Part shown: one piece after another, positions 1 through 64,000 of the stretch
Layout: each line of letters starts with the position of its first letter
How positions within the stretch are numbered: the stretch's first letter is position 1
Assembly: GCF_020991085.1 (NCBI RefSeq)
Contig: NZ_CP087719.1
Coordinates: forward strand, 3,306,001 to 3,370,000
Length of the DNA: 64,000 bases
Direction: 5' to 3'
Origin: Roseomonas sp. OT10
GTDB lineage: Bacteria > Pseudomonadota > Alphaproteobacteria > Acetobacterales > Acetobacteraceae
Translations under genes and position numbers: made by a program
The notes under the pieces: model-generated
The model's input: only the letters and a program-made list of their open reading frames with translations
Told to the model about the DNA's origin: nothing
Databases searched by the model: none

Positions 1-926
1 TCCACCGGATGCAGGCGCAGCCGCGGCCCGGCGCGCATCACCTGCCCCGCCAGCGGCTTGCCCAGCAGCGCCTCCATGCGGTGGGCGATGGCGATGGTCT
101 TCTCCAGGTCGACCCCCGTCTCCCAGCCGCTCTCGGCCAGCAGGTAGACGAGATCCTCGGTGCAGATGTTGCCCGTGGCCCCGGCCGCGAAGGGACAGCC
201 GCCCAGCCCGCCCGCGGCGGAATCGAAGCGCCGCACGCCTTCCTCCAGCCCGACCAGCACGTTCGCCAGCCCGACGCCGCGGGTGTTGTGCAGGTGCAGG
301 GTGAATCCCATTCCCGGCAGCGCCGCCTTCAGGGCGCGCAGCGTGGCGCGGATGTTGTTGGGCGTGGCCATGCCCGTGGTGTCGCCCAGCGTCACATGCC
401 CCACGCCGAGTTCCGCATAGGCGCGGGCGATGCGCACCACCTGCTCCACCGGGACGTCGCCCTCGAAAGGGCAGCCGAAGGCGACGGCGATGGCGCCCAG
501 GACCTCCTTGCCGCCCTCGCGCAGCCGGGCGGCGACGGCCGGGAAGGCCTCCAGGCTGTCGCCGACGCCGCGGTTCAGGTTCTTGCGGTTGTGCGTCTCC
601 GAGGCGGAGATCAGCAGCACGCCGCCATCGACCGGCGTGGTCAACGCGCGCTCCGCCCCGCGCAGGTTGGGCACCAGCGCCATCAGGTTGGTGTCGGGCC
701 GCTTGCGGATGCCGCGCAGCACCTCCTCCGCATCGGCGAGCTGCGGCACCGCCTTGGGCGAGACGAAGGAGGTCACCTCGACATGGCGGATGCCGCTGTC
801 GAGCATGCTGTCGACGAGGTCGATCTTGTCGCGCGCGGAGAGGATGGTGCGCTCGATCTGCAGCCCGTCGCGGGTGCCGACCTCGACGACCTCGACGAAG
901 CGCGGGTCGGATTCGGGAGTGCTCAT
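1..926 (-). CDS. mvaB: Hydroxymethylglutaryl-CoA lyase, 3' end cut by window
   Basis: Cleaves HMG-CoA to acetoacetate and acetyl-CoA, the last step of leucine degradation. The reverse strand translates from ATG at 926 without a stop to the window edge. It begins MSTPESDPRFVEVVEVGTRD and carries the family segments VGTRDGLQ (metal and substrate site), SASETHNRKN, HLHNTRG (metal-binding histidines) and GLGGCPFAAGATGN, whose cysteine is the family's active-site Cys. About 308 residues are visible, so only the C-terminus is missing. It follows the Bug binding-protein gene by 13 bases on the same strand, so the two are probably co-transcribed. Family assignment is firm; the physiological substrate is inferred from the family. 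Confidence 0.93.
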   Translation of the reverse strand, partial: MSTPESDPRFVEVVEVGTRDGLQIERTILSARDKIDLVDSMLDSGIRHVEVTSFVSPKAVPQLADAEEVLRGIRKRPDTNLMALVPNLRGAERALTTPVDGGVLLISASETHNRKNLNRGVGDSLEAFPAVAARLREGGKEVLGAIAVAFGCPFEGDVPVEQVVRIARAYAELGVGHVTLGDTTGMATPNNIRATLRALKAALPGMGFTLHLHNTRGVGLANVLVGLEEGVRRFDSAAGGLGGCPFAAGATGNICTEDLVYLLAESGWETGVDLEKTIAIAHRMEALLGKPLAGQVMRAGPRLRLHPV

Positions 927-939
927 GGGAATTCCGTTC

Positions 940-1902
940 TCAGTCGAGCTTCAGGTCGATCTCGGCGATGATGCCCTTCCAGGTCGCCAGTTCGCGCTTG
1001 AGGAAGGCGTCGAAGGCGGCGGGCGTCATCGCGTTGGGCTCCACCCCGCTGTCGGCCATGACCTTCATCAGGCCGGGCTGGGCCAGCAGCGCGTTGATCG
1101 CCTCGTTGAGCTGCCCCACCACCGGCTCCGGCAGGCCCTTCGGCCCCAGCATCGCCCACCAGGTGGTGACGTTCACCTGCGTCCCGCCCTCCATCAGCGT
1201 CGGCACCTGGGGCAGCGAGGGGCTGCGCGCCGGCCCGCTGACCGCCAGCGCCCGGGCGGTGCCGGCATCCAGCGCCCCCTTGGCCGAGGCGATGGAGGTG
1301 CCGATCGCCGCCACATGCCCGCCGAGCAGGTCGGCCAGCGCCGGGCCGGAGCCGCGATAGGGCACGTGCTGCATCTCCAGCCCCGCGCGGCGGCGCAGCA
1401 TCTCCAGGATGATATGGGAGTTGCTGCCGGCGCCGGAGCTGCCGAAGCTCAGCTCGCCCTTGCGCGCCTTCGAGGCGGCGACGAGGTCCGCCATGCTGCG
1501 ATAGGGCGAGTTGGCCGCGACCAGCAGGATCAGCGGCGTGGTGCCGATGAAGGCCACGGGGCTGAAGTCTTGCGCCGGGTCGAAGGGCACCTTCGTCAGC
1601 AGCGGCGACAGGATCATGTTGTCCTGCTGCGCCAGCACCAGGTCGTAGCCGGTCGGCGCGGCGCGGGCGACCTCGCCCAGGCCGATCGTGCCGTTGGCAC
1701 CGGCGCGGTTCTCCACCACCACCGTCCAGCCCTTCGCCTCCGCCAGGCGCTGCCCGACCGCGCGGGAGAGCAGGTCGGTGCCCCCGCCCGGCGGGAAGGG
1801 CGAGACGATGCGGATCGGGCGGGAGGGGAAGGTCTCCGCCCGCGCCGCGCCGGAAAGAAGCGGCGGGGCAGCCAGGAGCGCGAGGAGCGAGCGGCGCAGC
1901 AT
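940..1902 (-). CDS. Bug-family (TctC-like) periplasmic solute-binding protein
   Basis: Secreted binding protein of the tripartite tricarboxylate receptor (Bug) family, which captures carboxylates or other small acids. The start at 1902 gives MLRRSLLALLAAPPLLSGA, a clear signal peptide ending at ARA; the frame stays open upstream but that extension is low-complexity. The mature part starts with the family pattern FPSRPIRIVSPFPPGGGTD and later has VVENRAGANG, GSSGAGSNSH and VPYRGSGPAL. The length, 320 residues, is normal. Bug genes are often orphans without TctA/TctB partners, as here. Its ligand cannot be read from the sequence; the adjacent mvaB suggests a branched organic acid, which is only an inference. 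Confidence 0.9.
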   Translation of the reverse strand: MLRRSLLALLAAPPLLSGAARAETFPSRPIRIVSPFPPGGGTDLLSRAVGQRLAEAKGWTVVVENRAGANGTIGLGEVARAAPTGYDLVLAQQDNMILSPLLTKVPFDPAQDFSPVAFIGTTPLILLVAANSPYRSMADLVAASKARKGELSFGSSGAGSNSHIILEMLRRRAGLEMQHVPYRGSGPALADLLGGHVAAIGTSIASAKGALDAGTARALAVSGPARSPSLPQVPTLMEGGTQVNVTTWWAMLGPKGLPEPVVGQLNEAINALLAQPGLMKVMADSGVEPNAMTPAAFDAFLKRELATWKGIIAEIDLKLD

Positions 1903-2173
1903 CGGACGGTTTCCTTCCCGTGGCCGGGCCGACCTGCCTGCGGGGCCGTCAGCGGCCCCGCCGGGATGCGGCGGCCCTTTGCCCGCAGGCTGGCGCCTGG
2001 CAGCGCCCAGGCCAAGCGCTGGATGGCGCCTCCCCCCCTCTTGGGCGGAGATGGGCGGTCCGGCCCGGATGCCGGGCGGCACGGTGCCGTGCGGCCGGGG
2101 CCGGCCGGGCCGGGGAGACTGGGGCAGGATGCCGTCCGCCTGGGGCCGCGTCCTGGTCCAGACCCCTGTTCGC

Positions 2174-2190
2174 GGGGCGATTCACGCCCC
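2174..2190. promoter_or_regulatory. Short palindrome in the divergent LysR/Bug intergenic region
   Basis: The 385-base gap 1903-2287 separates the leftward Bug-mvaB pair from the rightward LysR gene and holds no gene. Within it is a perfect 6-bp inverted repeat, GGGGCG-ATTCA-CGCCCC. Its position about 100 bases before the LysR start would suit an autoregulatory operator controlling both directions. No T-N11-A site stands out, so this is only a candidate. Confidence 0.22.
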
Positions 2191-2287
2191 CCGGGCGTGT
2201 CCGTCCGCCGGCAATCTGCTCTAGAAGGGGCGCGGCCGCGGCGTAGGCCCGCCGGCCCCGGGAAGAGCGGATCAGGGAGGAGGACCG

Positions 2288-3280
2288 GTGAGCAGGGACG
2301 GCAGGATGGCGCGCCGGATGGACCCGGTCTCGGCCCGGCTGTTCGTGGCCACCATCGAGACGGGCAGCATCGCCAAGGCGGCGGAGCGGGAGCACATCGT
2401 CCCCTCCGCGGTCAGCAAGCGGCTGTCGGAGCTGGAGGCGCTGGTCGGCACGCCGCTCTTCGAGCGGGGCCTGCGGGGCGTGCGTCCCACCCCCGCCGGC
2501 GAGGCCTTCGAGCATCATGCCCGCATGGTCCTGCGCATGCTCGACCGCATGGAGGACGAGATGTCCGACTATGCGGAAGGGGTCCGCGGCCATGTCCGGG
2601 TCCGCGCCAGCGCGTCCTCCCTCACCGCCGGCCTGCCCGCCGACATCCGCGACTTCCTGCGCGAGCGGACGCATCTGCGGCTCGACCTCGAGGAGATCGA
2701 GACCCCCGGCATCGTCCGCGACGTGGCGGAGGGACGGGCCGATATCGGCATCGGCCCGAACCTCTTCATCCCGGGGACGCTGCAGCTGTTTCCCTACCGC
2801 AGCTACGACCTCTGCGTCGCCGTGCCGGAGGGGCACCCGCTGGCGCAGCGCCCCAGCGTCTCCTACCTGGAGACGCTGGAATACGACCAGGTCGAGCAGA
2901 CCACCGGCAGCGTGCTGGCGCAGCTGATGGACGGCGTCGCCCGCCAGGCCTCCGTCATGAAGCGCACCCGCATCCGCGTGCGCGGCTTCGACACGCTCTG
3001 CCGCATGGTCGGCGCGGGCATGGGCATCGGGCTTGCCCCCTCGGTCATGGAGGCGAGCCTGGGCGGGCGGTACGGGCTGCGCTTCATCCCGCTGACCGAC
3101 CACTGGGCCCGGCCGCAGATCTGCATCATGGTCCGCGACGTCGATAGCCTGTCCTGCGCCGCCCGCGACTTCGTCGAACACCTTCGCGCCCGGTCCCTGG
3201 TCCCCGGCCGGACGGAAACGCTGCGCGTCGCGCATCCGGACCATGCGGCCTTCAGAGGGCGACCCCCGGCAGCCAGGTGA
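2288..3280 (+). CDS. LysR-family transcriptional regulator
   Basis: A 330-residue LysR-type regulator. Residues ~11-70 form the winged helix-turn-helix (RLFVATIETGSIAKAAEREH, then SAVSKRLSELEALVGTPLFER), followed by the usual linker helix and a two-lobed effector domain (VRVRASASSLTAGLP, ADIGIGPN, MVGAGMGIGLAPS). The start is GTG at 2288 behind a strong AGGGAGGAGG site; ATG at 2306 is an alternative. It is divergent from the Bug-mvaB pair, the classic arrangement for a LysR gene and its target. Its 3' end overlaps the last 29 bases of the converging dctM. Which neighbour it controls is inferred only from position. Confidence 0.92.
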   Translation: MSRDGRMARRMDPVSARLFVATIETGSIAKAAEREHIVPSAVSKRLSELEALVGTPLFERGLRGVRPTPAGEAFEHHARMVLRMLDRMEDEMSDYAEGVRGHVRVRASASSLTAGLPADIRDFLRERTHLRLDLEEIETPGIVRDVAEGRADIGIGPNLFIPGTLQLFPYRSYDLCVAVPEGHPLAQRPSVSYLETLEYDQVEQTTGSVLAQLMDGVARQASVMKRTRIRVRGFDTLCRMVGAGMGIGLAPSVMEASLGGRYGLRFIPLTDHWARPQICIMVRDVDSLSCAARDFVEHLRARSLVPGRTETLRVAHPDHAAFRGRPPAAR

Positions 3281-4532
3281 CCAGGGCCGGGAAGAGGGTG
3301 ATCAGCCCCAGCACGGCGAGCGACCAGCCGAGGAACGGCAGCGCCTCCATGGCAACCGGCCAGATCGGCACGCGCCCGACGGCGCTGGTCACGAAGATCA
3401 GCAACCCGATCGGCGGGTGCAGCATGCCGATCATCAGGTTCATGATGACCACCATGGCGAAGTGGACCGGGTCGAGCCCGAGCTGGGCCTGGATCGGCAG
3501 CAGGGTCGGGACGAACATCACCAGGGCCGGCAGCGGCTCCAGGATCATGCCCACCGCGAGCAGCACCAGGTTCACCACCAGCAGGATCACCAGCGGGTCC
3601 GAGGAGAGGGAGAGGATCGCGCCGGAGATGGCGGTGGCGATATGCGCCTCGTTCAGCAGCCAGGCGAAGGGACCGGCCGCGGCCAGCAGGAACAGGATCA
3701 CCGCCGAGGTCCGCCCGGCCGCGTAGAGCACCTGGCCCAGCTCGCGCCCCTTCAGGTCGCGGTAGACCAGGAAGCCGACCACCAGCGCATAGGCGCAGAT
3801 CACCCCCGCCGCCTCCGTCTCCGTCACGATGCCGGAGCGGATGCCCAGGATGATCAGCACGGGGATCGCCAGCGCCCAGATCGCCGTGCGCGTGGCGGTG
3901 ATCCGCTCGCCCCAGCTCGACCGTGGCCGGGCGGCGTAGCCGCGGCGGCGCGCGATGATCGCGCACAGCACCATGTAGCCCGCGGCCATCAGCAGGCCGG
4001 GGACGATGCCGGCCAGGAACAGCTTGCCGATCGAGACGTTGGCCGTGACGGCATAGACGATCATCGGGATGGAGGGCGGGATGATCGGCCCCAGCATGGC
4101 GCCGGCCGCGATCACCGCGGCGGCGAAGCCGGGCCGGTAGCCCTCCCGCTTCATGGCGGGGATCAGCAGCCCGCCGGTCGCGGTGGCATCCGCCACCGCC
4201 GAGCCGGAGATGCCCGACATCACCAGGTTGGTCAGGATGCCGACCTGCCCCAGGCTGCCGCGCATGTGCCCGACCATGGCGGAGGACCAGCCGATCAGGC
4301 GATGCGTCAGCCCGCCCTGGTTCATCAGCTCCCCCGCCAGGACGAAGAGCGGCACGGTGATCAGCACGGCCGTGTCGACGTTGGAGACGAGGGTCAGCGG
4401 CGCCATCACCACATCCCCGCCGCCATCGTGGCGCAGCAGCAGCCCGGCCAGCGCCGCGAGGATCATCGAGAAGCCGACATCGAGGCCCAGCAGCAGCAGG
4501 CCGAAGAAGAGCACGGCGCTGAGCAGGATCAT
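3252..4532 (-). CDS. dctM: TRAP transporter large membrane subunit (DctM)
   Basis: The 426-residue large membrane subunit of a tripartite ATP-independent periplasmic transporter, which carries solute inward using the sodium gradient. It is hydrophobic throughout with about a dozen membrane segments and shows family signatures VPLFVLAGELMNQGGL, SGISGSAVADATATGG, AGAMLGPIIPPSIPM and LLIFVTSAVGR. Its ATG overlaps the stop of dctQ in an ATGA, so translation is probably coupled. It is the last gene of the leftward run from the dehydrogenase at 8402. The 3' end overlaps the converging LysR gene. Confidence 0.96.
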   Translation of the reverse strand: MILLSAVLFFGLLLLGLDVGFSMILAALAGLLLRHDGGGDVVMAPLTLVSNVDTAVLITVPLFVLAGELMNQGGLTHRLIGWSSAMVGHMRGSLGQVGILTNLVMSGISGSAVADATATGGLLIPAMKREGYRPGFAAAVIAAGAMLGPIIPPSIPMIVYAVTANVSIGKLFLAGIVPGLLMAAGYMVLCAIIARRRGYAARPRSSWGERITATRTAIWALAIPVLIILGIRSGIVTETEAAGVICAYALVVGFLVYRDLKGRELGQVLYAAGRTSAVILFLLAAAGPFAWLLNEAHIATAISGAILSLSSDPLVILLVVNLVLLAVGMILEPLPALVMFVPTLLPIQAQLGLDPVHFAMVVIMNLMIGMLHPPIGLLIFVTSAVGRVPIWPVAMEALPFLGWSLAVLGLITLFPALVTWLPGVAL

Positions 4533-5077
4533 GGCCCGTGCTCCCCGCGCCCCTCCATCTCCCCGCCGACGCCGCAGAGGCGGAGCAGCAGGAAGACGGC
4601 CAGCAGCGCGAGCCCCGCGAGCAGCCCGGCATAGACCACGTCGTAGCTCAGCGGCGTGTTCATGATGGCCTGGTAGGCGCCGACCTCCAGCAGCACCCAG
4701 CCGCTCCAGACCAGGTAGGCGGAGGTCAGCAGCACCACCACGTCCAGCAGCCCCGCCAGCGCGCGGGTGCCGATGCCGGGCAGCAGATGCTCCAGCAGCT
4801 CGATGCGGATGTTCGCCCGCTCGCGGATGCCCAGCGCGATGCCGATGAAGGTCAGCCAGACCAGGCAGAGCCGGGAGAGCTGGTCATAGGCGTCGAAGGT
4901 GCTCTTGACGAGGTAGCGGTCCACCACCTGCCCCACGGAGAGGACCACCAGGGCCACCATCGCCAGGATGACGCAGGCGCGGGCCACCCACGCCAGCCCC
5001 CGCGCGAAGCCGCGCAGCAGGCGGCCCGCCGCGGGCTCGGCCTGCCGCCCGGCCACCGCCGGGACGCTGCGGCTCAC
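4529..5077 (-). CDS. dctQ: TRAP transporter small membrane subunit (DctQ)
   Basis: A 182-residue small subunit with four predicted membrane helices, which pairs with DctM in the inner membrane. The family's conserved part is visible as RLCLVWLTFIGIALGIRERANIR, with the charged RERANI stretch in the middle of the protein. It overlaps dctP upstream and dctM downstream by four bases each. The first ~20 residues (SRSVPAVAGRQAEPAAGR) are polar and probably cytoplasmic. The call rests on the sequence pattern and on its place between DctP and DctM. Confidence 0.94.
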   Translation of the reverse strand: MSRSVPAVAGRQAEPAAGRLLRGFARGLAWVARACVILAMVALVVLSVGQVVDRYLVKSTFDAYDQLSRLCLVWLTFIGIALGIRERANIRIELLEHLLPGIGTRALAGLLDVVVLLTSAYLVWSGWVLLEVGAYQAIMNTPLSYDVVYAGLLAGLALLAVFLLLRLCGVGGEMEGRGEHGP

Positions 5078-6075
5078 CCCGCCTCCTGCGCGCGGCGGAT
5101 GCGGGCGGCCATGCCCGCCGGCCAGGACTTGCCGTCATGCTCCTGCTCCAGCCCGGCCAGGGCGGCGCGGAAGGCGTCACGGTCGGGCACGACGTAGCTC
5201 GCCCCGGCATTGCGCAGCAGCTCCACCCCCTCCCCGTCCAGCTTGCGGGTCAGGCGGGTGGTCACCTCGCCCGTCTGCTTGCCGGCATGTTCCATCAGCT
5301 CGCGGTCGGCGGAGGAGAGGCCCTTCCAGAAGCGCTCGGAGGCGAAGAGGCCCACCAGCTCGTAAGCATGGTCGGTGGCGGACCAGAACTTCGCCGCCTC
5401 GTGGAAGCGGGCGGGGATGGACAGGTCGAAGCCGTTGTCCTGGCCATCGATCGCGCCGCGCGAGAGGGCGTTGTAGATCTCCAGCATCCCCATCGGGGTG
5501 ATCTGCGCGCCCAGCCGCTCGAAGGTGGCGCGCAGCATCAGGATCGGCGCCACGCGGATCCGCATGCCGCGGACCTCCTCGGGCCTGGTGACGGGCCCCC
5601 GGATGGTCTGCAGCGCGCGCGGCGAGCGCTGGCCCCAGGCGCCGACCAGCCGCACCCCGGCCGTGCCGGCGATGCGGTCGTAGATGGCGCGGAACTCGTC
5701 GCTGTTCTGGATGCGCTCCGCCCACTCCGCGCTGCGGAACAGGTAGGGCATGTACATGATGTTCAGTGCCTCCGCCCCGCGCAGCTGCACGATGGAGGGC
5801 GCGCCGTAGTAGGACAGCTCGACGGTGCCGAGCTGCATGGCCGACATCAGCCCGCCGATGTCGCCGAGCTGCCCGTCGGTGTAGAGGTTGACCTCCAGCC
5901 GGCCCTGGCTCTCGGTCTCCACCACCTCCTTGAAGCGCATCATGGCGTGGTGCCAGGGGCTGTTGTTCAGCGCGATGGTCGCTAGCCGGATGGTGCGCTG
6001 CTGCGCCCGGGCCGGGGTGGTGCGAATGGCCGCCAGGGCCAGCGGCCCGGCGGCGAGAAGCTGCCTTCTCTTCAC
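5074..6075 (-). CDS. dctP: TRAP transporter periplasmic solute-binding subunit (DctP)
   Basis: The 333-residue periplasmic receptor of the TRAP system. The N-terminus MKRRQLLAAGPLALAAI with ARAQQ is a signal peptide, with a twin-Arg-like RR start. The mature part has the family's architecture: IRLATIALNNSPWHHAMMRF, VNLYTDGQLGDIGGLMSAMQ, MPYLFRSAEWAERI, GMRIRVAPILM (the arginine that usually salt-bridges a carboxylate) and GAIDGQDNGFDL. This argues for an acidic ligand such as a sugar acid, consistent with the adjacent lactonase. It is first of the dctPQM trio and lies 103 bases downstream of the lactonase gene. Confidence 0.95.
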   Translation of the reverse strand: MKRRQLLAAGPLALAAIRTTPARAQQRTIRLATIALNNSPWHHAMMRFKEVVETESQGRLEVNLYTDGQLGDIGGLMSAMQLGTVELSYYGAPSIVQLRGAEALNIMYMPYLFRSAEWAERIQNSDEFRAIYDRIAGTAGVRLVGAWGQRSPRALQTIRGPVTRPEEVRGMRIRVAPILMLRATFERLGAQITPMGMLEIYNALSRGAIDGQDNGFDLSIPARFHEAAKFWSATDHAYELVGLFASERFWKGLSSADRELMEHAGKQTGEVTTRLTRKLDGEGVELLRNAGASYVVPDRDAFRAALAGLEQEHDGKSWPAGMAARIRRAQEAG

Positions 6076-6178
6076 GTCGTCCTCCTGCGCGGGCTCTCTG
6101 GCCCGTCATCCGAACTGTGGTCCGCGGGAGGCGGTCCCGCCAGGGGCCGCCCGGTCCGGGATCAGAACTCCCGGCGCA

Positions 6179-7144
6179 TCAGAAATTCCAGTGGACCGGC
6201 GGCGCCCCGGCGACCGGCGAGCGGAAGCTCGCCAGCCTCTCGCCGAAGAGCGAGCCGAGGTAGACCGTCCTCCGGTCCGGCCCGCCGAAGCCGATGCCCG
6301 ACAGGTTGCGCAGCCCGCGCCTGCGGCCGAGGTCCATCTGCGGCCGGCCGAAGCGCCCCTCCTGGAAGGCCGCCTCCGCCGCGGCGACATCCGCCGCGTC
6401 CGCATCCTCCAGGATCAGCTCCTGCCGCCCGTCCGGCGTGGCGCGGATGACGCGGTTGCTGATGACGCTGACGATCCAGACGCCGCCCTCCTCGTCGAAG
6501 GCGAAGCCGTCCGGCCAGGTGCCCGCGCCGTACTGCGCGAAGACCTCCTTCTCTCCCAGCGAGCCGTCGGGGCGGATCGGGAAGCGGCTGGTGCGGCGGC
6601 CGATGGTCTCGTTGACGTAAAGCCATTCGCCGGAGGGATCGACGATCGCCTCGTTGGTGAAGCCGATGCCCTCCGCCACGATCCGCGCGCCGCGCCCGTC
6701 CATCAGCACGATGAAGCCGTCCCCGTAGCCCTTGCGCATGGACTGCTCGCGCGGGACCGCCCAGGTGCTGACCGTCACCCAGGTGCGGCCCTGTCGGTCG
6801 ATGCCGACGAAGTTCGTGGGCGGCAGGGCGCGGCCGTCCACCTCGCGCAGCCGGGGCGTCAGCGCGCCGTCCCGCGCCAGATGCCAGACGCCGCCGGCGG
6901 GGCCGAGATTGGCGATCAGGACGCTACGGTCGGGGAGCAGGGCGATGCCGTTGGGCAGGAAGCCCTCCGGCGCGTCGCGGGCCAGGAGGCGGGTGATGCC
7001 GCCATCCGCTGCGATCACGGAGATGCCGCCGCGCCCGTCCGGCACGAAGAGGTCGCCGGAGCGGGTCGTCATCACGCATTCGGCGCGGTTCAGGTCTTGG
7101 CCGACGAAGGAGATCCCGTCGGGCGTCAGCATCCGCATGGTCAC
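6179..7144 (-). CDS. SMP-30/gluconolactonase-family lactonase
   Basis: A 321-residue six-bladed beta-propeller hydrolase. The four positions expected to hold the catalytic divalent metal are present: Glu22 (RAECV), Asn111 (TNFVG), Asn164 (GFTNEAIVD) and Asp212 (WPDGFAFDE), so it should be active. The family opens sugar lactones to aldonic acids. The start is GTG at 7144 with GAGG six bases upstream; ATG at 7138 is possible. It lies between a zinc dehydrogenase and a TRAP transporter on the same strand, which suggests oxidation of an imported sugar to its lactone and then hydrolysis. The exact sugar is unknown. Confidence 0.88.
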   Translation of the reverse strand: MTMRMLTPDGISFVGQDLNRAECVMTTRSGDLFVPDGRGGISVIAADGGITRLLARDAPEGFLPNGIALLPDRSVLIANLGPAGGVWHLARDGALTPRLREVDGRALPPTNFVGIDRQGRTWVTVSTWAVPREQSMRKGYGDGFIVLMDGRGARIVAEGIGFTNEAIVDPSGEWLYVNETIGRRTSRFPIRPDGSLGEKEVFAQYGAGTWPDGFAFDEEGGVWIVSVISNRVIRATPDGRQELILEDADAADVAAAEAAFQEGRFGRPQMDLGRRRGLRNLSGIGFGGPDRRTVYLGSLFGERLASFRSPVAGAPPVHWNF

Positions 7145-7346
7145 GGCGGTCCTCGTTCCTCCCCTGCCCCGGCCGGGCTTGCCGCCCGATCCGGGTCGCC
7201 CCCGCGGCGCGGACCGGCCCGTCCCGACCTGTCCGCCACCGTGGTGCTGCCCTCTCGCGCCACAGCTTGTCGCCGGACGCGGTAGCGGCGGGCATGGCGA
7301 TTACAGAGGGGGGGTATCTCAGATCGCGACGCCGGCGCGCGCGGCG

Positions 7347-8402
7347 CTACGGCCGCCCTGTCCCGTGCGGCGCGGCCCCGCCCCCGTTGGGATAGATCAG
7401 CGTCTTGATCACCCCCGGCGCATCGGCGGCGTGGCGGCGGAAGGCCTCGGGCCCCTCCTCCAGCGCGACGTGGTGCGTGACCAGCGCGGCCACGTCCACC
7501 TTCCCCGCGGCCACCAGGGCGATGGCGCGCGGATAGACCTCGCCCATCCGGCGGGAGAACTTGATCTTCAGCCCGCGCCGCCGCGCATCCGCCGCCGGCA
7601 GGGTGTAGGTGTCGCCATCGGGGATGCCGACCAGCACGACTCGCCCGCCGATCCGGGCGGAGAGCACCGCGTCGCGGAAGCCCAGCGGGTTGTTGGTCGC
7701 CTCGATCACCAGCGGCGCGCCCTCGCCCCCGGTCCAGCCCTGGATGTCCCCCACGGAGCTGCCGGCCCGGTCGGCGCCGAGCCGGGCGGCCATGGCGCGG
7801 CGGTGCTCCAGCGGGTCGACCGCCAGTACCTCGCCCGCGCCGGCGGCCTTCAGCACCTGGAGGAGCAGCAGCCCGATCGGGCCGCAGCCGAGCACGGCCA
7901 CGCGCTCCAGCAGGCGCGGCTTGGCCAGGTCCACGGCATGGATGGCCACGCCCAGCGGCTCCAGCATCACCGCGTCCAGCGGCGTGAAGCCCTGCGGGAT
8001 GGCGACGATCTGGCTGCGCGGCACCCAGATGCGCTGCGTCATCGCACCGTCGAAGGGCGGGGCGCCGATGAACTCGACATGGGGGCAGAGGTTCGGATGG
8101 CCGGCATGGCAATAGGGGCAGTCGCCGCACGCCTTGTTCGGATCGACGGCGACGAGCGTGCCGCGCCGCAGGCCCCGCTCCGCCACGTCCTCCGCCAGCC
8201 AGCCGCCGAACTCGTGCCCCGGCACGAAGGGCGCCTTGATCTGGGCCGAGCCGATGCCGCCATCCTTGTAGTAGTGCAGGTCGCTGCCGCAGAGGCCGAC
8301 CGCCGCCACCTCCAGCAATGCCTCGTCCGGCCGCCCCTCCCGCAGGTTGAAGGGAGCGACCCGGGCATCATGCGCCCCGTGCAGGTAGAGAGCCTTGGTC
8401 AC
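7347..8402 (-). CDS. Zinc-dependent medium-chain dehydrogenase (polyol / sugar type)
   Basis: A 351-residue NAD(P)-dependent alcohol dehydrogenase of the sorbitol/L-idonate/threonine dehydrogenase group. Catalytic zinc ligands are Cys38 (GLCGSD), His63-Glu64 (GHEFGG) and Glu148 (LEPLG); structural zinc cysteines are Cys92, 95, 98 and 106 ([15 protein letters not shown]). The nucleotide-binding Rossmann motif GCGPIG is at 172-177. The start is GTG at 8402 (VTKALYLHG); the frame is open further upstream but that extension is unlike the family. It heads the leftward run dehydrogenase-lactonase-TRAP. A 202-base gap separates it from the lactonase, so a second promoter is possible. Confidence 0.9.
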
Positions 8403-8540
8403 AGCGTCGGCAGCCCCGTGCAACCTGCGGCCTGGGCGAGTCCGTTCGGCGGTGCGATGCCGCGCCGGCGCCCGGCCGATGTCCGGGGAGCGGATTCCCG
8501 CCCCGCCGATGCTCCCGGCCAGCGATCCGTCCCAGGCCAA

Positions 8541-8570
8541 GCCATACATCTGTAAATTCTATAAGACAAG
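8541..8570 (+). promoter_or_regulatory. AT-rich promoter-like patch before folE
   Basis: This is a sharply AT-rich 30-base island in otherwise GC-rich DNA, containing TGTAAATTC and TATAAG (8560-8565), about 30-60 bases ahead of the folE start and in the divergent gap with the dehydrogenase gene. TATAAG is a plausible -10 element. No convincing -35 was identified. Confidence 0.3.
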
Positions 8571-8596
8571 AGTTCCGGTCTCCCACCCTCCCGCTT

Positions 8597-9289
8597 GTGC
8601 GCCGCACCCTTGTCGACCAGATGACCCCTCCACCGCCGAGAGAGGATCCCGCCTCCGTGCCCACCGAGCCTGCCGTCCCCCCAACCGTCGCCGGGGAGCC
8701 GCCGCGGCCGACCCGCGAGGAGGCGGAGGATGCGATCCGCACCCTGCTGCGCTGGGCGGGCGACGACCCTCGGCGCGAAGGGCTGGCCGATACCCCCAAG
8801 CGCGTGGCCCGCGCCTACCGGGAGTGGTTCTCCGGCTACGAGGAGGATCCGATGGCCCTCCTCCAGCGCTCCTTCTCGGAGGTCGAGGGCTATGACGAGA
8901 TGGTCGTGCTGCGCGACATCCGGCTGGAGAGCACCTGCGAGCACCACATGGCGCCGATCATCGGCCGCGCCCATGTCGGCTACCTGCCCAGCGGCCGGGT
9001 GGTGGGCATCAGCAAGCTCGCCCGGGTGGTGGACGCCTACGGCAAGCGCCTGCAGATCCAGGAGAAGCTGACGGCGCAAATCGCCAACGCCATCCAGGAC
9101 GTGCTCCAGCCCCTGGGCGTTGCCGTCGTCGTCGAGGCGGCCCACCAGTGCATGACCACCCGCGGCGCCCACAAGCCGGGCGTCACCATGGTCACCAGCC
9201 GCATGCTCGGCGCCTTCCGCGACAACCGCAGCACCCGGCAGGAATTCCTGGCGATGATCGGCAATCCCCGCCAGACCGCGGTGATCTGA
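8597..9289 (+). CDS. folE: GTP cyclohydrolase I
   Basis: Converts GTP to 7,8-dihydroneopterin triphosphate, the first step of tetrahydrofolate synthesis. The protein has 230 residues from a GTG at 8597 (ATG at 8621 is an alternative); the first ~38 residues are a variable Pro-rich tail. The zinc ligands Cys114, His117 (STCEHHMAP) and Cys185 (AHQCMTTRG) are all present, with the GTP-binding stretches [10 protein letters not shown] and [17 protein letters not shown]. It stands alone as a cytoplasmic decamer-type enzyme, facing a converging acetyltransferase. Confidence 0.97.
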
Positions 9290-9290
9290 G

Positions 9291-9309
9291 CCGCCGGGCC
9301 GACCGGCGG
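9291..9309. terminator. Bidirectional stem-loop between folE and the acetyltransferase
   Basis: Immediately after the folE stop is a perfect 7-bp inverted repeat, CCGCCGG-GCCGA-CCGGCGG, filling the 30-base gap between converging genes. It has no T run, so it would be a weak or factor-assisted terminator serving both strands. Confidence 0.4.
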
Positions 9310-9319
9310 GGCGCCCGCG

Positions 9320-10030
9320 CTATCCGCCAGGCCGGACCAGGGAGCGGCGTGGCCGGCCGGAGGGGTCCCAGTTGGCATCGTCCAGCCAGGCAGCGATGGC
9401 CTCGCGCCGGGCCGGCCATTCATCCTCCAGGATGGAGAACCAGGCGGTGTCGCGGGAGCGGCCCTTGACCACCATCACGTTGCGCAGCGTGCCCTCGTAG
9501 GTGAAGCCCAGCCGGGCGGCGGCGGCGCGGGACGGCGCGTTCAGCGCGTTGCACTTCCAGGTCAGCCGCCGGTAGCCGAGATCGTCCATGGCGTGGCGCA
9601 TCAGCAGGAACATCGCCTCGGTGGCGGCGCGCGTGCGTTGCAGGCGCGGGCCGAACCAGATGTGCCCCAGCTCGATATGCGCGTTGGCCGGCTGGATCTC
9701 CATCAGCGTCAGCCAGCCGTCGGCCGTGCCGGTGCGGTGCTGGCGGACGGCCCAGGCCATCGGGTCGTGCTGGGTGGAGAAGGTCGCGACGTGGCGCCGC
9801 ATCGCCCCGGCATCGCTGAAGGGGCCGTAGCCGAGATAGGCCCAGGAACCGTCCGCGCCGCGGGTGGCCGCGAACAGCTCCTCCGAATGGCGCGGGTGCA
9901 GCGGCTCCAGGGTGACGGAGGCGCCGCGATGCGGCACCCGGGCCGGCAGCGGGCGAGGGGTGGAGTCCACCAGGGGCCCCACCGGCGGGCTGGTCGCCGG
10001 ATCGGCGGGCGGGACGTATCGGTCGCTCAT
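9320..10030 (-). CDS. GNAT-family N-acetyltransferase (RimJ/RimL type)
   Basis: A 236-residue acetyl-CoA-dependent acetyltransferase of the RimJ/RimL group. After a disordered Pro-rich stretch of ~35 residues come the family strands (GASVTLEPLHPRHSEELFAA), the substrate strand IELGHIWFGPRLQRTRAATE with the CoA-loop arginines, and the final NALNAPSRAAAARLGFTYEG segment. This branch acts on proteins or small amines; the target cannot be named. The start is ATG at 10028-10030 (MSDRYVPP); upstream open frame is unlike the family. It is monocistronic and converges with folE. Confidence 0.88.
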   Translation of the reverse strand: MSDRYVPPADPATSPPVGPLVDSTPRPLPARVPHRGASVTLEPLHPRHSEELFAATRGADGSWAYLGYGPFSDAGAMRRHVATFSTQHDPMAWAVRQHRTGTADGWLTLMEIQPANAHIELGHIWFGPRLQRTRAATEAMFLLMRHAMDDLGYRRLTWKCNALNAPSRAAAARLGFTYEGTLRNVMVVKGRSRDTAWFSILEDEWPARREAIAAWLDDANWDPSGRPRRSLVRPGG

Positions 10031-10250
10031 GCGGCCCAGGCTGGCGCCTTTGCGCGCCAGGTCCAAGGGGGTGTCCGGAACGGCCCCCGTCCCGCCGGCC
10101 CGGCACGGCGGCGCCATGCCGCCGGAACGGCCCGCGAGAACGGAGCCGCGCCGGGCGGCTGCCCTCCCCGCCGCCCCGACGCGGGCGCAGGGGTCCTTTC
10201 CCGCATCGCCTGTTGCACCTGCGAGAAATGATGCCCATAGCCGTTGCGCC

Positions 10251-11045
10251 ATGAACGCCCCCGCCCGCCCCAACACCGCCTTCTTCGAGCAGACGGTGCT
10301 GTCCGTGCATCACTGGACGGACCGGCTCTTCTCCTTCCGCACCACCCGCGACCCGGGCTTCCGCTTCCAGGCGGGGCAGTTCGCGATGATCGGCCTGATG
10401 GTCGAGGGGCGGCCGCTGCTGCGCGCCTATTCCATGGCCTCCGCCCCCTGGCAGGAGGAGCTGGAGTTCCTCTCGATCAAGGTGCAGGACGGTCCCCTCA
10501 CCTCCCGCCTCCAGCACCTGCAGGAGGGGGACACGCTGCTGGTCGGGCGCAAGGCGACCGGCACGCTGCTGCTCGACAACCTGCTGCCGGGGAAGACCCT
10601 GTGGTTCCTCTCCACCGGCACCGGCCTCGCGCCCTTCCTGTCGCTGATCCGCGAGCCGGAGGCCTATGACCGGTTCGACCGGATCGTGCTGTGCCACACG
10701 GTGCGCCAGGTGGCGGAGCTGGCCTGCCGCGACCTGATCGAGCGCGAGCTGCCGGAGCACGAGTTCCTGGGCGAGATGGTCCGCGAGAAGCTGGTCTACT
10801 ACCCCTCCGTTACGCGCGAGCCCTTCCGCCACCAGGGCCGCATCACCGACCTGATCGCCAGCGGCAAGGTCTTCGCCGATCTCGGCCTGCCGGCGATGTC
10901 GCCGGAGCATGACCGGGTGATGCTGTGCGGCAGCCCGGAGATGCTGGCGGACGCCAAGGTCCTGCTGGAAGGCCGCGGCTTCGTCGAGGGCAGCCAGCAC
11001 GCGGCCGGCCACTACGTCATCGAGAAGGCCTTCGTCGAGAAGTAG
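10251..11045 (+). CDS. fpr: Ferredoxin/flavodoxin-NADP+ reductase
   Basis: A 264-residue bacterial FNR that passes electrons between NADPH and ferredoxin or flavodoxin. It has the FAD-binding RAYSMAS (58-64), the pyrophosphate-binding STGTGLAPFLSLI (121-133), the NADP region VMLCGSPEML and the characteristic C-terminus ending FVEK, typical of the bacterial plant-like subclass. The start is ATG at 10251. Its last 29 bases overlap the 3' end of the converging membrane-protein gene. In related bacteria it feeds reducing power to iron-sulfur and oxidative-stress functions; nothing adjacent specifies a partner. Confidence 0.95.
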   Translation: MNAPARPNTAFFEQTVLSVHHWTDRLFSFRTTRDPGFRFQAGQFAMIGLMVEGRPLLRAYSMASAPWQEELEFLSIKVQDGPLTSRLQHLQEGDTLLVGRKATGTLLLDNLLPGKTLWFLSTGTGLAPFLSLIREPEAYDRFDRIVLCHTVRQVAELACRDLIERELPEHEFLGEMVREKLVYYPSVTREPFRHQGRITDLIASGKVFADLGLPAMSPEHDRVMLCGSPEMLADAKVLLEGRGFVEGSQHAAGHYVIEKAFVEK

Positions 11046-12540
11046 CCGGCCCCGCGGCGGCCCGGCGCCGGGCCAGGACACCCGGCAGCAGCACCAGCAC
11101 CCCCGCCCCCAGGCCCAGCGCCCCCGCCGCCGCGCCGCTGCCCAGCCCGTGCAGCCGCGCCGCCACCCGCTGCCGCGCGATCGCCGGGCGCAGGTCGAGC
11201 AGCCCGGCCAGCGGCCCGTCCTCCGCCGGGGGGGCGGCCAGCAGGCGCTGCGCCTCCGCTTTGTCCCATAGCCCGGCCTGCGGCAGCGCCAGGGTCAGCC
11301 GGGCCGCCTCCGCCACCGCCTCGCGCGTTCCACCCCAGCGCAGCAGGTCCACCCCGTTGCGCTCCGCCGCGGCCAGCCAGGCGACCGCCACCAGCAGCCC
11401 CGCCAGCATGGCCGCCGCCGCCTGCCGTGGCGGCGGCGGTCGACCCCAGGCCAGCAGCGCCAGCACGGGCCCCAGCCCGGCCGCGGCGACCGCCCCCGCC
11501 CATTCGGCGAAGGCCAGCACCCCGCCCCCGGTCACGAAGGCGAGCACCATCCCCGGCGGGACCAGGAGGAGGGCCATCCGGCGTCCACCGGCCAGCCGGG
11601 CGACGCCCCGCATCGCGGCGCAGGCCCCCGCCAGCGCGCCGGCCAGGGCCAGGACGGTGAAGGGCCAGGGCAGCCCCGCGATTTGCGGCGCCGCCAGGGC
11701 CAGGGCGTCCGGGTGCAGGATCAGCTCGCCCGTCCCCAGCCGCCCGTCGCCGTCGACATCCACCGGCTCCGCCCAGGGATGGCCGCGCGCCCCGTCCAGG
11801 CGCCAGGCCTCGATCCAGGCCGGCAGGGGGGCGATGGCCGCCCCCTCCAGCCGTCGCAGCTCCCCTGCCCCCACCATGGCGGCGGCCAGCCCGCCCAGGA
11901 GCACGGCCGCCAGCAGCCGGCGCGGCCCGCGGCCATGCCCTTCGCCTGCCTGAGGGCCGGCCGGCGCCAGGATCGCCGCGCCGAGCGCCGCGATCAGCCC
12001 GGCCAGGAGGCCGGAGGACAGCTCCGGCGCGGCCGGCGGACGCAGCAGGGCGGATGGGGCGGGCCAGGACCATCCCCCCGCGACGGCCAGGAAGGGCAAC
12101 GGCAGCACCGCCGCTGCCAGCAGCAGCCAGCCGCCGCGCCGGGCCATCGGCATGCCGGCGAGCAGGAGCAGGGCACCCAGCGGCAGCCCCCAGAGCAGGC
12201 GGGAGGTTTCGAGCGCCCGCTGCACCGCCAGCGCGGCCACGGAGACGAGGCCGGCCGTCAGGAAGAGCGCGGCGACGGCCCGCACCAGCCAGGCCGCGCG
12301 GGCGGCCGGCGCGCCGCAGCCTTGCGCCAGCCGGGCCGGCCAGCCCGCGGGCCAGCCGCGCCGGGACAGGCCGGCCAGCCACAGCCCGGCGCACCAGCCG
12401 AGCGGCAGGACCCATCCGCCGGGATCGGAGAGGGCGAGGGCCCCGCCCAGGCCGACGAAGGCCAGCGCCGCCATCCAGCCGGGCACGGCGGCCGCACCAC
12501 CGGCCGGGGGAGAGGCGCCTCCTGGGGTAGCGGCGGTCAT
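11017..12540 (-). CDS. Divergent sodium:solute symporter-like membrane protein
   Basis: A 507-residue, strongly hydrophobic protein with perhaps ten membrane segments. The most informative part is residues 260-307: an EF-hand-like loop DVDGDGRLGTGEL (261-273), then LILHPDALALAAPQIAGLPW and LALAGALAGACAAM. This mirrors the acetate/actP-like (VC_2705-type) symporters, which have NGDG...EL followed by PEIAGLP and GGLAAALSTA. The expected STA-type sodium-site segment is replaced by GACAAMRG, and the protein is shorter than the usual ~550-600. It may therefore be a degenerate paralogue or a sensor-like derivative. It is divergent from the MHS transporter and propionyl-CoA synthetase region. Identification is by eye; a wholly unknown membrane family is possible. 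Confidence 0.55.
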   Translation of the reverse strand: MTAATPGGASPPAGGAAAVPGWMAALAFVGLGGALALSDPGGWVLPLGWCAGLWLAGLSRRGWPAGWPARLAQGCGAPAARAAWLVRAVAALFLTAGLVSVAALAVQRALETSRLLWGLPLGALLLLAGMPMARRGGWLLLAAAVLPLPFLAVAGGWSWPAPSALLRPPAAPELSSGLLAGLIAALGAAILAPAGPQAGEGHGRGPRRLLAAVLLGGLAAAMVGAGELRRLEGAAIAPLPAWIEAWRLDGARGHPWAEPVDVDGDGRLGTGELILHPDALALAAPQIAGLPWPFTVLALAGALAGACAAMRGVARLAGGRRMALLLVPPGMVLAFVTGGGVLAFAEWAGAVAAAGLGPVLALLAWGRPPPPRQAAAAMLAGLLVAVAWLAAAERNGVDLLRWGGTREAVAEAARLTLALPQAGLWDKAEAQRLLAAPPAEDGPLAGLLDLRPAIARQRVAARLHGLGSGAAAGALGLGAGVLVLLPGVLARRRAAAGPATSRRRPSR

Positions 12541-12739
12541 CGGCGGCGGCGTCCCTCGGCTGCCGCACCGCTTTCGCATCGGGGCGGGGCGGGGGGAATG
12601 CCCCGGCCCGGGGAAGTTGGGAGAATCCCCTTCCACGCTGCGGCACGTCCGGGCAGGCTGCTCCGCAAGGCGAGCGGCAAGCCCCGCCGAGACACGAGGA
12701 AGCAACCCGGCCCGAGCGGCCATCTGGGAACCAAGGACG

Positions 12740-14443
12740 ATGAGCAGCACCCGCGCGACCACCGCGCCGCCAGGGACACGGGCGGCTCACCCGCCCATGA
12801 CGCGGGAGGAGCGGAAGGTCATCCTGGCCTCCTCCCTCGGCACCGTCTTCGAGTGGTACGACTTCTACCTCTACGGCAGCCTCGCCGCCATCATCGCGGT
12901 GAAGTTCTTCAGCCAGTTCGACGAGACCACCCGCAACATCTTCGCGCTGCTGGCCTTCGCCGCCGGCTTCCTGGTGCGGCCCTTCGGCGCGCTGGTCTTC
13001 GGCCGGCTCGGCGACCTGGTGGGGCGGAAGTACACCTTCCTCGTCACCATCCTGATCATGGGCATCTCCACCTTCGTCGTCGGCATCCTGCCCACCTCCG
13101 ACAGCATCGGCCTCGCCGCCCCCGTCATCCTGATCCTCCTGCGCTGCCTCCAGGGGCTGGCGCTGGGCGGGGAGTACGGCGGCGCCGCGACCTACGTGGC
13201 GGAGCACTCGCCCAACGGCCGGCGCGGCTTCTACACCTCCTTCATCCAGATCACGGCGACGGCGGGCCTGTTCCTCTCGCTGCTGGTGATCCTCTTCACC
13301 CAGCTCGCCCTGGGCGACGCCGCCTTCCGCGACTGGGGCTGGCGCATTCCCTTCCTGGTCTCCATCGCGCTGCTCGGCGTCTCCGTCTGGATCCGGCTGC
13401 AGATGCAGGAGAGCCCCGCCTTCCAGAAGATGAAGGACGAGGGCACGGGCTCCAAGGCGCCGCTGTCGGAAGCCTTCGGCCAGTGGAAGAACGCGAAGAT
13501 CGCGCTGCTCGCGCTGCTGGGCCTCGTCGCCGGCCAGGCGGTGGTCTGGTACACGGGCCAGTTCTACGCCCTGTTCTTCATGGGCTCGGTGCTGAAGGTC
13601 GATGCCTATACGACCAACCTGCTGATCGCCTGGTCGCTGCTGCTGGGCTCGGGCGGCTTCGTCCTCTTCGGCTGGCTCTCCGACAAGATCGGCCGCAAGC
13701 CGATCATCCTGGGCGGCTGCCTGATCGCCGCGCTGACCTACTTCCCCCTCTTCAAGCTGATGAGCGCGGAGGCCAACCCGGCGCTGCACGCCGCCCACAC
13801 CAACATCCCCGTGGTGGTGCACGCCGACACCAGCACCTGCTCCTTCCAGTTCAACCCGACGGGCACGGCGCGCTTCACCCAGCCCTGCGACATCGCCAAG
13901 GCGGCGCTCGCGCGGGCCTCGGTCAACTATCGGGTCGAGAGCGCGCCGGCGGGCTCGCCCACCACGGTGACCATCGCGGGCGGGGCGCCGATCACCGCCG
14001 GGACGCCGGAATTCGCGGCGCAGCTCGGCGCGGCGCTGACGGCGGCGGGCTATCCGGCGGCGTCGAACCCGACGGTGGTGAAGATCGCGCACCCCTTCGA
14101 CATCTTCCGCGAGCAGCCGGCGGTGCTGATCGGCATCCTGACGATCCTGGTGATCTACGTCACCATGGTCTACGGCCCGATCGCCGCCGCGCTGGTGGAG
14201 CTGTTCCCGACCCGCATCCGCTACACCTCCATGTCGCTGCCCTATCACATCGGCAACGGCTGGTTCGGCGGGCTGCTGCCGGCGACGGCCTTCGCGATGA
14301 TCGCGCAGACGGGCGACGTGTATTACGGCCTCTGGTACCCGATCGTGATCGCCCTGATGACGGTGGTGATCGGGGCGCTGTTCGTCCCGGAGACCAAGGA
14401 CCGCGACATCTTCGCCGACGACCTCGGCGTGGGACGCCGCTGA
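12740..14443 (+). CDS. MHS-family MFS transporter
   Basis: A 567-residue metabolite:H+ symporter of the major facilitator superfamily. Twelve helices are expected; MFS motif A is seen as GRLGDLVGRKY (88-98) and its second-half copy as GWLSDKIGRKP (311-321), and WYDFYLYG (39-46) is the MHS signature. An unusual polar insertion of ~110 residues (about 343-455) lies between two late helices and includes Cys367 and Cys383. The start is ATG at 12740 after AAGGACG. It ends in a strong terminator and precedes prpE, so a short carboxylate such as propionate or acetate is a reasonable but unproven substrate. Confidence 0.92.
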   Translation: MSSTRATTAPPGTRAAHPPMTREERKVILASSLGTVFEWYDFYLYGSLAAIIAVKFFSQFDETTRNIFALLAFAAGFLVRPFGALVFGRLGDLVGRKYTFLVTILIMGISTFVVGILPTSDSIGLAAPVILILLRCLQGLALGGEYGGAATYVAEHSPNGRRGFYTSFIQITATAGLFLSLLVILFTQLALGDAAFRDWGWRIPFLVSIALLGVSVWIRLQMQESPAFQKMKDEGTGSKAPLSEAFGQWKNAKIALLALLGLVAGQAVVWYTGQFYALFFMGSVLKVDAYTTNLLIAWSLLLGSGGFVLFGWLSDKIGRKPIILGGCLIAALTYFPLFKLMSAEANPALHAAHTNIPVVVHADTSTCSFQFNPTGTARFTQPCDIAKAALARASVNYRVESAPAGSPTTVTIAGGAPITAGTPEFAAQLGAALTAAGYPAASNPTVVKIAHPFDIFREQPAVLIGILTILVIYVTMVYGPIAAALVELFPTRIRYTSMSLPYHIGNGWFGGLLPATAFAMIAQTGDVYYGLWYPIVIALMTVVIGALFVPETKDRDIFADDLGVGRR

Positions 14444-14480
14444 GCCGCCGCCCCCTCCGCACCGGAGGGAATGCGGGCCG

Positions 14481-14513
14481 GGCGCCGGGGGACCATCCCC
14501 CGGCGCCTTTTTT
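14481..14513 (+). terminator. Strong intrinsic terminator after the MHS transporter
   Basis: A perfect 11-bp GC stem (GGCGCCGGGGG paired with CCCCCGGCGCC), extended by an A-T pair to a 3-base loop, is followed directly by six T residues. It is the best rho-independent terminator in the window and separates the transporter from prpE. Confidence 0.92.
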
Positions 14514-14587
14514 CCTGTGGGACGGACGGCCCTTGCCTTTGCCGCCCGACTTGCCACCCTGCCCCGGAAAGGGTGGGGAGACGGATC

Positions 14588-16486
14588 ATGGCGGGCGAAG
14601 CCGGCGGCTACGAGGCCGCCTATGCCGGATGGCGGAGCGACCCGGAGGGCTGGTGGCTGCGCGCCGCGCGCGGCATCGACTGGCAGACCCCGCCCGCCCG
14701 CGCCTTCGACCCTGACCAGGGCGCCTATGGCCGCTGGTTCCCGGACGGGCGGCTGAGCCTCTGCCACAACGCGCTGGACCGGCACGTGGCCGCCGGGCGC
14801 GGGGCGCAGCCAGCGCTGATCCACGACAGCCCCGTCACGGGAAGCGTGACCACCCTCACCTACGCGCAGCTCCTGGCGCGGGTGGAGCGGCTGGCCGGGG
14901 CGCTCGCCGCGCGCGGGGTCGGCCAGGGCGACCGGGTGGTGGTCTACATGCCGATGGTGCCGGAGGCGGCCATCGCCATGCTGGCCTGCGCGCGGCTGGG
15001 CGCGATCCATTCCGTCGTCTTCGGCGGCTTCGCGGCGGCGGAGCTGGCGGCGCGCATCGCCGATGCGAAGCCGCGCGCGATCCTCGCCGCCTCCTGCGGG
15101 ATCGAGGCGGGGCGGATCGTCCCCTACAAGCCGCTGCTGGACGCGGCGCTGGGCCTGTCGCCGCACCGGCCGGAGTTCTGCCTCATCCTGCAACGGCCGC
15201 AGCATCCCTGCGCGCTGACGCCGGGCCTGGATGCCGACTGGGCGGAGGCCGAGGCGGCCGCCGCGCCGCATCCCTGCGTGACCGTGGCGGCGACCGACCC
15301 GCTCTACATCCTCTACACCTCCGGCACGACCGGGAAGCCCAAGGGGGTGGTGCGCGACACGGGCGGCTATGCGGTCGCGCTGCACGCCTCCATGGGCATG
15401 ATCTACGGGCTCGGAGCCGGCGACGTGATGTTCACCGCCTCCGATGTCGGCTGGGTGGTGGGGCATTCCTACATCGTCTACGCCCCTCTCCTCGCCGGCT
15501 GCACCACCGTGATGTACGAGGGCAAGCCCGTCGGCACGCCCGATGCCGGCGCCTTCTGGCGCGTCTGCGCGCAGCATGGCGTCAAGGCGATGTTCACCGC
15601 CCCCACCGCGATCCGTGCGATCAAGAAGGAGGACCCGCAGGGCGCGCTGCTGGCCCGCCACGACCTCTCGCGGCTGGAGGCGCTGTTCCTGGCCGGCGAG
15701 CGCTGCGACCCCGACACGGCGGTCTGGGCGGCCGACCTCCTCGGCAAGCCGGTGATCGACCACTGGTGGCAGACGGAGACCGGCTGGCCGATCACCGCGA
15801 ACTTCCGCGGCCTGGGCCTGTTCCCCACCAAGCCCGGCTCGGGCGGCCGCCCCTCCCCCGGCTACGACGTCGTGGCGCTGGACGAGCAGGGGCAGGACCT
15901 GCCGCGCGGCCGGATCGGGGCGCTGGCCATCCGCCTGCCGATGCCGCCGGGCTGCCTGCCGACGCTCTGGGGCGACGAGGAGCGCTTCCGCGCCTCCTAC
16001 CTCGCCACCTTCCCCGGCTTCTACGAGACGGGCGATGCGGGGATGGTGGATGCGGAGGGCGATGTCTGGGTGATGTCGCGCACGGACGACATCATCAACA
16101 CCGCCGGCCACCGCCTCTCCACGGGCGCGATGGAGGAGGTGCTGGCCTCCCACCCCGCCGTCGCGGAATGCGCCGTGGTGGGGGTGCGCGACAGCCTGAA
16201 GGGCCAGGTGCCGCTGGGGCTGGTGGTGCTGAAATCCGGCGTGGACACGACCGAGAAGGTGCTCTCCGCCGAGCTGGTGGCGATGGTGCGCGAGCGCATC
16301 GGGCCGGTCGCGGCCTTCAAGGAGGCGCGGGTGGTGGCGCGCCTGCCGAAGACGCGCTCGGGGAAGATCCTGCGCGCGACCATCCGCAAGATCGCCGATG
16401 GCGACGACTGGGCCATGCCGGCGACGATCGACGACCCGCTGAGCCTGGAGGAGATCGCGGACGTGCTGCGGTCGGCGGAGCGCTGA
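14588..16486 (+). CDS. prpE: Propionyl-CoA synthetase (acyl-adenylate forming)
   Basis: A 632-residue ligase making propionyl-CoA (or acetyl-CoA) from acid, ATP and CoA. The N-terminal cap and ATP loop YTSGTTGKPKG (243-253), core motif DHWWQTETG, YETGD hinge region and the near-terminal catalytic Lys593 (TRSGKILR) are all present. The lysine is the site that is commonly acetylated to switch these enzymes off. The combination VRDTGGYAVALH and WWQTETGWPI is characteristic of PrpE rather than Acs. ATG at 14588 lies behind GGGGAGACGGATC. A crotonase and another CoA ligase follow, each nearly contiguous, so an acyl-CoA operon is likely. Confidence 0.92.
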   Translation: MAGEAGGYEAAYAGWRSDPEGWWLRAARGIDWQTPPARAFDPDQGAYGRWFPDGRLSLCHNALDRHVAAGRGAQPALIHDSPVTGSVTTLTYAQLLARVERLAGALAARGVGQGDRVVVYMPMVPEAAIAMLACARLGAIHSVVFGGFAAAELAARIADAKPRAILAASCGIEAGRIVPYKPLLDAALGLSPHRPEFCLILQRPQHPCALTPGLDADWAEAEAAAAPHPCVTVAATDPLYILYTSGTTGKPKGVVRDTGGYAVALHASMGMIYGLGAGDVMFTASDVGWVVGHSYIVYAPLLAGCTTVMYEGKPVGTPDAGAFWRVCAQHGVKAMFTAPTAIRAIKKEDPQGALLARHDLSRLEALFLAGERCDPDTAVWAADLLGKPVIDHWWQTETGWPITANFRGLGLFPTKPGSGGRPSPGYDVVALDEQGQDLPRGRIGALAIRLPMPPGCLPTLWGDEERFRASYLATFPGFYETGDAGMVDAEGDVWVMSRTDDIINTAGHRLSTGAMEEVLASHPAVAECAVVGVRDSLKGQVPLGLVVLKSGVDTTEKVLSAELVAMVRERIGPVAAFKEARVVARLPKTRSGKILRATIRKIADGDDWAMPATIDDPLSLEEIADVLRSAER

Positions 16487-16488
16487 GC

Positions 16489-17289
16489 GTGGACGCCGCC
16501 ACCCCCGTCCTGCTGCGCGACGACGCGGACGGCGTCACGACCCTGACGCTGAACCGCCCCGCCGCGCGCAACGGACTCTCCCTCGCCCTGCTCGGCCGGT
16601 TGCGCGAGGAGCTGGCCGGTCTCGCGGCCGATGATGCCGTGCGCTGCGTGATCGTCGCCGCCAACGGCCCCGCCTTCTGCGCCGGGCACGATCTGAAGGA
16701 GATCGCGGCGCATTTCGCCGATGCCGATGGCGGGCGCGGCGTCTTCGCGGAGACGATGGAGGCCTGCGCCCGGGTGATGACGGCGATCCCCGCCCTGCCG
16801 CAGCCGGTGATCGCCGCCGTGGAGGGCGTCGCGACCGCGGCGGGCTGCCAGCTCGTCGCCGCCTGCGACCTCGCCGTGGCGGGGCAGGCCGCGCGCTTCT
16901 GCACGCCGGGGGTGGAGATCGGCCTGTTCTGCTCGACCCCGGCGGTGGCGCTCTCCCGCGCCGTGCCGCGCAAGGCGGCGATGGAGATGCTGCTGACCGG
17001 AGAGATGATCGGAGCCGCCGAGGCGCATCGCCTCGGGCTGGTCAACCGGGTGGTCTCGGCCGGCGAGGCGCTGTCGGCGGCCCGTGCCCTGGCCGGGGGA
17101 ATCGCCGCGCGCTCCGCCGTCGCCATCCGCCTGGGCAAGCGCGGCTTCGTGCGGCAATACGGGGCCCCTCTGGAGGAGGCGTATCGCATGGCGTCCGAGA
17201 CGATGGTCGAGAACCTTCTGGCGCAGGACGCGGCGGAGGGGATCGGCGCCTTCCTGGGCAAGCGACCCCCCGTCTGGAGCCACCGCTGA
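16489..17289 (+). CDS. Enoyl-CoA hydratase/isomerase-family protein
   Basis: A 266-residue crotonase-fold protein beginning at GTG 16489, two bases after prpE. It has the CoA-binding oxyanion motifs AFCAGHDLKEI (63-73) and VEGVATAAGCQLVAACDLA (111-129). At the position of the first catalytic glutamate of classical hydratases it has Gln121; the second (in GVEIGLF) seems retained. This pattern resembles ECHDC3-like members and argues against ordinary hydratase activity. Its stop overlaps the next gene's ATG (TGATG). The role is probably in the same acyl-CoA pathway as its neighbours, but the reaction is unknown. Confidence 0.88.
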   Translation: MDAATPVLLRDDADGVTTLTLNRPAARNGLSLALLGRLREELAGLAADDAVRCVIVAANGPAFCAGHDLKEIAAHFADADGGRGVFAETMEACARVMTAIPALPQPVIAAVEGVATAAGCQLVAACDLAVAGQAARFCTPGVEIGLFCSTPAVALSRAVPRKAAMEMLLTGEMIGAAEAHRLGLVNRVVSAGEALSAARALAGGIAARSAVAIRLGKRGFVRQYGAPLEEAYRMASETMVENLLAQDAAEGIGAFLGKRPPVWSHR

Positions 17290-18914
17290 TGGCCGCCGCC
17301 GATTACGACGCCCTGCCGCAGACCCCGGCGAACCACCAGCCGCTGACGCCGCTGCTGTTCCTGGAGCGCGCGGCCCAGGTCTTCCCGGACCGCCTCGCCG
17401 TGGTGCATGGCGCGCTGCGCTACACCTGGAAGCAGCACCGCGATCGCTGCGTGCGGCTGGCCTCGGCGCTGTCGCGGCGCGGCATCGGGCGCGGCGACAC
17501 GGTGGCGGCGCTGCTGCCCAACACGCCCGCGATGATCGAATGCCACTACGGCATCCCGATGACCGGCGGCGTGCTCAACACGCTGAACACGCGGCTCGAT
17601 CCGGACACCGTCGCCTACATCCTCGACCATGGGGGAGCGAAGGCGGTGATCGTGGACCGCGAGCTGGCGCCGCTGCTGGGCCGTGCGCTGGAGATCAGCA
17701 CGAGCCAACCCTTCGTCATCGAGGTGAACGATCCCGAGGCGCCGTCGGAGAGCACGCTGGGCGGCCAGGACTACGAATCCTTCCTGGCCGAGGGCGACCC
17801 CGGCTTCGCCTGGCCCTGGCCGCGCGACGAATGGGACGCCATCGCGCTGAACTACACCTCCGGCACCACCGGGCGGCCGAAGGGCGTGGTCTACCACCAT
17901 CGCGGCGCGCACCTGCTGGCGATGGGCAACGTGCTGTCCTGCGCGATGGGCGAGCCGCCGACCTACCTGTGGACGCTGCCGATGTTCCACTGCAACGGCT
18001 GGTGCTTCCCCTGGACCGTCGCGGCCAAGGCGGGCACCCATGTCTGCCTGCGCGCGGTGCGCGGCGCGGCGATGTGGGAGGCGATCACCCGCCACGGCGT
18101 CACCCATATGTGCGGCGCGCCGATCGTCCTCTCCACCCTGCTGCAGGCGCCGGAACGCGAGGACACCGGCGGGACGCTGCGCTTCATGGTGGCGGGGGCG
18201 CCGCCGCCCGAGGCGGTGCTGGCCGCGGCGGATGCGGCGGGGGTGAAGGTGACGCACCTCTACGGCCTGACGGAATGCTACGGCCCCTCGGTGGTGAACG
18301 AGTTCACCGCCGCCCATGCCGCCCGCCCGCCGGCCGAGCGCGCGGCGCTGATGGCGCGGCAGGGCGTGCGCTACATCGTGCTCGAAGCCCTGGAGGTGCT
18401 GGACGGGACGGGCCGCCCCGTCCCCGCCGACGGCACGACCATGGGCGAGGTGGCGATGCGCGGCAACGTGGTGATGAAGGGCTACCTCAAGGACCCCGCC
18501 GCCACGGAGAAGGCCCTGGCCGACGGCTGGTTCCACACCGGCGACCTCGGCGTGAAGCACCCGGACGGCTATGTGCAGCTGCGCGACCGGGCCAAGGACA
18601 TCATCATCTCCGGCGGCGAGAACATCTCCTCCATCGAGGTGGAGGAGGCGTTGTACCGCCACCCGGCCGTCGCCATCGCCGCGGTGGTGGCCCTGCCCGA
18701 CGAGAAATGGGGCGAGGTGCCCTGCGCCTTCGTCGAGCTGAAGCCGGGCGCGGCGGCCACCGAGGCGGAGCTGATCGCCTTCGCCCGCACGCAGCTCGCC
18801 AGCTTCAAGGCGCCCAAGCGGGTGGTCTTCGGCGAGGTGCCCAAGACCTCCACCGGCAAGATCCAGAAGGTCCGGCTGCGCGACCAGGCCAGGGGGACGC
18901 CGGGGAACGGCTGA
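17289..18914 (+). CDS. AMP-dependent acyl-CoA ligase
   Basis: A 541-residue acyl-CoA synthetase of the medium/long-chain, DmdB-like branch. The ATP loop YTSGTTGRPKG lies at 189-199, with LTECYGPS, the hinge DGWFHTGDLG and the terminal catalytic Lys524 (TSTGKIQK). MFHCNGWCFPW is typical of this branch and of plant AAE-type ligases. The start overlaps the crotonase stop by one base, and the following MFS gene starts three bases after its stop, so all three are likely translated from one message. The acyl substrate is not evident. Confidence 0.92.
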   Translation: MAAADYDALPQTPANHQPLTPLLFLERAAQVFPDRLAVVHGALRYTWKQHRDRCVRLASALSRRGIGRGDTVAALLPNTPAMIECHYGIPMTGGVLNTLNTRLDPDTVAYILDHGGAKAVIVDRELAPLLGRALEISTSQPFVIEVNDPEAPSESTLGGQDYESFLAEGDPGFAWPWPRDEWDAIALNYTSGTTGRPKGVVYHHRGAHLLAMGNVLSCAMGEPPTYLWTLPMFHCNGWCFPWTVAAKAGTHVCLRAVRGAAMWEAITRHGVTHMCGAPIVLSTLLQAPEREDTGGTLRFMVAGAPPPEAVLAAADAAGVKVTHLYGLTECYGPSVVNEFTAAHAARPPAERAALMARQGVRYIVLEALEVLDGTGRPVPADGTTMGEVAMRGNVVMKGYLKDPAATEKALADGWFHTGDLGVKHPDGYVQLRDRAKDIIISGGENISSIEVEEALYRHPAVAIAAVVALPDEKWGEVPCAFVELKPGAAATEAELIAFARTQLASFKAPKRVVFGEVPKTSTGKIQKVRLRDQARGTPGNG

Positions 18915-18917
18915 CGC

Positions 18918-20126
18918 ATGTGGCGGATGCTCGCCGCCCTCGCGGCGGCGGTGACGCTCAGCCAGTTCCACCGTGCCGCCCTGGCGGTGGTCTCGCCCGA
19001 GCTGACGGCGGAGCTCTCGCTCACCCCCGGGCAGACCGGCGCGCTGACCGGCGCCTTCTTCCTGGCCCTCGGCGTGGCGCAGATCCCCGTCGGGCTGGCA
19101 CTGGACCGGGTGGGGCCGCGCGTGACGGTGGGCTGGCTGACCGGCCTCGCCGTGCTGGGGGCGGCGGCGCAGGGGCTGGCCTGGGACGGGCCCTCCCTGC
19201 TCGCCGCACGCTTCCTGCTCGGGCTGGGGTGCAGCGCCTCCTTCATGGCCAGCGTCGTGCTGTGCAGCCGCTGGTTCGCCGGGCGTTCGCTGACCGGGGC
19301 GCTGTCGCGCATCACCGCCTTCTCGCAGCTCGGGCTGGTGCTGGCTGCCTGGCCGATGGGGGCGGCCGCCGCGGCGCTGGGCTGGCGTGGCGCCTTGCTG
19401 GGCTCCGCCCTGCTGACGGGCGCGATGGGCGTGCTCTGGTGGGGCTGGGTGCGCGACCGCCCGCCCGGCCCGGTGCCGCAGCACCGGCGCGAGAGCCTGG
19501 GCGAGGCCCTGCTCGGCCAGGCACGGATCTGGCGCACCCCTGGCCTGCTGCCGATCCTGTCGCTCTTCTCGGTCGGCTATGCGGGGGCGGCGACGCTCTC
19601 CACCATCTGGGCCGGGCCCTACCTCGCCGACATCCATCGCCTGGGCGCCGAAGGCCGCGGCTGGGTGCTGACCGCCATGTCCCTGGCCTTCCCACTGGGC
19701 CTGCTGGCGGTGGCGCCGCTGGAACGGACCCTGGGCCGCCGCAAGCCCCTTGCCATCGCCTGCGCCGGGCTGGCGGTGACCAGCCTGCTGGCCCTCGCCG
19801 CCCTCCCGCACCCACCCCTGTGGCTGGCGGTGACGCTGCTGATCCTGCTCTGCCTCGCCTCCTGCATCCCCACCGTGCTGATGGCCCAGGCGCGGGGCCT
19901 GTTCCCGGATCATCTCATGGGACGTGGGGCGACGACGATGAACCTGGCCCAGGTGGTGGGCTCCGCCACCCTGCCGCTGCTGGTCGGGGCGGTCGTGGGC
20001 GCGGTCCCCGCGGCCGAGGGCATCCGCCCGGAAGGCGCCTATCGCCTCGGCTTCCTGGCGCTGGGGGCGACGCTCGGGCTGGGCCTGCTGGGCTACCTCT
20101 TCGCGCGGGAGGATCGGAACGGCTAA
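18918..20126 (+). CDS. MFS transporter
   Basis: A 402-residue major facilitator with about twelve membrane helices, beginning three bases after the CoA ligase. Motif A is degenerate (LALDRVGPRVTVG), and SLTGALSRITAF and LAQVVGSATLPLLVG mark the family's repeated helices. It is of the nitrate/cyanate-type short MFS shape without large loops. Position suggests it imports or exports the acid handled by the two ligases upstream. The substrate is unknown. Confidence 0.88.
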   Translation: MWRMLAALAAAVTLSQFHRAALAVVSPELTAELSLTPGQTGALTGAFFLALGVAQIPVGLALDRVGPRVTVGWLTGLAVLGAAAQGLAWDGPSLLAARFLLGLGCSASFMASVVLCSRWFAGRSLTGALSRITAFSQLGLVLAAWPMGAAAAALGWRGALLGSALLTGAMGVLWWGWVRDRPPGPVPQHRRESLGEALLGQARIWRTPGLLPILSLFSVGYAGAATLSTIWAGPYLADIHRLGAEGRGWVLTAMSLAFPLGLLAVAPLERTLGRRKPLAIACAGLAVTSLLALAALPHPPLWLAVTLLILLCLASCIPTVLMAQARGLFPDHLMGRGATTMNLAQVVGSATLPLLVGAVVGAVPAAEGIRPEGAYRLGFLALGATLGLGLLGYLFAREDRNG

Positions 20127-20140
20127 GCGGTGGGCGCCGT

Positions 20141-20186
20141 CATGCCGGCCGGCGGAAGCAGAACCCGTCCGCGGCGGGCCGGCATG
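20141..20186. terminator. Long stem-loop between converging MFS and peptidase genes
   Basis: A perfect 10-bp inverted repeat, CATGCCGGCC (20141-20150) with GGCCGGCATG (20177-20186), continues inward with GCGGA/TCCGC at 20152-20156 and 20168-20172. It sits between converging genes and lacks a T run on either strand, so it is a candidate bidirectional terminator or 3'-end stabiliser. Confidence 0.45.
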
Positions 20187-20280
20187 GCCCGGCCCGGCGC
20201 GCGGCCGTACCGGCCGGACTTGGCGGAGCCGGGACGGGGCCGCAGTGGCGGTCGACGAGCCGCCGGAAGCACCGCTCGCA

Positions 20281-20886
20281 TCAGTCGGTGTGGGGCCGCT
20301 GGCGCAGATGGACGATGTAGAAGGCGTCGGGCTGGAAATCGGTGGCGACGCCGGTCTGCGCCGTCTGGGCCCGGCTGATGACCTGCCGCACCATTTCCGG
20401 CACCTCCAGGGCGTTCCGGACGAAGTCGTGGTAGTTGTACTGGTGGCGCGACCCGGCGTTGGGCAGGCTGAACGTGGTCATGCCGCGGGCCCAGGGGTCG
20501 TTCACGTGCACCATGGCCCGGCGCGGATCGGGATGCGGGTCGAAGCCGGTCACCACCACGGCATGGAAGCCGCCCCGGATGTTGCCCGTGACGTTCTGCC
20601 GGAAGCCGCGCCGGACCCAGAGCGGGCCATAGTGCTGCAACAGCTGCATGAAGCCTTCGACCGTGTAGTTCTGCGCCGGCTCCGCCACCATGCCGACCGA
20701 ATCGAAAGGCGTCTTGTCCTGCATGGTGATGCCGGACTGGACGTACTGGGCGTCGTAGCCGATGCGCTGCCGCACGCTGTCCGGCGATACGGAGGCACGC
20801 TGCGCCCAGGAGAGGATCATGGCGATGGACGCCGCCCAGCACGACATGGGCGTGAGTTGCCCGATCAACGGAACGTGGTAGCGCAT
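20281..20886 (-). CDS. Papain-like cysteine peptidase
   Basis: A 201-residue protein with the full papain-like catalytic set: the oxyanion Gln10 six residues before Cys16 (IGQLTPMSCWAAS), His108 (GGFHAVVVTG) and Asn129/Asp130 (HVNDPW). This is the layout of the bacterial 'papain-like cysteine protease' family, often found in effector or secretion contexts. No signal peptide is visible. ATG at 20886 has GGAGGGG nine bases upstream and is preferred over a start 30 bases earlier. It is a lone leftward gene between an MFS operon and trpE(G); no immunity or secretion partner is adjacent. The target is unknown. Confidence 0.78.
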   Translation of the reverse strand: MRYHVPLIGQLTPMSCWAASIAMILSWAQRASVSPDSVRQRIGYDAQYVQSGITMQDKTPFDSVGMVAEPAQNYTVEGFMQLLQHYGPLWVRRGFRQNVTGNIRGGFHAVVVTGFDPHPDPRRAMVHVNDPWARGMTTFSLPNAGSRHQYNYHDFVRNALEVPEMVRQVISRAQTAQTGVATDFQPDAFYIVHLRQRPHTD

Positions 20887-20990
20887 GGCCTTGCCCCTCC
20901 GCGGACACTGCGGCATTTCGATCCGATTTCGAAACCATACCCCTACCGCGGGGTGGTGTCACCATCGCCGCATCCGGCCGGAGCGCCCGC

Positions 20991-21019
20991 TTGCCTGGCG
21001 GGTTCCGCTCCCCTAAGCT
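20991..21019 (+). promoter_or_regulatory. Promoter of trpL-trpE(G)
   Basis: TTGCCT (20991-20996), 17 bases, then TAAGCT (21014-21019) form a good sigma-70-type promoter. The expected start of transcription, about seven bases after the -10, falls on the ATG of the leader peptide at 21026. The leader would therefore be leaderless, as reported for the equivalent rhizobial transcript. No ribosome-binding site precedes that ATG, which agrees. Confidence 0.65.
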
Positions 21020-21025
21020 TGCGGT

Positions 21026-21091
21026 ATGGTTCCGCGCCCAACCCCCACCGTCCGCTGGTGGCGGCCCGTCTCACACGGGCGGCCCGCGTAA
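21026..21091 (+). CDS. trpL: trp leader peptide with tandem tryptophan codons
   Basis: A 21-residue open frame, beginning MVPRPTPTVRWWRPVSHG, carries two adjacent TGG codons at 21056-21061 and ends at TAA 21089. Tandem Trp codons a few bases before alternative hairpins, directly upstream of the anthranilate synthase gene, are the hallmark of an attenuation leader. The ATG lacks a ribosome-binding site and probably coincides with the transcription start. The peptide differs from known rhizobial leaders in sequence but not in layout. It is too short for ordinary gene finders. Confidence 0.82.
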   Translation: MVPRPTPTVRWWRPVSHGRPA

Positions 21092-21134
21092 CCCTGTTCG
21101 CAGCGCCGCCCCGGAGTTCCGGGCGGTCGTTCTT
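21064..21134 (+). promoter_or_regulatory. trp transcription attenuator (alternative hairpins)
   Basis: Three mutually exclusive pairings can be read. Region 1-2: GCCCGT (21064-21069) with ACGGGC (21075-21080). Antiterminator 2-3: GGGCGGC (21077-21083) with GCCGCCC (21105-21111), a perfect 7 bp. Terminator 3-4: CCGCC-C-CGG with CCGGGCGG (21106-21126), followed by TCGTTCTT. A ribosome stalled on the Trp codons at 21056-21061 would cover region 1, free region 2 to pair with 3, and so block the terminator. When Trp is plentiful the 1-2 hairpin leaves 3-4 to terminate. Confidence 0.8.
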
Positions 21135-21190
21135 CCTGCACCCACGCTGACCCGGACCTCCCAGGCCCCAAGATCCCTGGAGATGTCCCG

Positions 21191-23374
21191 ATGACCCGCC
21201 CCGAAGCCCCGGAAAGCACCACGTACCGAACGCGCGGCGGCCTGACCGTCCAGCGCGGGACGACGCGCAACCCCTATGCGGACGGGGCCACCCTGCTGGC
21301 GGCGAAGCTGGACCGCCAGCGCGGCGTGCTGTGCTCCTCCTCCTTCGAGTTCCCGGGCCGCTACACCCGCTGGGACATGGGCTTCTCCGACCCGCCGCTG
21401 GTGCTGACCTCGCGCGGCGGCGTGGTGACGCTGGAGGCGCTGAACGCCCGGGGCGAGGTGCTGCTCTCCGCCATCCTGCCCGTGCTGGCCGAGCTGCCGG
21501 AGGTGGCCTCGCTGGAAGGCGGCGCCACCCGCGCCACGGTCACCATGGCCCGCCCCTCCACCCGCTTCCCGGAGGAGCAGCGCTCGCGCCAGCCCTCCCC
21601 CTTCTCCGTCCTGCGCGCCATCGGCGAGCTGTTCGGCAGCGAGGCGGACCCGCATCTCGGCCTCTACGGCGCCTTCGGCTACGACCTCGTCTTCCAGTTC
21701 GAGCCGATGGCGCTCCGCCTGCCGCGCGGCGCGGACCAGCGCGACCTGGTGCTCTATTTGCCCGACGAGATCCTGGTGGTGGACCACGTCCGCCAGGTCG
21801 CGGAGATCCACCGCTACGAGGTCTCGCACGACGCCGGCAGCACCGTCGGCCTGCCGCGCGGCACGGCGCCCGACCCCTTCCGCCCCGGCACCGGCGCCGC
21901 GCCGCCGGAGAGCGACTACGGCCCCGGCGAGTACGCCGCCATGGTCGAGCGCGCGCGGGAGGCCTTCGCCCGCGGCGACCTGTTCGAGGTGGTCCTCGGC
22001 CAGACCTTCGCCACCGCCTGCCCGGACGCGCCCAGCGAGGTCTTCGACCGCCTGCGCCGCGTGAACCCCGCCCCCTATGGTGCGCTGATGAACCTGGGCG
22101 AGGGCGAGTTCCTGGTCGCGGCCAGCCCCGAGATGTTCGTCCGCGTCGAGGGCCGGCGCATCGAGACCTGTCCGATCAGCGGCACCATCCGGCGCGGCCG
22201 CGACGCGCTGGAGGATGCGGAGAACATCCGCACCCTGCTCAACTCCGCCAAGGAGGAGAGCGAGCTGACCATGTGCACGGACGTGGACCGCAACGACAAG
22301 TCGCGCGTCTGCGAGCCGGGCAGCGTCCAGGTCATCGGCCGCCGCCAGATCGAGATGTACTCCCGCCTGATCCACACGGTGGACCATGTGGAAGGCACCC
22401 TGCGCCCCGAATTCGACGCGCTGGACGGCTTCCTCTCCCACGCCTGGGCGGTCACGGTGACGGGCGCGCCCAAGACCTGGGCGATCCGCCATGTCGAGGC
22501 GGAGGAGCGTTCCGCCCGCCGCTGGTACGGCGGCGCCATCGGGCGCGTCACCTTCGACGGCAACATGAACACCGGCCTGACGCTGCGCACCATCCGGCTG
22601 AAGGACGGCGTGGCCGAGGTGCGCGCGGGCGCCACGCTGCTGCACGACAGCGACCCGGCCTCGGAGGAGGCGGAGTGCCGGCTGAAGGCCAGCGCCATGT
22701 TCGCCGCCATCCGCGGCGAGGGCCCCCGCAAGCCCCCCGCCCCCGCCGTGGCCGCCCTGCCCGCGGGCGGGCGCCCCGCCGTGCTGCTGGTCGACCACGA
22801 GGACAGCTTCGTCCACACCCTGGCCGGCTATTTCCGCGCCGCCGGCGCGGAGGTGACGACCCTGCGCCCCGAGCTGGCGCGGGAGGAGCTGCGACAGGGC
22901 CGTGCCGCGGATCTGGTGGTGCTCTCCCCCGGCCCGGGCCGCCCCTCGGACTTCGCCATGTCCGAGACGCTGGACCTCATCACCCGCCGCAACCTGCCGG
23001 CCTTCGGCGTCTGCCTCGGGCTGCAGGGCATGGTGGAGCATTTCGGCGGCGCGCTGGACGTCCTCGCCCAGCCGATGCACGGCAAGCCTTCCACCATCCG
23101 CCGCCTGGGCGGGAGGCTGCTGGACGGGCTGCCGGAGCGCTTCGCCGTCGGCCGCTACCACTCCCTGCACGCCCGCCGCGTCGTCCTGCCGGCGGAGCTG
23201 GTGGTCACGGCGGAGACGGAGGAGGACGCGGTGGTCATGGCGGTGGAACACGCCCGCCTGCCCCTGGCCGCCGTGCAGTTCCACCCGGAGAGCCTGATGA
23301 CCGGGCCGGAGGAGATCGGCCTGCCCCTGGTCCGCGCCGCCCTCACCCGGCTGCGGGCGCTGGAGCCGGCCTGA
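21191..23374 (+). CDS. trpE(G): Fused anthranilate synthase TrpE-TrpG
   Basis: A 727-residue single chain holding both subunits of anthranilate synthase, the first committed enzyme of tryptophan synthesis. Residues ~1-510 are the chorismate-using TrpE part (SSSFEFPGRYTRWD in the Trp-feedback region, CPISGTIRRGRD, CTDVDRNDKSRVCEPG). Residues ~530-727 are the glutamine amidotransferase TrpG part, with the nucleophile in FGVCLGLQG and the His-Glu pair in QFHPES. The fusion is typical of rhizobia and related alphaproteobacteria. ATG at 21191 has GGAGA seven bases upstream. Control is by the attenuator just before it, and probably by Trp feedback. Confidence 0.97.
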   Translation: MTRPEAPESTTYRTRGGLTVQRGTTRNPYADGATLLAAKLDRQRGVLCSSSFEFPGRYTRWDMGFSDPPLVLTSRGGVVTLEALNARGEVLLSAILPVLAELPEVASLEGGATRATVTMARPSTRFPEEQRSRQPSPFSVLRAIGELFGSEADPHLGLYGAFGYDLVFQFEPMALRLPRGADQRDLVLYLPDEILVVDHVRQVAEIHRYEVSHDAGSTVGLPRGTAPDPFRPGTGAAPPESDYGPGEYAAMVERAREAFARGDLFEVVLGQTFATACPDAPSEVFDRLRRVNPAPYGALMNLGEGEFLVAASPEMFVRVEGRRIETCPISGTIRRGRDALEDAENIRTLLNSAKEESELTMCTDVDRNDKSRVCEPGSVQVIGRRQIEMYSRLIHTVDHVEGTLRPEFDALDGFLSHAWAVTVTGAPKTWAIRHVEAEERSARRWYGGAIGRVTFDGNMNTGLTLRTIRLKDGVAEVRAGATLLHDSDPASEEAECRLKASAMFAAIRGEGPRKPPAPAVAALPAGGRPAVLLVDHEDSFVHTLAGYFRAAGAEVTTLRPELAREELRQGRAADLVVLSPGPGRPSDFAMSETLDLITRRNLPAFGVCLGLQGMVEHFGGALDVLAQPMHGKPSTIRRLGGRLLDGLPERFAVGRYHSLHARRVVLPAELVVTAETEEDAVVMAVEHARLPLAAVQFHPESLMTGPEEIGLPLVRAALTRLRALEPA

Positions 23375-23386
23375 CCGGGGGAGGCG

Positions 23387-23438
23387 CCGCCTCCCTCCTT
23401 CCCTCTCCGCCGGGAGGCTGGTCCGGGGTGGGAGGCGG
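23387..23438 (+). terminator. Stem-loop just after trpE(G)
   Basis: A perfect 9-bp inverted repeat, CCGCCTCCC (23387-23395) with GGGAGGCGG (23430-23438), starts 13 bases after the trpE(G) stop. It has a long loop and no T run. It may act with the second hairpin downstream to end the transcript. Confidence 0.35.
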
Positions 23439-23526
23439 GGCGCCAAGGCACAGGATGATCGCACACAGGCCGCAGTCGCCGGAGGCCCCTGGCCTCCGGC
23501 GCGCGACGGCGTCCGTGGACGGGGGT

Positions 23527-23555
23527 CCAGGGGGAAGGCGGCGCCTTTCCCCTGG
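23527..23555. terminator. Palindromic element between converging trpE(G) and RNA methyltransferase
   Basis: A 14-bp stem with one mismatch (CCAGGGGGAAGGCG against CGCCTTTCCCCTGG) and a one-base centre. The flanking GACGGGGGTCCAGGG resembles AACGGGGGCCCAGGG in the repeat near 54.75 kb, so this may be a member of a dispersed intergenic palindrome family as well as a bidirectional terminator. Confidence 0.5.
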
Positions 23556-23583
23556 CCGGCGAGGCAACAGGGCCCTACCGGGA

Positions 23584-24720
23584 TCAGGGCAGGGGGCCGG
23601 TCCTGAACAGGGACACGCGCAGGCCGCCATGCGGGACGGGCGGGCCGTTGGGCAGGAAGGGCAGGCCGGTGAGGTGGGCCAGGCGGGGTTCGCTGGTGAC
23701 CAGCCCGACGCGCCAGCCGGCGAAGCGGCCCCGCAGCACCTGGCCCAGTGCGCGGTAGAGGGGTGCGAGGGCCCCGCTCTCGCCCAGGCGGGCACCGTAG
23801 GGCGGGTTGAGGATGACCAGGCCGGGGGGGCCTTCGGGCGGCAGCAGCTCGCCGATCGTGCCCTGCCGGAACTCCGTGTGCTCGGCGACGCCGGCACGGG
23901 CCGCGTTGGCAAGGCTCATGGCGATCGCCCCGGCATCCCGGTCCCGGCCGTGGCAGCGGGCGGCCGGGACGCGCGCGCTCCGCACCGCGCGCATGCGCTG
24001 CCACGCCTCCGCATCGAAGGTGGCGAGCTGCTCGAAGGCGAAGGCGCGGGCACGGCCGGGGTTGAGCCGGGCCGCGATCTCCGCCGCCTCGATGACGAAG
24101 GTGCCGGAGCCGCACATGGGGTCCAGCATGGGCTCGGTGCCGTCGTAGCCGCATTGCCGCAGGAAGAGCGAGGCCATGGTCTCGCGCATCGGGGCCGCGT
24201 TGACGGCCTGCTTGTAGCCGCGCTTGTGCAGCGGCTCGCCCGAGGTGTCGACGCTGAGGGTGCAGAGGTCGTGGTCCAGGCGCGCCATCACGGTGATGCC
24301 GGCCTCAGGCGAGACGGGCGCGCCGAGCGTCTCGCGGATCGCCGTCCCGATCCGCTCGGCCACGGCGCCGCTGTGGTAGAGGCGCGAGGCGGTGCAGCTC
24401 GCCTCGACCCGGACGGGCACGTCCGGCCGCAGGACGGCGGACCACGGCACGCGGCGCGCCCGGGCGTCGAGCTGCGCCAGGTGGGTGACGCGGAAGGAAT
24501 CCAGCCGCGCCAGGACGCGCCCGGCGCCGCGGACCCACAGGTTGGCGCGCCAGACCTCCGGCCAGCCGCCGCGCAGGACGACGCCGCCCGGCACCGGCCG
24601 GGGCTGCCGGAAGCCCTTGCCGCGCACCTCGTCGCAGAGGACGGGTTCCAGCCCCGGCACGGCGGCCAGGAAGATCTCGAAGTCCCGCCCCGGCGGCGGA
24701 TCGCTCGCGGCGCGTTCCAT
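23584..24720 (-). CDS. THUMP-domain class I RNA methyltransferase (RlmL N-part/RlmKL-like)
   Basis: A 378-residue SAM-dependent methyltransferase acting on RNA, probably on a guanine N2 of 23S rRNA. Residues ~15-160 form a ferredoxin-like plus THUMP RNA-binding region; the catalytic domain follows with LDPMCGSGTFVIEAAEIA (SAM site) and the N2-type motif ILNPPYG. E. coli RlmKL carries an extra C-terminal methyltransferase that is absent here, as in many alphaproteobacteria. It starts five bases after the lysine-methyltransferase gene, at the end of the leftward run ubiA-methyltransferase-this gene. The target site is inferred from the family. Confidence 0.88.
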   Translation of the reverse strand: MERAASDPPPGRDFEIFLAAVPGLEPVLCDEVRGKGFRQPRPVPGGVVLRGGWPEVWRANLWVRGAGRVLARLDSFRVTHLAQLDARARRVPWSAVLRPDVPVRVEASCTASRLYHSGAVAERIGTAIRETLGAPVSPEAGITVMARLDHDLCTLSVDTSGEPLHKRGYKQAVNAAPMRETMASLFLRQCGYDGTEPMLDPMCGSGTFVIEAAEIAARLNPGRARAFAFEQLATFDAEAWQRMRAVRSARVPAARCHGRDRDAGAIAMSLANAARAGVAEHTEFRQGTIGELLPPEGPPGLVILNPPYGARLGESGALAPLYRALGQVLRGRFAGWRVGLVTSEPRLAHLTGLPFLPNGPPVPHGGLRVSLFRTGPLP

Positions 24721-24725
24721 GCGCG

Positions 24726-25391
24726 TCAGGGGCCCAGCACCCGGTAGACCGTGACTTCCCGCACCTCGCGGTCCTCCAGCTCCCGCGTCACCGGCACGGC
24801 GCGGCGCAGGATGGGCTCCAGCCCGGTCCTCGGCAGGTAGGCGCGGCCGGGATCGGCCAGCCAGACCTCCGCCCCCTCCGCCGCCATCCGCCGCAGCCAG
24901 GGGAGGATGTGGCCGGTCATCGGCGCCTCGTAGCAGACGTCGCCGGCCAGGATGACGTCCCAGCGGCGGGCCTGCCCCACCACGTCGCCGCAGGTGGCCG
25001 TGACCGCCACGCCGTTGGCGCGCGCGTTCAGCGCGATGGCGGCGCAGGCGAGCGGGTCCAGCTCCGCCGCCTCCACGCCCGCCGCCCCGGCGCGGAGGCA
25101 GGCGATGGCCGCCAGCCCGCCGCCGGCGGCGAAGTCCAGCACCCGCTTGCCGGCGACGCGGGCGGGCTCGTCCATTACCAGCCGGGCGAGCACCTGGCTG
25201 CCCGGCCAGGCGAAGGCCCAGAAGGGCGGTTCGATCCCCGCGCGGTCCAGCCAGGCCTCGGTCGCCTGCCAGATGGGCGTGATCTCGGTGGCGAGGTGCA
25301 GGACGATCTCCGGCACCAGCACGGGCCGGTCCGGCGCGGTGTGGGCGGCGACGAAGGCTTCCGCGTCGGGCGCCCCCATTGGCGCGTCCAT
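24726..25391 (-). CDS. Class I methyltransferase, ETFB-lysine methyltransferase-like
   Basis: A 221-residue SAM-dependent methyltransferase. It has the SAM motif LDFAAGGGLAAIA, the acidic AELDPLACAAI and the DVCYEAP motif typical of the METTL20/EtfB-lysine methyltransferase group (often labelled nicotinamide N- or ribosomal L11-like). That group methylates lysines near the docking site of the electron-transfer flavoprotein beta subunit. The ATG at 25391 overlaps the ubiA stop by one base (TGATG), indicating translational coupling. Linkage with ubiquinone synthesis fits a role in electron transfer to quinone. The substrate remains an inference. Confidence 0.8.
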   Translation of the reverse strand: MDAPMGAPDAEAFVAAHTAPDRPVLVPEIVLHLATEITPIWQATEAWLDRAGIEPPFWAFAWPGSQVLARLVMDEPARVAGKRVLDFAAGGGLAAIACLRAGAAGVEAAELDPLACAAIALNARANGVAVTATCGDVVGQARRWDVILAGDVCYEAPMTGHILPWLRRMAAEGAEVWLADPGRAYLPRTGLEPILRRAVPVTRELEDREVREVTVYRVLGP

Positions 25392-26290
25392 CAGCCGCGG
25401 CCGAGCAGGAAGGCCAGGGCGATCGCGATGCCCACCTCGCGGTTCGACTTGAACAGGCGCAGGCAGCCGGCGGGGTCGTCCATGTCCAGCCGGATCACCT
25501 GCCGCGCCAGCAGCGCCGCCGGCAGGGCGAGCGCCGGCAGGAAGGGCCAGCGCAGCCCGGCCAGCCACCCGGCGAGCGCCAGCAGCACCAGCGCGACGCC
25601 ATAGACTGCCGCCAGGAAGGGCCGCGTCCGCTCGCCCAGCGTCCGGGCGGAGGAGCGCACGCCGACCAGCGCGTCGTCCTCCCGGTCCTGGTGGGCGTAG
25701 ATCGTGTCGTAGCCCAGGATCCAGAAGAAGGCCGCCAGCCACAGCAGCAGCCCGGGCGCCGAGAGCTGCCCGGTGCAGGCCAGCCAGCCGGTCGGCGCCG
25801 CCCAGGAGAAGACGAAGCCCAGCACCGCCTGCGGCCAGTCCGTCACCCGCTTGGCCAGCGGGTAGAGGGCGATCGGCACCAGCGACAGCAGCCCGAACAG
25901 GATCGCCGGGCCGTTGAGCTGGAGCAGCACCACCAGCCCGACCAGGCAGAGGATGCCGAGCCAGGCCAGCGCCTGCTTCGGCGTCACCGCGCCCGAGGCC
26001 AGCGGCCGCCCGGCGGTGCGCGTCACCTTGCGGTCCAGGTCGCGGTCCCACAGGTCGTTCACCACGCAGCCTGCCCCGCGCATCGCCACCGCGCCGATGC
26101 CGAACAGCAGGGTCAGCCGGATGCCGGTCGCCCAGTCCGGCGCGGCGAGGGCGAAGGCCCAGGGGCCGGGCAGGAAGAGCAGCCAGGAGCCGATCGGCCG
26201 GTCCAGCCGGGCGAGCAGGGCATAGGGGAGGAAGGCGGCGGGCAGGCGCGCCACCCAGCCCTCCGTCCGGATATCGGTGTGGCCGGCCAT
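25391..26290 (-). CDS. ubiA: 4-hydroxybenzoate polyprenyltransferase
   Basis: A 299-residue inner-membrane prenyltransferase that attaches the isoprenoid tail to 4-hydroxybenzoate in ubiquinone synthesis. Both Asp-rich, magnesium-binding motifs are present: NDLWDRDLD (78-86) and DREDD in the second half, with the substrate region KVTRTAGRPLASG between. About eight or nine membrane helices are expected. It is divergent from rsmE (48-base gap) and heads a three-gene leftward unit with two methyltransferases. Confidence 0.96.
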   Translation of the reverse strand: MAGHTDIRTEGWVARLPAAFLPYALLARLDRPIGSWLLFLPGPWAFALAAPDWATGIRLTLLFGIGAVAMRGAGCVVNDLWDRDLDRKVTRTAGRPLASGAVTPKQALAWLGILCLVGLVVLLQLNGPAILFGLLSLVPIALYPLAKRVTDWPQAVLGFVFSWAAPTGWLACTGQLSAPGLLLWLAAFFWILGYDTIYAHQDREDDALVGVRSSARTLGERTRPFLAAVYGVALVLLALAGWLAGLRWPFLPALALPAALLARQVIRLDMDDPAGCLRLFKSNREVGIAIALAFLLGRG

Positions 26291-26337
26291 GCATGCTACT
26301 TCCCCGGCCAGCCCCCTCCTGTCCAGACCATGCCCCC

Positions 26338-27072
26338 ATGACCACGCCCCGCCTCTATGTCGACGCGCCGCTCGCCGAGGGGGCGGAGGCGGATTCGCTC
26401 CCCGGCCAGGGCCGCTACCTCGGTTCCGTGCTGCGCAAGGGGGTGGGGGATGCGGTGGTGCTGTTCAACGGGCGGGACGGGGAGTTCGCCGCCACCCTGG
26501 CCGCGATCCGCAAGGATGCCGCCCGCTTCGCCGTGGGGCGGCGGCTGCGCGCCCAGGACACCCCCGCCGGCCCGCGTCTCCTCCTCGCCGCGCTGAAGCG
26601 CGACGCCATGGAGTGGACGGTGGAGAAGGCGACCGAGCTGGGCGTCGCCACCCTCCGCCCGGTGCTGACCGCCCGCTGCGTCGCCCAGGGACCCAACCTC
26701 GACCGCCTCGGCCTGATCGCCCGGGAGGCCGCCGAGCAGTGCGAGCGCCTGGACCTGCCCGTGCTGGAGCCCGCCCTGGCCCTGCACGCGGCGCTCGATT
26801 CCTGGGACCCGGCGGTGCCGCTGTTCCTGGCCGCCGAGCGGGGCGCCGCCCCGGGCCTCGCCGCGGCGGCGGCCGGCCGGGCCGGCCCCGTGGGCCTGCT
26901 GGTCGGGCCGGAGGGCGGCTTCACCGTTGCAGAGCTTGACGCACTGCAACGTCGTCCCTTTGTTGTGCCGGCTGCCCTCGGGCCCCGCATCCTGCGGGCC
27001 GAGACGGCGGCGGTCTCGGGACTCGCGGTGTTGCAGGCCGTCTGCGGCGACTGGGTCAAGGGAAGGTCCTGA
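26338..27072 (+). CDS. rsmE: 16S rRNA (uracil-1498 N3) methyltransferase
   Basis: A 244-residue SPOUT-fold (knotted) methyltransferase that modifies U1498 in the decoding region of the 30S subunit. It has the N-terminal PUA-like part (RLYVDAPLAEGAEADSLPGQ), the LAALKRDAMEWTVEKATELG segment and the knot motif LLVGPEGGFTVAELDAL; ILRAETAAVSGLAVLQ closes the knot. The start is ATG at 26338. gshA follows after 46 bases on the same strand and may be co-transcribed. Confidence 0.96.
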   Translation: MTTPRLYVDAPLAEGAEADSLPGQGRYLGSVLRKGVGDAVVLFNGRDGEFAATLAAIRKDAARFAVGRRLRAQDTPAGPRLLLAALKRDAMEWTVEKATELGVATLRPVLTARCVAQGPNLDRLGLIAREAAEQCERLDLPVLEPALALHAALDSWDPAVPLFLAAERGAAPGLAAAAAGRAGPVGLLVGPEGGFTVAELDALQRRPFVVPAALGPRILRAETAAVSGLAVLQAVCGDWVKGRS

Positions 27073-27118
27073 ACGGCGCGCGCCCCTGCGCGCCCCCTGA
27101 GCGTCGGAAGCGAAGCGC

Positions 27119-28468
27119 ATGTCCAATCCCGGCGAGGCCGATCCGACGCCGATCCATTCCCTGCGCCAGCTGGCGGAATGGTTCGCCGCCGGCAGCAAGC
27201 CGCGCGACGCCTGGCGGATCGGCACGGAGCACGAGAAGTTCGGCTTCCGCCGCGACGACCTCTCCGCCCCCGCCTATGACGACCCGCGCGGCGGCATCCG
27301 CGCCATCCTGGAGGGGCTGGAGCCCCGCGGCTGGGAGCCCATCCTGGACCGCGGCAACCCGATCGGCCTGACCCGCGGCGACGCCTCCGTCTCGCTGGAG
27401 CCGGGCGGGCAGACGGAACTGTCCGGCGCGCCGCTGGCCGACATCGCCGAGACGGCGGCGGAGCTGGAGAACCACCTGGCCGAGCTGCGCGACGTGGCGG
27501 GGCCGCTCGGCATCGCCTTCGCGCCGCTGGGCTTCCATCCGCTCGCCACCCGCGACGCCATGCCCTGGATGCCCAAGCAGCGCTACGCGATCATGCGCGC
27601 CTACATGCCGCGGGTCGGGGAGATGGGCCTCGACATGATGCTGCGGACCTGCACCGTGCAGGCCAACCTCGATTTCGGCGACGAGGCGGACATGGTCGAG
27701 AAGCTGCGCCTCTCGCTCGCGCTGCAACCCCTCGCCACCGCGCTCTGGGCCAACTCCCCCTTCCGCGAGGGCCGGCCGACCGGGGCGCTCACCCTGCGCG
27801 GCGAGGTCTGGACCCACACCGACCCCGACCGTACCGGCATCCCGCCCGTGGTCTTCGAGCCGGGCTTCGGCTTCGAGCGCTTCGCCGAGCACGTGCTCGA
27901 CGTGCCCATGTACTTCGTGATGCGCGAGGGCGCCTTCGTCGACGCCACCGGCACCACCTTCCGCCGCTTCATGGCCGAGGGCCTGCCCGGGCGGCCCGAC
28001 ATCCGTGCCACCATGGGCGACTGGGCCGACCACGTGACCACGGTCTTCACCGACGTCCGCCTCAAGCGATTCCTCGAGATGCGCGGCGCCGATGCCGGCA
28101 GCCCGGCGATGATGCTGGCCCTGCCCGCCTTCTGGGCCGGGCTGCTCTACGACGACGCGGCGCAGAAGGCGGGGCTGGAGCTGGTGCGCGGCTGGAGCGT
28201 GGAGGCGATGCAGGCGCTGCGCCGCGCCGTGCCGGTCGAGGGCCTCTCCGCCACCATCGCCGGCCGCCCCCTGCGCGCGGTGGCGGCGGACGCGCTGGCC
28301 ATCGCCCGCGACGGGTTGCGCGCCCGCGGCCTGGGCGAGGAACGCTTCCTCGCCCCCGCCGAGGAGGTTGCCGCCACCGGCATCACCCAGGCCCAGCACT
28401 GGCTGAACCGCTACGAGGGCGCCTGGAACGGCGACCTGTCCCGCATCTTCGCCGAGGCGGCCGTCTGA
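27119..28468 (+). CDS. gshA: Glutamate-cysteine ligase, plant/alphaproteobacterial type
   Basis: Makes gamma-glutamylcysteine, the first step of glutathione synthesis. The protein has 449 residues, the length of the class found in plants and alphaproteobacteria. Diagnostic stretches are RIGTEHEKFGFRRDD, SVSLEPGGQTELSGAPL, MLRTCTVQANLDFGDEADM and ALWANSPFREGRPTG. The start ATG at 27119 is 46 bases after rsmE. Two glutathione S-transferase-fold genes and 5-oxoprolinase lie elsewhere in the window, so glutathione turnover is well represented, though not in one operon. Confidence 0.96.
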   Translation: MSNPGEADPTPIHSLRQLAEWFAAGSKPRDAWRIGTEHEKFGFRRDDLSAPAYDDPRGGIRAILEGLEPRGWEPILDRGNPIGLTRGDASVSLEPGGQTELSGAPLADIAETAAELENHLAELRDVAGPLGIAFAPLGFHPLATRDAMPWMPKQRYAIMRAYMPRVGEMGLDMMLRTCTVQANLDFGDEADMVEKLRLSLALQPLATALWANSPFREGRPTGALTLRGEVWTHTDPDRTGIPPVVFEPGFGFERFAEHVLDVPMYFVMREGAFVDATGTTFRRFMAEGLPGRPDIRATMGDWADHVTTVFTDVRLKRFLEMRGADAGSPAMMLALPAFWAGLLYDDAAQKAGLELVRGWSVEAMQALRRAVPVEGLSATIAGRPLRAVAADALAIARDGLRARGLGEERFLAPAEEVAATGITQAQHWLNRYEGAWNGDLSRIFAEAAV

Positions 28469-28568
28469 CGAGGGCCGTGCCGGCCGGACGGAGCCCGGGA
28501 CGGGCGGCGTCCGCCAACCCTCCCCCTCCCCCCGCGTTCCGTCTCCTTCAGCGGGCGGGAGAGTGGCC

Positions 28569-30869
28569 ATGGGACGTACGGTCCGGATCGAACCTTATGA
28601 GGGCCCGGCCGGCGGGTGGGGTTCCGCCCGCTCGGTGAGCGGCATCCTGCTGAAGGAGAAGGTCACGCCCGCCACGGTCGCCGGGCTGGCACAGCAGAAC
28701 AAGGCCGAAGGCTATGCCTGCGTCTCCTGCGCCTGGCCCAAGCCGGCCCGGCCGCATCCGCTGGAGTTCTGCGAGAACGGCGCCAAGGCCACGGCCTGGG
28801 AGCTGACCACCAAACGCACCACGCCGGAGTTCTTCGCGCAGCACACGGTGGGCGAGCTGCTCGGCTGGGAGGATCACGCTCTCGAGCAGCATGGCCGCCT
28901 GACCCATCCCATGCGCTACGACGCACGCACCGACCGCTACGTGCCGGTGGAATGGGACGACGCCTTCGCCGAGATCGGGCGGGAGCTGAAGGCGCTCGAT
29001 CCCGACGGCGTGATCTTCTACGCCTCCGGCCGCGGCTCGCTCGAGACCTCGTACATGTACGCGCTGCTCGCGCGGATGTACGGCACCAACAACCTGCCCG
29101 ACAGCTCCAACATGTGCCACGAGACCACTTCGGTGGCGCTGAAGAACGTGATCGGCTCGCCGGTCGGCACGGTGGTGCTGGAGGATTTCGGGCATACCGA
29201 CTGCATCCTGTCCTTCGGGCAGAATGTCGGCTCCAACGCCCCGCGCATGCTGCATCAACTGCAGGAGGCGGTGAAGCGCGGCTGCACGGTGATCACCTTC
29301 AATCCCCTCAAGGAACGGGGCTGGCAGCGCTTCACCAACCCGCAGAACCCGGTGGAGATGATGACGGGGCAGGAGACGGTGATCTCCGCCCAGTACCACC
29401 AGGTGAAGGCAGGCGGCGACATCGCGGCGCTGATGGGGCTGTGCAAGTGGGTGGTGGAGGCGGACGACCGGGCCCGGGCCGAAGGCGGCGCCCCCGTCAT
29501 CGACCACGCCTTCGTCAGCGCGCACACCACGGGCTTCGAGGCCTTCGCCGCCGCCGCCCGCGCCACGCCATGGGCGGAGATCGAGGCCCAGTCCGGCCTG
29601 CCGCGCGCGGCGCTGGAGGACGCGGCGCGCGTCTACGCACGCTCGAAGGCGGTGATGGCCATCTACGGCATGGGCCTGACGCAGCATGTGCTGGGCGAGC
29701 AGAACCTGTACATGCTGACGGCGCTGATGCTGCTGCGCGGCAACATCGGCAAGCCCGGCGCCGGCCTCTGCCCCGTGCGGGGCCATTCCAACGTGCAGGG
29801 CCAGCGCACCGTCGGCATCTCGGAGAAGCCGGAGCTGGTGCCGCTGGACAAGCTGGCCGAGCAGTACGGCTTCGAGCCGCCGCGCCACAAGGGCCGCACC
29901 ACGGTCGAGGCCTGCGAAGGCATCCTGTCCGGCGAGGTGCGGGGCTTCATCGGCCTCGGCGGCAACTTCGTCCGCGCCATCCCCGACACGAAGCGCATGG
30001 AGGAGGCCTGGCGGCGGATGCGGCTGACGGTGCAGGTCGCGACCAAGCTGAACCGCAGCCACCTGGTCAACGGCGAGGTGGCCTTCCTCCTCCCCTGCCT
30101 CGGCCGCATCGAGCGCGACACCCAGGCCGGCGGCGACCAGGCGGTGAGCGTGGAGGACAGCACCTCCTGCATCCACGGCTCGGTGGGGCAGCGGGAGCCC
30201 GCCAGCCCGCACCTGCGGAGCGAGCCCGCGATCGTCGCCGGCATCGCCAAGGCCACGCTGCCGCCGAACCCGAAGCTCGACTGGGATGCCTGGGTGGGCG
30301 ACTACGCGCGGGTCCGCGATGCGATCGAGCAGACCTACCCGGACCAGTTCGCCGCCTTCAACGACCGGCTCTTCGTCCCCGGCGGCTTCCACCGCCGCAA
30401 CGCGGCGCGCGAGCGGGAGTGGAAGACCAGGAGCGGCAAGGCGGAGTTCCGCACGCCGCCAAGGCTGAACGCCACGGGCTTCGCGGACGAGGCGGATGTC
30501 TTCCGTCTCGTCACCCTGCGCAGCAACGACCAGTTCAACACCACCATCTACGGCTACCACGACCGCTTCCGCGGCGTGGAGGGCACGCGGATGGTGCTGT
30601 TCATCAACCCGGCCGACATGGACCGGATGGGGCTGAAGGAGGGCGAGGAGGTCACCCTGGCCGCCCATGCGCACGACCAGATCCGGCGGGAGGTGCCGGG
30701 GCTCCGCGTCACCCCCTACGAGATCCCGGAGGGCTGCCTCGGCGGCTACTACCCGGAATGCAACCCCTTGATCCCCGTCTGGCACCATGCGGAGGAGAGC
30801 AAGACCCCGGCGGCGAAGTCTGTCCCGGTACGGGTGGTGCGGGCGGAGCCGCCGCGCCTGCCGGGCTGA
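28569..30869 (+). CDS. FdhF/YdeP-family molybdopterin oxidoreductase
   Basis: A 766-residue molybdenum enzyme resembling formate dehydrogenase alpha but of the YdeP branch. GYACVSCAWPKP (49-60) keeps only part of the usual N-terminal Fe-S cysteine set. A candidate Mo ligand is Cys183 in NMCHETTSVAL, in the place of FdhF's selenocysteine, followed by a histidine as there. IGLGGNFVRAIPDT, KLNRSHLVNGEVAFLLPCLG and NDQFNTTIYGYHDRFRG are family-specific. In E. coli YdeP is linked to acid resistance; no FdhD or partner electron carrier is adjacent here. ATG 28569 is chosen over GTG 28563. The substrate is unknown. Confidence 0.9.
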   Translation: MGRTVRIEPYEGPAGGWGSARSVSGILLKEKVTPATVAGLAQQNKAEGYACVSCAWPKPARPHPLEFCENGAKATAWELTTKRTTPEFFAQHTVGELLGWEDHALEQHGRLTHPMRYDARTDRYVPVEWDDAFAEIGRELKALDPDGVIFYASGRGSLETSYMYALLARMYGTNNLPDSSNMCHETTSVALKNVIGSPVGTVVLEDFGHTDCILSFGQNVGSNAPRMLHQLQEAVKRGCTVITFNPLKERGWQRFTNPQNPVEMMTGQETVISAQYHQVKAGGDIAALMGLCKWVVEADDRARAEGGAPVIDHAFVSAHTTGFEAFAAAARATPWAEIEAQSGLPRAALEDAARVYARSKAVMAIYGMGLTQHVLGEQNLYMLTALMLLRGNIGKPGAGLCPVRGHSNVQGQRTVGISEKPELVPLDKLAEQYGFEPPRHKGRTTVEACEGILSGEVRGFIGLGGNFVRAIPDTKRMEEAWRRMRLTVQVATKLNRSHLVNGEVAFLLPCLGRIERDTQAGGDQAVSVEDSTSCIHGSVGQREPASPHLRSEPAIVAGIAKATLPPNPKLDWDAWVGDYARVRDAIEQTYPDQFAAFNDRLFVPGGFHRRNAAREREWKTRSGKAEFRTPPRLNATGFADEADVFRLVTLRSNDQFNTTIYGYHDRFRGVEGTRMVLFINPADMDRMGLKEGEEVTLAAHAHDQIRREVPGLRVTPYEIPEGCLGGYYPECNPLIPVWHHAEESKTPAAKSVPVRVVRAEPPRLPG

Positions 30870-30897
30870 CGGCGCGGCCGCATCCCACGGCCGGCGG

Positions 30898-31758
30898 TCA
30901 GCGGCCCGCCTCCGCCACGATCTGCCGGAGGCCCTCGCGGTAGGTCGGATAGCGCCAGGACAGGCCGAGGGCCGCCCGGGTCCGGCCATTCGCCACCCGC
31001 CGGCTCTCCGACCAGAAGGAGCGGGCCATGGGCGACATGGCCTCCACCGCCTCGGCATAAGGGATCGCGGGCGGGACGGGCAGGCCGAGCAGCTCCGCCG
31101 CCGCCTCGACCACGCTGGCACTCTCCGCCGGCTCGTCGTCGACGAGGTGCAGCACCCGCGCCACGCCGGCCGGGCCCGGGCGCCGGGCCGCGGCGACCAC
31201 GGCCGCGGCGATGTCGTCGCGATGGATGCGGGAGAAGGCGTGGCCCGGCTTGACCACCTGTCGCGCCCGTCCGGCCAGCAGGTCCTCCACCACGCTGCGG
31301 CCGGGCCCGTAGATGCCGCCGGTGCGCAACAGGTCCAGCGCCACCCCCCGCGCCGCGGCCACGGCCTCCCAGCCCCGTTCCGCCGCGCGCCGCGTCAGGG
31401 ACCGGCCCTTGGCCGGCATCGCCGGCGTCGTCTCGTCCACCCAGCCTCCGTCATGGTCGCCGTAGACGCCGGTGGTGGACATGTAGCCGATCCAGCGCAG
31501 CGCCCCGGCGCGGGCCAGTGCCGCCCCATGCCGGGCCAGCACCGGGTCGCCCTCCGGGCCGGGCGGGGCGGTGACGACCAGGTGCGTGGCCGCCGCGATC
31601 GCCGCGGCCGCCTCCTCGAAGGCGATGGCGGGGGTCCCTGCCGGCACGCGGGTGGGGTCGCGACAGGTGCCCGTGACGTCGAAGCCGCCCGCCGCCGCCG
31701 CCCGGGCGATGGCCGCGCCGCTGTAGCCCAGGCCGATCACCAGCATCCTGTCGCTCAT
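30898..31758 (-). CDS. SDR-family NAD(P)-binding protein (YeeZ-like)
   Basis: A 286-residue extended-SDR/epimerase-like protein. A Rossmann motif opens the chain (MLVIGLGYSGAAIARAAAAGG), a variant of GxxGxxG, and YMSTTGVYGDHDGGWVDE with RTGGIYGPGRS and HVDD-like RIHRDDIAA are the YeeZ-type signatures. The usual YxxxK tyrosine-lysine pair is not obvious, so it may be a binding protein rather than a dehydrogenase. It converges with the molybdoenzyme gene across 28 bases and is divergent from the TPR gene. Function is unknown. Confidence 0.82.
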   Translation of the reverse strand: MSDRMLVIGLGYSGAAIARAAAAGGFDVTGTCRDPTRVPAGTPAIAFEEAAAAIAAATHLVVTAPPGPEGDPVLARHGAALARAGALRWIGYMSTTGVYGDHDGGWVDETTPAMPAKGRSLTRRAAERGWEAVAAARGVALDLLRTGGIYGPGRSVVEDLLAGRARQVVKPGHAFSRIHRDDIAAAVVAAARRPGPAGVARVLHLVDDEPAESASVVEAAAELLGLPVPPAIPYAEAVEAMSPMARSFWSESRRVANGRTRAALGLSWRYPTYREGLRQIVAEAGR

Positions 31759-31861
31759 CCCCGCGATGTGGCCCGTCGGGCGCGCCGCGTCCACCGCCGG
31801 GCGACCTCCCCGCGCAGGCCGGGATTCCCGCGGCGGCGACAACGGGAGTAGATTGCGCGCG

Positions 31862-32707
31862 ATGCGTGGCTCCCCCCTCCGCCGGACCCTGCTGGGCGCT
31901 TTCGCGGCCGCCCTGCTGGCCGCGTCGGCCGGGGGCAGCGCCTGGTACCTGCTGCACCGGCCGGTCGCTCCGCTGGAGGGGATCGAGGAGGCGCTGCCGC
32001 TGCCACCCGAATCGCCACGGCTGTTGGAAAGCCCGGAATACGCCTCCTGCCTGGACCAGTTGCGCGAGGACCCGGCCTCCGCTCTGGCCTTCGCCGAGGG
32101 CTGGCAGGGCCGTGGCGGCGGCGAGGGGGCGCGCCACTGCCAGGCCCTGGCGATGGCCGCCATGGGCGAGCCGGAGCGCGCGGCGCCGCGGCTGGAGGCC
32201 CTGGCGGCGCAATCCGCCGCCGGGCCGGCCGCCCGCGCCGCCGTCTACGACCAGGCGGCCCAGGCCTGGATGGCGGCAGGCCAGCCGCAGCGCGCCTATG
32301 CCGCCGTGACCCTCGGCCTCGCCATCACCCCCAACGACCCGGACCTTCTGGTGGACCGCTCCGTGGCCGCCGGCGCCCTGGGCCGCTTCACGGAGGCGCT
32401 GGCGGATGCCAGCCAGGCCACGGAGATCGATCCCGACCGCCCCGATGCCTGGGTCTATCGCGCCGCCGCGCTGCGCCACCTGGACCGGGCGCAGGAGGCG
32501 CTGCGCGACATCGAGCGCGCCCTGGCGCTGGACGGGGACAATGCCGAGGCGCTGCTGGAGCGCGGCATCCTCCGCCAGCTCAACGGCGACCTGGAGGGCG
32601 CACGACTGGACTGGACCCGCGCCATGGAGGTGGCGCCGGACAGCGCCGCGGCCGATCTGGCGCAGCAGAACCTGGAGCTGAGCGAGGCCGGGCCGACACG
32701 GCGTTGA
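31862..32707 (+). CDS. TPR-repeat protein with N-terminal membrane anchor
   Basis: A 281-residue protein. Residues ~9-32 (LLGAFAAALLAASAGGSAWY) form a signal anchor, so the rest should be periplasmic. The C-terminal half holds about four tetratricopeptide repeats, seen as AAQAWMAAGQPQRAYAAVTL, ALGRFTEALADASQATEIDP, HLDRAQEALRDIERALALDG and QLNGDLEGARLDWTRAMEVA. Such proteins scaffold other proteins; no partner is evident. The start is ATG at 31862. It stands alone between divergent and convergent neighbours. Confidence 0.85.
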   Translation: MRGSPLRRTLLGAFAAALLAASAGGSAWYLLHRPVAPLEGIEEALPLPPESPRLLESPEYASCLDQLREDPASALAFAEGWQGRGGGEGARHCQALAMAAMGEPERAAPRLEALAAQSAAGPAARAAVYDQAAQAWMAAGQPQRAYAAVTLGLAITPNDPDLLVDRSVAAGALGRFTEALADASQATEIDPDRPDAWVYRAAALRHLDRAQEALRDIERALALDGDNAEALLERGILRQLNGDLEGARLDWTRAMEVAPDSAAADLAQQNLELSEAGPTRR

Positions 32708-32741
32708 CGCCGCCGGCCCCGGAGACCCGGGACCGCGCCGT

Positions 32742-33410
32742 TCAGAAGTCCAGGTCGGCGTAGTGCGACGGCGGGGTGACGCCGCTGACCCGCTCCGCCA
32801 GCAGCGGCCGGAAGGACGGCCTGGACTTGATCCGGGCGTACCAGTCCTTGGCGCTCTCGTTCGTCGACCAGTCGACGTCGCCGATATAGTCCAGGGCCGA
32901 GAGATGCGCGGCCGCGGCCAGGTCGGCCAGGGACAGGTGGCTGCCGGCCAGCCAGGTGCGGGTCTCGGCCAGCCAGCCGAGGTAGTCCAGGTGCGGCTTC
33001 AGGTTGGCGTAGCCCGCGCGCAGCGCTCCGCCATCCGGGTTGCCGCGGCTGAGCAGGCGCTTGAACTGCTTCTCGTGCAGCAGGTTGCGCGTCACCTCCT
33101 GGTCGAACTTGCCGTCGAACCAGGCGACCAGGCGCCGGACCTCCGCCCGCTCCGCATGGGTGCGGCCAAGCAGCGGCGTATCCGGGTAGGCCTCGTCGAG
33201 GTACTCGCAGATCACATAGGAATCCGCCAGGACCAGCCCGTTCTCCTCGGTCAGCACCGGCACCATGCCGGCCGGGTTCAGCGCCAGGAAGTCCTCGCGT
33301 CTCTCCCATACACGTTCCGCACGCAGATCGAAGGGGATCCGCTTCTCCTGCAGGGCGAGGCGAACCTTGCGGCAATGGGGCGAGAGGGGGAGGTGATACA
33401 GGACACGCAC
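32742..33410 (-). CDS. fzlA: FzlA-type glutathione S-transferase-fold division protein
   Basis: A 222-residue GST-fold protein matching FzlA, which in Caulobacter binds FtsZ, curves its filaments and promotes constriction. Landmarks are LYHLPLSPHCRKVRLALQEK, ERVWERREDFLALNPAG, VRRLVAWFDGKFDQEVTRNL, SLADLAAAAHLSALDYIGDV and the conserved C-terminus HYADLDF, which is the FzlA tail needed for its division role. The family is thought not to use glutathione. The start is ATG at 33410. It lies downstream of gltB on the same strand, across a 184-base gap with two hairpins, so it is probably separately transcribed. Confidence 0.82.
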   Translation of the reverse strand: MRVLYHLPLSPHCRKVRLALQEKRIPFDLRAERVWERREDFLALNPAGMVPVLTEENGLVLADSYVICEYLDEAYPDTPLLGRTHAERAEVRRLVAWFDGKFDQEVTRNLLHEKQFKRLLSRGNPDGGALRAGYANLKPHLDYLGWLAETRTWLAGSHLSLADLAAAAHLSALDYIGDVDWSTNESAKDWYARIKSRPSFRPLLAERVSGVTPPSHYADLDF

Positions 33411-33486
33411 GACCCGTCCCTTACGTCACGCGGTGAGACACGCCAACCACCTGAGCCGGCCCGCACACCGCATTGCGCGACCTTAA

Positions 33487-33527
33487 CCCTGCCGCGATGC
33501 GGCAGGGCCACGGCGTGTCGCGTGGCC
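33487..33527 (-). terminator. Twin hairpins after gltB, ahead of fzlA
   Basis: Two perfect inverted repeats lie back to back in the 184-base gltB-fzlA gap: CCCTGCCGC-GAT-GCGGCAGGG (33487-33507) and GGCCACG / CGTGGCC (33506-33512 and 33521-33527). On the gltB strand the first is followed by TTAAGG, a poor T run. They probably end gltDB transcription or protect its 3' end. Both cannot form at once because they share two bases. Confidence 0.5.
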
Positions 33528-33594
33528 CCGCAACGGCGCCAGCGCGCCGGTGGGCAGGGGAGCGGCCGGGCGGGAGGGGCCCGCCCGGGCCGGA

Positions 33595-38136
<4,542 letters not shown>

Positions 38137-38150
38137 CCTCCTTCGCTCCC

Positions 38151-39590
38151 TCACTCGGCCGCCGCCGGCACCGCGTCGCGCTCGGCGACCCAGCGCTCGA
38201 TGCGGTCGGCCACGTCGCGGCCGTCGCGGATGCCCCAGACCACCAGCGAGGCGCCGCGCACGATGTCGCCCGCCGCGAAGACGCCCGGGATGGAGGTCAT
38301 CATCGTGCGGTGGTCCACCTTCAGCGTGCCCCAGCGGGTGACGGTCAGCGCGCTCTCGCCGAACAGCGCCGGCAGGTTCTCCGGGTCGAAGCCCAGCGCC
38401 TTGATGACCAGGTCCGCGCCCTCGACATACTCGCTGCCGGCGATCGGCTCGACCTGCTGGCGGCCGGTGGCGTCGGGCAGGCCCAGGTGCATCTTCACCG
38501 CGCGCACGCCCGTCACCACGCCATCCTTGCCCTCGAAGGCGTCGGGCGCGGAGAGCCAGGCGAAGTGCACGCCCTCCTCCTCCGCATTGGAGACCTCGCG
38601 CATCGAGCCGGGCATGTTCGCCTTGTCGCGGCGGTAGAGGCAGGTGACGGAGGCCGCGCCCTGGCGGATCGAGGTTCGCACGCAGTCCATCGCCGTGTCG
38701 CCGCCGCCGATGACGACGACGCGCTTGCCGGCGGCGTTCAGCGCGCCGCTCTCGAATTCCGCCACCTCGTCGCCCAGCCCCTTGCGGTTGGAGGCGATCA
38801 GGAAGTCCAGCGCCGGGACGACGCCGGCCAGTTCGTTGCCGTCCACCTTCACGTCGCGCGCGCGGTAGACGCCGGTGGCGACCAGCACCGCGTCGTGGCG
38901 GGCGCGCAGCTCGTGGAAGGAGATGTCCTTGCCGATGGCCACACCCAGCTCGAAGCGGATGCCCGCCTCCTCGAAGGACTTCCAGCGGCGGAGGACGACC
39001 TCCTTCTCCAGCTTGAAGTTCGGGATGCCGTAGATCATCAGGCCGCCCACGCGGTCGTGCCGGTCGTAGACGGTGACCTGCCAGCCGCGGCGGCGCAGGC
39101 GCTCGGCGGCGGCGAGGCCGGCGGGGCCGGCGCCGATGATGCCCACGCTCGCCTCGCGCTCCCGCGACGGCTTCGGCGGCTTCACCCAGCCGCGCTCCCA
39201 GGCGGTGTCGGTGATGTACTTCTCGACCGCGCCGATGGTGACGGAATCGAAGCCCGCCTCGATGACGCAGTTGCCTTCGCACAGCCGGTCCTGCGGGCAG
39301 ACGCGGCCGCAGACCTCGGGGAAGGTGTTGGTGGAGGCGGCCATCTCATAGGCCTCCTCCAGCCGCCCCTCGGCGGTCAGCTTCAGCCAGTCGGGGATGT
39401 TGTTGTTGAGCGGGCAGTGCACCTGACAGAAGGGCACGCCGCATTGCGAACAGCGGCTGGCCTGGGACGCGGCCCGCGACGGCTCGAAACGCTTGTAGAT
39501 CTCGTCGAAATCCTCGCGGCGTTGGTTGGCCGAGCGCTTGTCCGGCTGCTGCTGCTGGAGGCGGACAAACTGGAGCATGCGTTCGGCCAT
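38151..39590 (-). CDS. gltD: Glutamate synthase (NADPH), small subunit
   Basis: The 479-residue beta subunit, which takes electrons from NADPH through FAD to the alpha subunit. The N-terminal cysteines of two 4Fe-4S clusters are clear: CSQCGVPFCQVHCP and CGRVCPQDRLCEGNC. Two nucleotide-binding folds follow: FAD site VGIIGAGPAGLAAAERLRRR and NADPH site VVVIGGGDTAMDC. GVFAAGDIVRGASLVVWGI closes the FAD site. It is first in a gltD-gltB operon; the promoter should lie in the AT-rich stretch 39600-39780. Order D before B is common in alphaproteobacteria. Confidence 0.97.
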   Translation of the reverse strand: MAERMLQFVRLQQQQPDKRSANQRREDFDEIYKRFEPSRAASQASRCSQCGVPFCQVHCPLNNNIPDWLKLTAEGRLEEAYEMAASTNTFPEVCGRVCPQDRLCEGNCVIEAGFDSVTIGAVEKYITDTAWERGWVKPPKPSREREASVGIIGAGPAGLAAAERLRRRGWQVTVYDRHDRVGGLMIYGIPNFKLEKEVVLRRWKSFEEAGIRFELGVAIGKDISFHELRARHDAVLVATGVYRARDVKVDGNELAGVVPALDFLIASNRKGLGDEVAEFESGALNAAGKRVVVIGGGDTAMDCVRTSIRQGAASVTCLYRRDKANMPGSMREVSNAEEEGVHFAWLSAPDAFEGKDGVVTGVRAVKMHLGLPDATGRQQVEPIAGSEYVEGADLVIKALGFDPENLPALFGESALTVTRWGTLKVDHRTMMTSIPGVFAAGDIVRGASLVVWGIRDGRDVADRIERWVAERDAVPAAAE

Positions 39591-39659
39591 CGCGGATCCC
39601 CTGGCAAACCCGCAGGCAAGGCGGGGCTATGCGGCTGTTCGACCGCTAGATGACATGCC

Positions 39660-39785
39660 GTAATGGGTATGGCGAGGGCAAATTTTACCGCTAGGACAGT
39701 TTGGCTGTCCTTTATCCCCCATTCTCTAGTTGCGATTGATTTTCAACTCTCATCCATGCCGCTGAATAGGTCCGATACGGACTTT
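39660..39785 (-). promoter_or_regulatory. AT-rich regulatory region upstream of gltDB
   Basis: The 195 bases between gltD and the NDUFA9-like gene hold an AT-rich island unlike the surroundings. It includes a perfect 7-bp palindrome AGGACAG-TTTGG-CTGTCCT (39693-39711), AATTTTACC nearby, and GTCCG-TAT-CGGAC (39771-39783 region). On the gltD strand, TTGAAAATCAATCGC is a plausible -35 zone. The palindrome could be a regulator site for nitrogen control or the terminator of the preceding gene. No sigma-54 consensus was found. Confidence 0.45.
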
Positions 39786-40727
39786 TCAGGTTGGAACCGC
39801 CCGCCTTCCGCCGCCGGGGCGGAAGCGGGTGAGGTAGCGGGGCAGGATCGCCTCCAGCGAATGCGGGCTGACACCCAGCTCCGCCAGCCCGGGCAGGCTG
39901 CCCGAGACGACGTTGTCCCGCTTCAGCAGCAGGAGCTGGTCCCGGGTGAGCGGCTGGCCCAGCAGCAACTCGCCCAGCCGGGCCTGCAGCCGCGCCAGGC
40001 CCTCGGGCAGCTCCACCACCCGGCGCCGGCGGCGCGTCACCTCCAGCATGTACTCCATCAGCTCGCGGAAGCTGGCCTGCCGTGGCCCGCCCAGCTCGTA
40101 GGTCTGGCCCACCGCGTCCTCGCGCGTCAGCGCCGCCAGCACCGCGTCGGCGACGTCGCCCACATAGACCGGCTGGAACTTCGTCCCGCCGCCGATCACC
40201 GGGACGAAGGGCAGCATCCGCGCCATGCCGGCGAAGCGGTTGAAGAAATGGTCCTCCGGCCCGAAGACCACCGAGGGGCGCAGGATGGTGGCGCCGGGGA
40301 AGGCCGCGCGCACCGCCGCCTCCCCTTCCCCCTTGGTCTTGGCGTAGAGGCTCGCCGCCTGCGGGTCGGCGCCGATGGCGGACAGGTGCACCAGCCGCGA
40401 CACGCCGGCAGCCGCGGAGAGGCGGGCGACGCGGCCCGCATCCTCGACATGCACGCGGCGGAAGTCGCCTTCCCGCCTCTCGGCCAGGATGCCCACCAGG
40501 TTCACCACCATCCCGGCGCCCGCCACGGCGCGGGCCACCGCCGCCTCCTCCGCCAGGTTGACGGAGAGCGGCACGATCTGTCCCACCCGCCCCTGGGTGG
40601 AAAGCTGGCGCGCGGCCTCGCTGTCGCGCGTCGCGACGCGGACGATCATGTCGCGATGCGCCAGGCGCTGGACGACGTAGCGCCCGATGAAGCCGCTGCC
40701 GCCAAAGACCGTCGCCACGCGCCGCAT
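39786..40727 (-). CDS. NDUFA9-like SDR, complex I-associated
   Basis: A 313-residue atypical short-chain dehydrogenase of the NDUFA9 family, which in mitochondria binds NADPH and helps complex I assembly. The Rossmann motif is at the very start (VATVFGGSGFIGRYVVQRLA), then VNLVGILAERREGDFRRVHVE, HLSAIGADPQAASLYAKTKG (the YxxxK pair) and RPSVVFGPEDHFFNRFA. Start 40727 has GGAG six bases upstream; ATGs at 40733 and 40748 lack a well-spaced site. It is a lone gene upstream of gltDB on the same strand. The role beyond the family is not shown. Confidence 0.85.
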   Translation of the reverse strand: MRRVATVFGGSGFIGRYVVQRLAHRDMIVRVATRDSEAARQLSTQGRVGQIVPLSVNLAEEAAVARAVAGAGMVVNLVGILAERREGDFRRVHVEDAGRVARLSAAAGVSRLVHLSAIGADPQAASLYAKTKGEGEAAVRAAFPGATILRPSVVFGPEDHFFNRFAGMARMLPFVPVIGGGTKFQPVYVGDVADAVLAALTREDAVGQTYELGGPRQASFRELMEYMLEVTRRRRRVVELPEGLARLQARLGELLLGQPLTRDQLLLLKRDNVVSGSLPGLAELGVSPHSLEAILPRYLTRFRPGGGRRAVPT

Positions 40728-40942
40728 CGCCATCTCCGCCTGTTGCATCCGTGCCGGCGCCGCCAGGCGGCCCGGTATCGTGCTACGCCGGACCATATGG
40801 GGCGGCCCCGCGGGCGCCAAGGCATGCCCCCCGCGGCGGGCTCCTCGCCGCCGCAGGGGACCGTTGCGGAACCCCGTCCGGGGGTGTCTTGACGACCTCT
40901 GCGGGGGCCCGTAGAAGCCGCGCCAACGAGACCGCAGCCTGT

Positions 40943-41026
<84 letters not shown>

Positions 41027-41063
41027 TTTCTCCTCCGCTCCCCCGACGACCGAGAGAACCCTG

Positions 41064-41717
41064 ATGGGGAGCACCCTCTTCATGCCGAACGCCACCATCC
41101 GCCTGCATCGCGGCGACCTGCCGGCCGGGTTGTCGCTCGGCCCCGTCGTGGCGATCGACACGGAGACGATGGGGCTGAACCCGCATCGCGACCGGCTCTG
41201 CCTGGTGCAGCTCTCCTCCGGCGACGGCACCGCGCATTGCGTGCAGATCGTGCCGGACGCGCTGGGCGGCCGCGGCGCCGACTGCCCGAACCTGAAGCGG
41301 CTGCTTGCCGATCCCGCGACGGTGAAGCTGTTCCACTTCGCCCGCTTCGACGTCGCCATCCTCTACCAGGCGCTGGGGGTCGAGGTGGCGCCGGTCCGCT
41401 GCACCAAGGTCGCCGCCAAGCTGGTGCGCACCTTCACCGACCGGCACGGGCTGAAGGACCTCTGCCGCGAGCTTCTGGGCGTGGAGATCTCGAAGCAGCA
41501 GCAGACCAGCGACTGGGGCGCGCCGGATCTGAGCGCCGAGCAGCTCGCCTATGCCGCCTCCGACGTGCTGTACCTGCATGCGCTCTGGGAGCGCCTGGAG
41601 GCCCTGCTGCGCCGCGAGGGGCGCCTGGAGCTGGCCGAGGCCTGCTTCCGCTTCCTGCCCGCGCGGGGCCGCCTGGACCTGCTGGGCTACGACGCGCCCG
41701 ACATCTTCGCGCACTGA
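41064..41717 (+). CDS. rnd: Short ribonuclease D (3'-5' exonuclease)
   Basis: A 217-residue DEDDy exonuclease. The catalytic acids are seen as D32 and E34 (AIDTETMGL), the Asp in HFARFDVAIL and the final Tyr/Asp in YAASDVLYL. E. coli RNase D is longer, with HRDC domains; the short form is normal in alphaproteobacteria. It trims the 3' ends of tRNA precursors, so its place 38 bases after a tRNA gene is suggestive. ATG at 41064 is used, though 41082 with GGGGAG upstream is equally plausible. Confidence 0.9.
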   Translation: MGSTLFMPNATIRLHRGDLPAGLSLGPVVAIDTETMGLNPHRDRLCLVQLSSGDGTAHCVQIVPDALGGRGADCPNLKRLLADPATVKLFHFARFDVAILYQALGVEVAPVRCTKVAAKLVRTFTDRHGLKDLCRELLGVEISKQQQTSDWGAPDLSAEQLAYAASDVLYLHALWERLEALLRREGRLELAEACFRFLPARGRLDLLGYDAPDIFAH

Positions 41718-41754
41718 TCCTCGCAGGCCACTGGGATGCCCCGGAGGTTGTGGC

Positions 41755-42798
41755 ATGCTTCTTGTTAAGGCGTCGCAGGCTCACGTTGACCCCCAGGGCG
41801 GGGCACCCCATAACGGGGCGGTGAACGCTCCACACCCCGATACCGACCTGGCCGCCGCCCGGCGGGTGCTGGAGACCGAAGCCGAGGGCCTGCGCGCCCT
41901 CTCCGCCGCCCTGGACCACCGCTTCCGGGCCGCCGTCTCGCTGCTGGCACAGGCCACGGGGCGGGTGGTGGTCTCCGGCATGGGCAAGTCCGGCCATGTC
42001 GGGCGCAAGGTCGCCGCCACCCTCGCCTCGACCGGCACGCCCGCCCTCTTCGTCCATCCGGCCGAGGCGTCGCATGGCGACCTGGGCATGATCCTGCCTG
42101 GCGACGCGGTGCTGGCGCTCTCCAACAGCGGCGAGACCAGCGAGCTGGCCGACCTCGTCGGCCACACCCGCCGCTTCGCCCTGCCGCTCGTCGCCATCAC
42201 CGGCCGGGCGGAGAGCACCCTCGCCCGCGCCGCCGACGTGGCGCTGGTGCTGCCGCCCGCGCCCGAGGCCTGCCCGATGGGCCTCGCCCCCACCACCTCC
42301 ACCACCCTGCAGCTTGCCCTGGGCGACGCGCTGGCGGTGGCGCTGCTGCAGCGGCGCGGCTTCACCGCGGCCGATTTCCGTGTCTTCCACCCGGGCGGCA
42401 AGCTCGGCGCCCGGCTGCTGCGGGTCGGCGAGCTGATGCACAAGGGGGCGGACATCCCCCTGACCACCCCGGAAACCCGCATGGACGCCGCGCTGGTCAC
42501 CATGACCGCCAAGCGCTTCGGCTGCCTGGGCGTGGTGGAGGACGGAGCCCTCGCCGGGATCATCACGGATGGCGACCTGCGCCGCGCCCTCGATTCGGGC
42601 CGTGCCGACCTGCTCTCCCTCAGCGCGGGAGAGGTGATGACGCGCGGCCCGCGCACCATCGGGCCGGAGGCGCTGGCCGCCGAGGCGCTGCGGCAGATGA
42701 ACGAGGGGCCGATCACCACCCTGTTCGTGGTGGACGAGGCGCGGGCGCCGCTGGGCATCCTGCACGTCCACGACCTGCTGCGCGCCGGCATCGCGTGA
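41755..42798 (+). CDS. kdsD: Arabinose-5-phosphate isomerase (KdsD/KpsF)
   Basis: Makes D-arabinose 5-phosphate, precursor of the LPS sugar Kdo. A sugar isomerase (SIS) domain comes first (VVVSGMGKSGHVGRKVAATL, HPAEASHGDLGMI, ALSNSGETSELADLV), then two CBS domains (VGELMHKGADIPLTTP, GIITDGDLRRAL, GILHVHDLLRAGIA). ATG 41755 has GGAGG eight bases upstream and gives 347 residues; GTG 41821 would give 325, nearer the family norm, so the start is uncertain. It heads the lpt operon: its stop overlaps the lptC start (GTGA). Confidence 0.95.
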   Translation: MLLVKASQAHVDPQGGAPHNGAVNAPHPDTDLAAARRVLETEAEGLRALSAALDHRFRAAVSLLAQATGRVVVSGMGKSGHVGRKVAATLASTGTPALFVHPAEASHGDLGMILPGDAVLALSNSGETSELADLVGHTRRFALPLVAITGRAESTLARAADVALVLPPAPEACPMGLAPTTSTTLQLALGDALAVALLQRRGFTAADFRVFHPGGKLGARLLRVGELMHKGADIPLTTPETRMDAALVTMTAKRFGCLGVVEDGALAGIITDGDLRRALDSGRADLLSLSAGEVMTRGPRTIGPEALAAEALRQMNEGPITTLFVVDEARAPLGILHVHDLLRAGIA

Positions 42799-43550
42799 AT
42801 GGCCGGAGCGATCCGCACGCCATGGGCACCCCAGACCCGCTCCGCTCCGAGGCCGGCACCCCGCGCATGAGCGGCACCGCCGACCCCGTGCCCTTCCCCG
42901 GCCGCGGCCCGGCGGCCGGGGCGCTGCCGGAGCCCTCGCGCGTCCGGCGGCGCTACAGCCGCGGCGCCATGCTGCGCCGCCGCTGGCTGATCCGCGGGGT
43001 GAAGTGGCTGCTGCCGCTCGCGGCCCTGGCGCTGCTCTCCGCCATCGCCCTCTGGCCGGAATTCGACCGGGCGGAGGACCGCGCCCGGCTCTCCTTCCGC
43101 CGCGTCACCCGCGACGTGGCGGGCAGCGCGCGGGTGGTCTCGCCGCGCTACCAGGGGATCGACGAGCAGGGCCGCCCCTACAACGTCACCGCCGCGACCG
43201 CCACGCAGGCCGTCGCCGATTCGCCGATCGCGCTGGAGCAGCCGCGAGCGGACGTGCTGATGTCCGACGGCGCCTGGGTGCTGCTGGAGAGCGACCGGGG
43301 CGTGTACGACAAGGCCGCCGCCCGCCTGGACCTGGAGGGCAACGTGACCCTCTGGCACGACAACGGCTCCACCCTGCGCACGGAGGCGGCGCAGATCCGC
43401 ATCGACCAGGGCCGGGCCGAGGGCGACCGGCCGGTGGCGGCGCAGGGCCCCTTCGGAACCCTGACCGCCGATGGCTTCCGGCTGGAGGACCGCGGCAAGG
43501 TGGTCGTCTTCACCGGCAATGCCCATGCCATGCTGGAAGGCAGCCGATGA
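42795..43550 (+). CDS. lptC: LPS export protein LptC
   Basis: A single-pass inner-membrane protein whose periplasmic part passes LPS from LptBFG to LptA. About 251 residues from a GTG overlapping the kdsD stop; ATGs at 42822 and 42867 are alternatives because the first ~60 residues are disordered. The membrane helix is GVKWLLPLAALALLSAIALW and the rest is beta-rich jellyroll sequence with repeating YNVTAATATQ and LEGNVTLWHDNGSTLRTEAA patterns. Gene order kdsD-lptC-lptA-lptB confirms the call. Confidence 0.92.
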   Translation: MNGRSDPHAMGTPDPLRSEAGTPRMSGTADPVPFPGRGPAAGALPEPSRVRRRYSRGAMLRRRWLIRGVKWLLPLAALALLSAIALWPEFDRAEDRARLSFRRVTRDVAGSARVVSPRYQGIDEQGRPYNVTAATATQAVADSPIALEQPRADVLMSDGAWVLLESDRGVYDKAAARLDLEGNVTLWHDNGSTLRTEAAQIRIDQGRAEGDRPVAAQGPFGTLTADGFRLEDRGKVVVFTGNAHAMLEGSR

Positions 43551-44575
43551 CCCGCTCCCCCTCCCCCGGCATCCCGCGGAAGGGCGCCCCGCGGCTCGCC
43601 GTCGCCCTGCTGGCGGTGCTGTTGGCCGGCCCGCCGCCGCGTCCCGCCGCGGCGCAGTCGCTGGACATGACCCAAGGCGGCCCCACCGAGGTCACCTCCA
43701 CCGACGGCATCGAATGGCGCCAGCAGGAGCAGGTGGTGATCGCCCGCGGCAACGCCCGCGCCATCCGCGACGGCGTGACGCTGGAGGCGGACCGGCTGAT
43801 CGCCCGCTACCGCAACCGTGGTGGATCGGGGGGAGGCGGGGCGCAGCCGACCGCGGCCCAGCCCGGCGAGAATCCCATGTCGGGCGGCGAGATCTGGCGC
43901 CTGGAGGCGGAGGGCAACGTCCGCATCTCCACCGCCACCGACCGGGCGCAAGGTGACCGCGCCATCTACGACATGGACCAGGCGGTCATGGTGCTGACCG
44001 GCCGCAACCTGCAGCTCAACACGCCGCAGGACACGATCCGCGCCCGCGACAGCCTGGAATACTGGCCGCAGAAGCGCATGGCCGTGGCCCGTGGCGCCGC
44101 CACCGTGACCACCGAGGACAACCGCCGGATCCAGGCGGACACGCTGGTCGGCTACTTCCTGGAGAACCCGCCGGCGCCGCAGACCGCCGCCGCGCGGCCG
44201 GCGGCCCGCCCCGGCGCGCCCGCTCCGGCGGCGCGCGCGGTGCCCGGCGAGGGCTCGAAGCTCGACCGCGTGGAGATCTTCGGCAATGTCGAGATCCGCA
44301 CTGCCGACGAGGTCGTGCGCGGCGACCGCGGCGTCTACAGCCCCGTGACCGGCGTGGCGCGCCTGCTGGGCAATGTCCGCATCACCCGCGGCGAGAACCA
44401 GCTCAACGGCTCCGAGGCGATCGTGAACCTGCGCAGCGGCATCTCCCGCCTCGTCTCCGCGCCCGGCAGCCGGGTGCAGGGGCTGGTGCTGCCGCAGTCG
44501 GGGCAGGCGCCACCCGGCGGACGGGGCCAGCAGGGCGGCCAGGGCCAGAACCGCGGCGGGGGAGCCACGCGATGA
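43547..44575 (+). CDS. lptA: LPS transport periplasmic protein LptA, long form
   Basis: The periplasmic bridge protein that carries LPS between the inner and outer membranes. The signal peptide is [21 protein letters not shown]. The beta-jellyroll (OstA) repeats follow: [40 protein letters not shown] and, after a Pro/Ala linker at ~225-248, [20 protein letters not shown]. At 342 residues it is about twice the E. coli protein and seems to hold extra repeats, plus a Gly/Gln-rich tail. It overlaps lptC and lptB by four bases each. Confidence 0.92.
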
Positions 44576-45339
44576 GTGCCGCCGCGGCGAGGGAGAAGGA
44601 CCTGCGCGTGGTCGCGGAAGGCGGCCTCGTCGCGAAGGGGCTGGGCAAGCGCTACAAGAAGCGGCCCGTGGTGCGGAACGTCTCGCTCAACCTCCGGCGG
44701 GGCGAGGCGGTGGGGCTGCTCGGCCCCAACGGCGCGGGCAAGACCACGACCTTCTACATGATGACCGGCCTCGTCCGCCCGGACGAGGGCCAGGTCTTCC
44801 TCGACGGCCACGACGTCACGCTGCTGCCCATGTACCGGCGGGCACGGCTGGGCCTGGGCTACCTGCCACAGGAGGCCTCGATCTTCCGGGGCCTCTCGGT
44901 GGAGGACAACATCCGCGCCGCGCTGGAGGTGGTGGAGCCCAAGCGCGACCGCCGCGAGGAGATGCTGGACGGGCTGCTGGCGGAGTTCGGCATCAGCCAC
45001 CTGCGCCGCGCGCCCGCGCTGGCCCTGTCGGGCGGCGAGCGGCGGCGCTGCGAGATCGCGCGCGCCCTGGCGACGCATCCCGACTACATCCTGCTCGACG
45101 AGCCGCTGGCGGGCATCGACCCCATCGCGGTCGGCGAGATCCGTGATCTGGTCAAGCACCTGAAGAACCGCGGCATCGGCGTGCTGATCACCGACCACAA
45201 CGTGCGCGAGACGCTGGAGATCATCGACCGCGCCTATATCCTGCACGACGGCCAGGTGCTGATGGAGGGCAGCCCCCGCGACATCGTGGCGCATGAGGGC
45301 GTGCGCCGCGTCTACCTCGGGGAGCGGTTCAGCCTCTAG
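44572..45339 (+). CDS. lptB: LPS export ABC transporter ATPase LptB
   Basis: A 255-residue cytoplasmic ATPase that powers LPS extraction with LptFG. Walker A is GPNGAGKT (51-58), the signature is [16 protein letters not shown], Walker B is [13 protein letters not shown] and the switch histidine is in [10 protein letters not shown]. The first ~20 residues are an extension relative to E. coli. It overlaps lptA by four bases and its stop directly precedes the rpoN ATG. Confidence 0.98.
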
Positions 45340-46824
45340 ATGTCCTTCTCCCTCGGTCCCAGGCTCGACTTCCGCCAGACCCAGTCGCTGGTGATGACGC
45401 CGCAGCTGCGGCAGGCCATCAAGCTGCTGCAGTCATCGAACATGGAGGTCGTCGCCTTCGTCGAGGAGGAGCTGGAGCGCAACCCGCTGCTGGAGCGCGA
45501 CGAGGGGGAGCGCGAGCGTCCCGGCGAGGCCGGGGAGGAACCGGGCATCGCCACGGCGGGCCCGGGCGGCGAGGCGGCTGCCGACCTCGCCCTGCTGATG
45601 CCCACCGGGGCGGAGGCGCCGCTCGACCTGCATGATACGCAGAACCTCTACGAGGCGTCCGAGGCGCCGCAGGGCCCGCGCGGCGGCGGCAGCTTCGAGG
45701 AGGACGAGCGCGGCATCGACGACCTGGCCGTCGAGCGCCCGCGCTCCCTGCGCGAGGAGCTGGCGGAGCAGGCGCGGCTGAGCTTCCACACGCCGCAGGA
45801 GCGCCTGATCGCCGGACAGCTGATCGCCCTGCTCGACCCCGCCGGCAGGCTGTCGCTCCCCGATGCCGCCATCGCCGGCGCGCTGGGCTGCGCGGAGGCG
45901 GACGTCGCCGCGGTGCGCGCCCGGATGCAGCGCTTCGAGCCGGTGGGGCTCTTCGCCCGCGACCTGGCGGAATGCCTCGCCGCCCAACTGGCCGAGAAGA
46001 ACCGCCTGGACCCCGCCATGCAGGCGCTGCTGCAGAACCTGGAGCTGCTGGCCCGGCGGGACATGCCGGCGCTGCTGCGGATCTGCGGCGTGGACATGGC
46101 GGACCTGGCGGAGATGGTGGCGGAGATCCGCCGCCTCGATCCCAAGCCCGGCGCGTCCTTCGACGGCAACCCCGCCCCGACGGTGGTGCCGGACGTGCTG
46201 ATGCGCCGCGGCCCCGATGGCGGCTGGCTGCTGGAGCTGAACCCCGAGACGCTGCCGCGGGTGCTAGTCAATCGCGGCTTCCATGCTGCGGCGCACACGA
46301 CCCTGCGCTCCCGCGAGGATCGCGCCTTCCTGGCGGAGCGGCTGCAGAGCGCGAACTGGCTGGTGAAGTCGCTGGAGCAGCGCGCGAACACCATCCTGAA
46401 GGTCTCGGCCGAGATCGTGCGTCGCCAGGACGGCTTCTTCCGCCACGGCATCGCGCATCTGCGGCCGCTGATCCTGCGCGACGTGGCGGAGGAGGTGGAG
46501 ATGCACGAGAGCACCGTCTCCCGCGTCACCGCCAACAAGTACATCGCCACCCCGCGCGGCACCTTCGAGCTGAAGTTCTTCTTCACCACCGCCATCGCCG
46601 GGACGACCGGCGAGACCTTCTCGGCGGAGGCGATCCGCCACCGCATCCGCGACATGATCGGGGCGGAGCGGTCGGAGGAGATCCTCTCCGATGACGCGAT
46701 CGTGGAGCGCCTGCGTTCGGAAGGGGTGGACATCGCCCGGCGGACGGTGGCCAAATACAGGGAGGCGCTGCGGATACCGAGTTCCGTGCAGCGCAAGCGG
46801 GAAAAGGCCGTTCCGGCCTTCTGA
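45340..46824 (+). CDS. rpoN: RNA polymerase sigma-54 factor
   Basis: A 494-residue alternative sigma factor that needs enhancer-binding ATPases to open promoters, used for nitrogen and other functions. Region I is Gln-rich (RLDFRQTQSLVMTPQLRQAI), a long acidic region II follows, the core-binding part starts near 110, and the RpoN box is IARRTVAKYREALRIPSS near the end. The last-gene spacing from lptB is zero. Clustering of lptAB with rpoN is typical of proteobacteria. Confidence 0.98.
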   Translation: MSFSLGPRLDFRQTQSLVMTPQLRQAIKLLQSSNMEVVAFVEEELERNPLLERDEGERERPGEAGEEPGIATAGPGGEAAADLALLMPTGAEAPLDLHDTQNLYEASEAPQGPRGGGSFEEDERGIDDLAVERPRSLREELAEQARLSFHTPQERLIAGQLIALLDPAGRLSLPDAAIAGALGCAEADVAAVRARMQRFEPVGLFARDLAECLAAQLAEKNRLDPAMQALLQNLELLARRDMPALLRICGVDMADLAEMVAEIRRLDPKPGASFDGNPAPTVVPDVLMRRGPDGGWLLELNPETLPRVLVNRGFHAAAHTTLRSREDRAFLAERLQSANWLVKSLEQRANTILKVSAEIVRRQDGFFRHGIAHLRPLILRDVAEEVEMHESTVSRVTANKYIATPRGTFELKFFFTTAIAGTTGETFSAEAIRHRIRDMIGAERSEEILSDDAIVERLRSEGVDIARRTVAKYREALRIPSSVQRKREKAVPAF

Positions 46825-46874
46825 ACGCCCCGGAACGGTCCCTCCCGCGCCAGCAGAGGAGGTTCGCTCCGATC

Positions 46875-47291
46875 ATGCACATCACCGTCGCCGGCAAGCA
46901 GGTGGAAACCGGAGAGGCCCTGAAGGTCCACGTGGCCGATGGGCTGTCCGAGATCGCCCGCAAGTACTTCGATCATGCGATCGAGGCGCGTGTCACCTTC
47001 CGCCGGAACCGTGGCTTCTTCGCCTGTGACATCAACCTCCATGCGGCCCGGGGCCTGTCGATGCAGGCCGAGGGCGAGAGCACGGATGCGCACCGCGCCT
47101 TCAGCGTGGCGGCGGAACACATGGCGAAACGGCTGCGGCGCACCCGGCGCAGGATGAGCGAGCATGGCCGGAGCCTGGCCGAAGGCCGGGTGACGGAAGG
47201 CACGGTGCTGAATGGCGGAGCCGAGCTGACACCCGAGGAATCCGCCGAGGCGGACGCCCTGCTGGCCGAGGATCGCCTGACCCGGAACTGA
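46875..47291 (+). CDS. hpf: Ribosome hibernation promoting factor, short form
   Basis: A 138-residue HPF/RaiA-type protein that binds the 30S subunit and silences ribosomes in stationary phase. The beta-alpha-beta-beta-beta-alpha fold is seen from MHITVAGKQVETGEALKVHV to FSVAAEHMAKRLRRTRRRMS, with the basic final helix. The long form usual in alphaproteobacteria adds a ~55-residue dimerisation domain, which is missing. Instead there is an acidic tail ELTPEESAEADALLAEDR. It sits 50 bases after rpoN and is followed by a terminator; ptsN, the common next gene, is absent here. Confidence 0.9.
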   Translation: MHITVAGKQVETGEALKVHVADGLSEIARKYFDHAIEARVTFRRNRGFFACDINLHAARGLSMQAEGESTDAHRAFSVAAEHMAKRLRRTRRRMSEHGRSLAEGRVTEGTVLNGGAELTPEESAEADALLAEDRLTRN

Positions 47292-47303
47292 CGGCCCGTG
47301 CGG

Positions 47304-47326
47304 GAGGGGCGGCGTGCCGCCCCTTT
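47304..47326 (+). terminator. Intrinsic terminator after hpf
   Basis: GGGGCGGC (47306-47313) pairs perfectly with GCCGCCCC (47316-47323), followed by TTTCC. It lies 15 bases after the hpf stop and closes the kdsD-lpt-rpoN-hpf operon. With only a two-base loop drawn tight, the real loop is likely four bases. Confidence 0.75.
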
Positions 47327-47492
47327 CCGCCCTGGTGATCCTGTGGCGTATCCGCACCGGCTGCGCCTCGGCACTGTTCGATCCAGACAAGGCCGCTCGC
47401 CCGCCTTATCTCCGTTCCATCACAGGGAACGAAAGGAAGCGGTTCCGACCGGTGTCGACCGCGCGGCGGGCCGCCCGGCCGACGCCGTAGCG

Positions 47493-47717
47493 TCAGTGCA
47501 CGCGTGCGGGCGCGAGGTCGTGCTGGAGGATGGCCGCCACCGCGAGGGCCTCGGTCGGCGCCGCGCCGATGGGCGTGCCGTCGGCGGAATGGATGGCGAC
47601 CGTGCGGACGCCATCGACCACGACGGGGCGGATATAGGCGATCTGCTCGGCGCCGAAGCTGGCCCAGTCGGCCGGGGACAGGCCGCGCAGTCCGGATACT
47701 TCAGGGGTCTGGGGCAT
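47493..47717 (-). CDS. DUF1150 family small protein
   Basis: A 74-residue protein (MPQTPEVSGLRGLSPADWAS...) of the DUF1150 family, which is found beside small heat-shock genes across alphaproteobacteria. The family core is FGAEQIAYIRPV, then VAIHSADGTPIG and AVAAILQHDL. The start at 47717 has GGGAGAG six bases upstream and is preferred over ATG at 47747. It lies 74 bases downstream of the Hsp20 gene on the same strand, so it is probably in the same transcript. Function is unknown. Confidence 0.85.
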   Translation of the reverse strand: MPQTPEVSGLRGLSPADWASFGAEQIAYIRPVVVDGVRTVAIHSADGTPIGAAPTEALAVAAILQHDLAPARVH

Positions 47718-47791
47718 GGGTATCTCTCCCGGGCTCCCCCTTTCCAAGGCGGGAAGCCTCCTAGAGTTGCATCGCCATCCGGCGTGCGGGT

Positions 47792-48232
47792 TCAGGCGCG
47801 GTCCCCGTCCACCACGGGGCGGCCTGCACCGTTGATGCGGATGGTGCGGACCTTGGTCTCGGGCTGCGGGCGCCGCAGGTCCAGGTGCAGCAGGCCGTTG
47901 TCCAGCCAGGCGCCCTCGACCTCGATGCCCTCCGCCAGCACGAAGGCGCGCTGGAACTGGCGCGCCGCAATGCCGCGGTGCAGGAAGACCCGGCCGTCGC
48001 CGTCATCCTCCCGCCGCCCGCGGATCACCAGTTGCTCGCCCTCCTGCGTGATCTGCAGGTCCTCCATCGAGAAGCCGGCGACCGCCAGGGTGATGCGCAG
48101 CCGGTCGGCCGCGATCTGCTCGATGTTGTAGGGCGGGTAGCCGTCGGCGCCTTTCTGCACCCGGTCGAGCATCTGCTCGAGGTGGTCGAAGCCCAGGAAC
48201 AGGGGCGAGCCGAAGACGGGCGAACGGGACAC
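47792..48232 (-). CDS. Small heat-shock protein (Hsp20/IbpA family)
   Basis: A 146-residue chaperone that holds unfolding proteins. The alpha-crystallin domain spans about 35-130 (YPPYNIEQIAADRLRITLAV, GFSMEDLQITQEGEQLVIRG, FLHRGIAARQFQRAFVLAEG). The N-terminal SPLFLGFDHLEQMLDRVQKG is the IbpA-like arm; an I-x-I style tail (RTIRING) is present. The start is GTG at 48232, behind AGGAGG eleven bases away. It is divergent from def. Heat control (sigma-32 or an RNA thermometer in the 5' leader) is likely but no element was defined. Confidence 0.93.
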   Translation of the reverse strand: MSRSPVFGSPLFLGFDHLEQMLDRVQKGADGYPPYNIEQIAADRLRITLAVAGFSMEDLQITQEGEQLVIRGRREDDGDGRVFLHRGIAARQFQRAFVLAEGIEVEGAWLDNGLLHLDLRRPQPETKVRTIRINGAGRPVVDGDRA

Positions 48233-48406
48233 GGTTCAGGTGCCTCCTCGTGGATGAGCGAGACGCGCGCCCCGGCCCGAAGCACCGGAACGCATGGCGA
48301 ATTTCGGGTCTGCGCCGGGCCGATGCAAGGGGTGGGGCACGGCGGGGGCCTCCGCGCGGACAGCGCATGGCCCCGTTGCATGGACAGCGGCAGGGCGGGG
48401 CCCTAG

Positions 48407-48946
48407 ATGGGCCGCGCCATGGCGACCCCCTCCCTGCCGATCCTGCTCCTGCCCGACCCCAAGCTGCGCGCGAAGGCCCGCCCAGTGGGTCCGGGCGACG
48501 CCGACCGGGTCCGCGCCCTGGCGCCGCGCATGCTCGCCGCGATGTACGCCGCCCCGGGGATCGGCCTGGCCGGGCCCCAGGTCGGCGAGTCGCTGCGCCT
48601 GGTGGTGGTGGACCTGCAGCCGGACGACCAGCGCGCCCCGCTGGTGCTGGTCAACCCGGAGGTCGTGGAGGCCAGCGCCGAGCAGGCGGTGCGGGAGGAG
48701 GGCTGCCTCTCCATTCCCAACCAGTATGCGGATGTCGAGCGCCCGGCGGTGGTGAAGGTGCGCTGGCACGACCTGGAGGGCGCGCGCCGCGAGGTGGTCG
48801 CGGACGGGCTGCTCGCCGCCTGCCTGCAGCATGAGATCGATCACCTCGACGGCGTGCTGTTCATCGACCACCTGACGCCGCTGAAGCGGAACATGCTGCT
48901 GCGCCGGTACAACAAGGACCAGAAGAACAAGCGGCGCGAGGACTGA
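48407..48946 (+). CDS. def: Peptide deformylase
   Basis: A 179-residue metalloenzyme that removes the formyl group from new proteins. All three motifs are present: GIGLAGPQVG (51-60), EGCLS (98-102, metal ligand Cys100) and QHEIDHL (141-147, His142, His146, catalytic Glu143). ATG 48407 is used; ATG at 48419 is possible. fmt follows six bases after the stop, pairing the enzymes that remove and add the formyl group. The C-terminus is short and basic. Confidence 0.97.
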   Translation: MGRAMATPSLPILLLPDPKLRAKARPVGPGDADRVRALAPRMLAAMYAAPGIGLAGPQVGESLRLVVVDLQPDDQRAPLVLVNPEVVEASAEQAVREEGCLSIPNQYADVERPAVVKVRWHDLEGARREVVADGLLAACLQHEIDHLDGVLFIDHLTPLKRNMLLRRYNKDQKNKRRED

Positions 48947-48952
48947 ACCCCG

Positions 48953-49879
48953 GTGACCCGCCCCCTGCGCCTCGCCTTCATGGGCAGCCCGGATTTCGCG
49001 GTGCCGGCGCTGCGCGCGCTGGTGGCGGCCGGGCACGAGGTGGCGGCGGTCTATGCCCAGCCCCCCCGTCCCGCCGGGCGCGGCCAGCGCGAGACCCCCT
49101 GCCCCGTCCACCGCGCGGCGCTGGAGCTGGGCCTGCCCGTCCGCACCCCGGCGCGGGTCCGCCGGGACGCCGCCGAGCATGCCGCCTTCGCCGCGCTCGA
49201 TCTCGATGCCGCCGTGGTCGCGGCCTATGGGCTGATCCTGCCGCCGGAGATGCTCGCGGCCCCCCGGCGCGGCTGCCTGAACATCCACGCCTCGCTGCTG
49301 CCGCGCTGGCGCGGGGCGGCGCCGATCCATGCCGCGGTGCTGGCGGGCGATGCGGAGACGGGCATCACCATCATGCGGATGGACGCGGGGCTGGACACGG
49401 GCGCGATGCTGCTGCGCGAGGCGACGCCGATCGGCTCCCGCGACACCACCGCAGACCTGCACGACCGGCTGGCCGCGATCGGCGCCCGGCTGGTCCTGCG
49501 CGCCCTGGAGGAGGACCCGCCCGCCGTGCCGCAGCCGGAGGACGGCGTCACCTACGCCCCCAAGCTGACCAAGGCGGATGCGGCGCTGGACTGGAGCCAG
49601 CCGGCCGCGGCGCTGGAGCGCCGGGTGCGGGCCATGACCCCCTGGCCCGGCGCGCAGTGCCGCCTGGGCACGGAGGCGATCCGCGTGCTCGCGGCGGAGG
49701 TCGCGCGTGGCGACGAGTCCTCGCCGCCCGGCACGGTGCTGGACGGGCAGCCGCGCGTGGCCTGCGGCGGCGGCACCGCGCTGCGCCTGCTGCGGCTGCA
49801 GCGGGCCGGGCGCGGGCCGCTCGATGCGGACGCCTTCCTGCGCGGCTTCCCGCTGCCGCCCGGCACGCGGCTGGGCTGA
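48953..49879 (+). CDS. fmt: Methionyl-tRNA formyltransferase
   Basis: A 308-residue enzyme that formylates initiator Met-tRNA. The formyl-folate site is [16 protein letters not shown] (110-125, with Asn110 and His112) and the catalytic Asp is in [11 protein letters not shown]; the C-terminal tRNA-binding OB-like domain starts near 205. The start is GTG at 48953 and begins [15 protein letters not shown]. Its stop overlaps the truA ATG by one base. Confidence 0.97.
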
Positions 49880-50640
49880 TGCCGCTCTACGCCCTGCGGA
49901 TCGAGTATGACGGCGCCCCCTTCGCCGGCTGGCAGCGGCAGGACGGCCAGCGCACGGTGCAGCAGACGATCGAGGAGGCGGCCGCCGCGCTGAACGGCGG
50001 CACCGTGCCCGGCAGCATCGTCGCCGGCCGCACCGATGCGGGGGTGCATGCCTCCGGGCAGGTGGCGCAGGTCGAGCTGGCCGCCACCCTGCCGCCGGTC
50101 CGGGTGCGGGAGGCGATCAACGTCCGCACCCGGCCGCTGCCGGTCTCGGTGACTGGCGCCGCCCTTGCGCCGGAGGGTTGGAACGCCCGCTTCTCGGCCG
50201 TGCTGCGCGGCTACCGCTACCGCATCCTGAACCGCCACGCCCGTCCGGCGCTGGAGGGAGGGCGCGCCTGGCACGTCCCGCGCCCGCTGGATGCCGGGGC
50301 CATGGCGACGGCCGCGCAGGGGCTGCTGGGGCGGCACGACTTCTCCGCCTACCGCGCCTCCTCCTGCCAGGCGCGGGACGCCTGGCGCACGCTGGACCGG
50401 CTGGAGGTGACCCGCGACGGCGAGGTGGTGGAGATCGTGGCCGAGGCCCGCTCCTTCCTGCACCACCAGGTGCGCAACCTCGTCGGCACGCTGGTGCAGG
50501 TGGGGCTGGGAAAGCAGCCGGTGGGATGGCCGCGCGCGGTGCTCGACTCGCGCGACCGCACCCTCGCCGGCCAGACCGCCCCGCCGGACGGCCTCTGCCT
50601 GCGCTTCGTCCGCTACCCCGAGGAGCCCTGCTGGGAATGA
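49879..50640 (+). CDS. truA: tRNA pseudouridine(38-40) synthase
   Basis: A 253-residue pseudouridine synthase acting on the anticodon arm of tRNAs. The catalytic Asp53 lies in VAGRTDAGVHASGQV; the chain begins LRIEYDGAPFAGWQRQ and ends with the family's FLHHQVRNLVGTLVQVG helix. It overlaps fmt by one base and the downstream hydrolase by four (ATGA), so def-fmt-truA-hydrolase is one operon, a common alphaproteobacterial order. Confidence 0.97.
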   Translation: MPLYALRIEYDGAPFAGWQRQDGQRTVQQTIEEAAAALNGGTVPGSIVAGRTDAGVHASGQVAQVELAATLPPVRVREAINVRTRPLPVSVTGAALAPEGWNARFSAVLRGYRYRILNRHARPALEGGRAWHVPRPLDAGAMATAAQGLLGRHDFSAYRASSCQARDAWRTLDRLEVTRDGEVVEIVAEARSFLHHQVRNLVGTLVQVGLGKQPVGWPRAVLDSRDRTLAGQTAPPDGLCLRFVRYPEEPCWE

Positions 50641-51641
50641 CCCGGCGCGAGGCGCTGCGGCTGGCCGCCACCGCCCTCACCCCGGCCGCCAGCCCCTCGG
50701 AAGGCCCCTTGGAGCGCGCCGACGAGCCCATGGTCGTGACCGGCGCGGGGGGCGTGCCGCTGGCCGGCTCCCTGCGCCTGCCGGCCGGCCCCGGTCCCGT
50801 CCCGGCCCTGTTGCTCGTCCAGGGCAGCGGCCCCACGGACCGCGACGGCAGCCAGCCGCCGCACGATGCCGGTGCCCTGCTGCGCCTGCTGGCGGAATTC
50901 CTGGCCGTCCGGGGCGTGGCGTCGCTGCGGCTGGACAAGCGTGGCCAGCACGGCAATGCCGCCACCCTGCCGGCCCGCGCCGAATGGGACCGCTTCTTCG
51001 CCTGGGAGAACACGCTGGCGGATGCCGAGGCCGCCTTCCGCGCCCTGGCGGCCCGCCCGGAGGTCGAGCCCGGCCGGCTCGGCCTGCTGGGCCACAGCGA
51101 GGGCGGGGTTGTCGCCCTGGCCCTGGCCGCCGCCGGGCGCGTCCGGCCGGCGCATCTGGTCCTGCTGGCCACGACCGGTCGCCCGCTGGGCGAGGTGATC
51201 GAGGACCAGCTCCGCCGCCTGCTGGCGCTGCAAGGCGCCCCGCCCGAGGTGGCGGAGGGCTTCCTGGCCGAGGACCGCCGCATCCGGGCCGCCATCCTCG
51301 CGACCGGCCGGGTTCCGCGAGACGTGCCGCCGGGACTGCGGGCCCTGTACCAGCCCTGGCTCGGTCCCTTCCTGGCGCCGCTGCTGGCGCTCGATCCGGC
51401 GGCGCTGCTGCGCCGCGTGCCGGTGCCCGTCCTGGCCCTCTCCGGCGCGGAGGACGTGCAGGTGACGGCGGCGCGCGATGCCGCGGCCATCGCCACGGCC
51501 CTGGCCGGGCGCGGCGACGGCAGCGCCTCCCTGGTCGTGCCGGGCGTCGGGCACGGGCTGAAGGCCCCCGGCACCGGCCCGGACGGCCCGGTGGACCCGG
51601 CCATCCTGGAACGCCTCGGCACCTGGATGGCCGACCGCTAG
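50637..51641 (+). CDS. Alpha/beta-hydrolase
   Basis: A 334-residue serine hydrolase fold. The nucleophile elbow is LLGHSEGGVVAL, the oxyanion part is LLLVQGSGPTDRDGSQPPHD, and the acid and His fall in ALSGAEDVQVTAA and VPGVGHGLKA. The first ~20 residues (RREALRLAATALTPAAS) look like a weak twin-arginine signal. The start overlaps the truA stop by four bases. Such hydrolases resemble YpfH/DUF-type esterases of unknown substrate. Confidence 0.85.
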   Translation: MTRREALRLAATALTPAASPSEGPLERADEPMVVTGAGGVPLAGSLRLPAGPGPVPALLLVQGSGPTDRDGSQPPHDAGALLRLLAEFLAVRGVASLRLDKRGQHGNAATLPARAEWDRFFAWENTLADAEAAFRALAARPEVEPGRLGLLGHSEGGVVALALAAAGRVRPAHLVLLATTGRPLGEVIEDQLRRLLALQGAPPEVAEGFLAEDRRIRAAILATGRVPRDVPPGLRALYQPWLGPFLAPLLALDPAALLRRVPVPVLALSGAEDVQVTAARDAAAIATALAGRGDGSASLVVPGVGHGLKAPGTGPDGPVDPAILERLGTWMADR

Positions 51642-51701
51642 GGCCGATCCACGCCTCCGCGCCGCGGTAGGCCACCCCAAGGAAGGGACGGCCTGCCGGC
51701 C

Positions 51702-54560
51702 CTATCCCCCCTGCTCCGCGCGCCAGCGCAGCCAGGGCGCCAGCTCCGGCACGCGGCGCGGCTGGGCCAGGGAGCCGGTCAGCCGCAGCCCGATCTCCGG
51801 CCCCTGGGCCGGATGCAGCGACAGCAGCAGATCCAGCACGGCGCGGGCGAGGTCGACCTCGCCCTGGGCGGAGAGGTCCACCCCCTCCCCCAGCAGCCGG
51901 GTCGGGCCCAGCACGGCGCGCCCCTGCTCCAGGCGGAGCTCCGAATCCAGCGTGGCGAAGTGCGTCTCGCCGCCGCCGAGCGCCGCGCGCAGCGCCGCCT
52001 CGGCCTCGCCCCCGCCGGTCCGTGCCGCCTCCACGGCGCCGCGGGCGTCAAGCCCGGCCAGCGACCCGTCCACCGCCGAAAGCCGCGCCGTGCCACCCAG
52101 CGTCGCCAGCATGGCCGCCGGGCTGTTGCCCGTCGCCGCGACATCCAGCTGCAGCCCCAGCCTCCCGCCGCTCAGCGTGAGGCCCGGCCCCTGCAGCGCC
52201 TCCGTCACCGCCGCGCCGGCCAGCTGCCCCGAGACGCTGAGACGCGGCAGCGCTCCCGAGGCATCCAGCGCCAGGCTCCCCTCCAGCTGCCCCTCGCCGA
52301 GCCGGCCCTGGCTCAGCCCGATGCGCAGCACCGAATCCTTCAGCACCAGCGCGCCCTCGGCCTCCTCCAGCACCGGCAGGCCCCAGGGCCCGGCGCGCCC
52401 GATGCCCAGCGCCAGCTCCGCATCCATCGCACGCAGCAGCCCCAGCGGCAGCGGCGCCGGGTCGCGCCAGTCTGGCAGCAGCAGCGGCAGGCTCTCCAGC
52501 GCCAGCCGCCCGGTCAGCCGCGGGCGGTCGCCCCCCAGCCCGAGCGCCAGCTGCCCGCCGCCCCGCAGCGTGCCGGCCACCAGCTCGAACCGGTCCGCGG
52601 CCAGGCCCAGCGCACCGGGTGCGGCATTGGCGGCGAAGCCCAGCACCAGGGAGAGCGAGCCATCCCCCAGCCAGCCCGCCTTGCCCGGCCCCAGCAGCGC
52701 CGAGAGCAGCCGCGGCGCCCCGGGATGGCGCAGCGTCAGCGCCCCCGTCCCGCGCCGCGCCGGCAGGTTCAGGGCCGCCGTGCCCTCCAGCCGGACCTCC
52801 GCCCAATCCGCCTCCAGCCGCAGCGCCAGGGCATCGGGCGCGCCGTTGCCGGTCAGCCACAGCGTCACCGGCTGCCCCGCCAGGCTGGTGTCGTCCGGCC
52901 AGCTTCCGGGCAGCAGCTCCAGCAGGCCATGCGCATCCGGGCCCGAGGCCTCCAGCGACAGGTCCGCCAGGCGCGGGCTGGGCCCGAGCAGCACGCCGCC
53001 CGAGGCCGTGGCCTCCAGCCCCGCCAGCCGCCCGGCCGCCTGCCGCACCGTCAGCCGGCCATTCTCCAGCGCGGCGTCGAGGTTGGTCCGCTCCGCCAGG
53101 AGGCCATGCAGCCGCACCGCATCCGCCGAGAGACGCAGGTTGGCATCGAAGGCGGCGAGGTCCGCCGAGAGATCCTCCCAGGACCGCCCCGGCGCCCAGA
53201 GCCCGTCCAGGTCCAGCGTATCCAGCGTCAGCCCCAGGCCCAGCGCCGGGCGCGCCCCGCGCCGCAGCACCCCCGCCCCGGAAAGCCGGGTGCCGTCGAT
53301 CGTCGCGGCCAGCTCCGGCAGGCTCGCCTGCCCCTCCTCCAGCACCAGCCGCGCCCGTCCCTCGCCCCGCCGCAGCCGGCCGGGCGCTAGGCTCGGCAGC
53401 GGGTAGCCCAGCGCCGCCAGGGTGGTCCGCAGGTCCGCGCCCTCGAAATGCAACACCGACTCCAGGCGGCCGGCCGCCGTGGCGCCGGACATCTCCACCG
53501 TGGTGTCGCCCGGCAGGATGGCGGAGCCGTCGGTCAGGCTCAGCCGGTCGCCCTCGCGGAAGACCGAGGCGCGCAGCCGGCGCAGCGCGATGCCGCGCCA
53601 GGACGCCGCCTCCGCCGAGAGGTCCAGCCCGAAGGGAATGCCGCTGCCGCCGCGCAGGTTGGCGAGCCAGGGCTCCAGCTCCAGCCGCCCCGCCGCCAGC
53701 GCCACGTCCAGCCGGGGCGCGGGACGCAGCCGCAGGGTCAGCGCCCCGCGCGCCGGACTGCCCGCCACGTCCAGGTTCAGCTCGTCGGCGACGATCAGCT
53801 CGCTGCTCGCGGTCAGCCGGCCCTGTGCCCGGAACGGCCCCGGCGGCCCCGGGAGCAGCAGCGACAGGTCGGGCCCCGAGGCCTCCGCCATGCCCTCCAG
53901 CCCGCCGCCCGCCGGCAGCAGCCCGCGCGTCGAGAGGCTGGCGCCGCCCGAGGTCAGGGTCAGGTCCAGCGGCACCGCGCCGTCGAAACCCGGCCGGCCC
54001 AGGGTGGTGCTGAAGCGCACCTCCCGCCCCGGCAGCACCCCCGGCGCCGTGAAGGTGCCCTCCGCCCGCAGCGCCTCGGAATAGGCGCCGGCGGAGAGGC
54101 GGGCGCGCACCTGCTCCAGCACCACGCTCCCGATGGTGACCCGCCCCTCGACCACCTCGGCGGCGAAGGAGGACAGGCTGGCGGCGAGGTCCAGGCTCGG
54201 CACCGGGGGCCAGGGCAGGCGGATGTCCGCCCCCACCACGGAGACCTCGCGCGGCGCCAGCCGGCCCAGCAGCAGCGACCAGCCGTCGAGGCGCAGCCGC
54301 AGCGCTCGCGCCCCGAAGGTCAGCGAATCCTCCGGCCCGCCGACCGCGACCCCCTCCGCCTCCAGCATCGGCCGCGGCAGCAGCTCCAGCCGCACCGGCC
54401 CGCTCAGCGACACGGGCATGCCCAGCCAGCCGCTGGCGATCAGCGCGAGCTGGTCCCGCCGCGCCGTCCAGTCCGTCAGCCGCGGCGCGGCATAGAGCGC
54501 GGCCAGCAGCGCCAGCAGCAGCGCGGCGGCGGCGAGGCCGAAGCGGGTGGAACGGGTCAT
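51702..54560 (-). CDS. AsmA-family envelope protein
   Basis: A 952-residue inner-membrane-anchored protein with a single N-terminal helix (GLAAAALLLALLAALYAAPR) and a very long periplasmic part, beta-rich with repeating LSLEASG/LRLEADW-type strands. The AsmA N-terminal pattern is LTDWTARRDQLALIASGWLG and VSLSGPVRLELLPRPMLEAE. The family is thought to be a bridge-like lipid transporter, helping phospholipids reach the outer membrane. It is leftward; the 259 bases upstream are a large inverted repeat, so its promoter must lie in or beyond that element. It converges with the hydrolase gene. Confidence 0.9.
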   Translation of the reverse strand: MTRSTRFGLAAAALLLALLAALYAAPRLTDWTARRDQLALIASGWLGMPVSLSGPVRLELLPRPMLEAEGVAVGGPEDSLTFGARALRLRLDGWSLLLGRLAPREVSVVGADIRLPWPPVPSLDLAASLSSFAAEVVEGRVTIGSVVLEQVRARLSAGAYSEALRAEGTFTAPGVLPGREVRFSTTLGRPGFDGAVPLDLTLTSGGASLSTRGLLPAGGGLEGMAEASGPDLSLLLPGPPGPFRAQGRLTASSELIVADELNLDVAGSPARGALTLRLRPAPRLDVALAAGRLELEPWLANLRGGSGIPFGLDLSAEAASWRGIALRRLRASVFREGDRLSLTDGSAILPGDTTVEMSGATAAGRLESVLHFEGADLRTTLAALGYPLPSLAPGRLRRGEGRARLVLEEGQASLPELAATIDGTRLSGAGVLRRGARPALGLGLTLDTLDLDGLWAPGRSWEDLSADLAAFDANLRLSADAVRLHGLLAERTNLDAALENGRLTVRQAAGRLAGLEATASGGVLLGPSPRLADLSLEASGPDAHGLLELLPGSWPDDTSLAGQPVTLWLTGNGAPDALALRLEADWAEVRLEGTAALNLPARRGTGALTLRHPGAPRLLSALLGPGKAGWLGDGSLSLVLGFAANAAPGALGLAADRFELVAGTLRGGGQLALGLGGDRPRLTGRLALESLPLLLPDWRDPAPLPLGLLRAMDAELALGIGRAGPWGLPVLEEAEGALVLKDSVLRIGLSQGRLGEGQLEGSLALDASGALPRLSVSGQLAGAAVTEALQGPGLTLSGGRLGLQLDVAATGNSPAAMLATLGGTARLSAVDGSLAGLDARGAVEAARTGGGEAEAALRAALGGGETHFATLDSELRLEQGRAVLGPTRLLGEGVDLSAQGEVDLARAVLDLLLSLHPAQGPEIGLRLTGSLAQPRRVPELAPWLRWRAEQGG

Positions 54561-54568
54561 GGTCGTGG

Positions 54569-54819
54569 CGTCGCGCGCGTGGCCCCAGGGAGGGCTCCGC
54601 CCCCCCAGTTCCCCATTGGGACCCCCCGCCAGGACACTGAGTTTCCTGGACCTTCCATTCGTAAAAGAGTGGCGCTGGCAGACAGGGGGTATCCTCGACG
54701 CGGCTCCGCCGTCGAGGATACCCCCTGTCTGCCAGCGCGATCATGAACGGGGGCCCAGGGACTCTGCTCCTGGCGGGGATCCAGGGGGCAGAGCCCCCTG
54801 GGAGGCCACGCGCGCGACG
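54569..54819. repeat. Large nested inverted repeat, MITE-like intergenic element
   Basis: This element fills almost the whole gap between AsmA and 5-oxoprolinase. Outer arms are a perfect 16 bp (54569-54584 with 54804-54819). The core arms are a perfect 29 bp (54672-54700 with 54710-54738), around a nine-base CGGCTCCGC loop. The stretches between are imperfectly complementary with indels, for example CCGCCAGGA-type blocks on both sides. The hairpin could be more than 100 bp per arm. No transposase, target duplication or open frame is seen. It may be two copies of a repeat facing each other, or a terminator for oxoprolinase. Confidence 0.85.
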
Positions 54820-57800
54820 TCACCCGCCCCAGCCCCCGCCGCCCGGCGTCTCCAGCCCCAGAACCTCGCCGGCCCGGAGCTGGGCGCTGTCGCAGCCCTT
54901 CAGCGCCTGGTGGATGCCGTCGAGCTGCTCGACCCATTGCCGGCCGCGAGCGCCGGGCTGGCCGCCATGCATCCCGTGCGGCGCCACCGCGCGGCGGGAG
55001 GAGACGATGACCGCCTGCATCGGCTCCAGGAAGCGGATGCGGCGGCGGGCGCCGTCGCCGCCGCGCCACTGGCCCTCGCCGCCGGAGCCGCGCCGGATGG
55101 AGAACTCCTCCAGCCGCACGGGGTAGCGCATCTCCAGGATCTCGGGATCGGTCATGCGCGTGTTGGTCATGTGCGTCTGCACCGGGCCGGTGCCGTGGAA
55201 GCCGGGACCTGCCCCCGTGCCGCCGCAGACCGTCTCGTAGTACTGGAGCGTCGCGTTCCCGAAGATGACGTTGTTCATCGTCGCCTGGGCGCAGGCGCAG
55301 GCATCCAGCGCGCCGAACAGCGCGTTCGCCACCGCCTGGGAGACCTCCGTGTTGCCCGCGACCACGGCGGGGCCGCCGCCGGGACCGCCGGGGCGGGGGG
55401 AGAGGAAGGTGCCCTCCGGCACGACGATCTCCAGCGGCACGAGGCAGCCGTCGTTCAGCGGAATTTCCTCGCCCACCAGGCAGCGGAAGGCATAGAGCAC
55501 CGAGGCCCGCGTGACCGCCGGGGGGGCGTTGAAGTTGTCCGCCCGCTGCGGCCCGGTGCCGGTGAAGTCCACCACCGCCGAGCGCGCCGCCCGGTCCACC
55601 CGCACCGCGACGCGCAGCGGGCTGCCATCGTCCATGGTGTAGTCGAAGGCCCCGTCCGACAGCCGGTCGATCACCGCCCGCACCGCGGCTTCCGCATTGT
55701 CCATGACGTGGCGCATGTAGGCGCGCACCGTGCCCAGGCCGAACTCGCGCACGGCGCGGTGCAGCTCCTGCACGCCCGTCTCGTTGGCCGCGACCTGGGC
55801 CTTGATGTCGGCGACGTTCACGTCCGGGCTGCGCGCGGGATACCTCGCGCCCGCCAGCAGGGCACGGAACTCCGCCTCGCGGAAGCGGCCCTGCTCGACG
55901 AGGAGGACGTCGTCGATCACCACCCCCTCCTCCTCCAGCGTCGCGGAGTTCGGGGGCGTGGAGCCCGGGGTCAGCCCGCCGATATCCGCGTGGTGCCCGC
56001 GCGAGCCGACGAAGAACAGGATCTCCGCTCCCGCCTCGTCGAAGACCGGCGTGATGACGGTCACGTCCGGCAGGTGCGTGCCGCCATTGTAGGGGTTGTT
56101 CAGCGCCACCACGTCGCCGGGCCGCAGCGCGGCGCCGCGCGAGCGGATCACCGTCCGCACGCTCTCGCCCATCGCGCCCAGATGCACCGGCACGTGCGGG
56201 GCATTGGCCACCAGCCGCCCCTCCGCGTCGAAGAGGGCGCAGGAGAAGTCCAGCCGCTCCTTGATGTTCACCGACAGCGAGGTGTTCTGCAGCACCGTGC
56301 CCGTCTGCTCCGCGATGCTCATGAACAGCGCGTTGAACAGCTCCAGCATCACCGGGTCGGGGCGGGAGGAATCGGCGGCCACGCTGCCCGGCCGCGGCTC
56401 CGTCCGGCGCAGGATCACATGGTTCAGCGCCGTCACCTCCGCCGTCCAGCCGGGCTCGACCACCGTGGTCGCCGTGCGCTCGCGGATCAGCGCCGGGCCG
56501 GGGATACGGTCGCCCGCCAGCAGCGCGTCGCGGTCCAGCACGGGGGCTTCCCGCGCCTCGCCGCCGGTCCAGAGCGACACGCTGTCCAGCACCTCCGGCG
56601 CCTCGCCCGCCGGGCGGGGCGGCAGGGCCGGCTCCTCCACCGCCTCGCCGGCCGCGATGGCCTCGGCGATGGCGGCCTCCACGATCACCGGGCGGTCGGG
56701 GGTGGCGAAGCCGAAGCGGCGGCGATGCGCCTCGGTGAAGGAATCCCGCACGGATTCGAACCCGCCGAACTCCACCGGCAGGGCGCTGTCCGTCCCGGCA
56801 TAGCGCAAGTGCAGGCGGCGCTTCGCGGCGATCCGGCCCGGCTCCGCCCCTTGGCGCTCCAGCTCCGCGCGGCCCTCCGCCGCCAGCGCGTCCAGCCGCG
56901 CCGCCAGCTCCACCATGAGGTCTGGCAAGAGCGGCTTCTCCACCGGGGCCTCGCGGATCACGCTCTGGTCGGCCAGACCCATCCCATAGGCGGACAGCAC
57001 CCCCGCGAAGGGGTGCAGGAACACCGTCTCCATCCCCAGCGCATCGGCCACCAGGCAGGCATGCTGCCCGCCCGCGCCGCCGAAGCATTGCAGCGCGTGG
57101 CGCGACGGGTCGTGGCCCTTCTGCAGGCTGACCTGCTGGATCGCATGCGCCATGTTGGCGACCGCGACGCGGAGGAAGCCCTCCGCCACGGCGCGCGGGT
57201 CCATCGGCGCCTCGCCGGTCGCGGCCGCGATCTCCCCGGCCAGGGCGGCGAACTTCTCCCGCACCACCGCCGCGTCCAGCGGCTCGTCGCCGCCAGGGCC
57301 GAAGATCGCCGGGAAGTGGGCCGGCTGCACCTTGCCCACCATGACGTTGGCATCCGTCACCGTCAGCGGCCCGCCGCGCCGGTAGCAGGCGGGGCCGGGC
57401 ACGGCGCCCGCGCTTTCCGGCCCCACCCGGAAGCGGGCGCCGTCGAAGCGCAGGATGGAACCGCCGCCGGCCGCCACGGTGTTGATCGCCATCATCGGCG
57501 CGCGCATCCGCACGCCCGCCACCTGGGTCTCGAAGGCGCGCTCGAAGGCACCGGCATAGAGGGCGACGTCCGTGCTGGTGCCGCCCATGTCGAAGCCGAT
57601 GATCCGGTCGAGCCCGGCCATCGCCGCCGTGCGTGCCGCCCCCACGATGCCGCCCGCCGGGCCGGAGAGGATGGCGTCCTTGCCCTGGAAGGAGCCGGCC
57701 TCGGCCAGCCCCCCACTGGACTGCATGAAGAACAGCCGCACCCCCGGCAGCTCGCCCGCCACCTGCTCCACGTAGCGGCGCAGGATCGGCGAGAGGTAGG

Positions 57801-58434
57801 CGTCCACCACCGCCGTATCCGCCCGCGGCACGAGGCGCGGCAGCGGCGAGGCTTGGTGGGAGAGGGAGACCTGGGCGAAGCCTTCCTCCCGCGCGATCTC
57901 GCCGATCCGCCGCTCATGCGCCGGATTCGCCCAGGCGTGCAGCAGCGCGACCGCGACGGCCGGGATGCCCGCCGCCCTCGCCTCGCGCAGCGCCGCGCGG
58001 GCGGCCGCCTCGTCCAGCGGCTCGATCTCCGCCCCCGTGGCGTCCAGCCGCCCGCCGATCTCCGCCACCCGCTCGTGCAGCAGGGAGGGCAGGCGCACGT
58101 CGAGGTCGAAGAGACGCGGCCGCGCCTGGTTGCCGATGCGCGGCATGTCCGCGAAGCCCCGGTTGACCAGCAGCAGCACCCGCTCGCCCTTGCGCTCCAG
58201 CAGGGCGTTGGTGGCGACGGTCGTGCCCATCTTCACGGCATCGACGGTCCCGGGCGGGATCGGCGCATCGGGCGCGAGGCCGAGGCAGGCGCGGATGCCC
58301 GCCACCGCCGCGTCACGGTAATGCTCCGGGTTCTCCGACAGCAGCTTGCGGGTGGAAAGCCGGCCCTCGGGGTCCCGGGCGACGACATCGGTGAAGGTGC
58401 CGCCTCGATCGATCCAGAACTGCCAGCCCGCCAT
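54820..58434 (-). CDS. 5-oxoprolinase / hydantoinase, fused A and B parts
   Basis: A 1204-residue ATP-dependent enzyme that opens 5-oxoproline (pyroglutamate) to glutamate, or a related hydantoinase. Residues ~1-680 are the HyuA-type part, with an ATP/sugar-kinase-like start ([35 protein letters not shown]). About 700-1204 is the HyuB-type part ([54 protein letters not shown]). Single-chain fusion of A and B and the 1,200-residue length favour 5-oxoprolinase (OplAH). The start is ATG at 58434 (MAGWQFWID). The 3' end abuts the inverted repeat. The gene is divergent from the GST gene, in line with glutathione breakdown. Confidence 0.9.
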
Positions 58435-58608
58435 GCCTGTTCCCGTATTGCAGACCCGATCCCGCGGGGTCGCGGCACGATGCGCGGCGGCGCGGGCGGC
58501 GGCAACCCGCCCCGGGGCCACTTCCCGATCCCGCCAGGGGGGGGCGGCGCCGCGCAGCCGCCTCCCCCCGGCGGCGTTCTGCACCGGCAGGGCGGACGGG
58601 AGCCGGTG

Positions 58609-59337
58609 ATGACCTATGAGCTCTACTACTGGCCGGAGATCCCGGGACGGGGAGAGTTCGTGCGCCTGGCGTTGGAGGAAGCGGCCCTTCCCTATGTGGA
58701 CGTCGCGCGCGGCCAGGATGCCCAGGGCCAGGGCATCTCCGCCCTCGCCGCCGCGCTGCGCGACCGGCACGAGCCCCACCCGCCCTTCGCGCCACCCTTC
58801 CTCCGCACCGGCACGCGGACGATCGGCCAGACCGCCGCGATCCTGCTCTACCTCGGGGCGACGCACGGCCTGGCGCCGGAGGACGAGGCGGACCGGATCT
58901 GGACGCACCAGATCCAGCTGACCCTCTGCGACCTGGTGGGCGAGGTGCACGACACCCACCACCCCATCGCCGCCGCCCTCTACTACCAGGACCAGAAGCA
59001 GGAGGCGGCCCGCCGGGCCAAGGACTTCCGCGAGACCCGCCTGCCCAAGTTCCTCGGCTGGGTGGAGCGCGTGCTCTCGGTCAATCCCGCCGGTCCGGGG
59101 CATCTGGTCGGCGGCGCCCTGACCTATGCCGACCTGTCGCTGTTCCAGGTGGTGGCGGGGCTGCACCACGCCTTCCCCGTCGCGACCGCCCGCGTCCTGG
59201 CCACGGCGCCGAAGGTGGCGGCGCTGCATGCCACCGTGGCTGGGCGGCCGCGCATCCGGGCCTATCTGGACAGCCCGCGCCGGCTTCCCTTCAACGAGCA
59301 GGGCATCTTCCGCCACTACCCGGAACTGGACGGCTAG
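58609..59337 (+). CDS. Glutathione S-transferase family protein
   Basis: A 242-residue GST of the sigma/mu-like (Tyr-type) branch. The N-terminal thioredoxin-like domain begins [20 protein letters not shown], Tyr-rich like the catalytic Tyr region, and has [14 protein letters not shown], the glutathione-contact turn. The helical domain follows ([20 protein letters not shown]). ATG at 58609 is chosen over an overlapping GTG three bases upstream. It is divergent from 5-oxoprolinase across 174 bases, which hints at shared glutathione metabolism. Confidence 0.88.
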
Positions 59338-59349
59338 CGCAGCTCGCCG

Positions 59350-59383
59350 GGAGCAGACGCGCCCGGAGGCGTGGGTCTGCTCC
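59350..59383. terminator. Stem-loop after the GST gene
   Basis: GGAGCAGAC (59350-59358) pairs perfectly with GTCTGCTCC (59375-59383), 13 bases after the GST stop. It lacks a T run. It may end the GST transcript ahead of the TerB/DnaJ gene. Confidence 0.5.
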
Positions 59384-59531
59384 GGGAACGGTGTTGCAGA
59401 GCAGAACGCTGTCCCAGCCGGACGGCGGGCCGCCCCGGCCACCGGGGCAGCGCCCGCTCCGGCAGAGTCGCGTCCCGGCCGCCGACGCGCCATACTGCGC
59501 CGCACCGCCGCCCGCCGGGCCGGCCGGCCAT

Positions 59532-60314
59532 ATGAGGACGCGCGGAACTCCCTTGGGCTTCTGGGGCAAGATCATCGGCAGCGCCGTCGGCTTCGCCATG
59601 GGCGGGCCGTTCGGCGCGGTTCTCGGCGCCTCCCTGGGCCATGCCGCCGACGAGGGAGCGGTGAAGGGCGCCCTGCCGAACGGCGCCAGCATCGCCGCCA
59701 TGATCGGCTCGCGGGAGACGGTCTTCGCCGTCTGCGTCGTGGTGCTTTCCGCCAAGCTGGCCAAGTGCGACGGGCCGGTCCGGCGCGCGGAGATCGACGC
59801 CTTCAAGACGCATTTCCGCATCCCGCCCGCCAACATGAAGGAGGTGGCGGAGCTCTTCGACCGCGCCCGCGATTCGATGGAAGGCTTCGAGCCCTATGCC
59901 CAGCGCCTGGGCGAGGCCTTCGCCGACAACCGCGGCATGCTGGAGGAGGTGCTCGGCGCCCTGTTCCGCATCGCCGAGGCGGACGGTCCGGCCAACCGGG
60001 CGGAGCTGAACTACCTCGGCACCGTGCACCGCCTGCTCGGGCTGGAGACGGCCGCCTGGGAACGCGCACGCGGCACACGGGCCCGGGCCGAGACGACGGC
60101 CGTCGGGACGGCCGATGCCTACTCCACGCTCGGCCTGACCGCCGGGGCCAGCAACGAGGACATCCGCGCCGCCTGGAAGCGGCTGGTGCGGGAGAACCAT
60201 CCGGACGGGCTGACGGCGCGCGGCGTGCCGGCGGAGCTGGTGCAGCGCGCCACCCGCCGGGTCGCCGAGATCAACGCCGCCTGGGACCGGATCAAGCGGG
60301 AGCGCGGGCTGTGA
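59532..60314 (+). CDS. DjlA-like TerB/DnaJ-domain co-chaperone
   Basis: A 260-residue protein. A glycine-rich hydrophobic start ([24 protein letters not shown]) resembles the membrane segment of DjlA. A TerB-like helical domain spans ~60-170 ([40 protein letters not shown]). The J domain is C-terminal, with [20 protein letters not shown] and the HPD tripeptide in ENHPDG, which stimulates DnaK. The start is ATG at 59532; a 47-residue upstream extension is Pro-rich and not typical. The amidase gene follows after 31 bases. Confidence 0.88.
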
Positions 60315-60345
60315 GCGGAACGGCGGGCGCGGGGCGGCGGGCACC

Positions 60346-61095
60346 ATGAGCGGCGGGCTGCGCATCCGCGACCTGCCCAGCCCGAACCAGGACGACCGGC
60401 CCGGCGACGTCCCGGTGGACATCCTGATCCTGCACTACACGGACATGCAGACCGGCCAGGCGGCCATCGACCGGTTGCGCGACCCGGTGGCGCGCGTCTC
60501 CTCCCACTACGTGGTGGAGGAGGATGGCGCGGTCTTCCGCCTGGTCCCCGAGGAGCGGCGGGCCTTCCATGCCGGGATCTCCTCCTGGCGCGGCCACAGC
60601 CTGCTGAACGCCCGCAGCATCGGCATCGAGGTGGTGAACCCCGGCCATTCCTGCGGCTACCGCCCCTTCCCCGCGCTGCAGATGGCGGCCGTCTGCGACC
60701 TCTGCCTGGAGATCCTGGGCCGCTGGCCGATCCCCGCCCGCAACGTCGTCGCCCATTCCGACGTGGCGCCGGACCGCAAGCGCGACCCGGGGGAGCTGTT
60801 CGACTGGGAGGGGCTGGCGGCCAACGGCGTCGGGCTCTGGCCGGACGGCGTGCCGGGCGGCTCGCTGGAGCCGGTGCCGGACGGGGCCGCCCGCGCCCTG
60901 CCGCTGCTCGGCGCCATCGGCTACCCGCTGGACCCCGCCCGCCCCGACATCGCCCTGGCCGCCTTCCAGCGCCACTGGCGCCAGGAGGCGGTGACCGGCC
61001 ATGCCGATGCCGGCACCCTGGCCCGGCTGGAGGCGGTCGCCCGGCTCTGCGACTCGCTGGACGGGCTGGAGGATGTGGCGCGCCGCGCCGGCTGA
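60346..61095 (+). CDS. N-acetylmuramoyl-L-alanine amidase (AmiD-like)
   Basis: A 249-residue zinc amidase (Amidase_2 type) that cuts the lactyl-peptide bond of peptidoglycan. Zinc ligands are His30 (LILHYTDM), His137 (AHSDVAPDRKRDPG) and Asp147, and the catalytic Glu95 lies in SIGIEVVNPG, spaced as in AmiD. A small C-terminal peptidoglycan-binding domain follows (LLGAIGYPLDP, ALAAFQRHWRQEAVTGHADA). No signal peptide is visible, unlike E. coli AmiD, so it may act on recycled fragments inside the cell. RNase P RNA begins 52 bases after the stop. Confidence 0.9.
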   Translation: MSGGLRIRDLPSPNQDDRPGDVPVDILILHYTDMQTGQAAIDRLRDPVARVSSHYVVEEDGAVFRLVPEERRAFHAGISSWRGHSLLNARSIGIEVVNPGHSCGYRPFPALQMAAVCDLCLEILGRWPIPARNVVAHSDVAPDRKRDPGELFDWEGLAANGVGLWPDGVPGGSLEPVPDGAARALPLLGAIGYPLDPARPDIALAAFQRHWRQEAVTGHADAGTLARLEAVARLCDSLDGLEDVARRAG

Positions 61096-61146
61096 ATCGG
61101 CCGCCTTGCGCTTGCCCCGCCGTTCCGGGAGGCGCATATGCCGCCG

Positions 61147-61569
61147 GCCAGACGGCCGGACGGCCGCGGCCCGGGGCGAGAGCCCGGGGTCGAGGAAAGT
61201 CCGGGCTCCACGGGAAGACGGTGCCGGCTAACGGCCGGCGGGGGTCAAACCCCAGGGACAGTGCCACAGAGAGCAGACCGCCCGCCCCCGGGACCCCGGG
61301 TTTCCGGGACTCGGCGGTGGGCAAGGGTGAAAGGGTGCGGCAAGAGCGCACCGCGCCCCTGGCGACAGGGGCGGCACGGTAAACCCCACCGGGAGCAAGG
61401 CCGAATAGGGGCGATCAGCGTGGGCCGAGTCCCGGCCGGACGCAGGGGTTTTTCCGCCCCATCGCCCGGGTTGGCCGCGTCAGGCACGCCGCAAGGCGTG
61501 CCGCAGAGGAATGGTCGTCCGGTCCGAAGTCATTCGGGCTGACAGAACCCGGCTTACAGGCCGTCTGGC
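61147..61569 (+). ncRNA. rnpB: RNase P RNA, bacterial type A
   Basis: The RNA subunit of RNase P, which matures tRNA 5' ends. It is clear from the conserved core: GAGGAAAGTCCGGGCTCC near the start, ACAGAGAGCAGACCGCC, AAGGGTGAAAGGGTGCGGCA, TAAACCCCACCGGGAGCAAG, CCGAATAGGGGCG and CAGAGGAATGGTCG near the end with ACAGAACCCGGCTTACAGG. The P1 stem pairs GCCAGACGGCC (61147-61157) with GGCCGTCTGGC (61559-61569), which sets the ends. Placement just upstream of mraZ is common in alphaproteobacteria. Confidence 0.97.
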
Positions 61570-61570
61570 A

Positions 61571-61594
61571 CCTTAACCCCTAAGGCATTGTTTT
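61571..61594 (+). terminator. Weak terminator after rnpB
   Basis: CCTTA-ACCCC-TAAGG (61571-61585) directly follows the P1 stem, then CATTGTTTT. The five-bp stem is short and the T run broken, so it is a modest candidate for ending the RNase P transcript. Confidence 0.4.
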
Positions 61595-61661
61595 CCTGGC
61601 CTCACGCCTGAGAAATGCGGCACAAGGCCTTGATATGGCTTGCGTGGCGCTGCGGCAACAC

Positions 61662-61825
61662 CGTCACGATGCGTCACGATCACCCGCGCAACCCTGCTCT
61701 TCTCCCTTGTTGTGGCTCTTCCGCCCATGATATCCCGCCTTATCCCGTGAGGCCCGGAACTCTGAGGGGGGCAAGGGGCACACGGGGTGGTCGGGCGAGC
61801 CGGTGGGATCGGGGGGTCCTACCGG
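61662..61825 (+). promoter_or_regulatory. mraZ upstream control region
   Basis: The 342 bases between rnpB and mraZ hold no convincing gene. They include two direct copies of CGTCACGAT spaced ten bases (61662-61670, 61672-61680), a TTGTTG at 61707-61712 that may be a -35 with TGATAT after it, and a run of G-rich units at about 61784, 61793, 61804 and 61811. The roughly ten-base period of GGG/TGGG units resembles MraZ operator repeats. These are proposals from pattern only. Confidence 0.4.
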
Positions 61826-61912
61826 CCGCTGCCCGGCCGGACAGAGGGTTCGATGGCCAGGGCGCCATCGCATCCGGTGACCTCTGGGGGGAGGGGGACG
61901 CTCTGCCGGCGC

Positions 61913-62359
61913 ATGACCCACTTCCTCGGCACCCATTCCAACAAGCTGGACAAGAAGGGGCGAGTCTCGATTCCCGCCTCCTTCCGGGCCGCCCTGGAAC
62001 GCCTCGGCACCCAGGACCTCATCCTGAACCCGCACCACACCCTGCCCTGCGTGGAAGGCTGGCCGCAGACCTCCTTCGAGGCCTATGCCGCCACCGCCAA
62101 CCCCGCCTCGCCCTTCGAGGCGGAGAACGACGCGCTGCTGATGGACCTGTTCAGCGATGCCGAGCCGCTGCGCCCCGACGTGGAGGGGCGCGTGGTCCTC
62201 TCCGCCAAGGTGATCGCCAAGGCCGGGCTGACCGACACGGTCGAGTTCGTCGGCATGGGGGCGAAGTTCCGCATCTGGGAGACGGCGGCCCTCGCCCGCT
62301 ACAAGGCCGATCTCGCCGCCCGGCGCGCGGCCGGGCCCGCCGCGGGGCCCGGCGCATGA
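61913..62359 (+). CDS. mraZ: Transcriptional regulator MraZ
   Basis: A 148-residue DNA-binding protein of the SpoVT/AbrB-like (double-psi) fold that represses its own dcw operon. The two repeats are visible: [20 protein letters not shown] in the first half and [20 protein letters not shown] in the second. The usual MraZ start is ATG at 61913 ([11 protein letters not shown]); a longer upstream frame is not conserved. It overlaps rsmH by four bases (ATGA) and leads the division and wall cluster. Confidence 0.95.
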
Positions 62360-63336
62360 GCGCGCCCCAGGATGCGGCCATCCGCCCAGTGCCGGCCGGC
62401 CACCGTCCGGTGATGCTGGCCGAGGTGCTGGAGACGCTCGCGCCCCGCGACGGCGGCGCCTACCTGGACGGCACCTTCGGCGGCGGCGGCTACACCACGG
62501 CCATCCTGGAGGCGGCCGCCTGCACCGTCTGGGCCGTGGACCGCGATCCCGACGCGATCGCCCGCGGCGCGGCGCTGGCCGCGCGCTTTCCCGGCCGCCT
62601 GCACCTGGTCGAGGGCCGCTTCGGCGACCTGCTCGCCCTGCTGGAGGGCCCCCGGGGGGAAGGGCACGCACCGCCGCTGGACGGCATCGTCTTCGACCTC
62701 GGCGTCTCCTCCTTCCAGATCGACCAGCCGGAGCGCGGCTTCTCCTTCCGCTTCGACGGGCCGCTGGACATGCGCATGGAGCGCGCCGGCCCCTCCGCCG
62801 CCGAGCTGGTCAACACCCTGCCCGAGCGCGAGCTGGCCGACATCCTGTGGGAGCTGGGGGAGGAGCGGCATTCCCGCCGCGTCGCCCGCGCCATCGTCGC
62901 CGCCCGCGCGGAGGCGCCGATCGAAACCACCGGGCGGCTGGCCGAGATCGTGCGCGGCGCCGTGCCGCGCGACCCCTCGGGCATCGACGGCGCCACCCGC
63001 TCCTTCCAGGCGCTGCGCCTGAAGGTGAACGACGAGCTGGGCGAGGTGGAGCGCGGCTTGGCCGCCGCGGCCAGCCTGCTGGCCCCCGGCGGGCGGCTGG
63101 TCGTCGTCTCCTTCCATTCGCTGGAGGACCGGATCGTGAAGCGCTTCCTGCGCGATGCCACCGGCCGCGCCCCGAGCGCCTCGCGCCACGATCCCGCCGC
63201 ACTGCGGCCGGATCGGCGCCCGGCGGCCTTCCGACTGCTCACCGGCTCCGCCCTGCGCCCCGGCGCGGCGGAGACGTCCGCCAACCCGCGCGCCCGCTCC
63301 GCGAGGCTGCGCGCCATGGAGAGGCTCGCCGCATGA
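62356..63336 (+). CDS. rsmH: 16S rRNA (cytosine-1402 N4) methyltransferase
   Basis: A 326-residue SAM-dependent methyltransferase (MraW) acting on C1402 in the ribosomal P site. The SAM site is [19 protein letters not shown], followed by [49 protein letters not shown] and [16 protein letters not shown], all family signatures. ATG at 62356 overlaps the mraZ stop. Its stop overlaps the ftsL start by four bases. Confidence 0.97.
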
Positions 63337-64000
63337 TCCGCCCCCTGACGCTGCTCACGCTGATCGCGGCCGGGGGGGCCGGGCTGCACCTCTACCAGCT
63401 CAAGCACTCCGTCTCGCTGCTCGACAAGGAACTGCGCGACGTACGGGTCCAGACCGAGGCGGCCCGGGCCCGCACCGGGGTGCTGCGGGCGGAATGGCAG
63501 TTGCTGAACGATCCGGAGCGCCTGCGTCGCCACGCGCAGATGTATCTGCCGCTGGAGCAGATGCAGCCGGGCCAGTTCATCCGCCTGGCCGAGCTCGACC
63601 GCCGCCTGCCGCAGGCGGTGGCCTTCGCCGGCCCGGTGAGCCTCTTCGCGCCGCGCACCGCGGTGGCGAGCGCCGAACCCGCCGAGGCACCGGCCGCTCC
63701 CTCGCCCGCGGCGATCGCGGCGAACCCGACCCTGGCCGCCCCGCCGCCGCAGGCCCTCGCCGCGGTGGATGACGACCTGCCGCTGCCGCCGGAGCCGGCG
63801 CCCTTCCCGCCCCCCGCCGCGTCCGGCCGCCCGGCCGCGGTGGCCGCGGCCGAGCCCGCCCGCCCCAGCCCCGCCGCCCGCCCGGCCCCGGCGCAGCTCG
63901 CCGCCCCGGCGCCGCGCCCGACGCCCCGCCCGGCCGAGAGCCACCTCGCCGACAGCCGGCCCACGGAAACGCACCAGGCCGAGCCGCGCGTCCTCGCCGC
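63333..64000 (+). CDS. ftsL: FtsL-like division protein with long Ala/Pro tail, 3' end cut by window
   Basis: The gene in the ftsL position of the dcw cluster, overlapping rsmH by ATGA. A short N-terminal membrane helix ([18 protein letters not shown]) is followed by a coiled coil of ~40 residues ([38 protein letters not shown]), the FtsL pattern. From about residue 105 the chain becomes Ala/Pro-rich with few charged residues, for more than 115 residues until the window ends. Typical FtsL has about 100-130 residues in all. The open frame has no stop before 64000. FtsL helps FtsB and FtsQ activate septal wall synthesis. Confidence 0.88.

Follow-up and report, generated by a model that had tools for sequence, protein, structure and literature searches.

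The fused anthranilate synthase gene trpE(G) of this genome is very probably controlled by a ribosome-mediated trp transcription attenuator, carried on a leaderless leader transcript and located within the window, by which we mean the whole stretch of 64,000 nucleotides analysed here. The anatomy of the element, its conservation, its promoter spacing and the folding of each of its states were established in this study. As we infer the start of transcription, its termination and the response to Trp, RNA synthesis would begin on the leader ATG at position 21026 or no more than one or two bases away, and ribosomes would load directly on the 5′ AUG, no Shine-Dalgarno sequence being needed. A shortage of charged tRNA-Trp would stall the ribosome at the tandem Trp codons (21056-21061), leaving segment 2 free for segment 3, and the resulting 2:3 pairing would allow transcription to go on into trpE(G). 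With ample Trp, the ribosome would reach the stop codon at 21089-21091 and cover segment 2, the 3:4 terminator would form, and termination at this hairpin would release an RNA of about 109 nt; with no translation at all, 1:2 and 3:4 would both form and transcription would also end.

The features of the leader region, together with a second ORF found upstream of trpD (see below), are collected in Table 1. A first-pass annotation, made from the letters of the window, had described a 21-codon ORF with TGGTGG ahead of trpE(G), a promoter pair and the three alternative pairings; the ORF and its Trp codons match the window base for base, the letters and positions of the promoter boxes agree with it, and so do the coordinates of the 1:2, 2:3 (perfect over 7 bp) and 3:4 pairings. 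The two promoter boxes are separated by 17 bases, and 6 bases lie between TAAGCT and the ATG. The codon that follows the tandem Trp codons is CGG (21062-21064), at the position of a third TGG in the nearest TrpE(G) relatives, and the T-tail of the terminator is interrupted by C and G. In alignments with family relatives, the window TrpE(G) shows 74-79% identity to the five nearer ones and 60% to that of locus L008. Elsewhere, the window holds a class A RNase P RNA (61148-61572) and a tRNA gene (40943-41026).

Table 1. Features of the trpE(G) leader region and of the ORF upstream of trpD (positions are those of the window unless another locus or contig is named).
Feature	Position	Strand	Basis
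−35 box, TTGCCT	20991..20996	+	window sequence; box position matched in relatives' leaders
−10 box, TAAGCT	21014..21019	+	window sequence
trpL leader ORF, 21 codons, MVPRPTPTVRWWRPVSHGRPA, without Shine-Dalgarno	21026..21091	+	window sequence, relatives
Tandem Trp control codons, TGG TGG	21056..21061	+	window sequence
Segment 1, GCCCGT	21064..21069	+	pairs with ACGGGC, 21075-21080
Segment 2	21075..21083	+	21075-21080 with segment 1; 21077-21083 with segment 3
Segment 3, GCCGCCC, antiterminator 3′ arm	21105..21111	+	perfect pairing with GGGCGGC, 21077-21083
Segments 3:4, intrinsic terminator hairpin, one bulged C	21106..21126	+	sequence, relatives, folding
U-rich terminator tail, TCGTTCTT	21127..21134	+	window sequence
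GGAG, probable Shine-Dalgarno of trpE(G)	21179..21182	+	8 bases 5′ of the trpE(G) ATG
trpE(G), fused anthranilate synthase, 727 aa	21191..23374	+	ORF, alignments to relatives
WW ORF upstream of trpD	L150:1388-1477; own genome, C1 near 2038381		promoter TTGACC-N18-AAGGAT

The case for an attenuator was built on relatives, gathered by TrpE(G) searches of the family genomes (E <= 1e-150; 19 of 397 with a strong match, own genome included, two of these matches, G376 and G143, covering the TrpE half only) and of the class genomes (E <= 1e-130; 41 of 385 matched, own genome included), to which at least 80 named trpE(G) loci from a collection scan were added. The first-pass annotation had proposed the leaders of relatives as a check, and the Trp codons are kept in them: among the 18 of the 19 family loci with upstream sequence, 17 have a leader with two adjacent Trp codons (WW) and one, L008, has WRW. 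More widely, an ORF with WW or W-x-W precedes 94 of 128 trpE(G) loci, among the matches listed. By a stricter rule (ATG start, 8-32 aa, WW), applied to 124 of the 128 loci, the other four being too short upstream, a WW leader was found in 88 of the 124 upstream regions, window included, and not in the remaining 36, again among the matches listed; the reverse strand gave 0, and 20 shuffles gave a mean of 0.6 and a maximum of 3. Three family leaders are identical, letter for letter, to leaders in named Roseomonas/Pseudoroseomonas records (one of which is labelled Roseomonadaceae in the tree output), and this bears out the Acetobacteraceae-like setting proposed for this DNA. Taken together, the conserved WW leaders, the pairings (see below) and the fused trpE(G) downstream support the initial reading of the element as a Trp-codon attenuator. 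Leaders with WWW were also seen at trpE(G) loci of Candidatus Binatia/Binatota MAGs, outside the Alphaproteobacteria (L060, L064 and L094), where TATAAT precedes the ATG by 9-12 nt and the peptide extends past the Trp codons in a similar way to that of the window.

The fused gene itself is patchily distributed, being present in 4 of the 15 genus genomes and in 19 of the 397 family genomes; in many of the other genomes listed the TrpE-like and TrpG-like matches are separate, and in some genomes (e.g. G029) both arrangements occur. At the loci of 21 relatives with an unfused trpE (L010-L030), the strict rule found no WW leader on the coding strand; when W-x-W was accepted, along with any start codon and a span of up to 1500 nt, 3 of the 21 gave an ORF, near the gene at L017 only, and since the matches begin inside the gene the true upstream length covered by these counts varies, being small or unknown for e.g. 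L016 and L024, where the open frame extends to the end of the locus. The ORF at L017 (G045, same class) is short, ends in WW and lies just 5′ of the unfused trpE frame, about 370-430 nt before the match; it may be a Trp leader that serves an unfused gene.

The pairings were followed in a MAFFT alignment of 21 of 25 leaders (20 distinct, window included), from which L042-L044, duplicates of L032, L035 and L036, and L008, which is without TGGTGG, were left out. Across the 20 distinct leaders, 94.4% of the antiterminator cells and 96.0% of the terminator cells are paired, and shifting one partner by 1-3 columns lowers these values to 17-58%. The antiterminator percentage was equalled by 65 of 500 column shuffles, and its outermost position is unpaired in 8 of the 20 leaders. 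The covariation that the first-pass annotation had proposed as a check in relatives is found in part: the pairings are kept, but two-sided changes occur in two antiterminator pairs only (equalled by 11 of 500 column shuffles), with none in the terminator, whose pairing in these 20 leaders is matched by column shuffles. The near invariance of the leader segments explains why covariation is slight. The arms of 1:2 vary yet are complementary in several relatives (CCTGT/ACAGG, CCTT/AAGG, CCTC/GAGG and GTCCGTT/AGCGGAC), and in some a stop codon, read by eye, lies in or beside the 1:2 loop. Because the MAFFT alignment loses the 1:2 register, these arms were read sequence by sequence and no pair count is given; taken singly, no 1:2 hairpin rises above chance (each is equalled by 6-98% of its shuffles), and L040 is without a convincing one. 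An automatic scan of 83 leaders (ATG-started WW ORFs with duplicates dropped, among the matches listed) called a terminator in 59 and a terminator plus antiterminator in 44, the corresponding values in five shuffles being 11-19 and 3-9. The 39 leaders without both a terminator and a 6-bp antiterminator comprise 24 with no terminator by the rules of the scan, 12 with an antiterminator of 5 bp and three with less.

Staged folding produced each of the states expected of the switch. With the Trp codons masked and segment 4 absent, the antiterminator formed (−21.3 kcal/mol); with the stop site masked, the terminator formed (−16.1 kcal/mol); and with no ribosome the RNA folded into 1:2 plus 3:4. Once the whole RNA was made, the minimum-energy fold kept the terminator even with the Trp codons masked. 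The terminator is favoured as soon as segment 4 exists and antitermination must therefore be kinetic, as is usual for attenuators. Geometry and staged folding place a ribosome at the leader stop over segment 2, if its footprint is assumed to reach about 12 nt beyond the A site.

The initial attenuator reading is thus supported, but it had overlooked what is odd about this leader within its family, namely, the loss of a third Trp codon and of an early stop. All 15 remaining Acetobacteraceae rows in the TrpE(G) clade of the window are WWW, and the distance from the first Trp codon to the stop, 15-18 nt in the 15 family loci measured, is 33 nt in the window, where TCA CAC stands for the TCG TAA of L007. 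With the early stop gone, the peptide extends to a later stop and translation passes segment 2. In a TrpE(G) tree of 41 rows chosen from the 128 loci (L058 and L065 absent), 16 of the 17 family rows cluster together (support 92/83) and the window branches next after L007/L039; as these and the remaining rows are WWW, the two-Trp, late-stop leader of the window looks derived. The tree also separates L001 from L002-L004, all rows of the window's genus, which hints at a transfer of trpE(G) within the family. WWR is found in L046-L048 as well, and at least seven codons follow the last WW in 11 of the 83 leaders, window included.

Having lost its third Trp codon and its early stop, a state derived relative to the 15 WWW rows and to the 15 other family loci with their stop at 15-18 nt, and having a broken T-tail, the leader could be a decaying attenuator, in which Trp control is being lost and the region is now mainly a constitutive partial terminator. 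We consider this unlikely, since segments 1-4 are still complementary although their letters differ from those of relatives, the new stop keeps the ribosome over segment 2 under the assumed footprint, and both WWR and extended, 19-aa leaders have been published (PMC7298713). The folding results, with the ribosome over segment 2 under that footprint, suggest that a switch with a late stop can still work.

A TTG[AC] box lies 34-38 nt 5′ of the leader ATG in 72 of the 83 leaders (4.4 on average and at most 11 in shuffles) and, at the same spacing, in 19 of 21 leaders from the Acetobacteraceae and near relatives (shuffle mean 0.62, maximum 3); tetramers resembling a Shine-Dalgarno sequence were found in 5 of the 83. 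Leaderless initiation is likely because the distance from promoter to ATG is nearly fixed and such tetramers are rare, and the view of the leader as probably leaderless, taken at first from the window, gains in this way from its relatives. Judging from the position and spacing of the promoter, transcription likely starts at or next to the leader ATG; the S. meliloti trpL RNA has been reported to start with the trpL ATG (PMC7298713). An attenuator with a normal 5′ UTR, transcribed from a start further upstream and with its leader ORF reached by other means, could be argued from a −35/−10 pair that has just 7 of 12 matches and is not called by a consensus scan, but the box held at 34-38 nt and the scarcity of Shine-Dalgarno-like tetramers across the 83 leaders make it decidedly unlikely.

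Taken alone, the window leader is statistically unremarkable, and it is conservation that bears the weight of the attenuator case. An ATG-started WW ORF of 8-32 aa arose in 13 of 2000 dinucleotide shuffles of the window's upstream region. The whole leader folds no better than its shuffles (z = −0.73; 41 of 200 fold equally well), and the score of its 1:2 hairpin was equalled by 27% of shuffles. Single-sequence folding was set aside as evidence for an attenuator, being uninformative for a fold that is ordinary for its base composition. A strict consensus scan of the window called neither the promoter (7 of 12 matches) nor the terminator, and the Rfam trp leader gave no match over the window at the gathering score and none in 20900-21300 up to E = 5. 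A chance ORF accompanied by chance hairpins in a GC-rich intergenic region, with which the unremarkable fold of the window would agree, is nonetheless so improbable that it can be dismissed, given that position, codons, pairings and promoter spacing are all conserved in relatives.

The own genome has another WW ORF, MILRSPGAAAAPPRHPAPRGAAWWRGVPA, which starts 8 nt after TTGACC-N18-AAGGAT and whose stop overlaps the likely trpD start. Similarly placed ORFs occur in four relatives (L185, L188, L189 and L200), and four of the five overall have WW (not L188); by chance, WW arose in 3 (L150), 34 (L185), 36 (L189), 16 (L200) and 8 (L188) of 2000 shuffles. A promoter-plus-ATG scan of 397 family genomes, a set outside which the genome of L200 lies, gave 12 matches, compared with two for a backward control pattern. 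Seven of the 12 are the start of an intact trpG (MILLIDNYDSF...), four are ORFs of this kind and one is chance-like. Since the same promoter and ATG belong to an intact trpG in relatives, the ORF looks to occupy the promoter and start of a trpG that has been lost. When the ORFs were aligned with the trpG of relatives, the shuffles that scored as high numbered 2 of 100 for L217 (own genome), 16 for L209, 88 for L212, 1 for L207 and 9 for L200. The best trpG alignments of L207, L200 and L212 (the last not above chance) fall on the stretch with CTGGTGGTG, which reads as Trp codons out of frame; the best alignment of the own genome's ORF lies elsewhere, and its WW codons were not traced to trpG. 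Clear mutual likeness among the stubs was limited to L209/L212/L200 and to L207 with L200 (0 of 200 shuffles each), the stub of the own genome being matched by 2, 19, 26 and 6 of 200 shuffles when compared with L209, L212, L207 and L200, respectively. We regard the WW ORF before trpD as probably a trpG stub left by gene loss, not a second sensor, a plain trpG remnant being likelier than a second trpD leader. It is highly improbable that the genome has two leaderless tandem-Trp leaders, one for trpE(G) and one for trpD, the second derived from the start of the deleted trpG; if true, both separated halves of the pathway would read charged tRNA-Trp by leader translation.

In E. coli trpL, as proposed for the window, ribosome stalling at tandem Trp codons decides between antiterminator and terminator; unlike the leader proposed for the window, E. 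coli trpL has a 5′ UTR and a Shine-Dalgarno sequence and belongs to a single trpEDCBA operon that is also repressed by TrpR. The trpL of S. meliloti has been published as a leaderless attenuator of a fused trpE(G) (PMC7298713), and the likeness to rhizobial trpL drawn at first pass holds in that the same fused gene lies downstream. S. meliloti trpL/rnTrpL and the window leader have in common the fused trpE(G), the tandem Trp codons and mutually exclusive structures; they differ in the leader peptide (21 aa with WW in the window, 14 aa in S. meliloti) and in the stop codon, which in the window lies beyond segment 2 (PMC7298713). The S. meliloti trpDC is transcribed separately from trpE(G) (PMC7298713); in the own genome trpE(G) (C1:3327191) and trpD (C1:2038494) are separate loci, as in the leaderless rhizobial type. 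For A. tumefaciens and B. japonicum the comparison is with leader peptide sequences and overproduction effects (PMC7298713). Bja-peTrpL of B. japonicum (MSTAVAPARLWWRTS) is WWR, like the window, and Atu-peTrpL of A. tumefaciens has 19 aa and is extended past the Trp codons, as in the window, which joins WWR with an even longer extension (PMC7298713). Outside the Trp codons no similarity to these two peptides is evident by eye. The Acetobacteraceae leaders (L002-L008, L031-L033 and L035-L045) share with the window the promoter spacing, the 1:2, 2:3 and 3:4 segments and trpE(G), but have three Trp codons (WRW in L008) where the window has two.

In the open-licence literature we found no earlier report of such an attenuator in the Acetobacteraceae, which does not imply its absence from print. 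The leaderless type of trpE(G) attenuator known from rhizobia probably occurs in the Acetobacteraceae too and, by comparison, in the Azospirillaceae and some further groups, its promoter spacing being conserved. The switch goes with the fused trpE(G), the 21 unfused-trpE loci having no WW leader by the strict rule. As a natural variant, the leader in the window lends itself to asking what number of control codons and what position of the stop are required for attenuation.
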